Positions 1 through 64,000 of a DNA stretch of 64,000 nucleotides are shown piece after piece (position 1 is the stretch's first letter; each line of letters opens with the position of its first letter). Under the pieces are notes generated by a model. It saw only the letters and a list, made by a program, of their open reading frames with translations, did no database searches and was not told the DNA's origin. The stretch comes from Enterobacter vonholyi. GTDB taxonomy: Bacteria; Pseudomonadota; Gammaproteobacteria; Enterobacterales; Enterobacteriaceae. The stretch covers positions 248,001 to 312,000 of the forward strand of contig NZ_VTUC01000006.1 of NCBI RefSeq assembly GCF_008364555.1. Reading direction: 5' to 3'. The position numbers were made by a program, and so were the translations under genes.

Positions 1-303
1 GGAGATGAAAATCATCCGGATGAGGGATTCAGCTTCTGTATTTGCCCTCCTTTTGACGGGCATCCCGCAACGGCGGGAAACGGGACAATGTTCGCATTCC
101 GTGCAGATAACGCGGACCTTGTCAGACGTTTCCATGCAGCAGGACTTCTTGCAGGAGGGAAAAATGAAGGCGCGCCAGGGACACGAACCGCGTACGGCCC
201 CGATTTTTATGTTGCCTATCTTCGCGATCCTGACGGGAATAAGCTGGCATGTGTTTTTCAGCACTATTCGCAGGAAGCAGATGAAAATTCAAAGGAACAA
301 TAG
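1..303 (+). CDS. VOC (glyoxalase/bleomycin-resistance fold) family protein, C-terminal part
   Basis: The reading frame is open from the first base to a TAG at 301-303, so only the last 100 residues of the protein are in the window. The motif DFYVAYLRDPDGNKL near the end is the usual last beta-alpha-beta unit of vicinal-oxygen-chelate proteins, where a Tyr-x-x-x-DPDG-N/H run closes the module. The acidic GDENHPDEGFSF start fits the preceding strand. Which substrate it binds cannot be told. The family assignment is fairly safe, a specific function is not. Confidence 0.7.
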   Translation, partial: GDENHPDEGFSFCICPPFDGHPATAGNGTMFAFRADNADLVRRFHAAGLLAGGKNEGAPGTRTAYGPDFYVAYLRDPDGNKLACVFQHYSQEADENSKEQ

Positions 304-781
304 TTACTCCATGGATGAAATTTTAGGATGTTTAGCGGTGACGAAATCAGCCGTGCAATAAAGCTATATCAATAAAGGTGTCTACCGCAAATTGTGAAAA
401 TAACGCTGTTGTTCCATAGTTGCTGAAGCAGTTTTGAGCGAGGAGTGGACGCTGGCCTTTTATACTCGCCGATCTGTCTGACGTATGTATCATAGATTCA
501 TAGGCTCATGACTATAGTTTTCTCGACTCTATGACATCGCTATTCCAGACGATATGAGAGAAGGTGAGATTGCCAGCGTGCAGCACTGCAGCGTCCGGCC
601 AGGCCAACCCCGGCTAAGGGGTAGTTTATGAACTATGTTTAATATCCGTCAGAATAGTACGATGGCTGTAGTTTATCAGGAACTGAGAGTCGGCGGCCTC
701 AGTCCGGAGCATTTGAAAGCCAGAACCTCACTGAGAAGTGTGCCAGCATGACGTGGCAAATATCCCTGTCCGGAGAAGAAT
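304..781. other. Non-coding stretch with a possible gene remnant
   Basis: No convincing gene is seen in these 478 bases. A short frame starting at the ATG 269-271 ends MDEILGCLAVTKSAVQ and stops with TAA at 359-361; the same frame continues SYINKGVYRKL to the next stop. This looks like a fragment of a helix-turn-helix or transposase-type protein broken by stops, but it is too short to identify. The rest holds imperfect inverted repeats and presumably the promoter of the following transporter gene. Confidence 0.3.
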
Positions 782-2497
782 GTGTTCGGAAAACTATTGT
801 TAAACTACATGCCAGGTTTACAAAATTTGTTAGCCTACGATAAAAGCTGGCTAAAACATGATGTTAAAGCCGGGTTATCCGTTGCGGCTGTAGCGCTACC
901 CGTTGCGATTGCTTACGCTGAGCTGGCGGGTGTTGGGGCAATTGTAGGGCTCTATTCCTGCGTTTTACCAATGATAGCTTACGCACTGTTTGGCTCTTCA
1001 CGCCAGCTTATTGTGGGCCCAGATGCAACGACATGCGCGGTGATTGCGGCCGTCGTGTTTCCGCTTTCTGCGGGGAATCCCGAACTGCACTGGCAACTGA
1101 CAATTATCATGACATTGATGATGGGCGGGTGGTGCCTGCTGGCCAGTAAATTCCGCCTGGGCGCACTTGCCGATCTGCTTTCTCATCCCATTCTTACCGG
1201 CCTGCTTAACGGCGTAGCGGTGACGATTATTGTCGGGCAACTAGGCAAGGTGTTGGGGATTAAGCTTGATGAGGCGCAGGTTATTGAAAAAATAATCGCC
1301 TTGCCAGGCCGACTTTCAGATAGCCATTTATTAACCGTAGGGATATCCCTTTTTACGTTAATTATTTTAATGGCGATTAAAACGTATCGCAGCCAGTGGC
1401 CAGCACCTTTAATTGCCATTGTAATAACAACGGCACTGGTATGGGTGACCTCTGCGCAACAGTATGGGATTGCCACGATTGGGGGAGATGGCTTCCAGCC
1501 TGGTTTACCCGTCGTTAACTGGGGGGCGTTCCAGCCAGGTCCGATGCGTGATTTAGTGATCCCGGCGCTTAACCTGGCTTTGGTCAGTTTTGTGAGTCTG
1601 ATGCTTACCGCCCGAAGTTTTGCAGCGAAAAATGGCTATGAAATTAATGCTGATGCAGAGTTCAGAGCACTGGGTATTGCGAACATTATGTCTGGATTAT
1701 CTCAGGGGTTTGCAATCAGTGGAGCCGATTCCCGGACCGCAGTTAATGATTCAGTTGGGGGGAAAAGCCAGCTGGTTTCGGTGGTCGCAGCCTTGATCAT
1801 TGGTATCGTCGTGGTGTTTTTCACTCAGCCATTACAATACATTCCGGTATCTGCGTTAGGTATTGTTCTAATGTATGCCTCATGGTCATTAATTGATTTA
1901 CGTGGACTATGGAGCCTGAGGCGCAGAAATAAGCAGGCATTTCGTCTGGCCTTTTTCACGTTTGGCTGCGTTTTAATTATCGGCGTTATTCAGGGGATCG
2001 GCCTTGCGGTGTTGCTTGGCCTGTTACAGTTCCTTCGTACAGTGTTTCGTCCCTCTGAGCACTTACTGGGCACTGACGAAGATGGAATGATTCACTCATT
2101 AGGAAATACTAACGATATTAAAATGGTCCCGGGCGTGCTGATGTATCGATTTAACTCACCGTTGACCTATTTTAATGTGGCTTATTTTAAACGCCGGGTA
2201 TTGAACCTGGTTGATGGTGCCGCTTTACAGCCTAAATGGGTGGTCATTGATGCCGTTGCCTGCTTCACCTATTCAGACATAAGCGTTCTGGCAACCATTA
2301 ATGAGTTAAAGCGCGATCTGAAAGGTCGACAGATTAAATTAATCCTCGCGGGCAGGAAAACGGAGTTAACCCGCTGGTTTAAAGAGAGTCGGCCAACAAT
2401 GAATGATGATGACATGATTCTGGCGCCAGACCTCTACCTGGCACTTCGGTTCATTCAAAGTAAAGAGAGCGCGAGTGAATCAGGAGGAGAGGTTTAA
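782..2497 (+). CDS. SulP family anion transporter with C-terminal STAS domain
   Basis: A 571-residue inner-membrane protein of the SLC26/SulP family. The first 420 residues or so are highly hydrophobic and carry the transport core, beginning with a YxPGLQNLLAYDKSWL-type entry and the segment ADSRTAVNDSVGGKSQ typical of SulP. Residues about 445-560 form a soluble STAS domain. The family moves sulfate, bicarbonate or dicarboxylates; E. coli DauA transports C4-dicarboxylic acids, but this is not a close enough match to copy the name. The GTG start at 782 is chosen because GGAG lies 7 bases upstream and the N-terminus matches family starts; an in-frame ATG follows nine codons later. It stands alone, convergent with dmsD. 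Confidence 0.85.
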   Translation: MFGKLLLNYMPGLQNLLAYDKSWLKHDVKAGLSVAAVALPVAIAYAELAGVGAIVGLYSCVLPMIAYALFGSSRQLIVGPDATTCAVIAAVVFPLSAGNPELHWQLTIIMTLMMGGWCLLASKFRLGALADLLSHPILTGLLNGVAVTIIVGQLGKVLGIKLDEAQVIEKIIALPGRLSDSHLLTVGISLFTLIILMAIKTYRSQWPAPLIAIVITTALVWVTSAQQYGIATIGGDGFQPGLPVVNWGAFQPGPMRDLVIPALNLALVSFVSLMLTARSFAAKNGYEINADAEFRALGIANIMSGLSQGFAISGADSRTAVNDSVGGKSQLVSVVAALIIGIVVVFFTQPLQYIPVSALGIVLMYASWSLIDLRGLWSLRRRNKQAFRLAFFTFGCVLIIGVIQGIGLAVLLGLLQFLRTVFRPSEHLLGTDEDGMIHSLGNTNDIKMVPGVLMYRFNSPLTYFNVAYFKRRVLNLVDGAALQPKWVVIDAVACFTYSDISVLATINELKRDLKGRQIKLILAGRKTELTRWFKESRPTMNDDDMILAPDLYLALRFIQSKESASESGGEV

Positions 2498-2539
2498 ACC
2501 ATCCTGGCTTGCCCGCCATCCGCGAGCAAGCCACACCCC

Positions 2540-3154
2540 TTAGCGATACAGCGTCTTTTCCGCAACCGGAATAAGCAGCCCGGAGCGCCAGTCCGCGAGC
2601 GTCAGCTGCGCAAGCCTACCCAGCGCGGTATAAAACGGATGCCCGGCGTTGTCGACAAACACCGACAGGAAGCGGGTGCTCCACGGCAGCAGGTGCCACG
2701 CCAGAAGCCGATCGCACTCAGCATCGCGACCATTCTCGGCAAGCCACGCTGCCAGCAGCAGCAATGTCCCAAAGTGGTCTTCCGGTTCGTTCTGCTGCAT
2801 CTCAAACGCGATATTGTTCTCCCGCATCCACTGACGCAGGGCGAGGGTCGAGTCGCCGAACAGCACGGATTCGCGGTCGAGCCAGACGGAGCCCCACGGT
2901 GGAGCGGGCAGGGCGTAAGGGCCAATAAACAGCCGTTGCCACGCGTCCGTCAGCGGCTCGTCGGCAGGCGAGGCAAAGGATTCGGCAATGGGCTGCAGCG
3001 TTTCCGGCAGCAGAGGCCAGTCCTGAACCCAGCCGCCCGCGGTCAGGGCCTGGACCAGCGGAGCAGCCTGCTCGCTGTCGGGTGCAAAATAAAACAGCGC
3101 GCCCAGCACCCGGGCGCTGAACGCGAACGATTCACGCTGTGAGACGTCTTTCAT
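2540..3154 (-). CDS. dmsD: DmsD, Tat proofreading chaperone for DMSO reductase-type enzymes
   Basis: A 204-residue cytoplasmic protein of the TorD/DmsD family. Members bind the twin-arginine leader of DmsA/YnfE-type molybdoenzymes and hold the precursor until cofactor is loaded. The family hallmark EPEDHFGTLLLLAAWL is present around residues 123-138, as is the all-helical make-up. In E. coli dmsD is the last gene of ynfEFGHI. Here it follows the ynfE-type gene directly with a 93-bp gap, which supports a partnership with that enzyme. The length is that of the E. coli protein. Confidence 0.93.
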   Translation of the reverse strand: MKDVSQRESFAFSARVLGALFYFAPDSEQAAPLVQALTAGGWVQDWPLLPETLQPIAESFASPADEPLTDAWQRLFIGPYALPAPPWGSVWLDRESVLFGDSTLALRQWMRENNIAFEMQQNEPEDHFGTLLLLAAWLAENGRDAECDRLLAWHLLPWSTRFLSVFVDNAGHPFYTALGRLAQLTLADWRSGLLIPVAEKTLYR

Positions 3155-3247
3155 TACATCTTCCTTGCTCGCGCGGATTTCGCCCGCGCGACTGTGTTAA
3201 ACCAATTTATAGACCATAGAATAAACCACGGTCATGCGCTTCACTTT

Positions 3248-5686
3248 CTAGACCTTCTCGATCTGCACCAGATTGGTGTGCTGCGGGTTGCCTTTTGCCA
3301 GCGGCGACGGGCGGTGCGTGGTCAGCGTGTTGATGCATGAGCCGTGGTCGATACGATCGCCGTTCATGTTGGCGTCGTGCCAGGCACCCTGGCCCATGGC
3401 GCTCACTCCGGGCATGATGCGCGGCGTGACTTTCGCTTCAATTCTCACCTCACCGCGATCGTTAAAGACGCGCACTGTATCCCCGTTCTTAATACCGCGT
3501 TTTTCGGCATCAACAGGATTAAGCCAGACCTCCTGGCGGCAGGCCGCTTTAAGCACGTCGACGTTACCGTAGCTTGAGTGGGTACGGGCTTTGAAGTGGA
3601 AGCCAAACAGCTGCAGCGGGAACCGCGCGCGCTCGGGCGCATCCCAGCCGTCAAAGGTCGAGGCATAGACGGGCAGAGGGCTGATGGTCTCATCTTTTTC
3701 AAGCTCCCAGGTGGCCGCAATCTCCGCCAGCTTGCTGGAGTAAATCTCAATCTTGCCCGAAGGCGTTTTCAGCGGATTGGCATCCGGGTTTTCGCGGAAC
3801 TTTTTATAGGCCACAAAATGTCCGTTCGGATCTTTACGCTTGTAAATGCCCATTTTTTTCAGCTCGTCATAGGATGGCAGCTGAGGGTCTTTTTCGAGCA
3901 TTTTGGCATACAGATACTGCAGCCACTGCTCCTGCGTGCGTCCTTCCGTAAATTTCTGATGGATATCCGGCCCGAGGCGTTTCGCCACTTCGCTCATGAT
4001 CCAGTAGATGGGCTTGCGCTCAAACTTCGGCGCAGTCACGGGCTGGAGGAAAATCAGGTAGCCCATATTGCCCGCATAATCGTTAGGAATGATGTCTTCC
4101 TGCTCGACGGTCATCAGGTCCGGCAAGATGATATCGGCGTATTTCGCTGACGACGTCATGAAGTTATCGATGACCACAATCATTTCGCACTTGCTTTCAT
4201 CCTGCAGGATATCGTGGGTTTTATTGATATCGGAGTGCTGGTTGATGATGGTATTGCCCGCGTAGTTCCAGATGAACTTAATCGGCACGTCCAGCTTATC
4301 CTTTCCGCGTACGCCGTCGCGCAGGGCGGTCATTTCCGGCCCGCGGGCGATGGCGTCCGTCCAGCTGAAGCAGGAGATTTGCGTTTTGACCGGGTTATCC
4401 GGCAGCGGCATACGTTCAATGGTGATGGTGTAGGTCGACTCTCGCGCGCCGCTGTTCCCGCCGTTGATCCCCACGTTTCCGGTGAGGATCGGCAGCATCG
4501 CGATGGCGCGCGAGGTCAGCTCGCCGTTCGCCTGACGCTGGGGTCCCCAGCCCTGACAGATATAGGCCGGCTTCGCGGAGCCAATTTCCCGGGCAAGCTT
4601 AACGATGCGTTCTGCGGGAATGCCGGTGATGCGTGAGGCCCACTCCGGCGTTTTCGCCGTGTGGTCATCGCCCTGACCGAGAATATACGCTTTGTAGTGA
4701 CCGTTAGCGGGCGCGCTTTCCGGCAGCGTTTTTTCGTCGTAGCCAACGCAGTATTTGTCCAGGAACGGCTGGTCGACCAGATTTTCGTCGATTAATACCC
4801 AGGCAATACCCGCCACCAGCGCGGCATCGGTTCCAGGACGGATCGGGATCCATTCATCTTCGCGTCCGGCTGCCGTGTCGGTGTAGCGCGGGTCGATAAC
4901 AATCATGCGCGCGTTGGACCGCTCGCGAGCCTGCTCAAGATAGTACGTAATCCCGCCGCCGCTCATGCGCGTTTCCGCCGGGTTATTGCCGAACATCACC
5001 ACCAGTTTAGTGTTTTCGATATCCGAGGTGCTGTTGCCGTCGTTGCTGCCATAGGTGTAGGGCATCGCGCAGGCAATTTGCGCCGTGCTGTAGGTGCCGT
5101 AGTGGCTCAGGAAACCGCCGTAGCAGTTCATCAGGCGCGCCACCAGCGAAGCGTAAGGGGAAGAGCGGGTGATATTGCCGCCGACAATTCCGGAAGAGTA
5201 GTTGATATACACCGCTTCGTTGCCGTATTTGGCCACCACGTCTTTCAGGCTGGCGGTGATAGTGTCGAGCGCTTCATCCCACGTGATGCGTTCAAACCTG
5301 CCTTCGCCGCGTTTGCCCACCCGCTTCATCGGGTAGTTCAGACGGTCAGGATGATTGATGCGGCGGCGGATTGAACGTCCGCGCAGGCAGGCGCGCACCT
5401 GGTGATCGCCATATACATCCTCGCCGGTGTTGTCCGTTTCGACCCAGTACACTTCGTTGTCGCGCACGTGCAGACGCAGCGCACAGCGGCTGCCGCAGTT
5501 GACAGAGCAGGCGCCCCACACGACGGTATCTTCAGGGGGCTGGACGGCGCCCTTCACCGCGGCTGCAGCGCTTTTAAGACCAAATGGAAGCGAGATCCCA
5601 CCAGCGGCAAGCGCCAGAGAACCTATCGCCGTAGATTTCACGAGAGTTCGACGGCTAATTCCGCCGTGATGTTCAGCATCGGACAT
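3248..5686 (-). CDS. ynfE: Molybdopterin oxidoreductase catalytic subunit, YnfE/YnfF (DmsA) type
   Basis: An 812-residue exported molybdoenzyme. The N-terminus has a twin-arginine signal, SRRTLVKS at residues 11-18, followed by a hydrophobic core and an AxA region. Cys60, Cys64, Cys68 and Cys100 match the FS0 [4Fe-4S] site of DmsA-type enzymes, and Ser200 in GTYSTAQ is the probable molybdenum ligand. The C-terminus HTNLVQIEKV is like E. coli YnfE. These enzymes reduce S- or N-oxides or selenate at the outer face of the membrane, fed from menaquinol by a B (Fe-S) and a C (anchor) subunit. No B or C gene lies between this gene and dmsD, so how it receives electrons is unclear; subunits from another locus could serve. 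An FNR-like box lies about 100 bases upstream. Confidence 0.9.
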   Translation of the reverse strand: MSDAEHHGGISRRTLVKSTAIGSLALAAGGISLPFGLKSAAAAVKGAVQPPEDTVVWGACSVNCGSRCALRLHVRDNEVYWVETDNTGEDVYGDHQVRACLRGRSIRRRINHPDRLNYPMKRVGKRGEGRFERITWDEALDTITASLKDVVAKYGNEAVYINYSSGIVGGNITRSSPYASLVARLMNCYGGFLSHYGTYSTAQIACAMPYTYGSNDGNSTSDIENTKLVVMFGNNPAETRMSGGGITYYLEQARERSNARMIVIDPRYTDTAAGREDEWIPIRPGTDAALVAGIAWVLIDENLVDQPFLDKYCVGYDEKTLPESAPANGHYKAYILGQGDDHTAKTPEWASRITGIPAERIVKLAREIGSAKPAYICQGWGPQRQANGELTSRAIAMLPILTGNVGINGGNSGARESTYTITIERMPLPDNPVKTQISCFSWTDAIARGPEMTALRDGVRGKDKLDVPIKFIWNYAGNTIINQHSDINKTHDILQDESKCEMIVVIDNFMTSSAKYADIILPDLMTVEQEDIIPNDYAGNMGYLIFLQPVTAPKFERKPIYWIMSEVAKRLGPDIHQKFTEGRTQEQWLQYLYAKMLEKDPQLPSYDELKKMGIYKRKDPNGHFVAYKKFRENPDANPLKTPSGKIEIYSSKLAEIAATWELEKDETISPLPVYASTFDGWDAPERARFPLQLFGFHFKARTHSSYGNVDVLKAACRQEVWLNPVDAEKRGIKNGDTVRVFNDRGEVRIEAKVTPRIMPGVSAMGQGAWHDANMNGDRIDHGSCINTLTTHRPSPLAKGNPQHTNLVQIEKV

Positions 5687-5781
5687 GGCTCACCCCATCA
5701 TTATAATTGCGTATTATTTTTCCCGAAATGATATCCGGGCTAATGATGGGGTGAGTGTCACTAATTTGGGGAGACTAAATA

Positions 5782-5795
5782 TTAATCCTTATCAA
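5782..5795 (-). promoter_or_regulatory. Probable FNR box before ynfE
   Basis: Read on the minus strand the sequence is TTGATAAGGATTAA, one mismatch from the FNR consensus TTGAT-N4-ATCAA. It is about 96 bases before the ynfE start. Anaerobic activation by FNR is known for E. coli ynfEFGH. The match is seen; the regulation is inferred. Confidence 0.6.
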
Positions 5796-5817
5796 ATCAA
5801 AGTGGATTGAAGCTCAA

Positions 5818-6087
5818 TTACTGAGGTTCAGCTGCCGCACCGCTGCCTGTGCGGGTGTACAAAATCTTAAACGTGTCGTTAGCGCAGTGGCCTACGACCT
5901 GCGTGCCCGGCTGGTCGGCCTGGTCGTTCGGCACGATATTCAGCGTAAAACCTGACTCAGGCACGCCGTTGTTGACGATCTTCTGCTGAATGTCGCTTTT
6001 CACGCGCTCGCAGGAATCCGGTGCCGCCAGCGCGGCCGTCGAGGCACTCATTAACAGCAGGGCGGTAATCCAGGGTAACCGTTTCAT
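5818..6087 (-). CDS. ynfD: YnfD, small exported DUF1161 protein
   Basis: A secreted or periplasmic protein of 89 residues. A Sec signal peptide covers about residues 1-21 and ends AALAAP. The mature part carries the DUF1161 pattern: SCERVKSDIQQKI, VPESGFTLNIVPN and VVGHCANDTFKILY, with two cysteines that could pair. The start at 6087 is chosen because AAGGAG lies just upstream and the longer frame to 6222 lacks a ribosome site. Function unknown. It keeps its E. coli place beside ynfE, though a different gene now precedes it. Confidence 0.88.
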   Translation of the reverse strand: MKRLPWITALLLMSASTAALAAPDSCERVKSDIQQKIVNNGVPESGFTLNIVPNDQADQPGTQVVGHCANDTFKILYTRTGSGAAAEPQ

Positions 6088-6218
6088 CTGTAGCTCCTTT
6101 TCTCTGTGTGTTAAGTTAGTGTAGCAGGGGAGGCGTAAGTCTATGTTTTTATCTGTAATTTTCTGATTAATCTTAATGCTGCCACGCGTAGCTGGCTCCC
6201 TCGCGCGGCGAGCCGCTA

Positions 6219-6905
6219 TCATGTAATCGAACGAGAATGCTCTGGTGAGACATTCTCAAATATTTCATCAAAAAAACGATGAAACGCATTAAAGCACTCA
6301 GCAATCATCTGGCTGGCTTTATTTCTTTCCTCTTCCGTTAAATACAGGGTATCTACAATCTCATCCTCGCTCCCCATTGAATGTCCAGTCTCATGACTCA
6401 AATGTAAATGACCGCAGTATTCCAGCTGTTTATCCGTGCCCTTTGTTATGGATGCCAACGTATCAAATGTCGCATTGCCGGTTGCCTCCATGACTTCAAT
6501 TACGATTAAACGCATTTTGGCGCTTTGATTGTGAAGGGTTTGAATTAAATGGTAAGTCAGCTTTCGGCTGTTAATCAGGTTATCAGACCACAGAAAGCTC
6601 AGGTGTTCTGTGAGGCTAGCGGCGGAATTTTGCCCGCTGGTCTGCAGATCGTTTAGAAACCAGGGCCAGTGTTCGGCATCCTCCCTCGCATGGGTATTCA
6701 CTGCCCGTTCCAGCGCATTGGCGGGCGTCGCAAACGGCAAAATATATTTATTAATATCGGCAAAGCTCATGACAAAATGTGAAATATAGGGTAAAAACCT
6801 CAGGCGCTCATCAAGAGATAATGTATCGTCATTGAGATAATTAAATAACGGATGATTCAGGAAGTTCATTTTGTGATATTCAATCTCTTTTGAAATGCCC
6901 GTCAT
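6219..6905 (-). CDS. Possible haem-oxygenase-fold (TENA/HDO-like) iron protein
   Basis: A 228-residue soluble, probably all-helical protein without signal peptide or membrane segment. Histidine and acidic residues cluster in three places: THAREDAEHWPWF (about 71-83), VIEVMEATG (135-143) and HLHLSHETGHSMG (166-178). This spacing resembles the metal-ligand pattern of haem-oxygenase-like diiron oxidases and the 'iron-containing redox enzyme' family. Such enzymes cleave amino or fatty acids or make small nitrogen-containing products, so no substrate can be given. The start at 6905 has AAGGA upstream; an in-frame ATG further up lacks one. It sits between ynfD and ynfC, where E. coli K-12 has no gene, and is more AT-rich than its neighbours, suggesting acquisition. 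The fold call is a pattern judgement only. Confidence 0.6.
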   Translation of the reverse strand: MTGISKEIEYHKMNFLNHPLFNYLNDDTLSLDERLRFLPYISHFVMSFADINKYILPFATPANALERAVNTHAREDAEHWPWFLNDLQTSGQNSAASLTEHLSFLWSDNLINSRKLTYHLIQTLHNQSAKMRLIVIEVMEATGNATFDTLASITKGTDKQLEYCGHLHLSHETGHSMGSEDEIVDTLYLTEEERNKASQMIAECFNAFHRFFDEIFENVSPEHSRSIT

Positions 6906-7064
6906 AATATATCCTTTAGCGTTGACCGTTCCCCATAAAATATAGCCTGGTTTCCCGTCTGCGTGGGCGAAGCCGGTTTTCTCCACGTTCAGATGATTCG
7001 TTTTCACTATCGCGTAAGCCGCTGTATTTGCTAATATGATTGGGAATAATCTCCCTGTACGGAA

Positions 7065-7781
7065 ATGAATGTGAAGATATACGCAGCGATAACGCTACTG
7101 GCAGCAACACTGGTGGGGTGCGACAACAGCTCCGCGCCGCTGTCGTTTACGCCCGAGATGGCGAGTTTTTCAAACGAGTTTGATTTTGACCCGCTGCGCG
7201 GCCCGGTCAAAGACTTTACCCAGACGCTGTTCAACGAGAAGGGCGAAGTGTCCAAACGGGTCACCGGCACCGTCTCGTCGGAAGGGTGTTTCGATACGCT
7301 GGAGCTGCACGACCTGGAGGCCAACACCGGCGTGGCGCTGGTGCTGGATGCCAATTACTATCTTGACGCTGAAACCCAGCAGCGCAAAGTGAAGCTGCAG
7401 GGGAAATGCCAGCTGGCCGAACTGCCGTCAGCCGGGATAACGTGGGATACCGACGACAACGGTTTTGTGGTGGCGGCGCACGGCAAAGAGATGGAAGTGA
7501 AGTATCGCTACGACGCGGATGGCTACCCGCTGGGCAAAACCACCGTTTCCGGGGATCAGCACCTGTCCGTTCAGTCGACGCCGTCTAAAGATCTTCGCAA
7601 AAGAATGGATTACTCGGCCGTGAGCATGTTGAACGACAAGCCGCTGGGCAACGTGAAGCAGAGCTGCGATTACGACCGCCACAATAACCCGGTGAGCTGC
7701 GATTTGACCATCACGGACGACAGCGTCAAACCCGCCGTTGAGCGCAAGTACACCATCAAAAATACGATTGAATACTACTGA
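7065..7781 (+). CDS. ynfC: YnfC family lipoprotein
   Basis: A 238-residue lipoprotein precursor with the lipobox LVGC at residues 16-19, so Cys19 becomes the acylated N-terminus. The mature part contains the conserved YnfC stretches LSFTPEMASFSNEFDFDP, GKCQLAELPSAGI and VERKYTIKNTIEYY at the C-terminus, near-identical to E. coli YnfC (UPF0257). The family's role in the envelope is unknown. It is divergent from the upstream gene and convergent with speG. Confidence 0.93.
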   Translation: MNVKIYAAITLLAATLVGCDNSSAPLSFTPEMASFSNEFDFDPLRGPVKDFTQTLFNEKGEVSKRVTGTVSSEGCFDTLELHDLEANTGVALVLDANYYLDAETQQRKVKLQGKCQLAELPSAGITWDTDDNGFVVAAHGKEMEVKYRYDADGYPLGKTTVSGDQHLSVQSTPSKDLRKRMDYSAVSMLNDKPLGNVKQSCDYDRHNNPVSCDLTITDDSVKPAVERKYTIKNTIEYY

Positions 7782-7789
7782 GAATAAAA

Positions 7790-7809
7790 CCGCGCAGGTT
7801 ACTGCGCGG
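7790..7809. terminator. Hairpin between convergent ynfC and speG
   Basis: An 8-bp stem CCGCGCAG/CTGCGCGG with a GTTA loop overlaps the speG stop codon. It is flanked by AAAA on the left, giving a U-run for speG transcripts read leftward, and could serve both genes. Confidence 0.6.
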
Positions 7810-8359
7810 TCGGTTTCAGCAGGCTGGCGCCAGACGGTTTATGTCCGGCCAGGTGCTGATGCTGGAAAATGCACATGCGAATGGTATTGCGGTATTCACC
7901 GTTAATAAAGAACTCGTGAATCAGCTCGCCTTCCACCATAAAGCCCAGCTTGCGATAGATATGGATCGCTTTCTCGTTCTCTTTATCCACAATCAGGTAA
8001 AGCTTGTAGAGATTCAGAACGTTGAATCCGTAATCCATTGCCAGCTTAGCCGCCCGTGACGCAAGGCCTTTTCCCTGATGCTCAGGGGAGATGATGATCT
8101 GGAACTCCGCCCGACGGTGAACGTGGTTGATCTCAACCAGCTCCACCAGCCCGGCTTTTTCACCTTCACACTCCACCACAAAACGACGTTCACTCTGATC
8201 GTGAATGTGTTTATCGTAGAGATCGGACAGCTCGACAAACGCCTCGTAAGGCTCTTCGAACCAGTAGCGCATCACGCTGGCATTGTTGTCGAGCTGGTGC
8301 ACAAAGCGCAGGTCTTCACGCTCCAGCGGACGGAGTTTGACGTCGCAGGACACCGACAT
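7799..8359 (-). CDS. speG: Spermidine N1-acetyltransferase SpeG
   Basis: A 186-residue GNAT-fold acetyltransferase, the same length as E. coli SpeG. It transfers acetyl from acetyl-CoA to spermidine or spermine, relieving polyamine toxicity in cold or stationary phase. The acetyl-CoA pyrophosphate loop appears as [15 protein letters not shown], and the C-terminal half has [20 protein letters not shown]. SpeG enzymes are dodecamers with an allosteric polyamine site. The start at 8359 overlaps the ynfB stop by one base (TAATG), pointing to translational coupling in a ynfB-speG operon. Confidence 0.95.
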
Positions 8360-8697
8360 TACGGGGCTACCGTGCGGCCAGTGCGGCGATCCAGGCAGCG
8401 CAGGGTGTTTGGCTCCCAGTATGCATTGACGTTTGCACTTTGCTGACACTTATCGCGTGCGTCAAAAGCAACATCTTCTTTGTCCCACTCTTTTTCGGCA
8501 CGTTTGTTGACCTTCTGGCGAAGGCTACGGGTGTCATTCCATTGTTCTTTGTCCATAGCGGCGTTCTGGCGGCTTTGCGCGCTGTCACCAGACTCAATAA
8601 TGAGCTTGCTGGTTTCCGCTGTCGCAGAGGCGGCAAAGGCGAACGATGACAGCGCCAGCAGGGCTGTCAGACAAAGGCGTTTGCTTAATGTGGTCAT
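8359..8697 (-). CDS. ynfB: YnfB, exported DUF1283 protein
   Basis: A 112-residue precursor with a signal peptide of about 28 residues ending ASATA-ET. The mature protein is short, charged and has two cysteines (in DKCQQ and LRCLD). It matches the DUF1283 family and sits upstream of speG as in E. coli. The start at 8697 follows AGGAAACGCT. Function unknown, probably periplasmic. Confidence 0.88.
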
Positions 8698-8849
8698 AGC
8701 GTTTCCTTTTAAATGGGTGCAGGTAATCAGGTTACCCCGTACAGATTCTACACTAATGCGAAATGACGGCATACCCGCGGGGCAAGTATGGAAAAGTAAA
8801 GGGCATCATCAGGTATGATGGTTAAATAAATCCTCACCTGACGTGAAAT

Positions 8850-9176
8850 ATGCTTAAAACGACGCTGCTTTTTTTTGCCACCGCGCTATGCGAAATCATC
8901 GGCTGCTTCCTGCCCTGGCTCTGGCTGAAGAAGGGGGGAAGCGCACTGCTGCTGATCCCTGCGGGCGTCGCGCTTGCCCTGTTTGTCTGGCTGCTAACGC
9001 TGCATCCGGCGGCCAGTGGTCGCGTTTACGCGGCTTACGGTGGTGTTTATGTGTGTACAGCGCTGCTGTGGTTGCGCGTCGTGGACGGGGTCAAACTCAG
9101 CGCATACGACTGGGCCGGGGCGCTGATTGCCCTGTGCGGTATGCTGATTATTGTGGTGGGATGGGGGCGCGCCTGA
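8850..9176 (+). CDS. ynfA: YnfA family small inner-membrane protein (UPF0060)
   Basis: A 108-residue protein with four hydrophobic helices, at about residues 3-22, 30-50, 60-80 and 86-106. Length and the motifs [15 protein letters not shown] and [11 protein letters not shown] are those of YnfA. The family has an SMR-like fold, and some members have been reported to export small toxic compounds; whether this one does is unknown. Divergent from ynfB, as in E. coli. Confidence 0.93.
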
Positions 9177-9225
9177 GCCCCCGGTTTTTGTGATCGCTAG
9201 CTGATTTCGCGATCTTTATACTTGT

Positions 9226-9234
9226 ATGGTAGTA
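9226..9234 (+). promoter_or_regulatory. Candidate RspR operator before rspA
   Basis: The 9-mer ATGGTAGTA occurs here, 54 bases before rspA, and again on the other strand before rspR at 16380-16388. RspR is known to repress rspAB in E. coli, and GntR regulators often control themselves. The sharing of the motif is seen; the binding is inferred. Confidence 0.5.
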
Positions 9235-9287
9235 GTGTAGTTGCGTAAATTTCCAGCATCACAACGAGCGATGTAAGGAAAAGAATT

Positions 9288-10502
9288 ATGAAGATTGTCG
9301 CGGCTGACGTGTTTGTTACCTGCCCGGGGCGGAACTTTGTCACCCTTAAAATCACCACCGATGAGGGGCTTGTCGGTCTTGGTGACGCTACGCTAAACGG
9401 ACGCGAGCTCTCCGTGGCCTCATACCTGAAGGATCACCTTTGCCCGCAGCTGACTGGCCGCGATGCGCACCGCATCGAAGACATCTGGCAGTTTTTCTAT
9501 AAAGGCGCCTACTGGCGTCGCGGCCCGGTTACCATGTCGGCCATCTCCGCCGTAGATATGGCGCTGTGGGATATCAAAGCCAAAGCGGCCAACATGCCGC
9601 TCTACCAGCTGCTGGGCGGCGCCTCCCGGGAAGGAGTGATGGTCTATTGCCATACCACCGGCCATACCATTGACGACGTGCTGGAAGATTACGCCCGCCA
9701 TAAAGAGATGGGCTTCAAGGCGATCCGCGTGCAGTGCGGCGTGCCGGGCATGAAAACCACCTACGGCATGGCCAAAGGGAAGGGGCTGGCCTACGAGCCT
9801 GCGACCAAAGGCGACTGGCCGGAAGAACAGCTCTGGTCCACCGAAAAATACCTCGATTTCACGCCGAAGCTGTTCGACGCGGTGCGCAGTAAATTCGGGT
9901 TCAATGAGCATCTCCTGCACGACATGCACCACCGCCTGACGCCCATTGAAGCGGCGCGCTTCGGCAAGAGCATCGAGGAATTCCGCATGTTTTGGATGGA
10001 AGACCCAACGCCTGCGGAAAACCAGGCTTGCTTCCGACTGATCCGCCAGCACACCGTCACGCCGATTGCCGTGGGGGAAGTGTTTAACAGCATCTGGGAC
10101 TGCAAGCAGCTCATCGAAGAGCAGCTCATCGACTATATCCGCACCACCATTACCCACGCGGGCGGGATCACCGGGATGCGTCGCATCGCGGACTTCGCCT
10201 CGCTCTACCAGGTGCGTACCGGTTCGCACGGTCCGTCTGATCTCTCGCCCGTGTGCCACGCCGCCGCGCTGCATTTCGACCTGTGGGTGCCGAACTTTGG
10301 CGTGCAGGAATTTATGGGCTACTCCGAACAGATGCTGGAGGTCTTCCCGCACAGCTGGCGCTTTGATAACGGCTATATGCATCCTGGGGATAAGCCGGGG
10401 CTGGGCATCGAGTTTGATGAAAAGCTGGCGGCGAAATACCCGTACGATCCGGCCTATCTGCCGGTGGCCCGTCTCGAAGACGGCACGCTGTGGAACTGGT
10501 AA
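9288..10502 (+). CDS. rspA: RspA, D-mannonate dehydratase family (enolase superfamily)
   Basis: A 404-residue member of the ManD group of the enolase superfamily, which dehydrates D-mannonate or D-gluconate to 2-keto-3-deoxy-gluconate; activity in RspA itself is low or uncertain. The magnesium ligands are visible: Asp212, Glu238 in WMEDP and Glu264 in VGEVF. His214, Arg147 and Tyr159 occupy the positions of the ManD acid/base and active-site residues. First gene of rspA-rspB with 14 bp between them, followed by ydfJ and ydfI. The operon then encodes a dehydratase, two dehydrogenases and a transporter, which fits use of a sugar acid. Confidence 0.95.
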
Positions 10503-10516
10503 GCGAGGAGAGAACG

Positions 10517-11536
10517 ATGAAAAGCGTAGTGATTCAGCAGCCGAACGAACTGGTGATTGAAGAGCGGCCACGCCCGGAACCAGGCGCAGGCGAAGTGCGC
10601 GTCAAGATTAAACTGGCCGGGATTTGCGGTTCAGACAGCCACATCTACCGCGGGCATAACCCGTTTGCTAAGTACCCACGCGTCATTGGCCACGAGTTTT
10701 TTGGCGCGATCGACGCCGTGGGTGAGGGCGTTGATGCTGCCCGCCTGGGCCAGCGCGTCTCGGTTGACCCGGTGATCAGCTGCGGGCACTGCTACCCGTG
10801 CTCGGTGGGAAAACCGAACGTCTGTACCTCGCTGGTGGTGCTGGGCGTTCACCGTGACGGCGGCTTCAGCGAATATGCGGCAGTACCTGCACAAAATGCC
10901 TGGCCCATTCCGGATGACATTCCTGATAAACACGCCGTTATGGTGGAGCCCTTCACCATCGCCGCCAACGTGACGGGGCAGGCCAGTCCCACCGGGCAGG
11001 ACGTCGCGCTGATTTACGGCGCAGGCCCGATGGGGCTGGTCACCGTGCAGGCGCTGAAAGGCGTCTATCAGGTGAAGCAGGTTATCGTGGTTGACCGCAT
11101 AGACGAGCGCCTGGCGATGGCCCGGCGCAGCGGCGCGGATTGGGTCTTTAATAACGGCGAGCAGTCGCTGCAGGCCGCGCTGGACGAAAAGGGCATCAAA
11201 CCGACGTTAATCATTGATGCCGCCTGCCATCCAGCTATTTTGCAGGAAGCGATAACCCTGGCCTCTCCGGCGGCGCGCATCGTGCTGATGGGCTTTTCCA
11301 GCGAGCCGAGCCAGATTGTTCAGCAGGGCATCACCGGCAAAGAGCTGGCGATATTCTCCTCCCGCCTCAATGCCAATAAATTCCCGGTCGTCATCGACTG
11401 GCTGAAGAAAGGGCTGATCGACCCGGAAAAACTGATCACCCATACCTTTGACTATCACCATGTAACAGACGCCATCGAACTGTTTGAAAAAGACCAGCGG
11501 CAGTGCTGCAAAGTCTTACTGACGTTCGGTCAATAA
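10517..11536 (+). CDS. rspB: RspB, zinc-dependent alcohol/polyol dehydrogenase
   Basis: A 339-residue medium-chain dehydrogenase. The catalytic zinc site is seen in GICGSDSH and IGHEFFG, and the structural zinc lobe as CGHCYPCSVGKPNVC. The Rossmann motif is GAGPMG. It likely oxidises a sugar acid or polyol such as L-gulonate-type substrates; E. coli RspB is uncharacterised in detail. The start at 10517 follows GAGGAGAG and leaves a 14-bp gap after rspA, so the two genes are co-transcribed. Confidence 0.93.
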   Translation: MKSVVIQQPNELVIEERPRPEPGAGEVRVKIKLAGICGSDSHIYRGHNPFAKYPRVIGHEFFGAIDAVGEGVDAARLGQRVSVDPVISCGHCYPCSVGKPNVCTSLVVLGVHRDGGFSEYAAVPAQNAWPIPDDIPDKHAVMVEPFTIAANVTGQASPTGQDVALIYGAGPMGLVTVQALKGVYQVKQVIVVDRIDERLAMARRSGADWVFNNGEQSLQAALDEKGIKPTLIIDAACHPAILQEAITLASPAARIVLMGFSSEPSQIVQQGITGKELAIFSSRLNANKFPVVIDWLKKGLIDPEKLITHTFDYHHVTDAIELFEKDQRQCCKVLLTFGQ

Positions 11537-11551
11537 TTAAATACGCGGTTA

Positions 11552-11573
11552 AGAGCCTGCGCAGACAGGCTCT
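11552..11573 (+). repeat. Intercistronic hairpin between rspB and ydfJ
   Basis: An inverted repeat AGAGCCTG/CAGGCTCT with a 6-base loop, with no U-run after it. It may stabilise or attenuate the rspAB transcript before ydfJ. Confidence 0.55.
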
Positions 11574-11608
11574 GGTGGTACGCATCTTACCTTTCAGAGA
11601 TAGCCATT

Positions 11609-12976
11609 ATGACGCAAGCACAACCTCAAAGAACCACCTCCGATCTGGTGAAAGCCGCCGTTTCCGGCTGGCTGGGCACCGCTCTGGAGTTTATGGACTT
11701 TCAGCTTTACTCGCTGGGGGCCGCCCTGGTCTTTCATGAGATCTTCTTCCCCGAACAGTCTGCCGCGATGGCGCTGATTCTGGCGATGGGGACCTACGGC
11801 GCAGGCTATATCGCACGCATTGTCGGCGCCTTTATCTTCGGCAGAATGGGCGACAGCATTGGTCGTAAGAAGGTGCTGTTCATCACCATCACCATGATGG
11901 GGATCTGCACCACGCTGATTGGCGTCCTGCCGACCTACGCGCAGATCGGGATTTTTGCCCCGGTTCTGCTGGTGACGCTGCGCATCATTCAGGGCCTGGG
12001 CGCTGGGGCTGAGATCTCCGGGGCGGGGACCATGCTGGCGGAGTACGCGCCGAAAGGGAAACGCGGCATCATCTCCTCGCTGGTGGCGATGGGCACGAAC
12101 TGCGGAACGCTCAGCGCCACGGCGATCTGGGCAGTGATGTTCTTTGCTCTCGATCGTGAAGAGCTGATTGCCTGGGGCTGGCGCGTGCCGTTCCTCGCCA
12201 GCGTCGTGGTGATGATCTTCGCCATCTGGCTGCGTATGAATCTCAAGGAGAGCCCGGTCTTTGAGAAAGTAAACGATGCACAAAGCGTGCAGCCGGATAC
12301 CTCGCTGGGTTCCATGGTGAAGAACAAATCCTTCTGGCTGGCGACCGGCCTGCGGTTTGGTCAGGCGGGTAATTCGGGTCTGATCCAGACGTTCCTTGCC
12401 GGGTATCTGGTCCAGACGCTGCTGTTCGATAAGGCCATCCCGACCGATGCGCTGATGATCAGCTCCATTCTCGGGTTTATCTCCATCCCGCTGCTGGGCT
12501 GGCTTTCCGATAAAGTGGGGCGCCGTCTGCCGTATATTATCCTCAACATCTCCGCCATTCTGCTCGCCTACCCGATGCTGTCGATCATCGTCGATAAGAG
12601 CTATGCGCCGGGGACGATCATGCTCTCTATCATCGTTATCCATAACTTCGCCGTGCTGGGGCTCTTCGCGCTGGAAAATATCACTATGGCGGAGATGTTT
12701 GGCTCGCGAAATCGCTTTACGCGTATGGCCATCTCCAAAGAGGCGGGCGGTCTGGTGGCGGTGGGCTTTGGTCCGGTGCTGGCAGGGATCTTCTGCAATA
12801 TGACCGGCTCCTGGTGGCCCATTGTTGCCATGTTGGTGGCCTATTCCGCGATTGGACTGGTCTCGGCGATCCTGATGCCGGAAGTGCGCGACCGTGATTT
12901 GAGCGCGGCGCATGACGCAGCCGAGTCTGCGCCAGAAGAGAGTGTGGGTTACGGCGCTGTCTCTTCGCGACGCTAG
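11609..12976 (+). CDS. ydfJ: YdfJ, MFS transporter of the metabolite:H+ symporter family
   Basis: A 455-residue inner-membrane carrier with about 12 hydrophobic segments. MFS signatures are GRMGDSIGRKKVL after helix 2 and a second copy, GWLSDKVGRRLPY, in the C-terminal half. The N-terminus AVSGWLGTALEFMDFQLY is typical of the MHS group (shikimate, proline/betaine and similar acids). By position it should import the substrate of RspA, RspB or YdfI. In E. coli K-12 this locus is disrupted at the Qin prophage; here the gene is full length and joined directly to rspAB and ydfI. Confidence 0.92.
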   Translation: MTQAQPQRTTSDLVKAAVSGWLGTALEFMDFQLYSLGAALVFHEIFFPEQSAAMALILAMGTYGAGYIARIVGAFIFGRMGDSIGRKKVLFITITMMGICTTLIGVLPTYAQIGIFAPVLLVTLRIIQGLGAGAEISGAGTMLAEYAPKGKRGIISSLVAMGTNCGTLSATAIWAVMFFALDREELIAWGWRVPFLASVVVMIFAIWLRMNLKESPVFEKVNDAQSVQPDTSLGSMVKNKSFWLATGLRFGQAGNSGLIQTFLAGYLVQTLLFDKAIPTDALMISSILGFISIPLLGWLSDKVGRRLPYIILNISAILLAYPMLSIIVDKSYAPGTIMLSIIVIHNFAVLGLFALENITMAEMFGSRNRFTRMAISKEAGGLVAVGFGPVLAGIFCNMTGSWWPIVAMLVAYSAIGLVSAILMPEVRDRDLSAAHDAAESAPEESVGYGAVSSRR

Positions 12977-13136
12977 TGGTTTACAGCCTGCGTGACCTGT
13001 CACACAACTTTATTTTTATGTCACACCAGATGAGCAAAAGTTAATATATATCAAAAAATCAAACGGCAGTATCGGTATGGTTGATGGCAGTTCTCTTTTT
13101 ACTCCAGCTGCCATTCTAGTTGGTGTAGTCAGCAGG

Positions 13137-13164
13137 CGCTGCCGCTTCAGAAAGAGCGGCAGCG
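13137..13164 (+). repeat. Strong hairpin in the ydfJ-ydfI gap
   Basis: A perfect 10-bp stem CGCTGCCGCT/AGCGGCAGCG with an 8-base loop, ending 32 bases before ydfI. No U-run follows, so it is more likely an mRNA-processing or attenuation structure than a simple terminator. The 220-bp gap probably also contains a promoter. Confidence 0.55.
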
Positions 13165-13196
13165 ATCCACAGCTTTCTAATTAACGAGTCTTAATC

Positions 13197-14660
13197 ATGG
13201 AAAACACGTTATTACAGGCCAACGCGACGCTGCCTCAGTACGATCGCGACAGCCTCAAAGCACGCATTGTACATTTAGGCTTCGGCGCATTTCACCGGGC
13301 GCACCAGGCGGTGTACGCCGACATCCTTGCCGCTGAACACGGCAGCGACTGGGGCTACTGTGAAGTTAACCTGATTGGCGGCGAGCAGCAGATTGCCGAT
13401 CTGAAGGCCCAGGATAATCTCTATACCGTGGCGGAGATGTCTGCCGATGCGTGGACTTCCCGCGTAGTTGGCGTAGTCAAAAAGGCGCTGCATGCGCAGG
13501 TTGACGGGCTGGAAACGGTGCTGGCGGCGATGTGCGAACCGCAGGTGGCGATTGTCTCGCTGACCATCACCGAGAAAGGGTACTGTCACTCACCGGCGAC
13601 CGGGCAACTGATGCTCGATCATCCGTTTATCGTCGCAGACCTGCAAAACCCGCACCAGCCAAAATCCGCGCCGGGTGTCGTCGTGGAAGCGCTCGCGCGC
13701 CGTAAGGCGGCGGGTCTGCCGGCGTTTAGCGTGATGTCCTGCGACAACATGCCAGAGAACGGTCACGTGATGCGCAATGTCACCTGCGCGTACGCCCGAG
13801 CGGTAAACGGTGAACTGGCGGACTGGATTGAATCCCACGTCACCTTCCCGTCAACTATGGTGGATCGCATCGTGCCCGCGGTCACTCCCGATACGCTGGA
13901 TAAAATCGAACGGCTGACCGGCGCGCGCGATCCGGCGGCGGTGGCCTGTGAACCGTTCCGTCAGTGGGTGATCGAAGATAACTTTGTGGCGGGTCGTCCT
14001 GCGTGGGAAAAAGCCGGAGCCGAGCTGGTGTCGGACGTGATCCCTTTTGAAGAGATGAAGCTGCGCATGCTCAACGGCAGCCACTCATTTCTGGCGTACC
14101 TGGGCTATCTGGCGGGCTATCAGCATATCAACGACTGCATGGAAGATAAGAATTACCGTCTTGCCGCGCACGCGCTGATGCTCAACGAGCAGGCGCCCAC
14201 GCTGAAGGTCAAAGGCGTCGATTTAGGGCGCTATGCCGATCTCCTGATTGCCCGCTACAGTAACCCGGCCCTGCGCCATCGGACCTGGCAAATTGCGATG
14301 GACGGCAGCCAGAAGCTTCCGCAGCGCATGCTGGATTCCGTGCGCTGGCACCTGGTGCATCAGAAGCCTTTCCCGCTGCTTGCGCTGGGCGTGGCAGGCT
14401 GGATGCGCTATGTCGGCGGCGTGGACGAGCAGGGTAACGCGATTGACGTAAGCGACCCGCAGCTGGCGGTGATTCAGGCGGCGGTGAAGGGCAGTGCGGA
14501 AGGGGAAAGCCGGGTCAGGGCGCTTCTCGGCATTGAAGCCATCTTTGGCAAGGAGTTACCGCGTGAAGCCGTCTTTGTTGATGCGGTGATGAAGGCCTAC
14601 CTGACGCTGCTGCAAAAGGGAGCGAAAGCGACCGTGGAGCAGTATGTGTCTCAGCGGTAA
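13197..14660 (+). CDS. ydfI: YdfI, mannitol/fructuronate dehydrogenase family oxidoreductase
   Basis: A 487-residue NAD-dependent long-chain dehydrogenase of the UxuB/MtlK family. The N-terminal NAD motif is [13 protein letters not shown], and the catalytic lysine region of this family is seen around [11 protein letters not shown] (lysine, then Asn-Gly-x-His). It likely reduces fructuronate or tagaturonate, or oxidises mannonate, so it would join RspA in hexonate/hexuronate metabolism. The length agrees with E. coli YdfI (486). Confidence 0.92.
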
Positions 14661-14703
14661 TTCAGCACATGCCGCCGTTTGCGGCGGCATGTCCGCGCAC
14701 CGC

Positions 14704-14907
14704 TTAGTGCATACCCAGGCGAATCAGCTCAATCGGTTCGAACTTACCTTCGCATCCTTCCACTTCAACCGTTTTGCTGCGGCGCACCTGCGCGGCATCC
14801 AGCCCGTCGCTGTGGATCGCTTTAATCACGCCAGTTTTGCCCGTGCCGCTAATCATGACGCGGCTGCCGGTGGTGATTGCATTGCGGTTACGGTCGTATG
14901 TCATCAT
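14704..14907 (-). CDS. ydfZ: YdfZ, small FNR-regulated protein reported to bind selenium
   Basis: A 67-residue protein nearly colinear with E. coli Ydf[17 protein letters not shown] at the start and a C-terminal LIRLGM. A single cysteine lies in VEGCEGK, the likely site of the selenium binding reported for the family. Its start follows GAGGAGGAAAT. In E. coli ydfZ is strongly induced without oxygen by FNR, and an FNR-like site is present about 100 bases upstream here. Confidence 0.93.
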
Positions 14908-15000
14908 GGTATTTCCTCCTCTCTAACCTGTTCGTTACGGCGTTATTTCAGGGTTGCCGTTCACGGAGCATATAAATACGCCTGTCTGCATCACATGTTT

Positions 15001-15014
15001 TTGTTTTTGATCAA
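15001..15014. promoter_or_regulatory. Probable FNR box between ydfZ and the stress gene
   Basis: Read toward ydfZ the sequence is TTGATCAAAAACAA; read toward the universal stress gene it is TTGTTTTTGATCAA. Either way it is one mismatch from TTGAT-N4-ATCAA. It lies in the 287-bp divergent gap and could act on both genes. Confidence 0.55.
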
Positions 15015-15194
15015 ACTCACACTTTTTTCTTTATTGTGCCGGGCGCTGACGGTTCACTACAGCAATTTACAAAGCAGACCGTTATTTTCATTAAATGATA
15101 GTTTCAGCAGGGAAGCGTTGAGGGTTGGTTTATATTACTAATGCCATTCTGGGTACAGGAAATAACCCTTTCATCGGAATAAGGAGTCAGGCTT

Positions 15195-15626
15195 ATGTAT
15201 AAGAAGATTTTGATGCCTGTTGATGTGTTTGAAATGGATTTGAGCGACAAAGCGGTTCGCCACGCGGCAAACCTTGCGAAGGCTGAGGGCGCCTCGATTA
15301 CCCTGGTCAATATTCTGCCGGCCAGCAGCCGATCCCTGCTGCGTGGATTTAACGCCGATATTAAAAAGTTCGAAGAGTATATGACGGAGGAATCCGGTAA
15401 GAAAATGAACGCGTTAAAAAGACTTTTCGATATTTCGCCGGAGAAAATTGACAGCCTTGTTCGCTTTGGCAACGTCCGCGATGAAATTATCAGACTGAGC
15501 AAAGAAGGGGAATATGACGCGATCGTCATCGGGTCGAAAAATCCGGGCATCAGCACCCATCTGCTGGGGTCAAATGCGGAATCTATCCTGCGCTACGCCA
15601 CTATTCCAGTGTTAGTCGTTCGCTAA
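15195..15626 (+). CDS. Universal stress protein, UspG-like
   Basis: A 143-residue single-domain Usp protein. The start MYKKILMPVDVFEM and segment LSDKAVRHAANLA resemble E. coli UspG. The nucleotide-binding pattern G-x2-G-x9-GS is intact as GSKNPGISTHLLGSNAES. It probably acts as a dimer in stress or growth arrest. It lies divergent from ydfZ, where E. coli has no usp gene, so it is a UspG paralogue rather than the orthologous locus. Confidence 0.88.
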   Translation: MYKKILMPVDVFEMDLSDKAVRHAANLAKAEGASITLVNILPASSRSLLRGFNADIKKFEEYMTEESGKKMNALKRLFDISPEKIDSLVRFGNVRDEIIRLSKEGEYDAIVIGSKNPGISTHLLGSNAESILRYATIPVLVVR

Positions 15627-15659
15627 ACCCATCGCCGCGTCCGAAAGGGGCGGCGAATA

Positions 15660-16346
15660 TTACTCTTCGCTAAACCACTCGCTATTTTCCTGACGAATCA
15701 GCTGCACGGATTCGCTAATTTCCTGCAGATGCAGCGTCATCGCTTTTTCCACGCCGTCCGGGTCGCGTTTTTCCAGCGCGCTGAAAATATCATGATGCTG
15801 TCGGAGCAGCATTTCCGGCGGGGAGACGTGATCGAGGCTCATATAACGCACGCGGTCGATGGTGGCCTTGATGTTTTCGATGGTGTCCCAGGCAAGCTGG
15901 CAATCCGCAATCTGCGCCAGTTTCTGATGGAATTCATCATCAAGCTGGAAGAAATCATTCAGCTGCTTACGGTCAATCGCAATTCGCTGCTGATGCAGGT
16001 TTTGCTCCAGCAGATAACACTGGTTGTCGTTGATGAGCGTTGCGGCACGGCGCGCCACCGCGCATTCAATGGCCTGGCGAACAAAACAGCCGTTGCGCAC
16101 CTGAGAGAGAGAAATTTTGTTCACGTAGCTGCCGCGCTGCGGGCGGATCTGAATCAGACCGTTTTCTGCAAGCTTAATAAACGCTTCACGCACCGGCTGA
16201 CGGGAAACGTCAAAACGCACGGACACCTCTTTTTCAGAAAGCGGCGTTCCAGGTGGGATCAGGCAATGGACAATATCACGTCGCAAAATGCGATAGATTT
16301 GCTGGTTTACGGGCTGGGTGGGGTTGAGTTGCGATTCAGCGGCCAT
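15660..16346 (-). CDS. rspR: RspR (YdfH), GntR/FadR-type repressor of rspAB
   Basis: A 228-residue regulator, the length of E. coli RspR. The N-terminal winged helix-turn-helix has [21 protein letters not shown], and the C-terminal helical FCD ligand domain contains [11 protein letters not shown] and [10 protein letters not shown] with metal-binding histidines. It is expected to repress rspA-rspB and probably itself; the ATGGTAGTA motif is found before both promoters. It is separated from its target by ydfJ, ydfI, ydfZ and a usp gene. Confidence 0.93.
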
Positions 16347-16379
16347 GAGTTGTCATTTCTCAGAGAGTTAGCCTGAACA

Positions 16380-16388
16380 TACTACCAT
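16380..16388 (-). promoter_or_regulatory. Candidate RspR autoregulatory site
   Basis: The minus strand reads ATGGTAGTA, identical to the 9-mer before rspA at 9226-9234. It lies 34-42 bases before the rspR start, where it would overlap the promoter. Confidence 0.5.
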
Positions 16389-16437
16389 TCTTTTATAGAC
16401 CGAAACAGACCCGGCCCGCAGGCCGGGAAGGGCAGAT

Positions 16438-17184
16438 TTAGCCACGATGGACGCTAAGTCCGGCAAAACTTTGGCTGACCGGCATCATTTCTACGGTATT
16501 GATGTTGACGTGTTTTGGCAGCGTCGCCACCCACCAGACCGTTTCGGTGACATCTTCCGGCGTCAGGGCGTTAGCGTTTTCGTAGGTTTTGTCTGCTTTC
16601 GCGTCATCGCCCTTGAAGCGCACGTTGGAAAACTCGGTGCCGCCCACGAGGCCCGGCTCGATGTCGGTGACGCGAATGGCGGTGCCGTGCAGATCGGTCC
16701 GCAGGTTAAGGCTGAACTGGCGCACAAACGCTTTCGTCGCGCCGTAGACGTTGCCGCCCGCATAAGGCCAGCTTCCGGCGGTGGAGCCGATATTGATAAT
16801 GTGGCCGCGATTACGTTCAACCATGCCCGGCAGCACCGCGCGGGTCATATAGACCAGCCCTTTATTGTTGGTGTCGATCATGTTTTCCCAGTCTTCCACG
16901 CTGGCTTTATGGGCGGGCTCCATGCCCAGCGCCAGACCGGCATTGTTGACCAGCACGTCGATGGCGCGCCACTCGGCGGGCAGGTTAGCAATCATCTCTT
17001 CAATCGCCGCGCGGTTACGCACGTCCAGCTGCGCGGTCAGGATGCTGTCGCCTAATTCGTCCTTCAGCTCCTGCAGACGTTCCTGACGACGGCCGGTCGC
17101 AATAACCTTGTGCCCGTTGGCGACGAAGCGACGCGTGATGCTTTCACCAAAACCTGCCGTTGCCCCGGTAACTAAAATAATCAT
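16438..17184 (-). CDS. ydfG: YdfG, NADP-dependent 3-hydroxy acid dehydrogenase
   Basis: A 248-residue classical SDR. The Rossmann motif is TGATAGFG, the catalytic Ser-Tyr-Lys set appears as INIGSTAGSWPYAGGNVYGATKAF, and NNAG is intact. E. coli YdfG oxidises L-allo-threonine and serine and reduces malonic semialdehyde, giving it a role in removing the toxic aldehyde from uracil breakdown. The ATG at 17184 is chosen over a TTG or GTG-type extension because MIILVTG is the family start. It lies divergent from dcp, as in E. coli. Confidence 0.94.
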   Translation of the reverse strand: MIILVTGATAGFGESITRRFVANGHKVIATGRRQERLQELKDELGDSILTAQLDVRNRAAIEEMIANLPAEWRAIDVLVNNAGLALGMEPAHKASVEDWENMIDTNNKGLVYMTRAVLPGMVERNRGHIINIGSTAGSWPYAGGNVYGATKAFVRQFSLNLRTDLHGTAIRVTDIEPGLVGGTEFSNVRFKGDDAKADKTYENANALTPEDVTETVWWVATLPKHVNINTVEMMPVSQSFAGLSVHRG

Positions 17185-17326
17185 CTCACTGTTCCTCAAC
17201 GCTTTTTGTGTTTTACTAACATAGCACGGCGGCAGAGGGTGCGTTAAGGCAACATTTGTATGACGGCGTTGCAGGGGATGGCGGCCTGGCCTACTCTGGG
17301 AGGATACCCGTACTCAGGAGTGAAAG

Positions 17327-19360
17327 ATGACGGCCACGAATCCCTTTTTTGACATCAGCCTGCTACCTTACCAGGCCCCCCATTTTGATCAGATCAACGA
17401 CAGCCACTATCGTCCGGCCTTCGATGAAGCCCTTCGCCAGAAGCGGGCGGACATTAACGCGATTATCTCTCAGGCCGCTGCGCCTGACTTCACGAACACC
17501 GTGCTGGCGCTGGAGAAAAGCGGCGCTTTGCTCGCGCGCGTCAGCAGCGTTTTCTTCGCCATGACTTCCGCGCACACCAATCCGTATTTACAGGAGCTGG
17601 AAGAACAGTTCTCCACCGAGCTTGCCGTGCTGGCAAACGATATCTGGCTGAATGACGTGCTGTTCGCCCGCGTGGAAAGCGTCTGGCAGGATCGTGCCGC
17701 GCTGGATGCCGAATCCCGTCGTCTGGTCGAGGAGACGTATCAGCGGTTTATTCTGGCCGGTGCGCGTCTGAATGAGACAGAAAAGGCCGAGCTAAAGGCG
17801 TTGAATACCGAGGCGGCCTCCCTGACCAGCCAGTTTAACCAGCGCCTGCTGGCTGCCGATAAGACGGGTGGGCTGGTGGTGGATTACGCGCACCAGCTTG
17901 ACGGGCTCAGCGCCGGTGAAATCGCTGACGCCGCGCAGGCTGCCGCGGAGCGAGGGCTAAACGATCGCTGGCTGATCCCGCTTCTGAACACCACCCAGCA
18001 GCCCGCGCTTTCCGCGCTGCGCAATCGTCAGACCCGCGAAAACCTTTTCAACGCAGGCTGGACGCGCACCCAGAAAGGGGATGAAAACGACACTCGCGAG
18101 CTGATCCTTCGTCTGACGGCGCTGCGCGCCCGGCAGGCCAGCCTGCTGGGCTTTGAGGATTACGCCAGCTGGAGTATCGCCGATCAGATGGCGAAAACCC
18201 CGGCCGCCGCGCTGGAATTTATGCGCGGCATTGTGCCTGCCGCCCGTGCCCGCGCGGAACGCGAGCAGGCCGATATTCAGAAAGTCATTGACGACGAACA
18301 GGGCGGTTTCACCGTCCAGGCCTGGGACTGGGCGTTTTATGCCGAGCGCGTGCGCCAGGCAAAATATGCCCTTGATGAGTCGCAGATCAGGCCGTACTTT
18401 GCGCTCAATACCGTGCTGCAGGATGGCGTTTTCTGGGCCGCCAGCCAGCTGTTTGGCATTCGCTTCGTCGAGCGCTTTGATATCCCGGTGTATCATCCGG
18501 ACGTCCGCGTATGGGAAATTTTCGACCACACCGGTGAGGGCATGGCGCTGTTTTACGGCGACTTCTTTGCCCGTGATTCCAAGCAGGGCGGGGCATGGAT
18601 GGGGAATTTCGTCGAACAATCCTTCGAGTTTGCTTCTCGTCCGGTTATCTACAACGTCTGTAACTACCAAAAACCGACGAATGGCGGGATCGCGCTTCTC
18701 TCGTGGGATGACGTGATCACCCTGTTCCACGAGTTTGGCCATACGCTGCACGGTCTTTTTGCCAGCCAGCGTTTCGCCACGCTTTCCGGCACCAATACGC
18801 CGCGTGATTTTGTTGAGTTCCCGTCGCAAATCAACGAGCACTGGGCCAGCCATCCACAGGTGTTTACCCATTATGCGCGCCATTACGAAACCGGGGAGCC
18901 GATGCCGGACGCTCTGCGGGAAAGCATGCTCAACGCGACCCATTTCAACAAGGGGTATGACATGACGGAGCTGCTGGCTGCCGCGCTGCTGGACATGAAC
19001 TGGCACGGCATCGGCGAGGCCGTTTCGGACGTTGAAGGCTTTGAAGCGGCAGCGTTGAAAAAAGAAGGGCTGGATCAGCCCGCCGTACCGCCGCGCTACC
19101 GCAGCAGCTATTTTGCCCATATTTTCGGCGGCGGGTACGCGGCGGGGTATTACGCCTACCTGTGGACGCAGATGCTGGCGGATGATGGCTATCAATGGTT
19201 TGTCGAGCAGGGCGGCTTAACTCGTGAAAACGGGCAAAAATTCCGCGAGGCGATTTTGTCTCGTGGTAACAGCACGGATCTGGCTGAACTTTATCGCAGC
19301 TGGCGCGGGCGCGATCCGAAGATTGAACCGATGCTGGAGAATCGCGGGTTGAGCGAATAG
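17327..19360 (+). CDS. dcp: Dipeptidyl carboxypeptidase Dcp
   Basis: A 677-residue M3-family zinc peptidase that removes dipeptides from the C-terminus of peptides. The zinc motif HEFGH is at residues 468-472, in LFHEFGHTLHGLF, and the third ligand glutamate is expected in the DFVEFPSQINEHW segment. No signal peptide is obvious. Length agrees with E. coli Dcp (681). The start has AGGAG 8 bases upstream. Confidence 0.95.
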   Translation: MTATNPFFDISLLPYQAPHFDQINDSHYRPAFDEALRQKRADINAIISQAAAPDFTNTVLALEKSGALLARVSSVFFAMTSAHTNPYLQELEEQFSTELAVLANDIWLNDVLFARVESVWQDRAALDAESRRLVEETYQRFILAGARLNETEKAELKALNTEAASLTSQFNQRLLAADKTGGLVVDYAHQLDGLSAGEIADAAQAAAERGLNDRWLIPLLNTTQQPALSALRNRQTRENLFNAGWTRTQKGDENDTRELILRLTALRARQASLLGFEDYASWSIADQMAKTPAAALEFMRGIVPAARARAEREQADIQKVIDDEQGGFTVQAWDWAFYAERVRQAKYALDESQIRPYFALNTVLQDGVFWAASQLFGIRFVERFDIPVYHPDVRVWEIFDHTGEGMALFYGDFFARDSKQGGAWMGNFVEQSFEFASRPVIYNVCNYQKPTNGGIALLSWDDVITLFHEFGHTLHGLFASQRFATLSGTNTPRDFVEFPSQINEHWASHPQVFTHYARHYETGEPMPDALRESMLNATHFNKGYDMTELLAAALLDMNWHGIGEAVSDVEGFEAAALKKEGLDQPAVPPRYRSSYFAHIFGGGYAAGYYAYLWTQMLADDGYQWFVEQGGLTRENGQKFREAILSRGNSTDLAELYRSWRGRDPKIEPMLENRGLSE

Positions 19361-19384
19361 CGACAGTTTTGTCAGAAAAAAGAG

Positions 19385-19407
19385 CCGGGCTTTACGCCCG
19401 GTTTTTT
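19385..19407 (+). terminator. Rho-independent terminator after dcp
   Basis: Stem CCGGGC/GCCCGG around TTTAC, followed directly by six T residues, 25 bases after the dcp stop. Confidence 0.9.
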
Positions 19408-19676
19408 AATTTCATCTTGTTGGTAAATGCTTCAGCAAAAAAAAATTTACAGGCGTTCTTTATAAATAAAAAATGTGAGATTAAAACGCGCTTCTACCGG
19501 TATATATAATTTACCGAGAGTAGTCTGTAAATGAGTGAGTAATTAATACTTTGATCTGGATTGTAAAAATAAAAAATCTTTTAACTGCCAATTTTTAGCT
19601 ATAAATTTTTATTATTTTGTGCCGATAAATGGAAATGGCATAAGAATCGACGCAGTAGCAGTCAAGAAGGCGAAAG
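19408..19676 (+). other. AT-rich promoter region of the GGDEF-EAL gene
   Basis: No gene is seen here. The stretch is strikingly AT-rich compared with the flanks and precedes a signalling gene, so it presumably holds its promoter and may be an H-NS target. No specific box could be assigned. Confidence 0.35.
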
Positions 19677-22259
19677 ATGACCCTACCTTTGAACAATCCG
19701 GGCTTCACGGATACCGAGCCTTCTAAAGGCCTGATAAATAAAACTTTTACCTATATAGTAACGTTGTTGATAAGTATTTTTATTGCAGCAATAATTTCCC
19801 TGCTCATAATAAAAGATAATGTTAATAAAATCAGCGACAAGCACGATGAATTTTTGTTAAGGAAGGCCCTGGATACCCGCCAGGAAAACATGCGAAGTCA
19901 TTTGAAAGACAATGCCGAGTGGGGAGATGCCTACAAACATCTTCATCTGACCACTGACATTCACTGGGCATGGGATAAGCAGAATCTGGGCAAGTCCCTG
20001 TATGACAACTTTGGCTACGAAGGGGTGTTTGTTCTCTCTCCTGAAGGGAGCACGCGATACAGCGTGGTTGACGGGAAACTGAAGCTTCAGGATCTGGAGC
20101 GCTGGTTAGACAAATCAACCAAAGACCGTTTACTGCGTGAGATAAGCATTAAAAATGGATTGCCGGTTTCTGTGCTAACGCTTATCAATTCGGTCCCGGC
20201 CATTGTTTCTGCTGAATGGATAACGACCGGCGATGATACGAGCGTGCAACCCTTACCGGGGAAATCTTCGACAATGGTGTTTATAGATAAGTTAACGGCT
20301 AAAAAACTCCTCACGATTGGGCAGGATGCCGGCATTCTGAATGTTCGTACCTCACCGGCTACAGTGACTTCCCAAATAAATAATCAGACGGAATTTACCT
20401 TAAGCACCCAGAATGGTGATGTGCAAATTATCTGGGACGGTGAAAATCCCGGCCAGGTGTTGATAATTTATTTTTTGCCATTACTCATTCTTTCAGTCGT
20501 TCTGACGGTCTCAATGACACTAATATTAATGCGTCATATTATGCACAAGGCGAGAATGCTTGACGAAAATAGCTTTCTCCTTGAGCAGGCGCGATTAAAT
20601 CTAATTACGAGTGAAAAACGATTCCGGGACGTCAGTGAAACAACCAGCGACTGGTTCTGGGAAACAGATTTATCGTTAAAGATAACATGGCTGTCAGGTC
20701 GTTTTACTACAATAACGGGATATGAAAATAGCAAATGGATAGGCCGCAGCCTGGATGAACTCTTTCCGTCGACAAATGGGTTATCACTTGCCTGTGCCAG
20801 TCAGCGGGACTTAACTGAGCGCTTTGAATTTAAAAACTGTCCTTATACTCACGCGCAACAAACCACGTCATATTGCACGCTCCTGGCAAAATTTTCTGCT
20901 CAGCCTGATGGAACGGTGGTTTTGCGAGGCGCGGCAACCGATGTCTCTCAGGAAGTTGAAGCAACAAAACGTGTGGAGTTCCTGTCACGTCATGATGAAT
21001 TAACCGGTCTGCCGAACCGCTATCATATTAAGGAATTTCTGGCAGGTCAGCTGGCTAAAGAAGACCTTAACCATTATCCCTTTGCCATGATTTGTCTCGA
21101 TTTAGACAAGTTTAAACCCGTCAATGATATTTTTGGGCACTCTACTGGGGATGCTCTGCTCGGTGAGGTCGCTTCACGTCTTAAATATTGCGTTCGACGA
21201 GGTGATTTTGTCGCACGGCAGGGAGGGGATGAATTTATGATTCTCCTCGGCAACACCAGCCAGCAAGACCAGATTGAAGAGGTGTGTCGCCGCATCGTGC
21301 AAGAACTGAACCGACCTTTTTCCATTGAAGGAAATGAGGTAGCGATAGGCGTAAGCATGGGCATTGCACAGGCTCCCCGGGATAGCATCAGCGCAAACGA
21401 TCTTCTACGCTATGCAGATATTGCGCTGTATCAGGCAAAGCAATCCGGCAGAAACCGATGGGTCTATTATCGCCCGGATATGTCGGAAAAGCTGACCGAA
21501 CGCAGGAAACTGGAATTAGAGCTGAAGACTGCGATTCGCGAAGAACAACTCTACCTGGTTTACCAACCCCGTTATAACCTCCGGTATTCTAAAATAGAGG
21601 CCGTCGAAGCGCTGGTACGCTGGCAGCACCCGACTCGGGGGACCATAATGCCCGACCAGTTTATTCCGCTGGCAGAAGAAACCGGGCTTATTATTAGCCT
21701 GAGCAACTGGGTCATACGCAAAGCGTGTGCGGAAACGAAAGATAAATTGCCGGGATTATCGGTATCCGTAAATATTTCTGCTATCGAATTCCAGGCAAGC
21801 GATCTTGCTGAAAGGATAAAAGAGTTACTTCACGAAACAGGGCTTGAATCCAACCGGCTGGAAATAGAAGTGACGGAAAACGTAACGCTTTCCGATCCTG
21901 AAAAAACGCTGCAGACCATGAAGTCTCTCAAAAAAATGGGCGTCCGCATTCTGATTGACGATTTCGGAACCGGCTACGCCTCTCTGAGCTATCTGCGGAA
22001 GTTTCAGTTTGATGGGCTTAAGCTCGACAAGAGCTTTATTTTTACCCTGGGTGACTCGCCGCAGAACCAGTCAGTCGTGGAGAAAATTATCGACCTGGGG
22101 AAAGCCTATTCCATGGCGGTAACCGCAGAAGGGGTGGAGACCGTCGAACAGCTCGCTTTTCTTAAAGAAAATAAATGTGATGAGGTTCAGGGCTACCTGC
22201 TTGGAAAACCGGTCGCCATTACGGACTTAAATTTAAACGCAAGCAGAGTAAATCTCTAA
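19677..22259 (+). CDS. Membrane GGDEF-EAL protein with periplasmic CHASE4-like sensor and PAS domain
   Basis: An 860-residue c-di-GMP enzyme. Membrane helices lie at about 22-45 and 260-286; the 215 residues between form a periplasmic sensor that looks like CHASE4. A PAS-like domain follows at about 312-430, then GGDEF (435-600) and EAL (610-855). The cyclase motif GGDEF (516-520) and the inhibitory RxxD site (Arg507-Asp510) are intact. The phosphodiesterase residues are also all present: Glu644 in EAL, Asn699, Glu731/Glu734, Asp761-Asp762, Lys782, Glu818 and Gln838. Both activities are thus possible in principle. E. coli K-12 has no counterpart here, next to dcp. What the sensor binds is unknown. 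Confidence 0.9.
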   Translation: MTLPLNNPGFTDTEPSKGLINKTFTYIVTLLISIFIAAIISLLIIKDNVNKISDKHDEFLLRKALDTRQENMRSHLKDNAEWGDAYKHLHLTTDIHWAWDKQNLGKSLYDNFGYEGVFVLSPEGSTRYSVVDGKLKLQDLERWLDKSTKDRLLREISIKNGLPVSVLTLINSVPAIVSAEWITTGDDTSVQPLPGKSSTMVFIDKLTAKKLLTIGQDAGILNVRTSPATVTSQINNQTEFTLSTQNGDVQIIWDGENPGQVLIIYFLPLLILSVVLTVSMTLILMRHIMHKARMLDENSFLLEQARLNLITSEKRFRDVSETTSDWFWETDLSLKITWLSGRFTTITGYENSKWIGRSLDELFPSTNGLSLACASQRDLTERFEFKNCPYTHAQQTTSYCTLLAKFSAQPDGTVVLRGAATDVSQEVEATKRVEFLSRHDELTGLPNRYHIKEFLAGQLAKEDLNHYPFAMICLDLDKFKPVNDIFGHSTGDALLGEVASRLKYCVRRGDFVARQGGDEFMILLGNTSQQDQIEEVCRRIVQELNRPFSIEGNEVAIGVSMGIAQAPRDSISANDLLRYADIALYQAKQSGRNRWVYYRPDMSEKLTERRKLELELKTAIREEQLYLVYQPRYNLRYSKIEAVEALVRWQHPTRGTIMPDQFIPLAEETGLIISLSNWVIRKACAETKDKLPGLSVSVNISAIEFQASDLAERIKELLHETGLESNRLEIEVTENVTLSDPEKTLQTMKSLKKMGVRILIDDFGTGYASLSYLRKFQFDGLKLDKSFIFTLGDSPQNQSVVEKIIDLGKAYSMAVTAEGVETVEQLAFLKENKCDEVQGYLLGKPVAITDLNLNASRVNL

Positions 22260-22292
22260 AGCGTGCTTTCATTCAGGGAAGCGTAAATGAAA

Positions 22293-22313
22293 AACCGGGC
22301 GTTACGCCCGGTT
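22293..22313 (+). terminator. Terminator-like hairpin after the GGDEF-EAL gene
   Basis: AACCGGGCGTTACGCCCGGTT forms a stem of at least 8 bp and is followed by GTTGTT, a broken T-run. It lies 34 bases after the stop codon, between convergent genes. Confidence 0.7.
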
Positions 22314-22360
22314 GTTGTTATTCGCTCTCCGTTCGTATCCACGATCGTAAACACCGCTTT

Positions 22361-22795
22361 CTATCTTACGACCAGGACAGGGCATTTCGCATGCCGAACC
22401 ACTGCCGCAGCGTTCGAACCCAACAGATACGTAGATATGTCAGGTTTGTGGGAAGCGATGATAATCAGGTCGGCATCGATCGTGTCAGCGAGCTTAAGGA
22501 TTTGATCCTTTGGAGAGCCCGTCACGGCGTGAGTCTGTATCTTGTCTGGAGGAATTTTGAATTGCTTAACGATTTCATCCAGCTTTGCTAAGGCCGCGTG
22601 CTGGAACTCTTTCAGCTTCGGCATTTCGACCGAGTAGGCCAGGCCTAATGATGAATAATACGGAAGCGATGGAATGACAGTAAGAAAGTGAACTTTAGCT
22701 GTGTTAAGTGCTGTATGTGCCTGAACGAAGGGGATAACCATGTGCGTCAGGCTATCCTCCGAAATGTCAATTGGAACTAAAATTGAGTTGTACAT
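22361..22795 (-). CDS. Universal stress protein, UspF-like
   Basis: A 144-residue Usp protein close to E. coli Usp[12 protein letters not shown] at the start, [20 protein letters not shown] in the middle and [22 protein letters not shown]-type end. The nucleotide-binding G-x2-G-x9-GSN pattern is present. The ATG at 22795 is chosen because GGAGG precedes it closely; a GTG eight codons upstream overlaps that site. UspF proteins bind ATP and affect fimbriae and adhesion in E. coli. It is the second usp gene in 7 kb and is of a different subgroup from the first. Confidence 0.9.
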
Positions 22796-23015
22796 TTGTC
22801 CCTCCTGAGTGTTTTTCACACAATTCAGGGTAGACCGTTAATTTCAGGAAAACAGAGAGCAGGGTGTCATAACGGGGACAAATTTCGGTTATGTGATAGG
22901 CGTACAGTCGAACCTGTCCGTGACCTTGCCAACGTGGCGTGACAACGAACAGGGACATCCGGGGATGAATCTCTCCGCGTCACGGTCCGTTTTCTGCAAA
23001 ACGCCAAAGCCTCAA

Positions 23016-23032
23016 CCGGGCGCAATGCCCGG
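23016..23032. terminator. Hairpin downstream of mgtC
   Basis: Stem CCGGGC/GCCCGG with a GCAAT loop, eight bases beyond the mgtC stop. There is no clear T-run on either side, so termination strength is doubtful. Confidence 0.5.
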
Positions 23033-23040
23033 TACCTTGT

Positions 23041-23712
23041 TCATATTGCGTGACAGCTGACGGACGCGATAATTTTATTCCCGCCCATATTGCCCATAAT
23101 CAGTTCGAGTAATTTTCGGTATTCTTCACGGGTCATCACCTCAGCCCGAATTTCGGTTTTTCCCTCAGCCTGAGCCGTGGCGGAATAAATCGCTTTCAGA
23201 CTTAACGTCAACTCTTTCGCCATATTAACGATGCTCTGCCGCACCGCATCTTCATGCTCGTCAGCACAGGTGATTTTCAGAACATAGCTTTTTTCGCCTT
23301 CATGGAGCACGGGCAGCTGATTAATCCGCTGCGCGGCTTCGCGAAGCAATATGTTGGCGCAGAGAATAATTAAGCTGGCCATGGCGGCATTCCAGAACTG
23401 GCCTAAACCACATAGCACGCCAATTCCGGCCGAGCACCACAGCGTGGCGGCGGTGTTCAGACCACGAATATTCATTCCTTCACGCATAATGACGCCTGCG
23501 CCAAGAAAGCCGATACCGGAGACGATCTGCGCTGCGATACGCCCCGGGCTATCAGGAGAAGTCGATACCGAACTTAAAATGAACACTGCGGCACCCGTGG
23601 CAACCAGTGCATTGGTACGAAGTCCGGCCATACGCTGGCGCCACTGTCTTTCCGCGCCAATAATTGCGCCCAGCAGCATCGCTGCGAGCAGATGAGAGAT
23701 ATAAGGGAACAT
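23041..23712 (-). CDS. mgtC: MgtC/SapB family membrane protein
   Basis: A 223-residue protein with four or five N-terminal membrane helices (about 1-140) and a soluble C-terminal ACT-like domain. Family motifs are AMLLGAIIGAERQWRQ, AGLRTNALVATGAA and GIGFLGAGVIMREG. In Salmonella MgtC is needed for growth in low magnesium and inside macrophages, where it lowers F1Fo-ATP synthase activity and phosphate uptake. No mgtB follows, unlike the Salmonella mgtCBR operon. The ATG at 23712 has only a weak ribosome site, and 290 bases of structured leader precede it. Confidence 0.88.
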   Translation of the reverse strand: MFPYISHLLAAMLLGAIIGAERQWRQRMAGLRTNALVATGAAVFILSSVSTSPDSPGRIAAQIVSGIGFLGAGVIMREGMNIRGLNTAATLWCSAGIGVLCGLGQFWNAAMASLIILCANILLREAAQRINQLPVLHEGEKSYVLKITCADEHEDAVRQSIVNMAKELTLSLKAIYSATAQAEGKTEIRAEVMTREEYRKLLELIMGNMGGNKIIASVSCHAI

Positions 23713-23797
23713 CAGCCTGTCGCCTGTTAACGTTATTAAATAATAAGCGTCAGTGCTTTGCTAAGCACATCATAACGCCGTTTAAATGCTAAACGTG

Positions 23798-23842
23798 TCA
23801 GGACAACGGTGGCGGAAAGAGTGAATGTGTAAACATGAACAT
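23798..23842 (-). CDS. Proline-triplet leader peptide upstream of mgtC (MgtP-like)
   Basis: A 14-codon ORF, MFMFTHSLFPPPLS, starts with ATG at 23842 and stops with TGA at 23798-23800, 85 bases before mgtC. A GGGG lies upstream as a possible ribosome site. Three consecutive proline codons stall ribosomes when EF-P or charged tRNA-Pro is scarce. In Salmonella the mgtP leader ORF uses proline codons to couple translation to transcription of mgtC. Position and content match that design; expression is not shown. Confidence 0.6.
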   Translation of the reverse strand: MFMFTHSLFPPPLS

Positions 23843-23940
23843 GCGATGCCCCACAAAATGAGTGGTTTTACTATTTCGGGATACAATCGCTTAAAGAGGA
23901 TTGCTGCCCACCCTTTCAGGTAAGCAGCGAGAAAATTGCG

Positions 23941-23979
23941 CTAGCTTACCTTCGTATCGACGATAAAATGACTTTCCAA
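23941..23979 (-). CDS. Possible first leader ORF of mgtC (TTG start)
   Basis: A 12-codon frame starting TTG at 23979 is preceded by CAGGAGA at a good spacing. Its codons cover the downstream arm of one leader stem and part of the competing stem, so a ribosome here would choose between them, like mgtM in the Salmonella leader. The rare start codon keeps confidence low. Confidence 0.35.
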   Translation of the reverse strand: MESHFIVDTKVS

Positions 23980-24007
23980 CGAAGGTCTCCTGTGAAAATT
24001 TATTGCC

Positions 24008-24035
24008 AGTATAGTCAGGCGAAATAATGAGTAAA
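24008..24035 (-). promoter_or_regulatory. Probable mgtC promoter
   Basis: On the minus strand TTTACT and TATACT are separated by 16 bases, a plausible sigma-70 -35/-10 pair placing the start near 24001. A clear PhoP box (two GTTTA repeats) was looked for upstream but only weak matches such as GTTTT and CTTTA are seen. Confidence 0.45.
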
Positions 24036-24168
24036 GCGAAAAAACAGCCTCCGTTATGAATTGTTTAAGTTCGCAAGGCATATTTTTTAAGACGTCATCT
24101 GATTTTAAAAAATACCCGCTATACTACATTTCCTTTTTTACAGGCGATAACAGACAAAGGCAGGAAGT

Positions 24169-25377
24169 ATGTCTCTTCGTTCGCTGCGGGCATTGTGCCT
24201 GACAAGTTTTTTCATCGCGGATGTCCGCGATGGCCTGGGGCCTTTTCTCGGTATTTTCCTGACCGAACGCCACTGGACCCCTGATGATATCGGCATCCTG
24301 ATGACGGCCGGTGGGCTGGCGGGATTACTGGCCACGCTGCCGGCGGGATTCATCACCGACACCTCACGCAGCAAGCGTACCGTGCTGGCGCTGGTGTGCC
24401 TGCTCATCACCCTTAGCACGCTCCTGCTCTGGTTTAGCCAGCAGAGCGCTGTTGTCGCCGTGTCGCAAATCGTCACCGGTATCTGTGCGGCGTTTGTCGG
24501 CCCGCTGATCGCCGGGATTACGCTGGGTCTGACCGGCCAGAGCGGGTTCAGCGCGCAGATGGGTAGAAACGAAGCGTTCAATCACGGCGGCAACTTTGTT
24601 ACCGCACTGATTGCAGGCGGCATTGCCTGGTACTGGGGCGTCGGCGGGATTTTCCTGCTGATGACCTGTACCACGCTGTTAACGCTCTGCGCGCTGCTTG
24701 CCATTCGCAACCGGGATATTGATAACGACGCGGCGAGAGGACTGTCCTCTTCGGAGAGCCTGCCGGTTCCCGGTTTTGCCGTGCTGATTAAAAACCGGGC
24801 GCTGTTTGTGACAGGCCTGACGCTGCTGCTGTTTCATCTGGCGAACGCCGCGCTGCTGCCGATGCTGAGCATGAGGGTGGCTGCGGCACCCGCATCGATC
24901 AACCCCGGTTTGTACGCGGCGGGCACCGTTATCATCTCTCAGGCCGTGATGATCCCCGTCGCCATCTGGGTCGCCCACCGAATAGACCGCTACGGCTACT
25001 GGCGCTTGATTATGCTGGCGCTGCTGGTGATGCCGGTGCGCGCCGCGCTGGCGGCGTCTACGGACGCGCCGCTCATGATGATCCCGGTACAAATTCTCGA
25101 CGGGCTGGCCGCAGGGATCCTGGGCGTCGTGGTACCGTCGTTTATCGTGGTGCTGCTGCGCGGTAGCGGGCACGTCAATGCCGGGCAGAGTGTGGTGATG
25201 CTGATGCAGGGGATTGGGGCATCCATGAGCCCGGCGTTAACCGGCACGATTGCCGGTCATTACTCATTTGCCACGGCATTCAGTGTCCTGAGCGCGATTG
25301 CGCTGGTGGCCGTCCTGCTCTGGTGGTGCTTTGCGCACCGGACCTGGGAAACAGACAGTACGCCGGGTGGGGCATAG
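24169..25377 (+). CDS. MFS transporter of unknown substrate
   Basis: A 402-residue protein with about 12 membrane helices. The N-terminal FFIADVRDGLGPFLGIFL and the loop PAGFITDTSRSKRTV after helix 2 mark it as a drug- or metabolite-type MFS carrier. A second loop motif, AHRIDRYGYWRL, opens the C-terminal half. The start at 24169 follows AGGAAGT. It is divergent from mgtC and convergent with ldhA, where E. coli has hslJ. No substrate can be suggested. Confidence 0.8.
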   Translation: MSLRSLRALCLTSFFIADVRDGLGPFLGIFLTERHWTPDDIGILMTAGGLAGLLATLPAGFITDTSRSKRTVLALVCLLITLSTLLLWFSQQSAVVAVSQIVTGICAAFVGPLIAGITLGLTGQSGFSAQMGRNEAFNHGGNFVTALIAGGIAWYWGVGGIFLLMTCTTLLTLCALLAIRNRDIDNDAARGLSSSESLPVPGFAVLIKNRALFVTGLTLLLFHLANAALLPMLSMRVAAAPASINPGLYAAGTVIISQAVMIPVAIWVAHRIDRYGYWRLIMLALLVMPVRAALAASTDAPLMMIPVQILDGLAAGILGVVVPSFIVVLLRGSGHVNAGQSVVMLMQGIGASMSPALTGTIAGHYSFATAFSVLSAIALVAVLLWWCFAHRTWETDSTPGGA

Positions 25378-25390
25378 CCGCCACCCGGCG
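25361..25390. terminator. Bidirectional hairpin between the MFS gene and ldhA
   Basis: A perfect 10-bp stem CGCCGGGTGG/CCACCCGGCG with a 10-base loop overlaps the stop of the MFS gene and ends 7 bases before the ldhA stop. A clear T-run is missing on both sides. Confidence 0.55.
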
Positions 25391-25396
25391 TCACGC

Positions 25397-26386
25397 TTAC
25401 GCCAGTTCGTTAGGGCACGCTTCGCCCTTTTCCAGCTGCTGCAGGTTACCCAGCGTGGTTTCCGAAATGCTGATCAGCGCTTCGGCAGTCAGAAACGCCT
25501 GGTGTCCGGTAAACAGCACGTTATGGCAGGCTGACAGGCGGCGGAACACGTCGTCCTGGATCACATCATTCGACTTGTCTTCAAAGAACAGATCGCGTTC
25601 GTTCTCGTACACGTCCATTCCCAGCGCGCCAATTTTCTGGGTTTTCAGCGCTTCGATAGCGGCCTGAGAGTCAACCAGCCCGCCGCGGCTGGTGTTGATG
25701 ATCATCACGCCATCCTTCATCTGGTCAAACGCCGCCTGGTTTAGCAGGTGGTAGTTCTCCGGCGTCAGCGGGCAGTGCAGGGAGATCACGTCAGACTGGG
25801 AGAACAGGGTCGGCAGGTCGACGTATTCCACGCCCAGCTCCAGCGCAGCGGCGCTCGGGTACGGATCGAACGCCAGCAGACGCATGCCGAAGCCTTTCAG
25901 AATCCGCAGGGCGGCGACGCCGATTTTACCGGTGCCGATCACGCCCGCGGTTTTGCCGTACATAGTAAAGCCGGTCAGCCCTTCCAGCGAGAAGTTGGCG
26001 TCACGGGTGCGCTGATAAGCGCGGTGAATACGACGGTTGAGCGACATCATCATGCCAATCGCATGTTCCGCGACCGCTTCCGGGGAGTACGCCGGAACGC
26101 GCACCACCTTCAGACCCAGCTCTTTCGCCGCATCGAGATCCACATTGTTAAAGCCCGCACAGCGCAGGGCGATGTACTTCACCCCTTGTCTTTTCAACTC
26201 TTCCAGCACCGGGCGACTGCCGTCATCGTTTACGAAAATGCAGACGGCTTCACAGCCGTGCGCCGTTTTGGCGGTTTTTTCGGACAGCAGAAAGTCGAAA
26301 AATTCAAGCTCAAACCCGTAAGCCTCGTTAACATGTTGCAGATACTTTTTGTCGTACTGCTTTGTGCTATATACCGCGAGTTTCAT
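25397..26386 (-). CDS. ldhA: Fermentative D-lactate dehydrogenase LdhA
   Basis: A 329-residue NAD-dependent 2-hydroxyacid dehydrogenase that reduces pyruvate to D-lactate in fermentation. The NAD-binding motif is GTGKIG, and the catalytic Arg-Glu-His triad of the family is expected at INTSRGGLVD, MDVYENE and the HQAFLT segment. It starts MKLAVYSTKQYDKKYL like E. coli LdhA (329 residues). It lies near ydbH as in E. coli. Confidence 0.96.
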   Translation of the reverse strand: MKLAVYSTKQYDKKYLQHVNEAYGFELEFFDFLLSEKTAKTAHGCEAVCIFVNDDGSRPVLEELKRQGVKYIALRCAGFNNVDLDAAKELGLKVVRVPAYSPEAVAEHAIGMMMSLNRRIHRAYQRTRDANFSLEGLTGFTMYGKTAGVIGTGKIGVAALRILKGFGMRLLAFDPYPSAAALELGVEYVDLPTLFSQSDVISLHCPLTPENYHLLNQAAFDQMKDGVMIINTSRGGLVDSQAAIEALKTQKIGALGMDVYENERDLFFEDKSNDVIQDDVFRRLSACHNVLFTGHQAFLTAEALISISETTLGNLQQLEKGEACPNELA

Positions 26387-26569
26387 AAGACTTTCTCCAG
26401 TGATTTTGCATTCACGTTAGCATGATTAAAATTATCTTACAATTTATAAAATATTATTGAATTCAATAAGTTCTATGAATTATTCTAGAGCATATCTACA
26501 TCCTAACTCCATGATATTGTTGCTACGAGGAATCTTTGGCTTGAATCTGCTCAGGGCATGTAGAGAAAA

Positions 26570-26785
26570 ATGCAGTGGGTTGAGGATGCGAAAAAAGCCT
26601 GTCTGAATTACGTTAAAGAATGGCAAGAGGGTGTGAAAACTGCAATCCTTCTGGATGTGATGGGACGATATCAGGAACCGGGTGAGTTTCTGATAAAGAG
26701 GGAGAATGATGCATGTCGCAACAGCTGGGGTTGTCCTTATCTCCGCCAATGCTGCCCGCTTTGTACTATTTCATTGTATCTATAG
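26570..26785 (+). CDS. Doubtful small ORF, possibly a gene remnant
   Basis: A 71-codon frame. The first 48 residues, with KEWQEGVKTAILLDVMGRYQ, read like coding sequence, but the last third overlaps the next ORF in another frame and turns into a cysteine-rich run of low plausibility. A frameshift or a lost 3' end would explain this. No relative recognised. Confidence 0.25.
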   Translation: MQWVEDAKKACLNYVKEWQEGVKTAILLDVMGRYQEPGEFLIKRENDACRNSWGCPYLRQCCPLCTISLYL

Positions 26786-27036
26786 TAGTTTTTTTCTTGT
26801 TATATATCGGGAAACAGAAGGTTAACCGGCTACGAAAATACCCACTGTTCATAGCCTATACGCTGTTTGTGATAGCCATTGCAGCCATCCAGATTAACGT
26901 TTTTGCCAACGGCTATGAGTTTGTTCGCGGTTTTTTACATATCGATTTTGATCCCTGGCGGTACGATTCGGTGTACTGGGGGTCATTGATATTCGCAATG
27001 CTTTACCTGCTGGCAATGCCCAGGAACAGGTATTAG
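26713..27036 (+). CDS. Small membrane protein of unknown function
   Basis: A 107-residue protein with three hydrophobic segments, at about 14-36, 44-64 and 88-102, and a short basic cytoplasmic loop, KQKVNRLRKY, between the first two. GGAG lies 8 bases before the ATG. No family recognised. It is AT-rich compared with ydbH, suggesting an acquired or fast-evolving gene. It lies upstream of ydbH but 216 bases away, so co-transcription is uncertain. Confidence 0.5.
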   Translation: MSQQLGLSLSPPMLPALYYFIVSIVVFFLLYIGKQKVNRLRKYPLFIAYTLFVIAIAAIQINVFANGYEFVRGFLHIDFDPWRYDSVYWGSLIFAMLYLLAMPRNRY

Positions 27037-27252
27037 TTTCGCAGTGTTTTCCCTTTTTTACGCCTGAAATGATGCGTAACCCACTGAATATAAAATGTGT
27101 TCTTTAGGTTACACATAGCAAAAAAGTTACCTCATACTATTTCCAGCATCTATCCTTAATCTTGGCGTTAACTTCAACTCAACCGCTAAACATGCGACAA
27201 TGCTCGGCACTGCCGGCTTAATTCTTTCGCTAAATCAGGATATTAACTGCCC

Positions 27253-29892
27253 ATGAAGGGTAAATACAAAGCCGCTCTTGCGCTTTTACTGCTGTTCATA
27301 CTGTTGCCGCTGACGCTGCTGATGACGCTTGCCCAGTGGGTTCCGACGCTCGCCGGGATCTGGTTGCCCGTGGGGACGCGCATCGCGTTCGAAGAGAGCC
27401 CGAAACTGACCCGCCACGCGCTGGTGATCCCCAATCTTCGCTATCTGGTTGAAGACTGCGAAATTGCCCGCATCGATAACGTGACGCTGTCACATCCGAG
27501 CCGCTGGAAGCTGGATATCGGCGCGCTGGATTTAAATTCCGTCTGTCTGAGCAAAATTCCTCAGTCAGCGCCTTCAACGGTCGCCCCGAAAACGCTCGCG
27601 CAATGGCAGGCAGTATTACCCAATACCTGGCTCACGATTCACCGTCTGACGCTCTCTCCCTGGCAGCAGTGGCAGGGCGAGCTGCGTGCGTCGCTGACCC
27701 CGTCCAGTCAGGAGATCGCCTATAAAGGCGAGCAGGTCAGCATTAAAGGCACGCTTCGCGGTCAGACGCTCTCGGTCAGCCAGTTCGATGTACAGCTCCC
27801 GGACCAGCCGCAGCCGATTAAGCTGGTGGGCGAATTTACCCTGCCGCTGGTACCGGATGGCGTACCGGTGAAAGGCCACGCGGTCGCGACCTTTAACGTG
27901 CCACAGTTGACGTCTCTGGTCGATGCCGATCTGGACTGGGAAGACAATCAGGGACAGCTGGTGGTGATGGCGCGGGACAATCCCGATCCGCTGCTCGACC
28001 TGCCGTGGCAGATCACGGCGGAACAGCTGAACATCAGCGACGGGCGCTGGAACTGGGATCTCTCGGGTATGCCGCTGAGCGGGCGGGTGTCCCTTCGCGC
28101 CGACAACTGGCAGCAGGGGCTGGATAAAACCACCCTGACCGGACGGCTGAATGTGCTTACCCACGGTGATGCGGGGAAAGGGAACGCGGTACTGAATATC
28201 GGGCCAGGCAGGCTCAGCATGGAAAACAGCGACATGCCTCTGCACCTGAGCGGCGAGGCAAAGCAAAACGATCTCATTCTTTACGCTAAATTGCCCGCAA
28301 CGCTGACCGGCAGCCTGTATGAACCGCAGCTGGCCTTTGAGCCGGGCGCGCTGCTCCGCTCGCGCGGGCGCATCATTGACTCACTTGATATCGATGAAAT
28401 CCGCTGGCCGCTGGCGGGCGTGAAGCTCACCCAGAAGGGCGTGGATGGCCGTCTGCAGGCTATCCTGCGCGCCCATGAAAACGAGATGGGCGATTTTGAA
28501 CTCCACCTGGACGGTCAGGCCAGCGACTTCTTACCCGATAACGGCCTGTGGCAGTGGCGCTACTGGGGGAAAGGCGGTTTTACGCCGATGCATGCCCGCT
28601 GGGATGTCGCCGGGAAAGGCGAATGGCGCGACAACCTTATTGAGCTGACGGCGCTCTCCACCGGTTTTGACAAGCTCCAGTACGGCACGATGGAGGTCAG
28701 CAAGCCTCGCCTGGTGCTGGAACAACCGGTGCGATGGTTGCGTGACCCCGAAAAACCGACCTTCAGCGGCGCGCTGTCGCTTAACGCCGGGCAAACCCGT
28801 TTCTCCGGCGGCAGCGTGTTGCCGCCATCGGTCCTGACCTTTAGCGTCGACGGCAGCGACCCGACTATTTTTCAGTTTAAGGGCGACCTCCACGCGGACA
28901 AAATCGGTCCGGTACAGGTAAACGGGCGCTGGGATGGCGTGCGCCTTCGCGGGCAGGCCTGGTGGCCGAAACAGTCTCTCACCGTATTCCAGCCGCTGAT
29001 CCCGCCGGACTGGAAAATGACGCTGCGCGACGGGGAACTGTATGCGCAGGTCGCTTTCTCGGCGGCGGCCGATCAGGGTTTTGAAGCGGGCGGGCACGGC
29101 GTGCTGAAATCCGGCAGCGCCTGGATGCCGGATAACCAGATTAACGGCGTCGATTTTGTGCTGCCGTTCCGCTTCAGCGACGGAACCTGGTCTCTGGGCA
29201 CGCGCGGTCCGGTGACGCTGCGCATCGGTGAAGTGGTAAACCTGGTGACCGCACGAAACATTACTGCCGATCTACAGGGGGACTATCCCTGGACGGAGGA
29301 CAATCCGCTGCTGCTCACCAACGTGAAGGTGGAAACCCTCGGCGGGAAGATCACCATGCAGCAGCTGCGGATGCCGCAGCACGATCCGGCCCTGCTGCGG
29401 GTGGACAATATCTCTTCGAGCGAGCTGATTAGCGCCGTTAATCCGAAACAGTTTGCCATGTCGGGGCCAGTCAGCGGGGCGCTGCCGTTCTGGCTGGACA
29501 ATGAAAAATGGATCATTGAAGATGGCTGGCTCACCAACCCGGGCCCAATGACGCTGCGCATCGACAAAGATACGGCCGACGCCATCGTCAAAGATAATAT
29601 GGTCGCGGGTGCCGCGATTAACTGGCTCCGCTATATGGAAATTTCGCGTTCGTGGACGAGAATCAATTTAGATAATCTGGGTGAATTAACCATGCAGGCG
29701 ACCATCAAGGGGACCAGCCGGGTGGATGGCAAAAGCAGCTCCGTCAACCTGAACTATACCCATGACGAGAATGTCTTTACCCTCTGGCGTAGCCTGCGCT
29801 TTGGGGACAACCTGCAAACCTGGTTTGAGCAACATGCGGCGATACCTGCTCCCCGCAGTTTGACCGGCAAGGAAAGTGAGGAACAACAATGA
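27253..29892 (+). CDS. ydbH: YdbH, AsmA-like intermembrane phospholipid transport protein
   Basis: An 879-residue protein anchored by one N-terminal helix (about 7-30), the rest reaching into the periplasm. It belongs to the AsmA-like bridge proteins; in E. coli YdbH acts redundantly with TamB and YhdP in moving phospholipids to the outer membrane. The body is rich in short beta strands, as expected for a long hydrophobic groove, and the C-terminal part includes AINWLRYMEISRSWTRINLDNLGELTM-like conserved sequence. Its stop overlaps the ynbE start (ATGA), so ydbH-ynbE-ydbL is a coupled operon. Confidence 0.94.
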   Translation: MKGKYKAALALLLLFILLPLTLLMTLAQWVPTLAGIWLPVGTRIAFEESPKLTRHALVIPNLRYLVEDCEIARIDNVTLSHPSRWKLDIGALDLNSVCLSKIPQSAPSTVAPKTLAQWQAVLPNTWLTIHRLTLSPWQQWQGELRASLTPSSQEIAYKGEQVSIKGTLRGQTLSVSQFDVQLPDQPQPIKLVGEFTLPLVPDGVPVKGHAVATFNVPQLTSLVDADLDWEDNQGQLVVMARDNPDPLLDLPWQITAEQLNISDGRWNWDLSGMPLSGRVSLRADNWQQGLDKTTLTGRLNVLTHGDAGKGNAVLNIGPGRLSMENSDMPLHLSGEAKQNDLILYAKLPATLTGSLYEPQLAFEPGALLRSRGRIIDSLDIDEIRWPLAGVKLTQKGVDGRLQAILRAHENEMGDFELHLDGQASDFLPDNGLWQWRYWGKGGFTPMHARWDVAGKGEWRDNLIELTALSTGFDKLQYGTMEVSKPRLVLEQPVRWLRDPEKPTFSGALSLNAGQTRFSGGSVLPPSVLTFSVDGSDPTIFQFKGDLHADKIGPVQVNGRWDGVRLRGQAWWPKQSLTVFQPLIPPDWKMTLRDGELYAQVAFSAAADQGFEAGGHGVLKSGSAWMPDNQINGVDFVLPFRFSDGTWSLGTRGPVTLRIGEVVNLVTARNITADLQGDYPWTEDNPLLLTNVKVETLGGKITMQQLRMPQHDPALLRVDNISSSELISAVNPKQFAMSGPVSGALPFWLDNEKWIIEDGWLTNPGPMTLRIDKDTADAIVKDNMVAGAAINWLRYMEISRSWTRINLDNLGELTMQATIKGTSRVDGKSSSVNLNYTHDENVFTLWRSLRFGDNLQTWFEQHAAIPAPRSLTGKESEEQQ

Positions 29893-30080
29893 AAAAGATG
29901 GCTGGTGTGCTCACCGTTGCCGTTGCCGCGCTACTGACCGGCTGTACGCCGCGTATTGAAGTCGCTGCGCCAAAGGAGCCGATTACCATCAATATGAATG
30001 TCAAAATCGAACATGAGATCCACATTAAGGTCGATAAAGACGTCGAAACCCTGCTGAAATCGCGCAGCGATCTGTTCTGA
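29889..30080 (+). CDS. ynbE: YnbE, outer-membrane lipoprotein partner of YdbH
   Basis: A 63-residue lipoprotein precursor with lipobox LTGC at residues 16-19. The mature part is short and ends in charged beta-strand-like sequence, INMNVKIEHEIHIKVDKD. In E. coli YnbE multimers stack onto the C-terminus of YdbH and complete the bridge to the outer membrane. The ATG overlaps the ydbH stop codon. Confidence 0.94.
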   Translation: MKKMAGVLTVAVAALLTGCTPRIEVAAPKEPITINMNVKIEHEIHIKVDKDVETLLKSRSDLF

Positions 30081-30087
30081 GGACGCC

Positions 30088-30405
30088 ATGAAACGAGTAG
30101 CTCTGATTTTGCTGGCGCTGGGGATGAACGTACAGGCGGCTACGCTCACCCTCAACGATGCCCGGGCCCAGGGGCGCGTGGGGGAAACCCTCAGCGGTTA
30201 TCTGGCCCCGATTCAACAGGACGCCGAAACGCTGGCGCTGGTCAATCGCATCAACGCGGCGCGCACGGAAAGCTACCAGAAGCTGGCTGACAGCAATAAT
30301 TTGCCGGTCGATGAAGTGGCCAAAATGGCTGGGCAAAAACTGGTTGCCCGCGCGCAGCCGGGCGAGTACGTGAAGGGTATTAACGGAAAGTGGCTCAGAA
30401 AGTAG
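30088..30405 (+). CDS. ydbL: YdbL, periplasmic DUF1318 protein
   Basis: A 105-residue precursor with a signal peptide of about 18 residues ending VQA-A. The mature domain is DUF1318: LNDARAQGRVGETLSGYLAP, LVNRINAARTESYQKLA and a GEYVKGINGKW end. E. coli YdbL modulates the YdbH-YnbE complex and controls YnbE assembly. It starts 7 bases after ynbE and abuts feaR tail to tail with no gap. Confidence 0.94.
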   Translation: MKRVALILLALGMNVQAATLTLNDARAQGRVGETLSGYLAPIQQDAETLALVNRINAARTESYQKLADSNNLPVDEVAKMAGQKLVARAQPGEYVKGINGKWLRK

Positions 30406-31314
30406 CTAGCGGTAGCGCCTGCGGTATTCACCCGGCGAGACGCCAAAACGCTGCTTAAACGCCGTTGAAAAATGGCTATGGTCGGTAAAGCCCCAACTGT
30501 AGCCAATGCCCGCCAGCTTTTCATCATCGCCAGCAGTGCGCAGTACCTGCGCGCAGAGATCCAGGCGACGGTTTTTAATGTACTGCGCGACCACCAGCCC
30601 CTTTTCGGCAAACATGCGGTAGAGGCTGCGCACAGACATACCGCTCTCGGCGGCAATCCATTCAGGACGCAGCGATTCAGACTGAATATGGTCGTCAATC
30701 AGCGCCACCACATGCTGGAACTGGCGCTCCTTGCGCGGCTGAATGATTTCACGTTGCTGGAAAGCGGGGCGCAGCAGGCAGATCATCGCTTCGAGCGCCG
30801 CTTCGCTTTCACGATCGCTCAGGTCGGCATTGCTCATACTCTCCATCAACAGGCGATGGCTCAGCTGCACCGTGGGTAAGGTGCGGGAAAGGGCGGTCGC
30901 GCAGCTTATCTCCTGGAAACGACACTGCTGCTCAATAATCTGACGCGGAACCAGGAGCGAAATCTGGCGGGATTTTTCCTGCCAGTTGATTGAACAGGGA
31001 CGCGACGCGTCAATCAGCGTGATATCACCGGTTTTGAGCAGCGCGCGACGGTCATCCTGCTCAATTTCCGCACTCCCTTCGAGCTGGAATACGGTATAGA
31101 ACCAGGCATCGTTACTCTGAGCGATCTCCTGGCGGGAGCGGAACAGGTTAACGCCGCCTGCGGTCACTGTGCTGAGCTTCAGGCTGCGCGCATAGCTGGT
31201 CTCCAGCTCGCCGTAGAATTTACCCTCGGTGGGCTGCGCGTTAAAACGCCCGCAAACCTGGTTAATTTGCGCCAGCCAATGCTGATACTGTTCCTGCTCG
31301 CTTGCACACGCCAT
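30406..31314 (-). CDS. feaR: FeaR, AraC-type activator of aromatic amine breakdown genes
   Basis: A 302-residue regulator with an N-terminal sensing domain (LKLSTVTAGGVNLFRS, GDITLIDASRPCSI) and a C-terminal AraC/XylS DNA-binding domain with two helix-turn-helices ending in DHSHFSTAFKQRFGVSPGEYRRRYR-type sequence. In E. coli FeaR activates tynA and feaB when tyramine, dopamine or phenylethylamine is present. The ATG at 31314 is preferred because GAGAG precedes it and E. coli FeaR starts there; an ATG 14 codons earlier lacks a ribosome site. Matching FeaR sites are present before feaB and tynA. Confidence 0.95.
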   Translation of the reverse strand: MACASEQEQYQHWLAQINQVCGRFNAQPTEGKFYGELETSYARSLKLSTVTAGGVNLFRSRQEIAQSNDAWFYTVFQLEGSAEIEQDDRRALLKTGDITLIDASRPCSINWQEKSRQISLLVPRQIIEQQCRFQEISCATALSRTLPTVQLSHRLLMESMSNADLSDRESEAALEAMICLLRPAFQQREIIQPRKERQFQHVVALIDDHIQSESLRPEWIAAESGMSVRSLYRMFAEKGLVVAQYIKNRRLDLCAQVLRTAGDDEKLAGIGYSWGFTDHSHFSTAFKQRFGVSPGEYRRRYR

Positions 31315-31453
31315 CGTTTCTCTCACTGCACCGTCAACGTTTTCGCATTGTTGCATTTGTGTTGCATTTTGTCAGAGCTATGAGGCTGACTATAGGAAAG
31401 AACACTCACCGGTAACAGCGATATAAGCGGCAATTATCGCGATTTGCGGAGCC

Positions 31454-31490
31454 TGTCACAGGTGGCAAAGCGAATGTCACAGAGACAAAA
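31454..31490 (+). promoter_or_regulatory. Two tandem FeaR sites before feaB
   Basis: TGTCA-N8-AAA occurs at 31454-31469 and again at 31475-31490. Both fit the FeaR consensus TGNCA-N8-AAA reported for E. coli and lie exactly 21 bp apart, two helical turns. They end 65 bases before the feaB start, suited to activation. The matches are seen; binding is inferred. Confidence 0.75.
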
Positions 31491-31555
31491 GCGAGAATAC
31501 AAAACCCCTCTTAGACTGGATGAACACCCTGCGAAGAATAACGAAGGAGTATCCT

Positions 31556-33055
31556 ATGTCTGAATCACAGGTGGCTATTCAGCCTGCCGTGCAGCAGTTT
31601 TTAGACCGACAGCATGGCCTGTGGATTGAAGGGCGTCAGGCCGCGTCGGACAGTGAAAAGCGGCTGAACGTCTTCAACCCGGCCACGGGCGAGGTCATTG
31701 CCTCAACTGCCGATGCCAGCGTCGACGACGTTGATCGTGCCGTCATGTCCGGCTGGCGCGCCTTTTTGGCCCGCACCTGGGCCGGAAAACTCCCGGCGGA
31801 GCGCGAGCGGATCCTGCTCCATTTCGCCGATCTGGTGGAACAGCACAGCGAGGAGCTGGCCCAGCTTGAAACGCTGGAGCAGGGCAAATCCATCAACATT
31901 TCCCGTATGTTTGAAGTCGGCTGCACCCTGAACTGGATGCGCTATACCGCCGGGCTGACCACCAAAATTTCGGGTAAGACTCTCGATCTTTCTATCCCGT
32001 TGCCGCAGGGCGCCCGCTATCAGGCGTGGACGCGTAAAGAGCCGGTTGGCGTGGTGGCCGGGATTGTGCCCTGGAACTTCCCGCTGATGATCGGCATGTG
32101 GAAAGTGATGCCAGCGCTGGCAGCTGGCTGCTCTATCGTCATTAAGCCGTCTGAAACCACGCCGCTGACCATGCTGCGCGTGGCGGAACTGGCCAGTGAA
32201 GCGGGCATCCCGGATGGGGTGTTCAACGTGGTGACCGGGAGCGGCGCGGTGTGTGGCGCGGCGCTGACCTCGCATCCGCATATCGCGAAGGTGAGCTTCA
32301 CCGGCTCAACGGCGACGGGTAAGCAAATTGCCCGCGCGGCGGCGGACACGCTAACCGGCGTGACCCTGGAGCTGGGCGGGAAAAACCCGGCAATTGTGCT
32401 CAAGGATGCGGACCCCGCGTGGGTGATCGAAGGCCTGATGACCGGCAGCTTCCTGAACCAGGGGCAGGTGTGCGCGGCGAGCTCGCGCATCTACATTGAG
32501 GCGCCGCTGTTTGACACGCTGGTCAGCGGGTTTGAACAGGCGGTGAAATCCCTGAGCGTCGGGCCAGGCATGTCGCCGGAAGCGTTTATTAACCCGCTGG
32601 TGTCGCGCGCACATTGCGACAAGGTGCAGACCTTCCTCGATGAGGCGAAGTCGCGCCACGCGGAGCTGATCGTCGGTAACCGGGGGCCGGAAGGCAAAGG
32701 CTATTACGTTTCACCTACGCTGGTGGTCAACCCGGATGCCTCGCTGCGCCTGACCCGCGAAGAGGTGTTTGGCCCGGTGGTCAACCTTGTGCGCGTCGCC
32801 GACGGGGAAGAGGCGCTCCAGCTGGCAAACGACACCGAATATGGCCTGACGGCCAGCGTCTGGACGCAGAATATCAGCAAGGCGCTGGAGTATACCGACC
32901 GGCTGCAGGCGGGCACCGTCTGGGTGAACAGCCATACGCTGATCGACGCCAACATGCCGTTCGGCGGCATGAAGCAGTCCGGTACCGGACGCGATTTTGG
33001 CCCGGACTGGCTGGACGGCTGGTGTGAAACCAAGTCGGTGTGCGTGCGGTATTAA
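31556..33055 (+). CDS. feaB: Phenylacetaldehyde dehydrogenase FeaB
   Basis: A 499-residue NAD-dependent aldehyde dehydrogenase, equal in length to E. coli FeaB and nearly colinear with it. It oxidises phenylacetaldehyde made by TynA to phenylacetate. The catalytic cysteine lies in [13 protein letters not shown] and the general base glutamate in [13 protein letters not shown]. The start at 31556 follows AAGGAG; a GTG/ATG-type extension to 31520 is less likely. It is divergent from feaR. Confidence 0.96.
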
Positions 33056-33061
33056 AAAGCA

Positions 33062-33097
33062 AGCCGGGTAAGGCGTAGCCGCCACCCGGCTTTTTTT
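33062..33097 (+). terminator. Rho-independent terminator after feaB
   Basis: Stem AGCCGGGT/ACCCGGCT around a 14-base loop, followed by a T-run to 33097. The convergent diguanylate cyclase gene stops right after it. Confidence 0.9.
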
Positions 33098-34204
33098 CTA
33101 CAGCGACCACCGATCCCGACCCGCCTCTTTCGCCCGATACAGCGCCGCATCGGCGCGGGCGATGATCTCGGTGCCCGCTAACCCCTCGGCCATGCTCGCA
33201 ATCCCCATGCTCACGGTGACATGGTCGCTGACCGTCGAGGCGCCGTGCGGTATGGCTTCCGTACGCAGGCCGTCCTGAATACGCAGGGCAACCTTTTCCG
33301 CAATGTTTGCCGGGCAATTGAAGAGGATGACCACGAACTCCTCACCACCGTAGCGTGACACCACATCGTCAGGCGTGCGCACGGACTGCTTCAGCACGCG
33401 CGCCACGCGCGTCAGACAGTCGTCGCCCGCCTGGTGCCCGTAGGTATCGTTGTAGCGCTTGAAGTAGTCGATATCCAGCATGATCACCGAGAAGGTTTTT
33501 TTCTGCTCAACCGCGTTCTCCAGCACCACCTCCATTTTCCGGCGATTGGCGGTTTTGGTTAACGGGTCCTGATGCGCCAGCGCGTCCAGCCGCGAAATCA
33601 GCAGCTGATTTTGCTGGTTACGTCGCCAGGCTTCGTCAAACCAGCTCAGCAGAATGAAACGCCCGCAGATCAGGATCAGCGTAAACACGCTCCAGATAAC
33701 AACGAAGTGTAGGTTGAGGCCATCGTTTCTTATCCAGCTTGCTATCGGCAGGGTGATCCAGAGTGGGAGCACAAAGGCGAGCAGCCCTTCAGGGTAAAAA
33801 TAGAGCGCCGTCAAACCGGCGAGTAACAGAATAACGCACAGCGGCCAGACGTGCGGGAGCAGCAGCTGGGTGATAAACCAGAAGCAGGATACCGACCAGA
33901 TGGCGCTACAGATAAACAACACCACGCTGATACCGGCGATACGCCGCCAGGCCATGAGGATCAGCGCGGCCGAGAGGATGATAATACCGAGCATGGAGGC
34001 ATCAACCATTCTCGTCAGCTGGGGCGAGTGGGGATAAAGAGGATCGCTGGGCTTAAGCAGAACGTGTCGCAGCAGAATCATCACCGCGAAGCTGATATTG
34101 ACGAAGGCCAGCCACGGCAGGTTCATCGCCAGCCCGTGCATGACCATGGCATGGCGCGTTGGCCAGGTCGCCCGTTCCAGCGACGGTTTTTTTCTTTTTT
34201 CCAT
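33098..34204 (-). CDS. Membrane-bound diguanylate cyclase (GGEEF)
   Basis: A 368-residue protein. Five or six membrane helices fill residues 28-190; a short linker and a GGDEF domain (about 208-368) follow. The active-site motif GGEEF is at 286-290, and DIDYFKRYND carries the metal-binding aspartate, so it should make c-di-GMP. The usual inhibitory RxxD site is altered: Thr277 stands where Arg is expected before Asp280, with Arg276 shifted by one. Its place between feaB and tynA, the two halves of the amine pathway, is unusual. What the membrane part senses is unknown. Confidence 0.88.
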   Translation of the reverse strand: MEKRKKPSLERATWPTRHAMVMHGLAMNLPWLAFVNISFAVMILLRHVLLKPSDPLYPHSPQLTRMVDASMLGIIILSAALILMAWRRIAGISVVLFICSAIWSVSCFWFITQLLLPHVWPLCVILLLAGLTALYFYPEGLLAFVLPLWITLPIASWIRNDGLNLHFVVIWSVFTLILICGRFILLSWFDEAWRRNQQNQLLISRLDALAHQDPLTKTANRRKMEVVLENAVEQKKTFSVIMLDIDYFKRYNDTYGHQAGDDCLTRVARVLKQSVRTPDDVVSRYGGEEFVVILFNCPANIAEKVALRIQDGLRTEAIPHGASTVSDHVTVSMGIASMAEGLAGTEIIARADAALYRAKEAGRDRWSL

Positions 34205-34291
34205 AAAGCCCTTTCCCGTCCGGGGGATAAATCATGTCGATGAGATATCTGTAACTATAAGCAAGCCAGGACGATCCTCAAACGCCAGGGC

Positions 34292-34315
34292 AAAAAAAAC
34301 CGGGCTATTGCCCGG
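34292..34315 (-). terminator. Rho-independent terminator of tynA
   Basis: Read on the minus strand, stem CCGGGC/GCCCGG with a 4-base loop is followed by eight T residues. It lies 8 bases after the tynA stop. Confidence 0.9.
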
Positions 34316-34322
34316 CGGGTGG

Positions 34323-36596
34323 TTATTTTTCGTCTTTTTTCTTCCCGAGCGTTGGCGTCTCGTCGAAGAAGTTCCACGGCTTAAGCAGGGTATGCACCCA
34401 TTCCGTTGGCATGATCGGCCACTCTTCCGCGCGCGCCACGTGGGTGGTGCCGGTGGTCATCCAGACTACGTCGTCCCGATCGTTGAGCGACTCGTTATCT
34501 TTGCTGTACTGCCCGAGGCCCGTGTCGTGTACGGAGCGGTTAGGGAATTTACCTTCCGGGTAGAGCTCATCAGGGTGGTAGCGGGTCACCCACAGCTGTT
34601 TGTCCATAAAGCTCAGGCGATGGTAGATCCACTCGTCCGGGGCAAATTTCGCGCCGGTCGCCACCGGGTGCGTACCGCCCGCGTAAGGGATGATCTGGTA
34701 CGAGACCGGGTTACCCATGCGGTTCTCTTTACTTGTGTTGCTCAGCAGGCGAATCGTGCCCGGGTCGAACTTCTGCGCCGCCTGCTGCTCGGTATCAATA
34801 TCATACTGATTGATCTGCATGGTGCTGGTGCGCGGACCCCCGGCGGTATTCGGCTTCACTTCCGGATCCATAGCCACCAGCTTGTTGTTGATGCCATCCA
34901 CGTCCATATCAAGACGGAAGTTGTAGATGTGCTGGTGCGTGGTGCCCACGATGTTGTGGTCGATCAGCGTGCCGTATTTTGTATCGTCTTTGGCGGTGGC
35001 ATCGTGCATGGTTTTCGCCTGCACGCCTTTCACCGCTTCGATACCCGTCGCGCCGGCGTCAATGCCGATGGTGCCATTTTCATGGAACACCCAGTCGAAG
35101 ATGTAATCGTAATTGCCCACGGTACTCACCCAGCGCACCACCAGCTCGCGGCGCTCGGTGCTGACGTTAGGCTGGCCCATCTCCTGATGCTTATATTCCG
35201 GCCCCGCGTAGCGTTCGAAAATGGCGATCGCGCGCGGGATCTCCATCGGCGCGCCGGTGTAATCCGGAATGGTTTCATTGAGCATCACCGCGTTGGACGG
35301 CACGTCTTTACCGCGCACCAGCGGCGAGGTCAGGGTGCCCATGCCGTAGTCGCCGGAATCAAGATAGGCCTTAAAGTACCAGCCCACGTCCGGATCGCCG
35401 TAAGGAACGATCATGCCGCCGAGCGACCCCTGATACATAATCTGACGCTTTTTGCCGTTGTCGTTATACGTGACGGTTGAAATCATCGGGCCGACGCGGG
35501 AGTCCAGGCTCAGGTGGAAATCCCAGTTCTGCCAGTGCACCATATCGCCGGTGATGGTGTAGTTCTTGCCTTCCGGCTCGGTGATGTTGAGCGGTTTTTT
35601 CGGCGTCTCAACGCGGTCGCGGCCATCATAGGGACGCGGGGTCATGGGAACCGGAACAACGGCGCCTTCTTCAATCTTCTGGATCTTTTTCTGTTCAAGA
35701 TCGACCACGGCCACCAGGTTCTCAATCGGGTGCGCCCAGTAGTTGCCGTCGCCCACGTCCAGATAGCTCACCACCTTCAGCAGGCGATCTTCCTGCTTCA
35801 GGCCGTCTTTACCGTCGAAATAGCCGACGGTCAGCGGCGTGGTAATCACTTTTTTCGGGTCGGTGATGCCGTGTTTTTTAAGCACCTCGGCGAACTCGGT
35901 ACTTTCGTTAATAATCTGCTGAACCGCGGTGAAATCATCCAGCAGCACCATGCCGTGCGCGTCTTTCACCGGTTCCCAGCGCAGGATTTTTTTATCCTTC
36001 AGATCCACCACGCTTTCGATAACGTGCTTTCCATCGAGCATCACGATCTTCGCCTGACGCGGGGCATCCACAGCCGTACCGTTAAGCACAAAATCCCACA
36101 CTTCGGCTTTCTCTGGCTCTGCAAGGGCAATCTGGGTAAAGCGGGTATTAGGCTTAAAGTCCGCCGAGGCTTTTACAATCTCAACGGCCTGCTTAATTTC
36201 GTCCGCCGTTAGCGCGTTTAGCGGGTGAGGGCGTTTTTCAACCTGGAAGGTCTGGTCAAGACCGGACTGGAAAACATCGTTGATGAAGGTATCGGAAATA
36301 AAGGCTTTCTTGCCTTTCATCACCACCGGCACCTCGAGCCTGAGGGTTTTGCCGTTGACGATGGCGGTTTTAGCGCCCGGTTTGACCTTCACAAAGGCAC
36401 CGTCTTTCGCAATGGTGAACATCTGTGCGTAATCATCCCACTGCACGTCAGCGCCAAAGTCCTGCAGCGTTTTTTCCATCGGGACCATATGCGCCTCGCT
36501 GCCGTGGGCGAAAACAGGGGATTGCCAGGCGCAACACAGCGCAACGGCCATAGCCAGCGCCGTTCTACGGGCAGAAAAAGAAGAATTGCTTCCCAT
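34323..36596 (-). CDS. tynA: Copper-dependent primary amine oxidase TynA
   Basis: A 757-residue periplasmic enzyme, the same length as E. coli TynA (MaoA). It oxidises phenylethylamine and tyramine to aldehydes, releasing ammonia and hydrogen peroxide. A signal peptide of 30 residues ends PVFA-HG. The topaquinone precursor tyrosine sits in GNYDYIF, near residue 496. Copper histidines are in GTTHQHIY and TTHVARAEEW, and a catalytic-base aspartate in YLDSGDYG. The ATG at 36596 follows TGAGG and matches the E. coli start; a longer frame upstream runs through the promoter. FeaR sites lie about 70-105 bases upstream. Confidence 0.96.
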   Translation of the reverse strand: MGSNSSFSARRTALAMAVALCCAWQSPVFAHGSEAHMVPMEKTLQDFGADVQWDDYAQMFTIAKDGAFVKVKPGAKTAIVNGKTLRLEVPVVMKGKKAFISDTFINDVFQSGLDQTFQVEKRPHPLNALTADEIKQAVEIVKASADFKPNTRFTQIALAEPEKAEVWDFVLNGTAVDAPRQAKIVMLDGKHVIESVVDLKDKKILRWEPVKDAHGMVLLDDFTAVQQIINESTEFAEVLKKHGITDPKKVITTPLTVGYFDGKDGLKQEDRLLKVVSYLDVGDGNYWAHPIENLVAVVDLEQKKIQKIEEGAVVPVPMTPRPYDGRDRVETPKKPLNITEPEGKNYTITGDMVHWQNWDFHLSLDSRVGPMISTVTYNDNGKKRQIMYQGSLGGMIVPYGDPDVGWYFKAYLDSGDYGMGTLTSPLVRGKDVPSNAVMLNETIPDYTGAPMEIPRAIAIFERYAGPEYKHQEMGQPNVSTERRELVVRWVSTVGNYDYIFDWVFHENGTIGIDAGATGIEAVKGVQAKTMHDATAKDDTKYGTLIDHNIVGTTHQHIYNFRLDMDVDGINNKLVAMDPEVKPNTAGGPRTSTMQINQYDIDTEQQAAQKFDPGTIRLLSNTSKENRMGNPVSYQIIPYAGGTHPVATGAKFAPDEWIYHRLSFMDKQLWVTRYHPDELYPEGKFPNRSVHDTGLGQYSKDNESLNDRDDVVWMTTGTTHVARAEEWPIMPTEWVHTLLKPWNFFDETPTLGKKKDEK

Positions 36597-36665
36597 CGTA
36601 GACCTCATCTTGTTGTGTTTATTGTGTTGTGACAGCCTTATCCTGACAGGCGCCTGAGAAAAGCG

Positions 36666-36703
36666 TTTGCCTGCATCTGCCAGATTATTTGCCAGTCTTG
36701 CCA
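36666..36703 (-). promoter_or_regulatory. Tandem FeaR sites before tynA
   Basis: On the minus strand TGGCA-N8-AAA at 36688-36703 fits the FeaR consensus exactly. A second copy, TGGCA-N9-AAA at 36666-36682, starts 21 bp away but has one extra base in the spacer. The layout mirrors the pair before feaB. Confidence 0.7.
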
Positions 36704-36779
36704 GGTTAAAAAAAGAGCGGGGATACATCACATGCTGGGCCATTTCCTCTCCCCACAAATGATGTCAGCACAGGCGACC

Positions 36780-36815
36780 CCCTCTCCCTTGAGGGAGAGG
36801 GCTGGGGTGAGGGGG
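36780..36815 (+). repeat. REP-like palindromic repeat, copy 1
   Basis: CCCTCTCCC/GGGAGAGGG with a TTGA loop is followed by CTGGGGTGAGGGG. Related copies lie at 37159-37193 and 49038-49084. This pattern is a common extragenic palindrome of Enterobacter-type genomes, usually placed after genes. Confidence 0.8.
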
Positions 36816-36840
36816 AACATACGGCTGTAGTGGTCATTCC

Positions 36841-37084
36841 GTTCACTTCATGTTCCTTGCTATTCTGTCACGACATGACCAGTGAACGTGCCAGGGCGGC
36901 TCAGTCGCCGCCGCCCTGGCGACCCGGGCTCCCGGCGGTAAATCGCCGCTTCGCGGTGCCCTCAGCTTATTCCTTCAGGCTATCGGGTCGGGCATGAGCC
37001 TGCATCCCTGCAGGCCACGCCCTCTCGGCGCATCCCTGCGCCTCGCCCCGGCCTTACGGAAACGCCTCGGCGATTTACAGCCGG
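36841..37084. other. Highly structured GC-rich intergenic element
   Basis: No ORF is seen, but the folding potential is striking. An 11-bp hairpin GCCAGGGCGGC/GCCGCCCTGGC lies at 36890-36920. A long-range stem joins CCGGC-G-GTAAATCGCCG (36932-36948) with its complement at 37068-37084, 16 pairs with one mismatch. Inside it are two hairpins with the same TCCC loop: GCCTGCA/TGCAGGC (36998-37015) and GGCGCA/TGCGCC (37027-37042). GTTCACT/AGTGAAC brackets 36841-36887. REP-like repeats flank the whole. It could be a structured RNA or a non-autonomous mobile element. Confidence 0.55.
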
Positions 37085-37158
37085 ACCAAGGTATCGCTGT
37101 AAGCCATTAATTTTCCTGAAGCAATTTATCGCTTCCGGTTAAAAAAATTACAGGGATT

Positions 37159-37193
37159 CCTCCCCCTTTGGGGAGAGGGTCAGGGTGAGGGGC
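37159..37193 (+). repeat. REP-like palindromic repeat, copy 2
   Basis: CTCCCC/GGGGAG around CTTT, followed by AGGGTCAGGGTGAGGGG. It abuts the paaZ stop codon and has the same orientation as copy 1. Confidence 0.75.
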
Positions 37194-37194
37194 G

Positions 37195-39237
37195 TTAGCT
37201 GAAATCTCCCTGCTGGCGCGCCACCAGCGTCAGGATGGAGTAGAGCGCCACGGCCTGCTGGTGCTGGTTGAAGATCTCAACCGCCCATTCCACCACGCCG
37301 GTCGGTTTTTCCTCGGCACTGCGCTGTTTCTTCAGCGTTTTACGCTTGCAGGTCAAACGCACCTGAATGGTATCGCCCGGTTTGACCGGCTCGATAAAGC
37401 GCAGGTTTTCCATGCCGTAGTTGGCAATCACCGGCCCAACGCCCGCATCAACGAACAGTCCCGCCGCGGCGGAGATCAGGAAGTAGCCGTGCACCACGCG
37501 CTCGCCAAAGATCGACTCTGCCGCGCCGATCTTGTCCATATGGGCGTAAAAGTGATCGCCGCTCAGGCAGGCAAAGTTCACGATGTCCGCTTCCGTCAGG
37601 GTGCGGCGCGGCGTCAGCAGGCTGTCGCCCGGCTGCAGCTCCTCAAAGTATTTGCGGAACGGATGCACGCGATCTTCCTGCACCGTTGCGCCACGCACCC
37701 ACTGCTTGCCAATGGCGGCCAGCATGGTCGGACTGCCCTGAATGGCGGTGCGCTGCAGGTAGTGCTTCACCGCGCGCAGGCCGCCCAGCTCTTCGCCGCC
37801 GCCCGCGCGCCCCGGGCCACCGTGCACCAGTTGCGGCAGCGGGGAACCGTGGCCGGTGGACTCTTTCGAGGCTTCCTCGTTGAGGATCTGAATACGCCCG
37901 TGGGCGCGCGCCGTGCCGAGAATAAACTGGCGGGCAATGTCCTGGTCTGCGGTGACCAGCGTGCCCGCCAGGCTGCCGCCGCCCGCGCGGGCAAGCTGCA
38001 TCGCGTGCTGTGCATTGCGATACGGCATCAGCGTCGCAACCGGGCCAAAGGCTTCGGTTGAGTGGACTGCCGGAGTTTCATCCGGCTGCGGGCAGAACAG
38101 CAGCGTCGGCGGGAAGAACGCGCCCGCGGCCTGCAAATCCGCTTTGCCACCCAGGCGGACCTGGCAGCCTGCGGCGATCAGGTGATCCACTTTCTCCTGC
38201 ACGTCCGCACGCTGTTCGGCGTTGACCAGCGCACCCATCTTTACCCCTTCCTGAGCCGGATCGCCCACCAACACCTTTTCCAGGCGGGCAATCAGCGCCT
38301 GGCTCACGGCGTCAATCTGGCTCTGCGGGACGATAATGCGGCGAATGGCCGTACATTTTTGCCCGGCTTTGGCGGTCATCTCGCGGACCACTTCCCGGAT
38401 GAACAGGGCAAATTCCGGCTGCTCTGGCGTGACGTCTTCCCCCAGCACGCAGCAGTTCAGGGAGTCGGCCTCCATGGTGAACGGAATCGAATTCTCCACG
38501 ATATTCGGGTGCACGCGCAGGCTTTGCCCGGTGCTGGCGGAGCCCGTAAAGGTCACCACGTCCTGACTGTCGAGCTGGTCGAGCAGATCCCCCGCGCCGC
38601 CGCAGATCAGGCTGATGGCGCCGTCCGGCACCAGCCCGCTGTCGACGATGGATTTCACCATCGCCTGCGTCACCTGTGCGGTGGCGGTGGCGGGTTTGAT
38701 GATGGCGGGCATGCCGGCAAGCCAGGTCGGGGCCAACTTTTCCAGCATCCCCCAGCAGGGGAAGTTAAAGGCGTTGATGTGCACCGCCACGCCGGACTTC
38801 GAGGTCAGGACGTGACGCGCGGCAAAGCCGCCTTCTTTTGACAGAGGAATTAACTCGTCTTCCGGCCACACGGTGTCATCCGGCAGCTCGCGGCTGCCCA
38901 GGCTGGCGTAAGTGAAAAGGGTGCCGATCCCGCCTTCAATGTCCACCCAGCTGTCTGCTTTAGTCGCCCCGGTCTGTGCGGACAGGGCATAAAACGTCTC
39001 TTTTTCGCTAAGCAGGTGCTTTGCCACCGCCTTCAGCATGGCCGCACGTTCGATAAAGGTCATCTCGTGAAGCGCTTCGCCGCCGCGATCAATCGCATAG
39101 CGGCGGGCGGCCGCCATGTCCAGCCCTTCGCTGGTCACGCTCCACAGCGCTTCGCCACTGATGGCGTGATGAATAGTGCGTTCGCGGCCCCGGCCAGACT
39201 GCCAGGAACCGGATAAGAAGCTGGCTAACTGCTGCAT
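37195..39237 (-). CDS. paaZ: PaaZ, oxepin-CoA hydrolase / semialdehyde dehydrogenase
   Basis: A 680-residue two-domain enzyme. Residues 1 to about 540 are an aldehyde dehydrogenase with Glu256 and Cys295 in the catalytic places. Residues about 545-680 are a MaoC-type hydratase with the [13 protein letters not shown] motif holding its Asp and His. The hydratase opens the oxepin-CoA ring and the dehydrogenase oxidises the resulting semialdehyde to 3-oxo-5,6-dehydrosuberyl-CoA, avoiding a dead-end product. It is divergent from the paaA operon; a GAATCA half-site 49 bases upstream suggests PaaX control. Confidence 0.97.
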
Positions 39238-39522
39238 CGCTTATCTCCAAATGTTACGTAATTTACTCATTAATAGTTTAATCATGAATCATAAAAATCA
39301 AGCGGCGTTTTTAATGAATTGTTAATGATGTGATCTGACTGGATGAATTACAGAATACGAAGGTCCGCTTATCAAGGCTTTCAGCAAAAGGCCTGCGAGC
39401 AACGTCACAGAATCAGGAAACAATTCTTGGGGTTATATTTAACCTTTGTGTAACTTTTAAAAAACAAAGTGATTCAACATTACGCTTTAATTTGCAAACT
39501 AACGAATCATAAAGGTGATGAC
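39238..39522. promoter_or_regulatory. Divergent paaZ-paaA control region with PaaX-type operator
   Basis: TGATTC (39470-39475) and GAATCA (39504-39509) form a split inverted repeat 28 bases apart in front of paaA, close to the TGATTC/GAATCA arrangement reported for PaaX in E. coli. Another GAATCA at 39286-39291 faces paaZ. TGTGATCTGACTGGAT at 39330-39345 is a half-match to a CRP site. PaaX would be released by phenylacetyl-CoA. Motifs are seen; roles follow E. coli. Confidence 0.65.
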
Positions 39523-40452
39523 GTGACGCAAGAACAACGGTTTGAGCAGCGCATAGCGCAGGAGACGGCGATTGAGCCTCAGGACTGGATGCCTGACGCC
39601 TACCGTAAGACGTTGATCCGTCAGATTGGCCAGCATGCGCACTCCGAAATTGTCGGCATGCTGCCGGAAGGGAACTGGATCGCTCGCGCCCCGACGCTGC
39701 GCCGAAAAGCGATCCTGCTGGCGAAGGTGCAGGACGAAGCCGGACACGGGCTTTACCTCTACAGCGCGGCGGAAACGCTGGGCTGCGCGCGGGAAGACAT
39801 CTACCAGAAGATGCTCGACGGCAAGATGAAATACTCCTCCATCTTCAACTATCCGACCCTGAGCTGGGCCGATATCGGCGTGATCGGCTGGCTGGTGGAC
39901 GGCGCGGCCATCGTCAACCAGGTGGCGCTGTGCCGCACTTCCTACGGTCCGTATGCCCGCGCGATGGTGAAAATCTGTAAAGAAGAGAGCTTCCACCAGC
40001 GTCAGGGCTTTGAGGCCTGCATGGCGCTGGCGCAGGGCAGTGAAGCCCAGCGCCAGATGCTGCAGGATGCCATCAACCGCTTCTGGTGGCCGGCGCTGAT
40101 GATGTTCGGGCCGAACGACGACAACTCGCCGAACAGCGCCCGCAGCCTGGCGTGGAAAATCAAACGCTTCGGCAATGACGAGCTGCGCCAGCGCTTTGTC
40201 GACAACACGGTGCCGCAGGTAGAAATGCTGGGCATGACGGTGCCAGATCCCGACCTGCGTTTTGATGAAGAGAGCGGTCATTACCGCTTCGGCGAGATCG
40301 ACTGGCAGGAGTTTGACGAGGTCATTAACGGGCGCGGCATCTGCAACCACGAACGCCTGGCCGCGAAACGTAAAGCCTGGGAAGAGGGCGCGTGGGTGCG
40401 GGAAGCCGCGCTGGCGCACGCCGAAAAACAGCGCGCCCGTCAGGCCGCTTAA
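39523..40452 (+). CDS. paaA: PaaA, catalytic subunit of phenylacetyl-CoA epoxidase
   Basis: A 309-residue diiron protein that binds phenylacetyl-CoA and inserts one oxygen atom to give the ring-1,2-epoxide. Two ferritin-like ligand motifs are visible, [12 protein letters not shown] and [13 protein letters not shown]. The start is a GTG at 39523 with AAGGTGATG upstream; it gives the E. coli length and N-terminus. First gene of the eleven-gene run paaA to paaK, 12 bases before paaB. Confidence 0.97.
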
Positions 40453-40464
40453 GAGGAAATAACC

Positions 40465-40752
40465 ATGAGCAATGTCTACTGGCCGCTGTACGAAGTGTTC
40501 GTACGCAGCAAACAGGGGTTGTCCCACCGTCACGTGGGCAGCCTGCATGCCGCCGACGATCGCATGGCGCTGGAAAATGCGCGTGATGCCTATACCCGCC
40601 GCAGCGAAGGCTGCTCTATCTGGGTGGTGAAGGCGAGCGAGATTGTCGCCTCCCAGCCGGAAGAGCGCGGCGAGTTCTTCGACCCGGCGGAAAGCAAGGT
40701 TTACCGCCACCCGACGTTCTACACGATCCCTGACGGCATCGAGCATATGTGA
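40465..40752 (+). CDS. paaB: PaaB, small subunit of phenylacetyl-CoA epoxidase
   Basis: A 95-residue protein with no cofactor motif, containing VYWPLYEVFVRSKQGLSHRH and the end DGIEHM typical of PaaB. It bridges the PaaAC heterodimers in the epoxidase complex. GAGG lies 9 bases before the ATG. Confidence 0.96.
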   Translation: MSNVYWPLYEVFVRSKQGLSHRHVGSLHAADDRMALENARDAYTRRSEGCSIWVVKASEIVASQPEERGEFFDPAESKVYRHPTFYTIPDGIEHM

Positions 40753-40760
40753 GGCAAAGA

Positions 40761-41507
40761 ATGAACTCAATGACTGCCTATGCCCTGCGTCTGGGCGACA
40801 ACGGTCTGGTGCTCTCCCAGCGTCTCGGCGCCTGGTGCGGCCACGCGCCGGAGCTGGAAATCGATCTCGCGCTCGCCAATATCGGCCTCGATCTGCTGGG
40901 CCAGGCGCGTAATTTCCTGACCTATGCCGCGGAGCGGGAAGGCCAGGGCGATGAAGACACGCTGGCGTTTGGCCGCGACGAGCGCCAGTTCCGCAACGTC
41001 CTGCTGGTGGAGCAGCCGAACGGCAGCTTCGCCGACACCATTGCCCGCCAGTACCTGATGGATGCCTGGAACGTGGCGCTGTATGAACGCCTAGCCCTAA
41101 GCCGCGACGGCCAGCTTGCCGCCATTGCCGCCAAAGCGATTAAAGAGGCGCGCTACCACCTGCGCTTCAGCCGCGGCTGGCTGGTGCGTCTGGGCGATGG
41201 GACAGAAACGTCTGCGCAAAAAATGCAGCAGGCCATCGACAGCCTGTGGCGTTTTACGGCGGAGCTGTTTGACGCCGATGACGTCGAGCGGGAGCTGATT
41301 GAGTCCGGCGTGGCGGTTGACCCGCGCCTCCTGCGCCAGCCGTGGGAAAGCGAAGTGTATGCCGGTCTGAATGAGGCCTGCCTGCAGGTGCCCGCCGAGG
41401 TGGCGTACCGCACCGGGGGCAAGCAGGGGCTGCATACCGAACATCTGGGCCCGATGCTGGCGGAAATGCAGTATCTCCAGCGCGCGTATCCCGGTCAGCA
41501 GTGGTAA
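40761..41507 (+). CDS. paaC: PaaC, structural subunit of phenylacetyl-CoA epoxidase
   Basis: A 248-residue ferritin-fold protein that pairs with PaaA but has lost most diiron ligands. Conserved segments are GHAPELEIDLALANIGLDLLG and HTEHLGPMLAEMQYLQR. The ATG at 40761 with GAGG upstream gives the E. coli start; a GTG four codons earlier overlaps paaB and is less likely. Confidence 0.96.
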   Translation: MNSMTAYALRLGDNGLVLSQRLGAWCGHAPELEIDLALANIGLDLLGQARNFLTYAAEREGQGDEDTLAFGRDERQFRNVLLVEQPNGSFADTIARQYLMDAWNVALYERLALSRDGQLAAIAAKAIKEARYHLRFSRGWLVRLGDGTETSAQKMQQAIDSLWRFTAELFDADDVERELIESGVAVDPRLLRQPWESEVYAGLNEACLQVPAEVAYRTGGKQGLHTEHLGPMLAEMQYLQRAYPGQQW

Positions 41508-41518
41508 AGGAGAACGCT

Positions 41519-42016
41519 ATGCAACGCCTCGTCGACATCGCGCCTGCGCAAATCCCGCAGATCTGGGCGCTGTTAAGCAAGATCCCCGATCCGGAAGTGC
41601 CGGTGTTAACCATCACCGATTTAGGCATGGTGCGCAGCGTGAAGGCGCAGGGGGAAGGCTGGGTTATCGGCTTCACGCCCACCTACTCGGGCTGCCCGGC
41701 AACGGAACACCTGCTAGGGGCGATCCGCGAGGCGATGACCGCGCACGGCTTTACCCCGGTGCACATTGTGCTCCAGCTTGAACCCGCCTGGACCACCGAC
41801 TGGATGACCCCCGACGCGCGCGAGCGCCTGCGGGCGTATGGCATCAGTCCACCGGTGGGGCATAGCTGTCACGCGCACGCCCCGGTGGAGGTGAGCTGCC
41901 CGCGCTGCGCCAGCATCGACACCGCGCTTATAAGTGAATTTGGCTCGACGGCCTGCAAAGCGCTCTACCGCTGCAATTCCTGCCGTGAGCCCTTCGACTA
42001 TTTCAAATGTATTTGA
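41519..42016 (+). CDS. paaD: PaaD, Fe-S maturation factor of the epoxidase system
   Basis: A 165-residue protein. The N-terminal DUF59/MIP18 domain has SKIPDPEVPVLTITDLGMV and TYSGCPATE. The C-terminus carries paired cysteine motifs, CPRCAS and CNSCREPFDYFKC, that look like a metal site. It is thought to help insert the [2Fe-2S] cluster of PaaE and is needed for pathway function. The ATG at 41519 follows AAAGGAG. Confidence 0.95.
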   Translation: MQRLVDIAPAQIPQIWALLSKIPDPEVPVLTITDLGMVRSVKAQGEGWVIGFTPTYSGCPATEHLLGAIREAMTAHGFTPVHIVLQLEPAWTTDWMTPDARERLRAYGISPPVGHSCHAHAPVEVSCPRCASIDTALISEFGSTACKALYRCNSCREPFDYFKCI

Positions 42017-42023
42017 GGCTGCC

Positions 42024-43094
42024 ATGACAACGTTTCATTCATTAACAGTGGCAAAAGTGGAACCCGAAACCCGCGACGCGGTAACCATCACCTTTGCGGT
42101 GCCGCAGGCGCTGCAGGAGGCCTACCGCTTCCGTCCAGGCCAGCACCTGACGTTAAAAACGAAGCTTGGCGGGGACGAGCTGCGCCGCTGCTACTCCATC
42201 TGCCGGAGTGCCGCCCCGGGCGAAATCAGCGTGGCGGTCAAGGCGATTGAAGGCGGGCGCTTCTCCCGCTATGCCCGGGATGAGATCAAAGCGGGCATGG
42301 CGCTGGAGGTAATGGTTCCTCAGGGGCAGTTTGGCTACCAGCCGCGGGCCGAACGCGAAGGCCACTATCTGGCAATTGCGGCAGGCTCCGGGATCACCCC
42401 GATGCTGGCAATTATCTCCGCGACGCTTGAGACCGAACCGAACAGCCATTTCACCCTAATCTACGGCAACCGCAGCAGCCAGAGCATGATGTTCCGCCAG
42501 GCGCTGGCGGACCTGAAGGACAAATACCCGCAGCGCCTGCAGCTGGTCTCCATCTTCAGCCAGGAGCGGCTGGACAGCGACCTGCTGTATGGCCGCATCG
42601 ACGGGGAAAAGCTGCAGGCGCTGGCGAAAACCCTGATCAACTTCCGCCAGTACGACGAGGCGTTTATCTGCGGCCCGTCCGCAATGATGGACGACGCGGA
42701 AGCCACGCTGAAGGCGCTGGGGATGCCGGACAAATCCATTCACCTTGAGCGCTTTAACACCTCCGGTATCACCGTTAAGCGCGCGGCGCACGTGCAGGTT
42801 GATGGACAAAAAGTGACCGTTCGCCAGGACGGGCGCGACCGTGAAATCACCCTGACGGCGGACGACGAAAGCATTCTCGATGCCGCCCTGCGTCAGGGGG
42901 CGGATCTGCCTTATGCCTGTAAGGGCGGCGTCTGCGCCACCTGTAAATGCAAAGTGCTGCGCGGGAAGGTGGACATGGCAACCAACTACAGCCTGGAGCC
43001 GGACGAGCTGGCGGCCGGGTATGTGCTGAGCTGCCAGTCGCTGCCGTTAACCGCCGACGTGATCGTCGACTTCGACGCGAAGGGGATGGCATGA
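42024..43094 (+). CDS. paaE: PaaE, NADPH-dependent reductase of phenylacetyl-CoA epoxidase
   Basis: A 356-residue electron-transfer protein. The FAD part has RRCYSIC (RxYS type), the NADPH part GSGITPMLAII and CGPSAMM, and the C-terminal plant-type ferredoxin domain CKGGVCATCKC with a later Cys. It passes electrons from NADPH to the PaaA diiron centre. The start follows GAGG by 5 bases and leaves a 7-base gap after paaD; the stop overlaps paaF as ATGA. Confidence 0.97.
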   Translation: MTTFHSLTVAKVEPETRDAVTITFAVPQALQEAYRFRPGQHLTLKTKLGGDELRRCYSICRSAAPGEISVAVKAIEGGRFSRYARDEIKAGMALEVMVPQGQFGYQPRAEREGHYLAIAAGSGITPMLAIISATLETEPNSHFTLIYGNRSSQSMMFRQALADLKDKYPQRLQLVSIFSQERLDSDLLYGRIDGEKLQALAKTLINFRQYDEAFICGPSAMMDDAEATLKALGMPDKSIHLERFNTSGITVKRAAHVQVDGQKVTVRQDGRDREITLTADDESILDAALRQGADLPYACKGGVCATCKCKVLRGKVDMATNYSLEPDELAAGYVLSCQSLPLTADVIVDFDAKGMA

Positions 43095-43858
43095 GCGAAC
43101 TGATTGTTACCCGTCATGGCCGCGTGCTGCAGCTGACGCTAAACCGTCCGGCGGCGCGCAACGCCCTCAACAACGTGCTGTTGACCCAGCTTGCGGAACA
43201 GCTTGAGGCCGCCGCCGTGGATGCCGAGATTTCCGTCTGCGTGATTTACGGCAGCGAGCGCTGCTTTGCCGCCGGGGCCGATCTCAACGAAATGGCGGAG
43301 AAAGACCTGCCCGCCACGCTAAACGATATTCGCCCGCAGCTGTGGTCACGCATCAATACGTTCAGTAAACCGCTGATCGCCGCCGTGAACGGCTTCGCGC
43401 TGGGCGCAGGCTGCGAGCTGGCGCTGCTGTGCGACGTGGTGATTGCCGGTGACAACGCCCGTTTCGGCCTGCCGGAAATCACGCTCGGCATCATGCCCGG
43501 CGCGGGCGGCACCCAGCGTCTTATCCGTAGCGTCGGTAAATCCCTGGCCAGCAAAATGGTGCTGACCGGTGAGAGCATTACCGCAGAGCAGGCGCTGAGC
43601 GCCGGGCTGGTGAGCGATGTTTTCCCGGCAGCGCTGACGCTGGAGTATGCCCTGAAGCAGGCGGCCCTGATGGGGCGCCACTCGCCGCTGGCGCTACAGG
43701 CAGCCAAACAGGCGCTTCGCCAGTCTCAGGAGGTGCCGCTTCAGGCCGGTCTGGCCCAGGAGCGCCAGCTGTTTACGCTGCTTTCTGCCACCGAAGACCG
43801 CCGGGAAGGCATCAACGCCTTCCTACAAAAACGCACTCCCGACTTTAAAGGACGCTAA
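43091..43858 (+). CDS. paaF: PaaF, 2,3-dehydroadipyl-CoA hydratase
   Basis: A 255-residue crotonase-fold protein that hydrates 2,3-dehydroadipyl-CoA to 3-hydroxyadipyl-CoA. The oxyanion-hole region is CFAAGADLNEM, and the second glycine-rich site ALGAGCELAL and PGAGGTQRL include the usual catalytic glutamate area. The ATG overlaps the paaE stop. Confidence 0.95.
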   Translation: MSELIVTRHGRVLQLTLNRPAARNALNNVLLTQLAEQLEAAAVDAEISVCVIYGSERCFAAGADLNEMAEKDLPATLNDIRPQLWSRINTFSKPLIAAVNGFALGAGCELALLCDVVIAGDNARFGLPEITLGIMPGAGGTQRLIRSVGKSLASKMVLTGESITAEQALSAGLVSDVFPAALTLEYALKQAALMGRHSPLALQAAKQALRQSQEVPLQAGLAQERQLFTLLSATEDRREGINAFLQKRTPDFKGR

Positions 43859-43860
43859 TT

Positions 43861-44646
43861 GTGGAATTTATTCTCAGTCATGTAGAACAGGGCGTGATGA
43901 CCATTACGCTGAACCGTCCGGAGCGTCTGAACAGCTTTAACGACGTCATGCACCGGCAGCTGGCCGAGTGCCTGAAACAGGCCGAGCGCGATGACACCGT
44001 TCGCTGCCTGCTGATCACCGGGGCAGGACGCGGCTTTTGCGCCGGTCAGGACCTCAACGACCGCAACGTCGACCCTAACGGCCCGGCACCGGATCTGGGC
44101 ATGTCCGTTGAAACCTTCTACAACCCGCTCGTGCGCCGCCTGGCAAAGCTGCCGAAGCCGGTCATCTGTGCCGTTAACGGCGTGGCGGCGGGCGCGGGCG
44201 CCACGCTGGCGCTCGGGTGCGACATGGTGATTGCGGCGCGTTCCGCCAGCTTCGTGATGGCCTTCAGCAAGCTCGGCCTGGTGCCGGACTGCGGCGGCAC
44301 CTGGCTGCTGCCGCGCGTGGCCGGACGCGCCCGCGCCATGGGGCTGGCGCTGCTCGGCGACAAGCTCAGCGCCGAACAGGCGCAGGCGTGGGGCATGATC
44401 TGGCAGGTGGTCGATGACGAAGAGCTCTCCACTACGGCGCAGCAGATGACCCTGCATTTTGCGTCGCAGCCGACCTTCGGCCTGGGGCTGATCAAGCAGG
44501 CGATCAATGCTGCGGAAACCAATACCCTGGACGGCCAGCTCGATCTGGAGCGTGACTATCAGCGCCTGGCCGGGCGCAGCGACGACTACCGCGAGGGCGT
44601 CAGCGCCTTCCTCGCGAAGCGCGCGCCGAACTTTACGGGGAAATAA
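43861..44646 (+). CDS. paaG: PaaG, ring-1,2-epoxyphenylacetyl-CoA isomerase
   Basis: A 261-residue crotonase-family isomerase that turns the epoxide into oxepin-CoA and also shifts the double bond of 2,3-/3,4-dehydro-adipyl-CoA esters. Oxyanion region: GRGFCAGQDLNDRN. Asp143 in VPDCGGTW stands where isomerases carry their catalytic aspartate. It starts with GTG two bases after paaF; AAAGGA is upstream. Confidence 0.95.
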   Translation: MEFILSHVEQGVMTITLNRPERLNSFNDVMHRQLAECLKQAERDDTVRCLLITGAGRGFCAGQDLNDRNVDPNGPAPDLGMSVETFYNPLVRRLAKLPKPVICAVNGVAAGAGATLALGCDMVIAARSASFVMAFSKLGLVPDCGGTWLLPRVAGRARAMGLALLGDKLSAEQAQAWGMIWQVVDDEELSTTAQQMTLHFASQPTFGLGLIKQAINAAETNTLDGQLDLERDYQRLAGRSDDYREGVSAFLAKRAPNFTGK

Positions 44647-44647
44647 G

Positions 44648-46072
44648 ATGCTGAACATACGTACGGTCGCCGTGATTGGCAGCGGCACGATGGGTGCCGG
44701 GATTGCCGAAGTGGCGGCCAGCCACGGGCATCAGGTGCTGCTCTATGACATCTCCAGCGATGCGATATCACGCGCCATCGACGGGATCCGCCAGCGTCTG
44801 GCCTCCCGTGTGACGCGCGGAAAACTCTCCGCCGATGCCGGGAGCCAGACCCTTGCCCGGCTTGTTCCCGTCACGGAGATCGACGCGCTCTCCACGGCCG
44901 ATCTGGTGATTGAAGCGGCCTCCGAGCGGCTGGAGGTGAAAAAGGCGCTGTTTGCCCAGCTGGCTGAGATCTGCCCGCCGCAGACGGTGCTGACCAGCAA
45001 TACCTCCTCCATCTCCGTCACGGCGATTGCGGCGGACGTCCACCACCCGGAGCGCGTCGCAGGCCTGCATTTCTTTAACCCAGCGCCGGTAATGAAGCTG
45101 GTGGAGGTGGTCAGCGGGCTGGCGACCTCCCCGGAAGTGGCCGACGCGCTGTGCGAGCTGGCGCTGAACTGGGGCAAACAGCCCGTTCGCTGCCAGTCAA
45201 CGCCGGGGTTCATCGTCAACCGCGTCGCGCGTCCGTTTTATTCTGAAGCCTGGCGCGCGCTGGAAGAGCAGGTCGCGCCGCCGGAGGTGATTGATGCCGC
45301 CCTGCGCGAAGGCGGCGGCTTCCCGATGGGGCCGCTGGAGCTGACCGACATGATTGGTCAGGACGTAAATTTTGCGGTGACCTGCTCGGTATTTAACGCC
45401 TTCTGGCAGGAGCGTCGTTTTCTGCCTTCGCTGGTGCAGCAGGAGCTGGTGCTGGCTGGAAGGCTGGGCAAGAAAAGCGGGAAGGGCGTGTACGACTGGC
45501 AGGGCGACAAACCTGACGTGCAGTGGGTTGAGTCGGTGAACGACAGCTATAGCCCGATGCGCGTGGAAAAGCGACGTGACGGTGTCACGGAAATTGATGA
45601 TGTGTACCTGATTGAAACGCAGGGAGAGACCGCGCAGGCGCTGGCGCTGCGGCTCAACGGCCCGGTGGTGGTGGTCGACCGCATCGAGCGTGACGTGGCG
45701 GTCATTGCCGCTGCCGCCAGCAACCCGCATACCGCGACGCAAAAAGCCATCCGCTACCTGCAGCAGCAGGGACACCGGGTGGTGCGAATTGCCGATTATC
45801 CCGGCCTGCTGATCTGGCGAACGCTGGCGATGATTGCCAACGAGGCGCTGGATGCCCTGCAAAAAGGGGTCGCCAGCGAGAAGGACATCGACACGGCCAT
45901 GCGCCTGGGCGTGAACTACCCGAGCGGGCCGATCGCCTGGGGCGAGCGCCTGGGCTGGCAGCGCCTGCTCACACTGCTGGAGAACCTGCAGCGCCATTAC
46001 GGCGAAGAGCGCTATCGCCCCTGTTCACTGCTGCGCCAGCGCGCGCTTCTGGAGAGTAGCTATGAGTCATAA
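44648..46072 (+). CDS. paaH: PaaH, 3-hydroxyadipyl-CoA dehydrogenase
   Basis: A 474-residue NAD-dependent 3-hydroxyacyl-CoA dehydrogenase. The NAD motif is GSGTMGAGIAEVAASHGH; the catalytic histidine lies in VAGLHFFNPAPVMKLVEVV. A partial duplicated dehydrogenase C-terminal domain fills the last 150 residues, giving the long form typical of PaaH. It starts one base after paaG and overlaps paaI by 11 bases. Confidence 0.96.
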   Translation: MLNIRTVAVIGSGTMGAGIAEVAASHGHQVLLYDISSDAISRAIDGIRQRLASRVTRGKLSADAGSQTLARLVPVTEIDALSTADLVIEAASERLEVKKALFAQLAEICPPQTVLTSNTSSISVTAIAADVHHPERVAGLHFFNPAPVMKLVEVVSGLATSPEVADALCELALNWGKQPVRCQSTPGFIVNRVARPFYSEAWRALEEQVAPPEVIDAALREGGGFPMGPLELTDMIGQDVNFAVTCSVFNAFWQERRFLPSLVQQELVLAGRLGKKSGKGVYDWQGDKPDVQWVESVNDSYSPMRVEKRRDGVTEIDDVYLIETQGETAQALALRLNGPVVVVDRIERDVAVIAAAASNPHTATQKAIRYLQQQGHRVVRIADYPGLLIWRTLAMIANEALDALQKGVASEKDIDTAMRLGVNYPSGPIAWGERLGWQRLLTLLENLQRHYGEERYRPCSLLRQRALLESSYES

Positions 46073-46484
46073 CGCCTGGCATAACGCCCGCACCATGTAC
46101 GAACGGGACGCCTGTGCTCAGGCGATGGGGATGGACATTGTCGAGATGGACGAGGGCTACGCGGTTGTCACCATGACCATCACCCCGCAGATGCTTAACG
46201 GCCACAAAACGTGCCACGGCGGGCAGCTGTTTTCGCTGGCGGACACTGCCTTTGCCTACGCCTGCAACAGCCAGGGGCTGGCGGCGGTGGCCTCCGGCTG
46301 CTCGATTGATTTCCTGCGTCCGGGCTTTGCCGGGGACACGCTCACCGCCACCGCGCGGGTGAAGCATCAGGGCAAGCTGACCGGCGTGTACGACATTGAA
46401 ATCCAGAACCAACAACAGAAAACCGTCGCCCTTTTTCGCGGAAAATCTCACCGCATCGGCGGCAGCGTGACAGGAGAAGCCTGA
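46062..46484 (+). CDS. paaI: PaaI, hotdog-fold acyl-CoA thioesterase
   Basis: A 140-residue hotdog thioesterase that hydrolyses ring-hydroxylated phenylacetyl-CoA esters and so frees CoA trapped in dead-end products. Catalytic Asp61 is in GGQLFSLADTAFAYAC. The start lies inside the end of paaH, and its stop overlaps the paaJ ATG by one base. Confidence 0.95.
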   Translation: MSHNAWHNARTMYERDACAQAMGMDIVEMDEGYAVVTMTITPQMLNGHKTCHGGQLFSLADTAFAYACNSQGLAAVASGCSIDFLRPGFAGDTLTATARVKHQGKLTGVYDIEIQNQQQKTVALFRGKSHRIGGSVTGEA

Positions 46485-47689
46485 TGCGTGACGCATTTAT
46501 TTGTGATGGCGTTCGAACACCGGTGGGCCGTTACGGCGGCGCGCTTTCCGCAGTCCGAACCGACGATCTGGGTGCCGTTCCGCTGCGCGCGCTGCTGGCC
46601 CGCTACCCGCAGCTCGACCTGGAGCGGATCGACGACGTGATTTTCGGCTGCGCCAACCAGGCGGGGGAAGATAACCGCAACGTAGCGCGCATGTCGTCGC
46701 TGCTGGCCGGGCTGCCGCAGACGGTATCCGGAACCACCATTAACCGCCTGTGCGGTTCCGGGCTGGACGCGATTGGTTTTGCCGCGCGCACCATTAAGGC
46801 GGGCGATGGCGACCTGCTGATCGCGGGCGGCGTGGAGTCGATGTCCCGCGCGCCGTTCGTGATGGGCAAAGCCACAGCCGCCTTTCAGCGTCAGGCGGAG
46901 ATCTTTGATACCACCATCGGCTGGCGATTTGTGAATCCGCTCATGCATCAGCAATTCGGAACTGACAGTATGCCGGAAACGGCAGAGAATGTAGCTGAAT
47001 TGTTAAATATCAGCCGTGCCGATCAGGACGCGTTCGCCCTGCGCAGCCAGCAGCGTACCGCGCTGGCACAGCAGAACGGCATTCTGGCGCAGGAGATCGT
47101 GCCGGTGCCGGTGCCGGGTAAAAAAGGGGCGGTCACAGCGTTCAGCGTGGATGAACATCCGCGGGCGGACACCACGCTTGAACAGCTTGCCGGGCTGAAA
47201 ACGCCGTTCCGTAAGAACGGGGTGATCACGGCGGGGAATGCCTCCGGGGTCAACGACGGCGCTGCGGCGCTGATCGTCGCCAGCGAGAAGATGGCGCTGG
47301 CGCAGGGGTTAGTCCCGCGCACGCGGATCGTGGCGATGGCGACGGCAGGCGTGGAGCCACGTCTGATGGGGCTTGGCCCGGTACCCGCCACCCGGAAGGT
47401 GCTGGAGCGCGCCGGGCTCAGTATTAACGATATGGACGTCATCGAGCTTAATGAAGCTTTCGCCGCGCAGGCGCTGGGCGTGCTGCGTCAGCTGGGCCTG
47501 CCGGACCATGCCGCGCACGTCAACCCGAACGGTGGCGCAATTGCGCTGGGCCACCCGCTGGGCATGAGCGGCGCCAGGCTGGCGCTGGCCGCGAGTAATG
47601 AACTGCACCGACGCGGCGGGCGCTACGCGCTGTGTACGATGTGCATCGGTGTGGGTCAGGGCATTGCCATGATCCTTGAGCGTGTTTGA
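46484..47689 (+). CDS. paaJ: PaaJ, 3-oxoadipyl-CoA / 3-oxo-5,6-dehydrosuberyl-CoA thiolase
   Basis: A 401-residue thiolase that performs both beta-ketothiolytic steps of the pathway. The active residues are visible: Cys90 in NRLCGSGLD, His357 in LGHPLGMSG and Cys387 in TMCIGVGQG. Translation is coupled to paaI by the one-base overlap. Products are acetyl-CoA and succinyl-CoA. Confidence 0.97.
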
Positions 47690-47716
47690 GCATAAAAACA
47701 ATGTGAGTACCCTACA

Positions 47717-49033
47717 ATGACAAATACAACAAAGCTTGATCCGATTGAAACGGCCTCCCTTGACGAGTTACAGGCGCTGCAGACAGAGCGTCTGAAATGG
47801 ACGCTGCATCACGCCTACAACAACGTGCCGATGTACAAACGCAAGTTTGACGCCGCGGGCGTTCACCCTGACGATTTCAAAGAGCTGGCGGATATCCGCA
47901 AATTCCCGTGCACCACCAAGCAGGACCTGCGGGATAACTATCCGTTCGATACCTTTGCCGTGCCGATGGAGCAGGTGGTGCGCATTCACGCGTCTTCCGG
48001 CACCACCGGCAAACCGACCGTTGTCGGCTATACGCAGGGCGACATCGACAACTGGGCCAATCTGGTGGCCCGCTCCCTGCGCGCGGCGGGCGGCAGCGCG
48101 AAGGACAAAATTCACGTGGCGTATGGCTACGGCCTGTTTACCGGCGGGCTGGGGGCGCACTACGGGGCCGAGCGTTTAGGCGCGACGGTGATCCCGATGT
48201 CCGGCGGCCAGACGGAGAAACAGGCGCAGCTGATCCGTGATTTCCAGCCGGACATGATCATGGTCACGCCATCCTACTGCCTCAACCTGATTGAAGAGCT
48301 GGAGCGCCAGATGGGCGGCGATGCCAGCGGATGTTCCCTGCGCGTGGGCGTCTTCGGCGCCGAGCCGTGGACGCAGGCCATGCGCCGGGAAATTGAAAAA
48401 CGCTTAGGGATTACGGCGCTGGACATCTATGGGCTCTCCGAAGTGATGGGGCCGGGCGTGGCGATGGAGTGTATTGAAACCGTCGACGGCCCGACCATCT
48501 GGGAAGATCATTTCTACCCGGAGATCGTCAACCCGAACGACGGCACGCCGCTGGATGACGGTCAGCAGGGCGAGCTGCTGTTCACCACGCTGACCAAAGA
48601 GGCGCTGCCGGTGATCCGCTACCGCACCCGCGACCTGACGCGCCTGCTCCCGGCCACCGCGCGCAGCATGCGCCGTATGGACCGGATCAGCGGCCGCAGC
48701 GACGATATGCTGATCATCCGCGGCGTCAACGTCTTCCCGTCGCAGCTGGAAGAGGAGATCGTAAAGTTCGAACATCTTTCGCCGCACTACCAGCTGGAGG
48801 TGAACCGTCGCGGGCATCTTGATTCACTTTCCGTGAAGGTGGAGCTAAAAGAGAGCAGCCTCACGCTGACCCACGAGCAGCGTTGCCAGGTGTGCCACCA
48901 GCTGCGCCACCGCATTAAGTCGATGGTGGGGATTTCCACCGACGTGACGATCGTGAACTGCGGCAGCATCCCGCGCTCGGAGGGAAAAGCCTGCCGGGTG
49001 TTTGACCTGCGTAAAGCGGCGGCTAACGGCTAA
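47717..49033 (+). CDS. paaK: PaaK, phenylacetate-CoA ligase
   Basis: A 438-residue AMP-forming ligase that activates phenylacetate with ATP and CoA, the first intracellular step. The AMP-binding P-loop HASSGTTGKPTVVGYT spans residues 91-106, and later motifs include DIYGLSEVMGPG and GRSDDMLIIRGVNVFPSQ. It is 27 bases after paaJ. Its product, phenylacetyl-CoA, is the inducer that relieves PaaX. Confidence 0.97.
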   Translation: MTNTTKLDPIETASLDELQALQTERLKWTLHHAYNNVPMYKRKFDAAGVHPDDFKELADIRKFPCTTKQDLRDNYPFDTFAVPMEQVVRIHASSGTTGKPTVVGYTQGDIDNWANLVARSLRAAGGSAKDKIHVAYGYGLFTGGLGAHYGAERLGATVIPMSGGQTEKQAQLIRDFQPDMIMVTPSYCLNLIEELERQMGGDASGCSLRVGVFGAEPWTQAMRREIEKRLGITALDIYGLSEVMGPGVAMECIETVDGPTIWEDHFYPEIVNPNDGTPLDDGQQGELLFTTLTKEALPVIRYRTRDLTRLLPATARSMRRMDRISGRSDDMLIIRGVNVFPSQLEEEIVKFEHLSPHYQLEVNRRGHLDSLSVKVELKESSLTLTHEQRCQVCHQLRHRIKSMVGISTDVTIVNCGSIPRSEGKACRVFDLRKAAANG

Positions 49034-49037
49034 GTTT

Positions 49038-49084
49038 CCTCTCACCCCGGCCCTCTTCCAAAGGGAGGGGGTTAGGGTGAGGGG
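49038..49084. repeat. REP-like palindromic repeat between paaK and paaX
   Basis: CCTCTCACCCCGGCCCTC and the inverted GGAGGGGGTTAGGGTGAGGGG form a long imperfect palindrome directly after paaK. It belongs to the family at 36780 and 37159 and may help terminate or stabilise the paaA-K transcript. Confidence 0.75.
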
Positions 49085-49144
49085 CTATCCCAGGATCCTA
49101 TGCTATGATTCATCCAGGACAAAAATAACAACAGAATGAATCAC

Positions 49145-50071
49145 ATGAATAAACTCGACGCCTTTATCCAGCACGCGGTCAGCTCCGTTCCCGTCAGCGG
49201 GACCTCGCTTATCTCCTCGCTATACGGTGACGCGCTTTCCCATCGCGGCGGTGAGATTTGGCTCGGCAGCCTGGCTGCCTTACTGGAAGGCATGGGGTTT
49301 GGCGAACGGTTCGTGCGTACCGCGCTGTTTCGCCTCAACAAAGAGGGCTGGCTGGACGTCTCGCGCATCGGACGACGTAGCTTTTACCGCCTGAGCGATA
49401 AAGGGCTTCGCCTGACGCGTCGCGCGGAGAATAAGATCTACCGCGCGGAACTGCCCGCCTGGGACGGAAAATGGCTATTGCTGCTCTCAGAAGGGCTGGA
49501 CAAAACCACCCTTGCCGACGTCAAAAAACAGCTGATCTGGCAGGGGTTTGGCACGCTGGCGCCAAGCCTGATGGCCTCGCCGTCGCAGCATCTTGCGGAC
49601 GTGCAGTCCCTGCTTCACGATGCTGGGGTGGCGGAAAACGTGATTTTCTTTGAAGCCCACTCGCCGCTGGCGCTCTCCCGCGCCGCGCTGCGTTCACGCG
49701 TGGAAGAGTGCTGGCAGTTAACCGAGCAAAACGCGATGTACGAGTCGTTTATCAGCTCGTTCCGGCCGCTGCTGCCGCTGCTGAAAGAGGCCGCGCCCGA
49801 GGAGCTGACGCCGGAACGCTGCTTCCAGATCCAGCTGCTGCTGATTCACTTTTATCGTCGCGTGGTGCTGAAGGATCCGCTACTGCCGGAAGAGTTACTG
49901 CCCGCGCACTGGGCGGGGCAAAGCGCCCGACAGCTCTGCATAAATATCTATCAGCGTGTCGCGCCGGGAGCGCTGGCGTTTGTCAGCGAGAAGGGCGAAA
50001 CCTCCGTCGGCGAACTGCCCGTGCCCGGCACGCTCTACTATCAGCGCTTTGGTGGTCTCACAAGCGCATAA
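49145..50071 (+). CDS. paaX: PaaX, phenylacetyl-CoA-responsive repressor
   Basis: A 308-residue regulator. The N-terminal winged helix region has SGTSLISSLYGDALSHRGGEIWLGS and RTALFRLNKEGWL; the rest forms the ligand-binding and C-terminal parts of the PaaX family. It represses paaZ and paaA-K until phenylacetyl-CoA binds. The ATG at 49145 matches the E. coli start; another ATG three codons earlier (49136) is possible and neither has a good ribosome site. The C-terminus is slightly shorter than in E. coli. Confidence 0.95.
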   Translation: MNKLDAFIQHAVSSVPVSGTSLISSLYGDALSHRGGEIWLGSLAALLEGMGFGERFVRTALFRLNKEGWLDVSRIGRRSFYRLSDKGLRLTRRAENKIYRAELPAWDGKWLLLLSEGLDKTTLADVKKQLIWQGFGTLAPSLMASPSQHLADVQSLLHDAGVAENVIFFEAHSPLALSRAALRSRVEECWQLTEQNAMYESFISSFRPLLPLLKEAAPEELTPERCFQIQLLLIHFYRRVVLKDPLLPEELLPAHWAGQSARQLCINIYQRVAPGALAFVSEKGETSVGELPVPGTLYYQRFGGLTSA

Positions 50072-50080
50072 GGAGGGAAG

Positions 50081-50677
50081 ATGCCTGTTTATCAAATTGA
50101 CGGCCTGACGCCGGTCGTGCCTGACGAGAGCTACGTTCACCCAACGGCGGTGCTGATTGGCGACGTGATTCTGGGCAAAGGCGTTTATGTCGGTCCTAAT
50201 GCCAGCCTGCGCGGTGATTTTGGCCGTATCGTGGTGAAAGACGGGGCGAATATTCAGGATAATTGCGTGATGCACGGCTTCCCGGAAGAGGACACGGTGG
50301 TGGAAGAGGACGGGCATATCGGCCACAGCGCCATTCTTCACGGCTGCGTGATCCGCCGTAATGCGCTGGTGGGCATGAACGCGGTGGTGATGGACGGGGC
50401 GGTCATTGGTGAAAACAGCATCGTCGGCGCGGCTGCGTTCGTGAAGGCGAAAGCGGAGATGCCCGCCAACCATTTGATTATCGGCAGCCCGGCCAAAGCG
50501 ATTCGCGAGCTGAGCGAGCAGGAGCTCGCCTGGAAGCAGCAGGGCACGCGGGAATACCAGGTGCTGGTGGAGCGCTGCAAGCTGACGATGCATCAGGTTG
50601 AACCGCTGCGCGAGGTTGAGCCTGAACGGAAGCGGCTGACGTTTGATGAGAATTTAAGGCCGAAGTCTGCGGTGTAG
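50081..50677 (+). CDS. paaY: PaaY, gamma-carbonic anhydrase-like thioesterase
   Basis: A 198-residue left-handed beta-helix protein with hexapeptide-type repeats and the metal-site histidines in HGFPEED and [12 protein letters not shown]. Bacterial PaaY is a thioesterase that hydrolyses toxic ring-modified CoA esters such as 2-hydroxycyclohepta-triene-carboxyl-CoA. AAGGAGG precedes the start, 9 bases after paaX, so paaXY is an operon. Confidence 0.95.
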
Positions 50678-50779
50678 GACGGGAAGTCTGCGCCAGGGCA
50701 CTAACGGGAAGATGTGACCCCGCCTCATCATGCTATAAATCCTCCGACATAGACTCATCACGATAAAGGACGCAGAGTT

Positions 50780-51523
50780 ATGCTGAGAGGAAAACGCGCT
50801 GTTATCACGGGCGGCGGCGGGGGATTTGGTCAGGCGCTTTGCGTCTGGCTGGCGCGAGAGGGCGTTGACGTTGATTTTAGCGCCCGTCGCGAGGAGGATA
50901 TAGAAAAAACTTGCGCCCTCATAGCGGCTGAAGGGGGTGTGGCAAGAGGGTATCTCTGTGATTTAGCCCAGCCGGAATCCGTTTCTCAGTTCTCTTCGCA
51001 AGTCTTACATTCAGACAGGCCAATCGATATTTTAATACTGAATGCTGCTCAGTGGCTGTCAGGAACAATAGACGAACAATCGAGCTCTGAAATCGTCAAT
51101 ACCGTCAATTCAGGCCTGACAGGTTCAATCCTGCTCACCCAGACGCTGCTTTCAGGATTGCGACGCTCAGACGGCGCAGACATCATTGCGATTATATCCG
51201 CATGCGGTATTCCGAACTTTACAGATTCCATTGCCCATCCCGCTTTTTTTGCCAGTAAACACGGGCTAAGCGGCTTTCTAACGAAACTGTCAGCATACTT
51301 ATCCAAAGAAAATATTCGGGTAACCGGGTTATATCCGCCTGATTTTGAACTGACCGGTTTAGATGCACATGTCGATCGTCAAACAAGAATGGGGGAGCGT
51401 CTGGTGAATGGACGGTCCATCTGGGAAACGATGCGTTTTGTGCTGACTCAGCCTCGAAGTTGCCATATTAGTACCATCTACTTTCAGGGGCCGACTCGTG
51501 AAGATCTGGCGCATCAGGCCTGA
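50780..51523 (+). CDS. SDR-fold protein lacking the catalytic tyrosine
   Basis: A 247-residue short-chain dehydrogenase-like protein. The cofactor loop TGGGGGFG is intact, and Asn110, Ser140 and Lys160 lie in the expected places. The tyrosine of YxxxK is replaced: the sequence reads AHPAFFASKHG, putting Phe156 there. NNAG is also changed to LNAAQ. Either catalysis is altered or lost, or the protein has a binding role. AAAGGA lies upstream of the start. It follows paaY by 102 bases and is probably separate. Function unknown. Confidence 0.8.
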   Translation: MLRGKRAVITGGGGGFGQALCVWLAREGVDVDFSARREEDIEKTCALIAAEGGVARGYLCDLAQPESVSQFSSQVLHSDRPIDILILNAAQWLSGTIDEQSSSEIVNTVNSGLTGSILLTQTLLSGLRRSDGADIIAIISACGIPNFTDSIAHPAFFASKHGLSGFLTKLSAYLSKENIRVTGLYPPDFELTGLDAHVDRQTRMGERLVNGRSIWETMRFVLTQPRSCHISTIYFQGPTREDLAHQA

Positions 51524-51539
51524 ATCTGACGGCGGGCGC

Positions 51540-52781
51540 TCACCGTAATTGCTGATAAACGCGTTCAGGCATCCCATTATTCGCAAAACGGTTGCCAGAG
51601 ATAATAAGGCTGTCTTTTTTCGCCATATCCATCAACAGCGCGATGCCAATGTAATTACTCCAGTTAAAGGTATTTTGCAGCACCACCACCGCATTGCCTT
51701 TTTCTTTGTCATAACCGATAAAGCTGGAGTAGCCGCCGATATAGCCGACCTGATAGGTGATTTTTTCCAGACCGATAAAGTCGGTGGTCCAGGCAATACC
51801 CTGTACCCCGTCGGGACGTTGAATATCGGTATTTCTGACTTCGGCGAAGACGCTGTCCAGCAAGGGATTGTGGGTCGTCGATACGTGATAGCGCGCATAG
51901 GCCGCCAGATCTTCGGCGTTGCTGTATAAGCTCGCTGCCGCCACCATGTTGTTGGAAAAATGCCAGTCCGGCGTGAGCTGTCCGCGCGGGATGAATTTCG
52001 GCTGATCGCCCGCGTGGCCGAGGGCGCGCTGCGGGTATCCTTTTAGCTGCTGTGGCGTAAAGCTGCTGTTAGCCATTTGCAGCGGATGGAAAATATAGCG
52101 CGAGGCTAAACTCTGGATATCTTCGCCTGTTTTGTGTTTCAGGATATAGCCGATCAGCGCGTAGCCGGTATTGGAGTATTGCGGCACTTTACTCTTTGGC
52201 GCTTGCCAGTCGGCGAGGTAACGCAACACGTTATCGCTATCCAGCTCGCCGTAGAAATTATCGCCCGTGCTTAAATAGCTGATGAATTTTCCAAGCATCG
52301 GAACATCCATATTCTGACGCGGCAGGCCGGAGGTGTGGGTTACCAGTTCAAGCAGGGTGATTTTTTGTGCATCCACGCTAAGCGGCGTACCCGGCGGTAA
52401 CAATGTTGCCAGGCTATCGTTCCAGTTCAGTTGCCCTTCATTGACCAGACAAGCCACCACTTCCGCCGTGATCCCTTTGCTGAGCGAGCCGAGTGCAAAC
52501 AGGGTGTCGGGCCTGACCGGATAACGATTGACCGCATCGGTTACGCCCCAGGTGTAAAACTGCGGTGAGCCGTGATTATGAATGACCGCGACCGTCATTC
52601 CTGGAACGGATTTTTGCGCCATGTAGTGACGCACCACGCTGTCAACGTCGCCATCCAGCGAATCATGAGTGAGAAGTTCCTGAGTACCTTCCGGGGAGGA
52701 CATTTGTGAAAGTGTGCCACAACCGCTGAGGAGTGGGAGAGTAAGCAGAAGCCAGCGAATTTTTTTTGTTATGTTCTGCAT
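51540..52781 (-). CDS. Class-C beta-lactamase-fold serine hydrolase lipoprotein
   Basis: A 413-residue lipoprotein precursor with lipobox LSGC, acylated at Cys21. The penicillin-recognising motifs are SxxK at Ser99-Lys102 (SLSK) and YxN at Tyr202-Asn204 (YSN). A KTG/HxG equivalent is not obvious; VGYIGGYSS is the likeliest region. Such proteins act as DD-peptidases, esterases or D-aminopeptidases at the envelope. It is not the AmpC gene by sequence feel, so resistance should not be assumed. Divergent from the peroxidase gene. Confidence 0.8.
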   Translation of the reverse strand: MQNITKKIRWLLLTLPLLSGCGTLSQMSSPEGTQELLTHDSLDGDVDSVVRHYMAQKSVPGMTVAVIHNHGSPQFYTWGVTDAVNRYPVRPDTLFALGSLSKGITAEVVACLVNEGQLNWNDSLATLLPPGTPLSVDAQKITLLELVTHTSGLPRQNMDVPMLGKFISYLSTGDNFYGELDSDNVLRYLADWQAPKSKVPQYSNTGYALIGYILKHKTGEDIQSLASRYIFHPLQMANSSFTPQQLKGYPQRALGHAGDQPKFIPRGQLTPDWHFSNNMVAAASLYSNAEDLAAYARYHVSTTHNPLLDSVFAEVRNTDIQRPDGVQGIAWTTDFIGLEKITYQVGYIGGYSSFIGYDKEKGNAVVVLQNTFNWSNYIGIALLMDMAKKDSLIISGNRFANNGMPERVYQQLR

Positions 52782-52918
52782 ACCTGATAGCGAGTGTGGT
52801 GGTCATTGGCGCGCCAGGAATGTATCACAAATAGCCTGCTTGAATGTAAACTTTCTACACGGTGACGGCCCTGTGGGTGGTCAACGTGACTTTTCGGCCA
52901 GCTTTGAGGGATTTTAGT

Positions 52919-53401
52919 ATGACTCGCTTTTATCAACTTACCGCCACCCGTCTGGATGGACAGCTTACCTCTATGGCCGACTATGCCGGAAAGGTGGTTT
53001 TGGTCGTGAATACCGCCAGCCAGTGTGGCTTCACGCCGCAATATGCTGGTCTTGAAGCGCTGTACAAGAAGTACGCCGATCGGGGGTTAGTGGTGCTGGG
53101 CTTCCCCTGCAACCAGTTTGGTAAACAGGAACCCGGCGGCGCCGACGAAATCTCGAAAACCTGTTACATCAACTACGGCGTGAGTTTCCCGATGTTCGAG
53201 AAGGTTGAGGTTAACGGTAGCGCAGCGCATCCGCTGTTTCGTTATCTGAAAAACGAATTACCCGGCGTGCTGGGTGAGCGAATTAAGTGGAACTTTACTA
53301 AGTTTCTTATCGGACGCGACGGTAAACCACTGAAGCGCTTTGCTCCGATGACTACCCCAGAGAAAATGGAGGGGGAGATTGTTGAGGCTTTGCAGTGGTA
53401 G
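52919..53401 (+). CDS. Glutathione peroxidase family protein
   Basis: A 160-residue cysteine-type GPx. The peroxidatic Cys36 is in NTASQCGFTPQY, Gln70 in PCNQFGKQEPGG, the tryptophan in KWNFTKFLIG, and Cys82 may resolve the disulfide, which points to a thioredoxin-linked peroxidase. It differs from BtuE. The ATG at 52919 follows TGAGGG; extension upstream lacks a ribosome site. It would reduce hydrogen peroxide or lipid peroxides. Confidence 0.9.
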   Translation: MTRFYQLTATRLDGQLTSMADYAGKVVLVVNTASQCGFTPQYAGLEALYKKYADRGLVVLGFPCNQFGKQEPGGADEISKTCYINYGVSFPMFEKVEVNGSAAHPLFRYLKNELPGVLGERIKWNFTKFLIGRDGKPLKRFAPMTTPEKMEGEIVEALQW

Positions 53402-53553
53402 GTGTTGTGGTGACTGGGGCATTCCACAAATCAAGTGCTAACGAAAATGAATTATATGGAAGCTGGCAACTGACGCCCCTCGATTGTGGAAGATCTTACT
53501 GCCTTTCCTTATGACTGCTTTGTGCCAGCAGCGGACGTTGCGCGGTATGTTAG

Positions 53554-54450
53554 TTATGATACGAAATGTTTGCGTAAGATTTTTTCTAATAGTGAAAAAA
53601 TTACTGTGACCCTTTTTGGAGTAATCGTCTGATAAGGCCGATATAAATAAAATTGCCATTTCTCCTGTCGCAGTTCTGGCAGGGGTTTTATGAGTTGACC
53701 ATTTGCTAAGTACTCTCTACAGATAAAATCGCTGGACTGTACAACCGTTTTGCCAGCCAAAGCGGCCTGAATTTCTGCGTATGGGTCCGTAGTATAAAAT
53801 TCAATATGACGAGGGACAAAGGTATTCACTGCGTCACTCATAAATTCAAAGATTTTTCCCGTTTCAGGATTAAGTAAACCACTGAATGGATAACGTTGCC
53901 GAAGATCTTCTAAATCCGTTGGAGCTCCCAGGCGCGCAACGAGTTCTGGGGATGCTACCAAAATATGTTCCACCTGCGTGATATTTTTAATGATAAAGTT
54001 TGGATTAGGTTCTCGCCCGACGCGTATACCTATATCGATACGATGCTCGACAGTATCAAGTTTCATCATGTCTAAACGCCAGTCGATAAATAATTCAGGA
54101 TATGGGCGTAGCGCAGTCAATAGTTCATATAATACTTGTTCATGCTTTGGAAATCGAAGCGACGTGATACGGACAATGCCCTTCATTTCATTATCATCTT
54201 TCGCCGTCTGAAATAGTTTTTCCGAATCCTCAAGTAGTCGCCTGGCTTGAGGTAAAAAAAGCTCACCGAAGCTTGTGAGAAAGATCGAGCGAGTATTGCG
54301 TCTGAAAAGGGGTTCATCAAGCTGTTTCTCCAGCTCAGCGATTGTTCGTGTTACAACCGATGGTGAAACCGAAAGCTTTATAGAGGCTTCGCGGAAGTTG
54401 AGGGTCTCAGCGGCGATGATAAAAAACTTCAGAGCATCAAGTTTGTTCAT
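53554..54450 (-). CDS. LysR-type regulator, divergent from a flavin reductase gene
   Basis: A 298-residue LysR regulator. The helix-turn-helix region is LNFREASIKLSVSPSVVTRTIAELEKQL; the effector domain has DIGIRVGREPNPNF. The ATG at 54450 gives the family start MNKLDALKFF. It is more AT-rich than most of the window. The divergent layout with the gene at 54580 suggests that gene is its target. Confidence 0.85.
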   Translation of the reverse strand: MNKLDALKFFIIAAETLNFREASIKLSVSPSVVTRTIAELEKQLDEPLFRRNTRSIFLTSFGELFLPQARRLLEDSEKLFQTAKDDNEMKGIVRITSLRFPKHEQVLYELLTALRPYPELFIDWRLDMMKLDTVEHRIDIGIRVGREPNPNFIIKNITQVEHILVASPELVARLGAPTDLEDLRQRYPFSGLLNPETGKIFEFMSDAVNTFVPRHIEFYTTDPYAEIQAALAGKTVVQSSDFICREYLANGQLIKPLPELRQEKWQFYLYRPYQTITPKRVTVIFSLLEKILRKHFVS

Positions 54451-54579
54451 GATTGTTGTGAAAGTTGCAATAATGTTTTTTGATATTAGCAATTAATTTG
54501 CAATTATTCCAGTCGTATAATCAAACCATCAAACAAGTAATCTATCGTATCCTTTTATCAGAACTTTGAAGAGTAATTT

Positions 54580-55152
54580 ATGGCAATACAACCAGTAGAA
54601 TTAAACAAAGCCTATCGTTTATTGCAGGTCGGGCCAACGACGATGATATCGGCTAAAAATAATGGTATTGAAAATGTCATGGCAGCTGCCTGGGTGGGAT
54701 TAGTAGGCAATAACAAAGTGATGGCTTTTATAGGTCCACAGGCATTTACACGCGGCCTTGTCGAAAAAAGTGGATATTACGTTGTCCAGGTCCCAGTAGT
54801 AAATCAGATGGAAATGGTTTTATATGCAGGCGGTCACAGTTATTCTGACACACCAGAAAAAAACAATAAAATCCCACTTTTTTATCAGAAAGAGTTTGAT
54901 CTGCCTTTAGTTGTAGGTTGCGCTGGCTGGCTAGTCTGTAAGGTTATACCCAATGAAGAAAATGAAAAGCAGCACAACTTGTTCATGGGGGAAATTGTCG
55001 GAGCATGGAGTGATGACCGCGTTTTCAGGAATGGGCACTGGATTTTTGATGATGCGCTTGATGAACTACGTACTGTCCATTACGTAGCTGGCGGACAGTT
55101 TTACGCCATTGGCAAAGGTACAAAATTTAATTATGGTCCGGGAAAAGACTAA
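54580..55152 (+). CDS. Flavin reductase / flavoredoxin-like FMN-binding protein
   Basis: A 190-residue split-barrel flavin-binding protein. The opening RLLQVGPTTMISAKNNGIENVMAAAW is typical of the flavin-reductase-like domain, followed by GLVEKSGYYVVQVP. It likely binds FMN and reduces a small electron carrier or unknown substrate. AT-rich like the LysR gene it faces, so the two were probably gained together. Confidence 0.8.
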   Translation: MAIQPVELNKAYRLLQVGPTTMISAKNNGIENVMAAAWVGLVGNNKVMAFIGPQAFTRGLVEKSGYYVVQVPVVNQMEMVLYAGGHSYSDTPEKNNKIPLFYQKEFDLPLVVGCAGWLVCKVIPNEENEKQHNLFMGEIVGAWSDDRVFRNGHWIFDDALDELRTVHYVAGGQFYAIGKGTKFNYGPGKD

Positions 55153-55170
55153 TCCTTACTTCTGTATAAA

Positions 55171-55193
55171 TGTAGCCATAGAAAATGGCTACA
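55171..55193. terminator. Hairpin after the flavin reductase gene
   Basis: Stem TGTAGCCAT/ATGGCTACA with a 5-base loop, 18 bases beyond the stop. There is no T-run, so termination is uncertain. Confidence 0.45.
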
Positions 55194-55295
55194 TAGAGGT
55201 AAGAACACCAAAATCAACCCATTAAAGATGTCCGCTCTTCGCTCAGAGCAGACATTATCCTCATCCAAGCCTGCTTCGCGCCAGGATAAAACCCA

Positions 55296-55733
55296 TTACC
55301 CCCGCAGCCACGGCGTAATCGTCAGCCCGGTAAGCAAACCTTCCGGGCTGAGCAGGCGAGTGACGGTTTGCCCCCACGGCTCTATACGGTTAGCCACCAG
55401 CAACCGATAGCCTTTTTCGCTCAGAACGCGGGTAGCCGAGTCCAGATCCTGTACTTCGTACTCAATCCATCCCTGTGGTATCGGGTGCTCCGTGAGCCAC
55501 TGTTCTTCTCCAAAACAGGACGCAGCCGCCTGTGCGAGCGGCCAGACGGCAAAATGCTTCACGCCTTCCAGCTGGCCCGCTTCAGTGAGCAGATATTCGC
55601 TATTCCCCTCCATCGGCTTCAGCGGAAGGCCGAGTGTCTGGACATAAAACGCGGCGCTGGACTCCGTATCCCGCGATATGGGCCCGAACCCGGCGACGAA
55701 CAAGACATTAATACCCGGTAACGTCTGCAACAT
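55296..55733 (-). CDS. VOC (glyoxalase-fold) family protein
   Basis: A 145-residue single VOC protein with two beta-alpha modules: the first around GPISRDTESSAAFYVQTLGLPL, the second with WIEYEVQDLDSATRVLSEKGYRLL and SPEGLLTGLTITPWL. The start at 55733 has AGGAG 5 bases upstream. Some members bind antibiotics or act as dioxygenases; the substrate here is unknown. Confidence 0.8.
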   Translation of the reverse strand: MLQTLPGINVLFVAGFGPISRDTESSAAFYVQTLGLPLKPMEGNSEYLLTEAGQLEGVKHFAVWPLAQAAASCFGEEQWLTEHPIPQGWIEYEVQDLDSATRVLSEKGYRLLVANRIEPWGQTVTRLLSPEGLLTGLTITPWLRG

Positions 55734-55815
55734 ATCCACTCCTGAATGAGGTGAAATTCACCCTGAAATTATCTCACGATCGGCTGAAATACGACTCTCA
55801 ATTCTGGTATCGCAT

Positions 55816-56976
55816 TCACCGTGCCTGAACGTCCATGACGGGTTTAAAATTCAACGCGATGACGATCAGCAGCACGACTCCCGCACTCATGATCAACCAT
55901 GCGCTGGTCAGCGAGACCGAACTGTCGCGAACGATCCCCGCAATTAACGGCATAAGCGCGGCAATCATATATCCACCTCCCTGAACTTTAGACAGTAACT
56001 TCCCGGCCTGCGCGGGCGTTCGCGCATGATCGAACGTGACGATAAGCGACAGCGGGAAGAGGGCGCCGATCCCGGTGCCAAGCAGCAGCGTGGATAAGAC
56101 GGGCGTTGTACCCGGCGAAAAGACCAGGCACAGTAATCCCGCCAGCAGCAGCAACAATACGGCGATCAGCGGCACGCGGCGATCGGGGAATTTACCAATC
56201 AGCGCCGAGACGACAAACCCTGCAACAACCTCGGTTAACGTCAGCCAGGCCAGCATGTAGCCGCTGCTGCGTGCGGTCCATCCCGCCTGAATATAGAGCG
56301 GGGGCAGCCAGGCCAGTACCAGCGTATAGGCTCCCGTTCCCACGCCGAAAAAGAGCAACAGTAGTGCCGTACGGGAGGACGAGAGCGTAACGGTTTCGCG
56401 TGCTGGTTTTTCCCCCTGAGGATGCTTCACCAGCGTTATCCAGAGCATCAGCGCCAGCAGCGCTAACAGCCCTGCCATTGCCAGCGCGGGCTTCAGCGTT
56501 AGCCATGAAAACAACGGCTCAGCGCTGGCGGCGGCGACAGCCGCACCGGCCATAATGCCCGTGCTGAATAGCGACATTATCGTGCTGGCCGTTTGCGTAT
56601 ACTCCTTTTTTACCAGGGCAGGCATTAACGCCTGGATAGTGCCGATGCTGGCCCCGCCGAGTAACGCGGTGCCCATAAGATTCGCCGGTGAAGCGCTAAA
56701 CCCGCGTAACAAACAGGCCGCAAGAAGGATGAAGAGCCCGAGCATAATTCCCCTGATTGCTCCGAGTGTGGCCAAAAGCCAGGGACCACACAGGGCGGCG
56801 AGTCCCATCATCGCCACCGGCAGGGTGGTCAGCAGGCTAAATTGCGTCGCGGTCAGCCCCGCTTCGCGCTGCAGCACGGAGAACAGTGGTCCAACCGAGG
56901 CCAGAATGGGGCGAAGGTTCAGCCCGACGATAAAAACGATAATGGCGAAGAGTAATGGCGATGTGCGTTTCAACAT
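55816..56976 (-). CDS. CynX/NimT family MFS exporter
   Basis: A 386-residue carrier with about 12 membrane helices, starting MLKRTSPLL after AAGGATTCC. FIVGLNLRPILASVGPLF at the first helix is characteristic of the CynX/NimT group, whose E. coli member NimT exports 2-nitroimidazole. An open frame continues upstream through the control region and into the opposite regulator gene and is not coding. It faces a MarR gene across a perfect palindrome, so the pair should form a ligand-induced efflux switch. Confidence 0.85.
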   Translation of the reverse strand: MLKRTSPLLFAIIVFIVGLNLRPILASVGPLFSVLQREAGLTATQFSLLTTLPVAMMGLAALCGPWLLATLGAIRGIMLGLFILLAACLLRGFSASPANLMGTALLGGASIGTIQALMPALVKKEYTQTASTIMSLFSTGIMAGAAVAAASAEPLFSWLTLKPALAMAGLLALLALMLWITLVKHPQGEKPARETVTLSSSRTALLLLFFGVGTGAYTLVLAWLPPLYIQAGWTARSSGYMLAWLTLTEVVAGFVVSALIGKFPDRRVPLIAVLLLLLAGLLCLVFSPGTTPVLSTLLLGTGIGALFPLSLIVTFDHARTPAQAGKLLSKVQGGGYMIAALMPLIAGIVRDSSVSLTSAWLIMSAGVVLLIVIALNFKPVMDVQAR

Positions 56977-57022
56977 GGAATCCTTTTCGGGTGTGAATTG
57001 CCCGGGCAAATCGCCGCGAGCA

Positions 57023-57044
57023 TTTATCTTAACGTTAAGATAAA
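57023..57044. promoter_or_regulatory. Perfect 22-bp palindrome, probable MarR operator
   Basis: The core ATCTTAACGTTAAGAT extends to 22 perfectly symmetrical bases. It lies between the transporter start (56976) and the MarR start (57107), the usual place for a MarR dimer site controlling both genes. Confidence 0.75.
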
Positions 57045-57106
57045 ATGTGTTTTTGCGTAAGATGTACCGCACAACAGGATAAATACCCACCCCATTAGAG
57101 GTGAAA

Positions 57107-57643
57107 ATGAAAGACCATGTAGATTTCGTCGTCGGCCAGTGGGGCCGCGCCATGCCGGAGCTGGACGCCTCGTCGATGAAAATTTTTGGCCGAATGCTCC
57201 GGCTGATGAAGCATCTTGGAAAAGAATGGGCGGAGGCGATGGCGCAGTTTGGCTTTCGCGAGGGCGAGTTTGACGTGCTCGCCACGCTGCGTCGCGCCGG
57301 GGAGCCGTACTGCCTTTCGCCCACGCAGCTGTATACATCGCTGTTGATCACCTCAGGGGCGATAACGAACCGGCTCAACCGTCTTGAACAACAAGGGCTT
57401 ATCACGCGGGTTGCCGATCCCGATGACAAGCGCAGCTCGCTCGTCAGCCTGACGCCGCGCGGGCAGGCTCGTATCGAACAGGCGCTGCTCGTGCATACAC
57501 AGACGCAAAATGCTCTGCTAAGAAACCTCTCTGAGGCGCAACGCGCGCAGCTTGAGTCCCTGCTGAGGGAATTGCTGCTGGCGTTTCCGGCTGAGGAATG
57601 GGATGAAACGTCACCGTGTGCCGATAATACAAAAACTGCATGA
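57107..57643 (+). CDS. MarR family transcriptional regulator
   Basis: A 178-residue regulator with a winged helix-turn-helix: LSPTQLYTSLLITSGAITNRLNRLEQQGLITR and the wing PDDKRSSLVSLTPRG with its conserved Asp-Arg. It fits the group of MarR proteins that start with a tryptophan-containing segment (QWGRAMPELD). The ATG at 57107 follows GAGGTGAAA. It is divergent from the CynX/NimT-type exporter gene. Confidence 0.88.
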   Translation: MKDHVDFVVGQWGRAMPELDASSMKIFGRMLRLMKHLGKEWAEAMAQFGFREGEFDVLATLRRAGEPYCLSPTQLYTSLLITSGAITNRLNRLEQQGLITRVADPDDKRSSLVSLTPRGQARIEQALLVHTQTQNALLRNLSEAQRAQLESLLRELLLAFPAEEWDETSPCADNTKTA

Positions 57644-57667
57644 TTACACCTTACAGAAAGGGAACGT

Positions 57668-58591
57668 ATGTCTTTACCGCCACTGTATGCGCTGCGCGCG
57701 TTTGAAGTTGCCGCACGGCTGAACTCCTTCAGTAAAGCGGCTGAAGTCCTGAATATCACGCCGGGAGCGGTCAGCAGGCATGTCCAGACGCTTGAAATGT
57801 GGTTCGACTGCGAGCTGTTTAAACGACAGGGGCCGAGAGTGGAGGTCAGCGACGCCGGGCGTATTCTGGCCGGTCAGCTTAGCGAGAGTTTCTCGAATAT
57901 TGAGTGGGCCTGTCGCGCATTTAAAAGTGAAAACCACCTTCTGCGACTCAAAGCACCAAGCTCCCTGACGATGCGATGGCTTCTGAATGTGCTTAAATCT
58001 TTTCGCGAGAACCATGCGAAGCCGAAAATCGAAATTGCCAGCGTCTGGATGGACTTCGACACGGTTGACTTCAGCCGGGAACCTTACGATTGTGCGATCC
58101 TCCTCGGTAATGGCTATTTCGGCGAGTCAACAGAAAGCAGGCTGCTCTTCAGTGAATGGCTTATTCCGGTTTGTACCCCGTCTTTGCTGGAGTCTGCGCG
58201 GCATCAGCTTGCCCAGTGCGAGCTTATCCACCCCTCACCGGACCGACGAGACTGGCGACGCTGGCTTAAAAGGACGGGCTTATTCCCCGGACTCGACATG
58301 AGTGGCGGGATCGTGTTCGACACCCTGGAGCAGGGAAGCCTTGCGGCCATGCACGGACATGGTGTTGCTATAGCCGATCTTCGACTCACGCTTGAAGCCC
58401 TGAAAAGCGGGCTGCTCGCATTGCCCTTCAGGGAAGCCTTCGCAACCGGTGACGGCTACTATCTTGTCTGGCCCAAAAATTCGCTCAGAGGAGAGAGCAT
58501 TGAACGGTTGCTGGCCTGGCTTAACCTTAATGCGCCTGTGGTGCCTTCTTTGGATATCGTCTGTCTTGATTTCAATGAAAAGCGGGTTTAA
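57668..58591 (+). CDS. LysR-type regulator, GcvA-like
   Basis: A 307-residue LysR regulator. It opens SLPPLYALRAFEVAARLNSFSKAAEVLN and has ITPGAVSRHVQTLE as recognition helix, the style of GcvA-type members. The effector domain has CAILLGNGYFGESTESRLLF. It starts 24 bases after the MarR gene on the same strand, behind AGAAAGGG, so it may share a transcript. Target unknown. Confidence 0.85.
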   Translation: MSLPPLYALRAFEVAARLNSFSKAAEVLNITPGAVSRHVQTLEMWFDCELFKRQGPRVEVSDAGRILAGQLSESFSNIEWACRAFKSENHLLRLKAPSSLTMRWLLNVLKSFRENHAKPKIEIASVWMDFDTVDFSREPYDCAILLGNGYFGESTESRLLFSEWLIPVCTPSLLESARHQLAQCELIHPSPDRRDWRRWLKRTGLFPGLDMSGGIVFDTLEQGSLAAMHGHGVAIADLRLTLEALKSGLLALPFREAFATGDGYYLVWPKNSLRGESIERLLAWLNLNAPVVPSLDIVCLDFNEKRV

Positions 58592-58638
58592 TAAATAGCG
58601 GAATATTAATTGCGAGATATTCCGCATATTGAACGTGT

Positions 58639-59109
58639 TTATGCGTAGGGGATATTTGCCATCTTTTTATATCTATCCGGCAGGGCGCTGTTCAGGTTGA
58701 GTAATTTATCCAGTATATAAAGCGCAGGCGTTCCCTTTGCGCGTTCAGCGTCGATCAGCGCAGAGCGTAACAGATTGGCAGCCGATGTCATTTCACGGAA
58801 GTACTCCTCAGATTCAGCCGTCTGAACTTCGCCTGACGCGGCGTAATGCACCCTTGGCCAGTCCGCAAAGTCAAGCAGCGGAAGGATCCCGTCGTCTTTG
58901 GGTAAATGCGCAGAGAGCAACTCTTCAGCGTTACCCGGATTGCTTTGGGCGAAAGACAGAAGATGCAGTCGATGAATAAAGGGCGAAAGCATCTCAGCGC
59001 TATCGTTTTCTGACGAAAGTAACGTTATTAACGCATGAATATTTTCACCCGCGATGTTTTTTTCAGGTGAGATCATTTTCATTAGATGAAATAAAACATC
59101 GAGTGTCAT
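58639..59109 (-). CDS. Hypothetical soluble protein
   Basis: A 156-residue, probably helical, acidic cytoplasmic protein. GGAGT lies four bases before the ATG, which supports expression. No domain recognised. It is convergent with the LysR gene. The neighbouring gene at 59360 is also of an unusual immunity-like family, so a contact-dependent or defence role is possible but unsupported. Confidence 0.5.
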   Translation of the reverse strand: MTLDVLFHLMKMISPEKNIAGENIHALITLLSSENDSAEMLSPFIHRLHLLSFAQSNPGNAEELLSAHLPKDDGILPLLDFADWPRVHYAASGEVQTAESEEYFREMTSAANLLRSALIDAERAKGTPALYILDKLLNLNSALPDRYKKMANIPYA

Positions 59110-59359
59110 ACGTACTCCATATGCATGCAGGTGTATTTATTATTTGAGTTTCGCTCTCTGTTCCAGGTCAGGAAGAGACCGGGAATGAAGGGATGGTATT
59201 TCAATGAGATTACGTTTGAAAAACGAGAAATAGTGGGAATTAATGTGAGTTTTACTCAACATAGGTTTTATTATTCAATGAGATTCTCCAGATGTGATGA
59301 TTAACTTACAATGATCAGCAGAATATCTGTCCGACAACCGTCTACAGAGGCGAGCAGAC

Positions 59360-60037
59360 ATGAGATTAGAGAGTGCGTCAGTTTTAGAAGAACTCCGGAC
59401 CAGGCTAAGACCCGCATCGGTCGCGCAGGTCGGTGGGTTCCGGCCGCCTGAAGACCCCATTACGTCATGGTTTCTGAAGGGCGTTTCTCGCGCAGATGAA
59501 GGATTACCCACCTGGAAGGGCAAACCCATGTTTCCACTTCTTCAGATCAGGGTCGACGAGCTTCCTGTTATTCCTGACCAGTTGAAGGGCATAGCCCTTC
59601 TGGTGTTGTTTCACAATGTGGAACAACATCCCTTTGACGAACCGCACGGTGAAGGATGGTTAATTCGCGAGTATGCCAGCCTCGAAGGGCTTCAGCCATT
59701 GCCTGAATTGGACACGCCGTATCGGCCGTTTCCAGTTCAATGGCTGAGTGTCATTGACGATGCTCCTGGATGGGAAGATGCCTGGGATATTATTGATCTC
59801 TCTTGCGTAAATGATGATGAGCAGGCCAGTGAGAGTTTTTTTGAAGATTTCAATCGCTACAGGGGAACTAAGGTAGGGGGATTTCCGACTGAGATACAAC
59901 ACGGTGTGGGAATCGAAGAGTTTGTTTTTCAGGTTGGGTCAGAAGAAAAAGTAAACTGGATGTGGGCGGATAACGGTATCGGTTACTTTCACCGGTCATC
60001 AGAAGGGGAATGGCGGTTTTCATGTCAGTTCTACTGA
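59360..60037 (+). CDS. YwqG-like (DUF1963) protein
   Basis: A 225-residue soluble protein. The second half carries the DUF1963/YwqG pattern: TKVGGFPTEIQH, then FVFQVGSEEKVNWMWADNGIGYFH. The first half has FPLLQIRVDELPVIPDQLKG, also usual for the family. Members often accompany polymorphic toxins as immunity or sensor proteins, but no toxin gene is visible next to it. AGAGGCGAG lies before the start. Confidence 0.65.
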   Translation: MRLESASVLEELRTRLRPASVAQVGGFRPPEDPITSWFLKGVSRADEGLPTWKGKPMFPLLQIRVDELPVIPDQLKGIALLVLFHNVEQHPFDEPHGEGWLIREYASLEGLQPLPELDTPYRPFPVQWLSVIDDAPGWEDAWDIIDLSCVNDDEQASESFFEDFNRYRGTKVGGFPTEIQHGVGIEEFVFQVGSEEKVNWMWADNGIGYFHRSSEGEWRFSCQFY

Positions 60038-60129
60038 TGAGCTTCCTGCCGCGGGATCGACCACTCGCCCGGCAGTGATTTGTTTCACAAATCCCATCGC
60101 TCCTCGACCGTTCAGGATGGTATAACGTC

Positions 60130-60152
60130 CTGCGGCAACCGGGTTGCCGCAG
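60130..60152 (+). repeat. Strong hairpin before the WbuC-family gene
   Basis: A perfect 10-bp stem CTGCGGCAAC/GTTGCCGCAG with a 3-base loop lies 26 bases before the start codon. It may end transcription from the upstream gene or act in the leader. Confidence 0.55.
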
Positions 60153-60177
60153 ACAGCCCACATAACTAAAGGCGTAT

Positions 60178-60654
60178 ATGAAACAGATTACTTTCAGTGA
60201 CCTGCTGCAGCAAAGCGAGCAGGCGGCTAATTCCCCTCGCTTACGCGCGCATCGCAATTTACATCCTGAGCTTAGCGACCCGGTGCAGCGCCTGGCCATT
60301 GCAATGGAGCCCGGCACCTATGTTCGTCCCCATCGCCATCCGCACACCTTTGAACTGCTGACGGCGCTGAGCGGTCGCTTTCTGGTGCTGAACTTTGATG
60401 ACAGCGGTAGCGTGACCCGGCGCGTCGTATTAGGCGAAGAGTGCAAGGTGCTGGAGATGGATGCCGGTACCTGGCATGCCGTGCTGTCGCTGGATAAAGG
60501 CGGCGTCATTTTTGAGGTTAAGCACGGGGGGTATCAGCCCGTGCCCGAGCACGATACCGCCCCATGGTCACCGGCAGAAAACGAGCCCGGCACCGGGAAG
60601 CTGATGAAATGGTACGCTCAGGCACAGGTGGGTGACGGTGGGTTTACCCTGTAA
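60178..60654 (+). CDS. WbuC family cupin-fold protein
   Basis: A 158-residue cupin. The metal-site histidines appear as YVRPHRHPHTFELLTALSG and later in AGTWHAVLSL, the two cupin motifs. The family takes its name from wbuC, found at the end of some O-antigen clusters, with unknown catalytic role. No sugar or polysaccharide genes are near here. AAAGG precedes the ATG. Confidence 0.8.
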   Translation: MKQITFSDLLQQSEQAANSPRLRAHRNLHPELSDPVQRLAIAMEPGTYVRPHRHPHTFELLTALSGRFLVLNFDDSGSVTRRVVLGEECKVLEMDAGTWHAVLSLDKGGVIFEVKHGGYQPVPEHDTAPWSPAENEPGTGKLMKWYAQAQVGDGGFTL

Positions 60655-60719
60655 TTATTCTCTTATGTGCCCGGCGCGCGGAAAGGCGAGCCGGGTAAAG
60701 AGATAAGCGATCACCTGAG

Positions 60720-61262
60720 TCAACTCACCGTACTAAAAAGCCAGTCACGAGCAGTCGACAGCGTCACAAACGGGCCTGACAGCGTGCTGTTGTGATGGGC
60801 GATAATATCGCTGGCGGATAAATAGTCATTATCCATTGTGGTATGCGCATCTGAAATCAATACCGTCCTGAAACCCAGCTCCGGTGCGGCCCGGCAGGTC
60901 GTATCGACACAAAACTCTGTTTTCATCCCGGCAATGACCAGCTGTTTGATGCCTCTCTGATTAAGTTCACGCAGCAATTCGGTATCACGAAAACAGCTGG
61001 GATAGCGCTTGATGAAAACAACGTCCTGCTCCTTCACGTCCAGTTCAGGTATCAGCTGTGATAACGGCCCATTCTCTGAGAGCGGGGAATCATCTGGTCC
61101 AATATGGCGGGCAAAAAAGACGGGCGCCTGAGCGTGTCGCGCGTTGGTGATTAACAGACGGATATTGGCCAGAACGGCATCGGCGGAACTGGGGGAAACT
61201 GGGCCCCGAAAGAGGCCCTGCTGCATGTCGATAATCAAGAGAGCATTGTCAGATGAAACCAT
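60720..61262 (-). CDS. Isochorismatase-family cysteine hydrolase
   Basis: A 180-residue hydrolase with the Asp-Lys-Cys triad Asp12 (LLIIDMQQG), Lys85 (FIKRYPSCF) and Cys118 (MKTEFCVDTT). Close families include nicotinamidase-like and YcaC/YecD-like amidases; the substrate cannot be named. GGAGAAAG precedes the ATG at 61262; a frame extending to 61427 has no ribosome site. Ends convergent with the cupin gene. Confidence 0.85.
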   Translation of the reverse strand: MVSSDNALLIIDMQQGLFRGPVSPSSADAVLANIRLLITNARHAQAPVFFARHIGPDDSPLSENGPLSQLIPELDVKEQDVVFIKRYPSCFRDTELLRELNQRGIKQLVIAGMKTEFCVDTTCRAAPELGFRTVLISDAHTTMDNDYLSASDIIAHHNSTLSGPFVTLSTARDWLFSTVS

Positions 61263-61546
61263 TTTCTTTCTCCATTCAAAGGGTGGTGAACGGAGAGAGA
61301 TTTCCCCGTCCTGGCCGGCGGGGAGTGAGGTTCTGTTTGTCAGTCGTTTGCTACAGATACGCTCGCACCGCCGAAGGTTCCGGTGGTGGTGAGGGTGGTT
61401 GTTGGCTGAACTGACTGATACATGCAATGACCTTTGTTTATTTCGCTGTTAGCGTAACTATCGCGTACAGTTATAGCGCTGGTGAGAGATTCTCTTCAAT
61501 ACACCAACATCAGTAGGTGCAACGTTAGCGTTGCGCCTGGCTGATA
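61263..61546. other. Intergenic region upstream of the hydrolase gene
   Basis: No gene seen. It holds the promoter of the hydrolase gene and an imperfect inverted repeat AGCGTAACT/AGTTATAGCGCT around 61450-61482 that could be an operator. Confidence 0.3.
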
Positions 61547-62146
61547 TTATTTAATACTGTCGAGCCCTTTCAGGAAATCCTCAACCTGCTCGGGCGTCGC
61601 CGTGTCTGCCTGGTAAAGGATATCGAGCTTGACGTTCTTCAACCCGCAGAAGCCAAACACGCCTTCGATAATCTGCGTCTGAATCGCCGTCGAATAGCCG
61701 TGTTTATCAAATCCGGTGAGATCGCTACCGCCAGTGGCAATCAGGCGGACGGGAACATCCCTTAAGTTGCCCACAATCCGGCCGTCTTCGGCCACCTTAT
61801 ACGCCCAGTTCAGGGTTAACACGCGATCGAACCAGCCTTTCAACAGCGCGGGAACCGACCACCAGTACACCGGGAAGACGAATACCAGCATATCCGCGCG
61901 CTCGACGCGCTGCTGCTCGCGCAGAATATCGTCGGGGAGGGCGCTCGGATTGCCGTGATACAAATCGAGATCGGCGCGGGTCATCGCCGGATTAAACCCT
62001 TCAGCATGCAGATCGGCGATCTCAACCTGCGTACCTTCCTCGCGTAATTTTCCGGCAATACGGGCTGCCAGCGTATGGGATAACGAATTGTCGATCGGGT
62101 GTGCCGTCACGATCAGCGCGTTTTTAATGGCATGTGTTGCAGACAT
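61547..62146 (-). CDS. NAD(P)H:quinone oxidoreductase, flavodoxin-like fold
   Basis: A 199-residue flavoprotein of the KefF/MdaB/NQO1 type. FMN/FAD-binding stretches are TAHPIDNSLSHTLA, VFPVYWWSVPALLKGWFDRV and ATGGSDLTGFDKHGY. It should reduce quinones or azo and nitro compounds by two electrons. GGAGGT precedes the start. It lies 74 bases downstream of the TetR gene on the same strand with its own candidate operator, so it is a likely TetR target. Confidence 0.88.
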   Translation of the reverse strand: MSATHAIKNALIVTAHPIDNSLSHTLAARIAGKLREEGTQVEIADLHAEGFNPAMTRADLDLYHGNPSALPDDILREQQRVERADMLVFVFPVYWWSVPALLKGWFDRVLTLNWAYKVAEDGRIVGNLRDVPVRLIATGGSDLTGFDKHGYSTAIQTQIIEGVFGFCGLKNVKLDILYQADTATPEQVEDFLKGLDSIK

Positions 62147-62181
62147 AGCGACCTCCAGATGGGGGAGAAGTAACGCCTATA

Positions 62182-62194
62182 TTACTATTGGTAA
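62182..62194. promoter_or_regulatory. Candidate TetR operator before the oxidoreductase gene
   Basis: TTACTATTGGTAA is an inexact palindrome and shares TACTnnTGGTA with the sequence before the tetR-type gene at 62835-62847. Two matching sites at the regulator's own promoter and at the adjacent gene suggest one repressor controls both. Confidence 0.55.
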
Positions 62195-62220
62195 CTTAGT
62201 TGTCAATCCGCCCCCGGCGA

Positions 62221-62814
62221 TCATTTTGTGCTATTCGCGTAGGTCTCCAGCACCCCGGTCATAGCGCCGCTGAGCGTATCTTCCGCCACGTTCCGGGCGA
62301 GCACGCCGTTGCCCGCCGCGGTGCTGAGCGCCTCCGCCGCGCCAATAATAGCCGTCAGTACCGCTTCCCCCTGAACGCCTTTTAAGACGATAAAAGGGGA
62401 AAGCGCGGTGCGCAGGCAGTCGGCACATTCGGCCACGCATGCTTCCCGAAACGTCTGCAGCGCGCGAGAACCGGACAGCGCCGCGGCGATTGGCCCGGTT
62501 TCAGGCCCGGCGGCAATTGCACAGTCGATATAGGCCGCGCTGAAAAAGCGGATCGTCTTCTCCAGCGTTTTGCTGTCGACCGCCAGCGTCTCGCGGAATT
62601 TCGCCAGCTGCCGATCGCTATAATCCTTGTACAGCGCCATCAGCAACCCTTCACGATCGCCAAAGTGGTCGTAGGGGATAGGTTTGGTCACGTTGGCCCG
62701 CTCGGCCAGGTAGCCAAGCGTCAGCGCCTCCGTGCCTTGCTGACGCACGATCCCTCGCGCAACCTCCAGCAGCTGCACGCGGCGATCCTCTTTTCTTAAG
62801 CGCTTAACAACCAT
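62221..62814 (-). CDS. TetR family regulator
   Basis: A 197-residue regulator. The helix-turn-helix is LTLGYLAERANVTKPIPYDHFGDREGLLMALY, near residues 32-63; the C-terminal ligand domain is alanine-rich and helical. It lies between an RND efflux gene and a quinone reductase, all on one strand. It probably senses a quinone-like or hydrophobic toxin. Confidence 0.88.
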   Translation of the reverse strand: MVVKRLRKEDRRVQLLEVARGIVRQQGTEALTLGYLAERANVTKPIPYDHFGDREGLLMALYKDYSDRQLAKFRETLAVDSKTLEKTIRFFSAAYIDCAIAAGPETGPIAAALSGSRALQTFREACVAECADCLRTALSPFIVLKGVQGEAVLTAIIGAAEALSTAAGNGVLARNVAEDTLSGAMTGVLETYANSTK

Positions 62815-62834
62815 ACTTTCCTCAGAAGTGTTAT

Positions 62835-62847
62835 CTACTCATGGTAG
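62835..62847. promoter_or_regulatory. Candidate TetR autoregulatory operator
   Basis: CTACTCATGGTAG has symmetrical CTAC/GTAG ends and shares the TACTnnTGGTA pattern with 62182-62194, with a further TTA at the same distance. It lies 21-33 bases upstream of the tetR-type start. Confidence 0.55.
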
Positions 62848-62848
62848 T

Positions 62849-64000
62849 TTACACGTTTTCAGCAACGTGCTGCACGCGTTGTTCCGCGGGGCGGATCCGA
62901 AACCAGATCGCATACATTGCGGGCAGGAAGATGAGCGTAATGATCGTCCCGCCCAGCGTTCCGCCGATCAGCGTCCAGGCCAGCGTGCCCCAGAATACCG
63001 AATGCGTCAGGGGAATGAACGCCAGCACGGCCGCCATGGCGGTCAGTAAGACCGGGCGTGCGCGCTGGACCGTCGCTTCAACCACCGCCTGGAACGGCTC
63101 GAGACCGTCCTTCTGGTTATGATCGATTTGACCGATCAGGATCAGCGTATTGCGCATCAGAATGCCGGAAAGGGCGATCAGACCGACCAGCGCGTTAATG
63201 CCAAACGGCTGATTAAATATCAGCAGGGTCGGCACGACGCCAATCAGCCCCAGCGGCGCGGTTAAGAACACCATCACCATCGCGGAGAGTGAGCGCACCT
63301 GCAAAATGATGATCAGCAGCGTTAGGGCAATCATGATCGGGAACAGCGGTAACATTGCCTGCGTCGCTTTGCCCGATTCCTCAATCGAACCCGCCATGTC
63401 AATACGGTACCCGGCCGGCAGCGCATCAACGATCGGCTGGAGCTGCTTCATGATGGCGACCGACACGTCCGGTGGCTGAAGATTGTCGGCAATATCGCCC
63501 CGCACGGTAATTGTCGGGGTGCGATCGCGACGGCGAAGGACCGGGTCTTCCATGCCGACCTCTATCTTGCCGATTTGAGACAGCGGCACGCGCTGTCCCG
63601 CATTGCCGACCAGGGTAAAGCCTTCGATTTTTGCCGGGTCAAGACGGATATCGCCCGCCGCGCGGGCAATGACGTCTACCGATCGAATATCTTCCCGCAC
63701 GGAGGTGACTGGCACGCCTGAAAGCAGAAACTGAAGCTGATCGGCAACGGCGCTGGAGGTTAAGCCGGTCGCCTGCAGGCGGTTTTGATCGAGAGTGAAA
63801 TGCAGGACGGGAACGCGTGACCCCCAGTCGGTGTTGACGGTTCGCATCATCGGGCTTGCCTGGAGCACGGCTTTCACCTTATCAGCGATGTCATGCACCT
63901 GTTCGACATCCGGGCCCGACACGCGCCAGGCAACCGGGAAGGGCGAGTAAGGGCCGAATACCAGCTGCGTCACCCGCACGCGGGCTTCGGGCACAAGACC
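62849..64000 (-). CDS. RND efflux pump permease, C-terminal part
   Basis: The frame is open to the end of the window, so 383 residues of the C-terminus are present out of about 1,000. It has the periplasmic pore segment (PFPVAWRVSGPDVEQVHDIAD, PTITVRGDIADNL), then the last membrane helices with IIILQVRSLSAMVMVFLTAPLG and SGILMRNTLILIGQID. The HAE-type methionine-rich hallmarks suggest export of drugs, not heavy metals. The TetR gene begins 35 bases beyond its stop. Confidence 0.88.
   Translation of the reverse strand, partial: GLVPEARVRVTQLVFGPYSPFPVAWRVSGPDVEQVHDIADKVKAVLQASPMMRTVNTDWGSRVPVLHFTLDQNRLQATGLTSSAVADQLQFLLSGVPVTSVREDIRSVDVIARAAGDIRLDPAKIEGFTLVGNAGQRVPLSQIGKIEVGMEDPVLRRRDRTPTITVRGDIADNLQPPDVSVAIMKQLQPIVDALPAGYRIDMAGSIEESGKATQAMLPLFPIMIALTLLIIILQVRSLSAMVMVFLTAPLGLIGVVPTLLIFNQPFGINALVGLIALSGILMRNTLILIGQIDHNQKDGLEPFQAVVEATVQRARPVLLTAMAAVLAFIPLTHSVFWGTLAWTLIGGTLGGTIITLIFLPAMYAIWFRIRPAEQRVQHVAENV

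Follow-up and report, generated by a model that had tools for sequence, protein, structure and literature searches.

The mgtC locus and its predicted promoter

The stretch of DNA analysed here (64,000 nucleotides, hereafter the window) carries the mgtC gene on its minus strand, and the minus-strand sequence ahead of this gene constitutes a leader of about 290 nt. The gene, the leader and the elements upstream of it are as follows.

23041-23712, minus strand: mgtC, 223 aa (NCBIfam NF011912, 388.4 bits; cut-off 255)
23713-24002, minus strand: mgtC leader RNA, 290 nt (5' end placed at 24002 from the 5-nt gap after the -10 element in Salmonella)
23893-24002, minus strand: match to RF02887 (mgtC_leader), 54.9 bits (Rfam gathering score 48), positions 1-114
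24008-24035, minus strand: candidate promoter, TTTACT (24035-24030), 16-nt spacer and TATACT (24013-24008), laid out as in Salmonella mgtC
24062-24067, minus strand: TAAACA, a perfect, reverse-oriented putative PhoP-box half-site whose end is separated from the downstream -10 element by exactly 48 nt

RF02887 was the sole Rfam RNA at curated cut-offs in the 64-kb window, and the leader had a folding z of -2.95, with 1 of 200 shuffles being as stable. An mgtA-type magnesium riboswitch was rejected, given that RF01056 (Magnesium-II) was not matched in the window and that RF02887 alone was found between 23690 and 24180 even at E values up to 1. The MgtA-type gene of the window genome, at L125 (G000:C3:110542-113136), is preceded by a Magnesium-II leader of its own, which matched RF01056 at 102.3 bits.

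In Salmonella, the mgtC promoter is reported to consist of TTTACG, a 16-nt spacer and TATAAT, with transcription starting 5 nt after the -10 element and a reverse PhoP box located 48 nt upstream of it (PMC3335776). The score of the window promoter was not significant on its own, as 3 promoter-like sites were present in a 1901-base stretch versus a shuffle mean of 2.1. A PhoP half-site matching at no fewer than 5 of 6 bases was found 48 nt from the -10 element in 29 of 43 distinct leaders, including all 10 of the window type, by a script that resolved ties in distance towards 49 nt; the window's other half-site, CCTTGC, is a poor match. Profile searches of the window genome placed the response regulator NF008078 (title PRK10816), which we take to be PhoP, and efp above their cut-offs. 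PhoP control of the predicted mgtC promoter is thus considered likely, and no more than likely owing to the poor second half-site and the tie-break towards 49 nt. The candidate promoter lies upstream of both short open reading frames (ORFs) of the leader and not downstream of them, the position that would have contradicted the initial annotation.

The description of the locus as one without mgtB was borne out by inspection, with no mgtB adjacent to the window mgtC. All 10 window-type genomes had the same MFS gene beside the leader (matched over its first 37 residues only in L118), uspF was within the fetched stretch in 9 of them, and no mgtB-type gene was seen within 1.5 kb downstream in any. 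Four other members of the genus harbored an mgtC 71-74% identical to that of the window, followed by mgtB in three. The missing neighbour is not special to the window, since mgtC also occurred without mgtB in the fetched stretch in Proteus, Morganella, Photorhabdus, one Xenorhabdus and one Winslowiella locus.

Distribution of the leader RNA

RF02887 was sought, with stricter filters, in 392 genomes of the window's family and in 14 control genomes; 42 matches were found in 41 family genomes (21 of them above the curated cut-off) and none in the controls. These matches were followed by mgtC in 25 cases and by an mgtB-type ATPase as the first gene in 16, with neither in one. The window leader type was present in 10 of 61 genus genomes. 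A leader model built in this study yielded 16 matches in 15 genomes when run on 394 genomes of the order; nine were newly read and were all of mgtC or mgtB type, the other seven being loci already read, and no new gene of another type was thus found behind the leader among these 16 matches.

A leader directly before an mgtB-type Mg ATPase, with no mgtC between, was observed at L091, L093-L095, L097-L100, L102-L104, L107-L110 and L154. Five of the 16 mgtB-type genes were scanned and fitted the Mg ATPase profile NF011702 best, below the full-length cut-off because they were fragments, and all 16 proteins were 44-54% identical to the MgtA-type protein of the window genome over the part available. 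Separately, L146 (G152:C73:29500-32500, minus strand; larger stretch L158) holds a second copy of the mgtM half with a promoter-like stretch, MDSYPELNNKAS and hairpins B and B' (described below), in a genome with another mgtM-type leader before an mgtB-type gene. This copy is followed by small ORFs (17 and about 73 aa) and, as judged by eye, an ABC-transporter-like permease; no mgtC, mgtB or LFPP peptide was found after it in the stretch read, including L158.

The comparisons below draw on 67 leaders, comprising 25 from a named mgtC search (L002-L026), 30 from the family scan and 12 from the genus scan. L083-L087 were treated as Salmonella, the mgtC PhoP-box sequences printed in PMC3335776 recurring there by eye.

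Two short open reading frames in the leader

23941-23979, minus strand: mgtM, 12 aa (MESHFIVDTKVS), UUG start, Shine-Dalgarno sequence AGGAG at 23991-23987
23798-23842, minus strand: mgtP, 14 aa (MFMFTHSLFPPPLS), proline codons at 23815-23807

The initial annotation had pointed to a TTG-started ORF with a good ribosome site, which is indeed present as mgtM (23979-23941, with AGGAG). Its stop codon lies directly behind region 2, an arm of hairpin B, and an AGGAG-N4-9-start arrangement arose in 58 of 2000 dinucleotide shuffles of the leader. The Salmonella mgtM is also UUG-started, and changing this codon to UAG is reported to lock the leader in its expressing form (PMC6908480). A short ORF starting with TTGGA and preceded by a Shine-Dalgarno sequence was detected in 61 of the 67 leaders, or 60 once the apparently spurious L026 is dropped; L003, L004, L018, L020, L021 and L025 were the misses, and the 430-nt stretch searched may be too short for some leaders. 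ATG-started versions occurred in L148, L168 and L169, the latter two sharing their mgtP with the Yersinia leader L003. All 10 window-type leaders kept mgtM, its UUG start, its Shine-Dalgarno sequence and its stop position, and the stop was in or beside region 2 in most leaders. The mgtM peptide is described as not conserved in PMC3641672; across the present leaders, M-D/E-S or something similar recurred at its start and, in many cases, A/V-S at its end, and RNA constraints could be behind these recurring ends.

The ATP response of the Salmonella leader is reported to require A44-46 (PMC3641672). The corresponding columns read CGA in the window, and AAA was present in none of the 10 window-type leaders versus 13 of 16 other leaders. 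The adenines being gone, the proposed ATP control of MgtC is not supported, as far as it would act through these published positions.

For mgtP, the 14-codon ORF ending in SLFPPPLS was found at 23842-23798 as described. When the leader was dinucleotide-shuffled 2000 times, an ATG-started ORF of 8-40 codons containing PPP arose in 2 shuffles, and one with any start in 3. LFPPP was kept in mgtP of all 10 window-type leaders, as SLFPPP or TLFPPP, and the proline codons, whose conservation in Enterobacter had been proposed as a check, differed synonymously among these close relatives. In L119, one base is missing after the proline codons by comparison with related leaders, and the resulting frameshift gives a peptide of 19 aa that retains SLFPPP.

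More widely, a short ORF with LFPP was found in 64 of the 67 leaders, the misses being L006 (LLPPG), L010 and L109. In 59 distinct mgtP rows, which were picked by LFPP so that LFPP itself is fixed in the codon count, leucine was encoded by all six of its codons and phenylalanine by both, pointing to selection on the mgtP peptide. The residue after LFPP was proline in 33 and glycine in 26 of these 59 distinct leaders, with no other residue observed. Ribosome stalling at PPP is EF-P-dependent, as it is at PPG. Proline control of the mgtC leader through its proline codons has been published, with a change of the third proline of Salmonella mgtP having no effect on the proline response (PMC3641672), as has EF-P control of mgtCBR through mgtP (PMC5299641, PMC6460261, PMC5021804). 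With the proline codons kept in 10/10 window-type leaders and efp present in the genome, the suggested proline/EF-P control of the window mgtC is plausible.

Alternative hairpins in the first half of the leader

23948-23986, minus strand: hairpin A (region 1:2), 23986-23980 with 23954-23948, a feature of the 10 window-type leaders
23919-23950, minus strand: hairpin B (region 2:3), GGUAAGC with GCUUACC, 23950-23944 with 23925-23919, proposed ON state
23903-23928, minus strand: hairpin B' (region 3:4), GCUGCUUACC with GGUGGGCAGC, 23928-23919 with 23912-23903, proposed OFF state

A, B and B' are labels of this analysis and are not matched to published stem letters. A and B overlap in GGU, whereas B and B' share the region 3 arm and are hence mutually exclusive. 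The two hairpins noted at the outset, sharing three bases, therefore exist as A and B; as a conserved exclusive pair they did not hold up, since A was paired in 39.3% of cells versus 100% for B and 99.5% for B', and B', the conserved competitor of B, had been overlooked. Of the 7 pairs of A, 6 were kept in every one of the 10 window-type leaders. As a family-wide feature A was rejected, its 39.3% (40 distinct leaders) falling within the range obtained with slid partners (30.0-47.1%).

Pairing was assessed in alignment A2 (43 leaders, 40 distinct) and in alignment A4 (45 rows, 44 distinct), in which some near-duplicates of A2 were dropped and L146-L151, L154 and L157 were added. In A2, B paired in 100% of 280 cells (slid partners, 10.5-65.3%) and B' in 99.5% of 400 cells (slid partners, 23.3-68.5%), and in none of 500 shuffles did the paired percentage or the covariation score come up to that of B or B'. 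Counts of double-changed pairs were not above shuffles (67/500 as high for B, 183/500 for B'), nor were counts of pair types (498/500 and 494/500, respectively). Pairing in A4 was 99.4% for B and 100% for B'. In this alignment, position 3 of region 2, the region 3 base that pairs with it and the alternative mate of the latter in region 4 were C-G-C in 30 rows, T-A-T in 9, T-G-C in 5 and C-G-T in 1; every row retained both alternative pairs, and the shared base was A only where both partners were T (9/9). T-A-T occurred in three lineages, namely the window clade, L154 and L172/L173 (the last two by eye), and the covarying cells stem largely from one clade. One base covarying with two alternative partners provides evolutionary support for switching.

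Constrained folding gave predictions in the same direction. With a ribosome at the mgtM stop, B had a probability of 0.00, and with the ribosome there or at codon 7, B' reached 1.00 once region 4 was made. With a ribosome at the mgtM start, B was at 0.99 in an RNA ending at region 3, and B and B' were at 0.50 and 0.49, respectively, when the RNA extended to region 4. The ribosome-free balance varied with the RNA end, favouring B' in RNAs of 100 and 290 nt and B in one of 310 nt. The constrained folds fit the genetics of Salmonella, in which loss of mgtM translation locks the expressing form. The evidence did not point to B' as an intrinsic terminator, as it was the sole terminator-like site found versus a shuffle mean of 2.0.

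Structures in the second half of the leader

23746-23779, minus strand: stem E-like hairpin of the predicted fold, 13 pairs (7 lower, 6 upper)
23715-23813, minus strand: predicted helix D*, pairing 23813-23799 (last mgtP codons) with 23726-23715 (before the mgtC start)

The E-like hairpin was paired in 98.5% of 130 cells in the 10 window-type leaders, with one double change, and this support was not above shuffles (147/500). D* displayed no covariation and was equalled by 500 of 500 shuffles, its 3' arm being too invariant for a test; these leaders hardly vary in the stretch before the mgtC start.

Salmonella-type leaders possess stem C (in the last mgtP codons), stem D (hiding the mgtC ribosome site) and stem E, and single folds of L084, L002 and L090 contained C-like and D-like stems. 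In the window-type leaders, neither the stem C motif nor GGAGG was found (both 0/10), GGAGG being present in 16 of 16 others, and stem D was not seen in single folds. Stem C was rejected for the window clade, as folds ending before stem E were weak and differed among the 10 leaders. When the proline codons were blocked in silico, D* was lost and stem E fell from 0.96 to 0.17-0.42, while the mgtC start region was unpaired at 0.24-0.30 versus 0.26. The freeing of the mgtC start by a stalled mgtP ribosome is thus not supported by constrained folding, the start region staying as paired as before, and the Salmonella model predicts the opposite of this outcome.

A further helix, formed on the minus strand by 23890-23886 and 23847-23843 (columns 167-171 and 217-221 of alignment A1), ends immediately ahead of the mgtP start. 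It reads GCGAU with AUCGC in the window and mostly ACGAU with AUCGU in Salmonella-type leaders, and 9 of 26 rows carried a double change in its outer pair.

Proposed mechanism and alternative explanations

The leader is genuine and conserved: the ORFs and their conservation, the exclusive B and B' pairs with their covariation, and the promoter spacing are all observed. The window leader is probably a PhoP-linked tandem transcription attenuator like that of Salmonella mgtCBR. Phosphorylated PhoP would start transcription at about 24002, and a ribosome would initiate mgtM at its UUG codon. On reaching the mgtM stop, the ribosome would cover region 2; B' (region 3:4) could then form, and transcription would tend to terminate, probably by way of Rho. 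With a ribosome that lagged or never started, B (region 2:3) would form in place of B' and RNA polymerase would continue. Slowing of a ribosome at Leu-Phe-Pro-Pro-Pro of mgtP, by low charged tRNA-Pro or low EF-P, may then shift folding towards mgtC expression. The signals and this second switch are predicted, and the second switch could not use the published stems C and D in the window clade.

Several alternatives were weighed against this attenuator. Only the proline/EF-P arm at mgtP and the promoter might be functional, leaving the mgtM half as a passive structure or mRNA stabiliser with no ATP sensing. The absence of AAA at 44-46 from all 10 window-type leaders, versus its presence in 13 of 16 others, would suit such a passive half, but 3 of the 16 other leaders also miss AAA, and both the 10/10 retention of mgtM with its UUG, Shine-Dalgarno sequence and stop position and the maintenance of B and B' by compensatory change make it unlikely. 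Equally improbable is a translational mgtP half in which D* takes the place of stems C and D, hiding the mgtC start until a stalled ribosome releases it directly. D* was paired in 92.7% of 110 cells in the 10 relatives (20.9-43.6% with slid partners) and had a mean pair probability of 0.98 without ribosomes, and the stretch before mgtC is nearly invariant; against this stand the missing covariation (500/500 shuffles equal), the missing GGAGG and the modelled stalled ribosome, which leaves the mgtC start region paired.

A degenerate leader, left over from an acquired mgtCB unit and no longer regulating, would account for the missing stem C motif and GGAGG, the non-adjacent mgtB and the patchy occurrence (10/61 genus genomes). 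It is nevertheless very unlikely in view of SLFPPP or TLFPPP in 10/10 leaders with synonymous changes in the proline codons and the compensatory change in B and B'. It is also conceivable, if doubtful, that the mgtM half serves as a portable cassette for attenuation, placed before mgtC, directly before mgtB-type genes and, in at least one genome, before unrelated small ORFs, with the second half rebuilt in each lineage; in the window clade, the proline codons of mgtP would have gained the mgtC start region as their pairing partner, the same stall acting via a different RNA partner and with no ATP sensing.

For the tandem attenuator, the conserved and missing parts are informative in themselves. 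Of this classic leader of a virulence gene, evolution has kept the UUG-started mgtM, the arm shared by B and B', Leu-Phe-Pro-Pro and the promoter spacing, and the window clade has dropped the ATP adenines and stems C and D, a natural variant that makes the signal read by each part of the leader testable.

Comparison with known systems

The resemblance to the Salmonella mgtCBR leader claimed in the initial annotation was supported by the RF02887 match, the UUG-started mgtM, the LFPPP-containing mgtP and the promoter before both ORFs. The two leaders share the UUG mgtM, a proline-triplet mgtP, the B/B' region, the downstream MgtC and the promoter layout with the reverse half-site 48 nt upstream of the -10 element. 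The window leader differs in having no AAA at 44-46, stem C motif, stem D or GGAGG before mgtC, as well as in a shifted mgtC start, a non-adjacent mgtB, the extra hairpin A and a longer E-like hairpin.

The leader was also claimed as one outside Salmonella, which is true of the window and is not new, since Lee and Groisman (2012) listed a proline-rich mgtP in Dickeya, Photobacterium, Serratia, Yersinia, Proteus and Photorhabdus, six other genera (PMC3641672, Fig. 1B legend). The same leader control has been predicted in Klebsiella (PMC12677791). In a partial survey of titles and abstract openings, no report was met of such a leader before mgtB or of LFPP in mgtP, and absence is not claimed from it. 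The Serratia and Yersinia loci examined here have LFPPG and an mgtB-type gene downstream, and like the window carry a proline-rich mgtP before mgtC; Proteus has LFPPP and Photorhabdus LLPPG, both without mgtB in the fetched stretch. The mgtA leader (mgtL, RF01056) is likewise a leader of a Mg transporter with proline codons, as published for Salmonella, but is another RNA family, which occurs separately in the window genome before the mgtA-type gene (102.3 bits). In summary, Mg2+-linked genes are found behind the mgtC-type leader in more than one arrangement, and the leader of the window is a previously described kind of switch whose second half has been rebuilt in the window clade.
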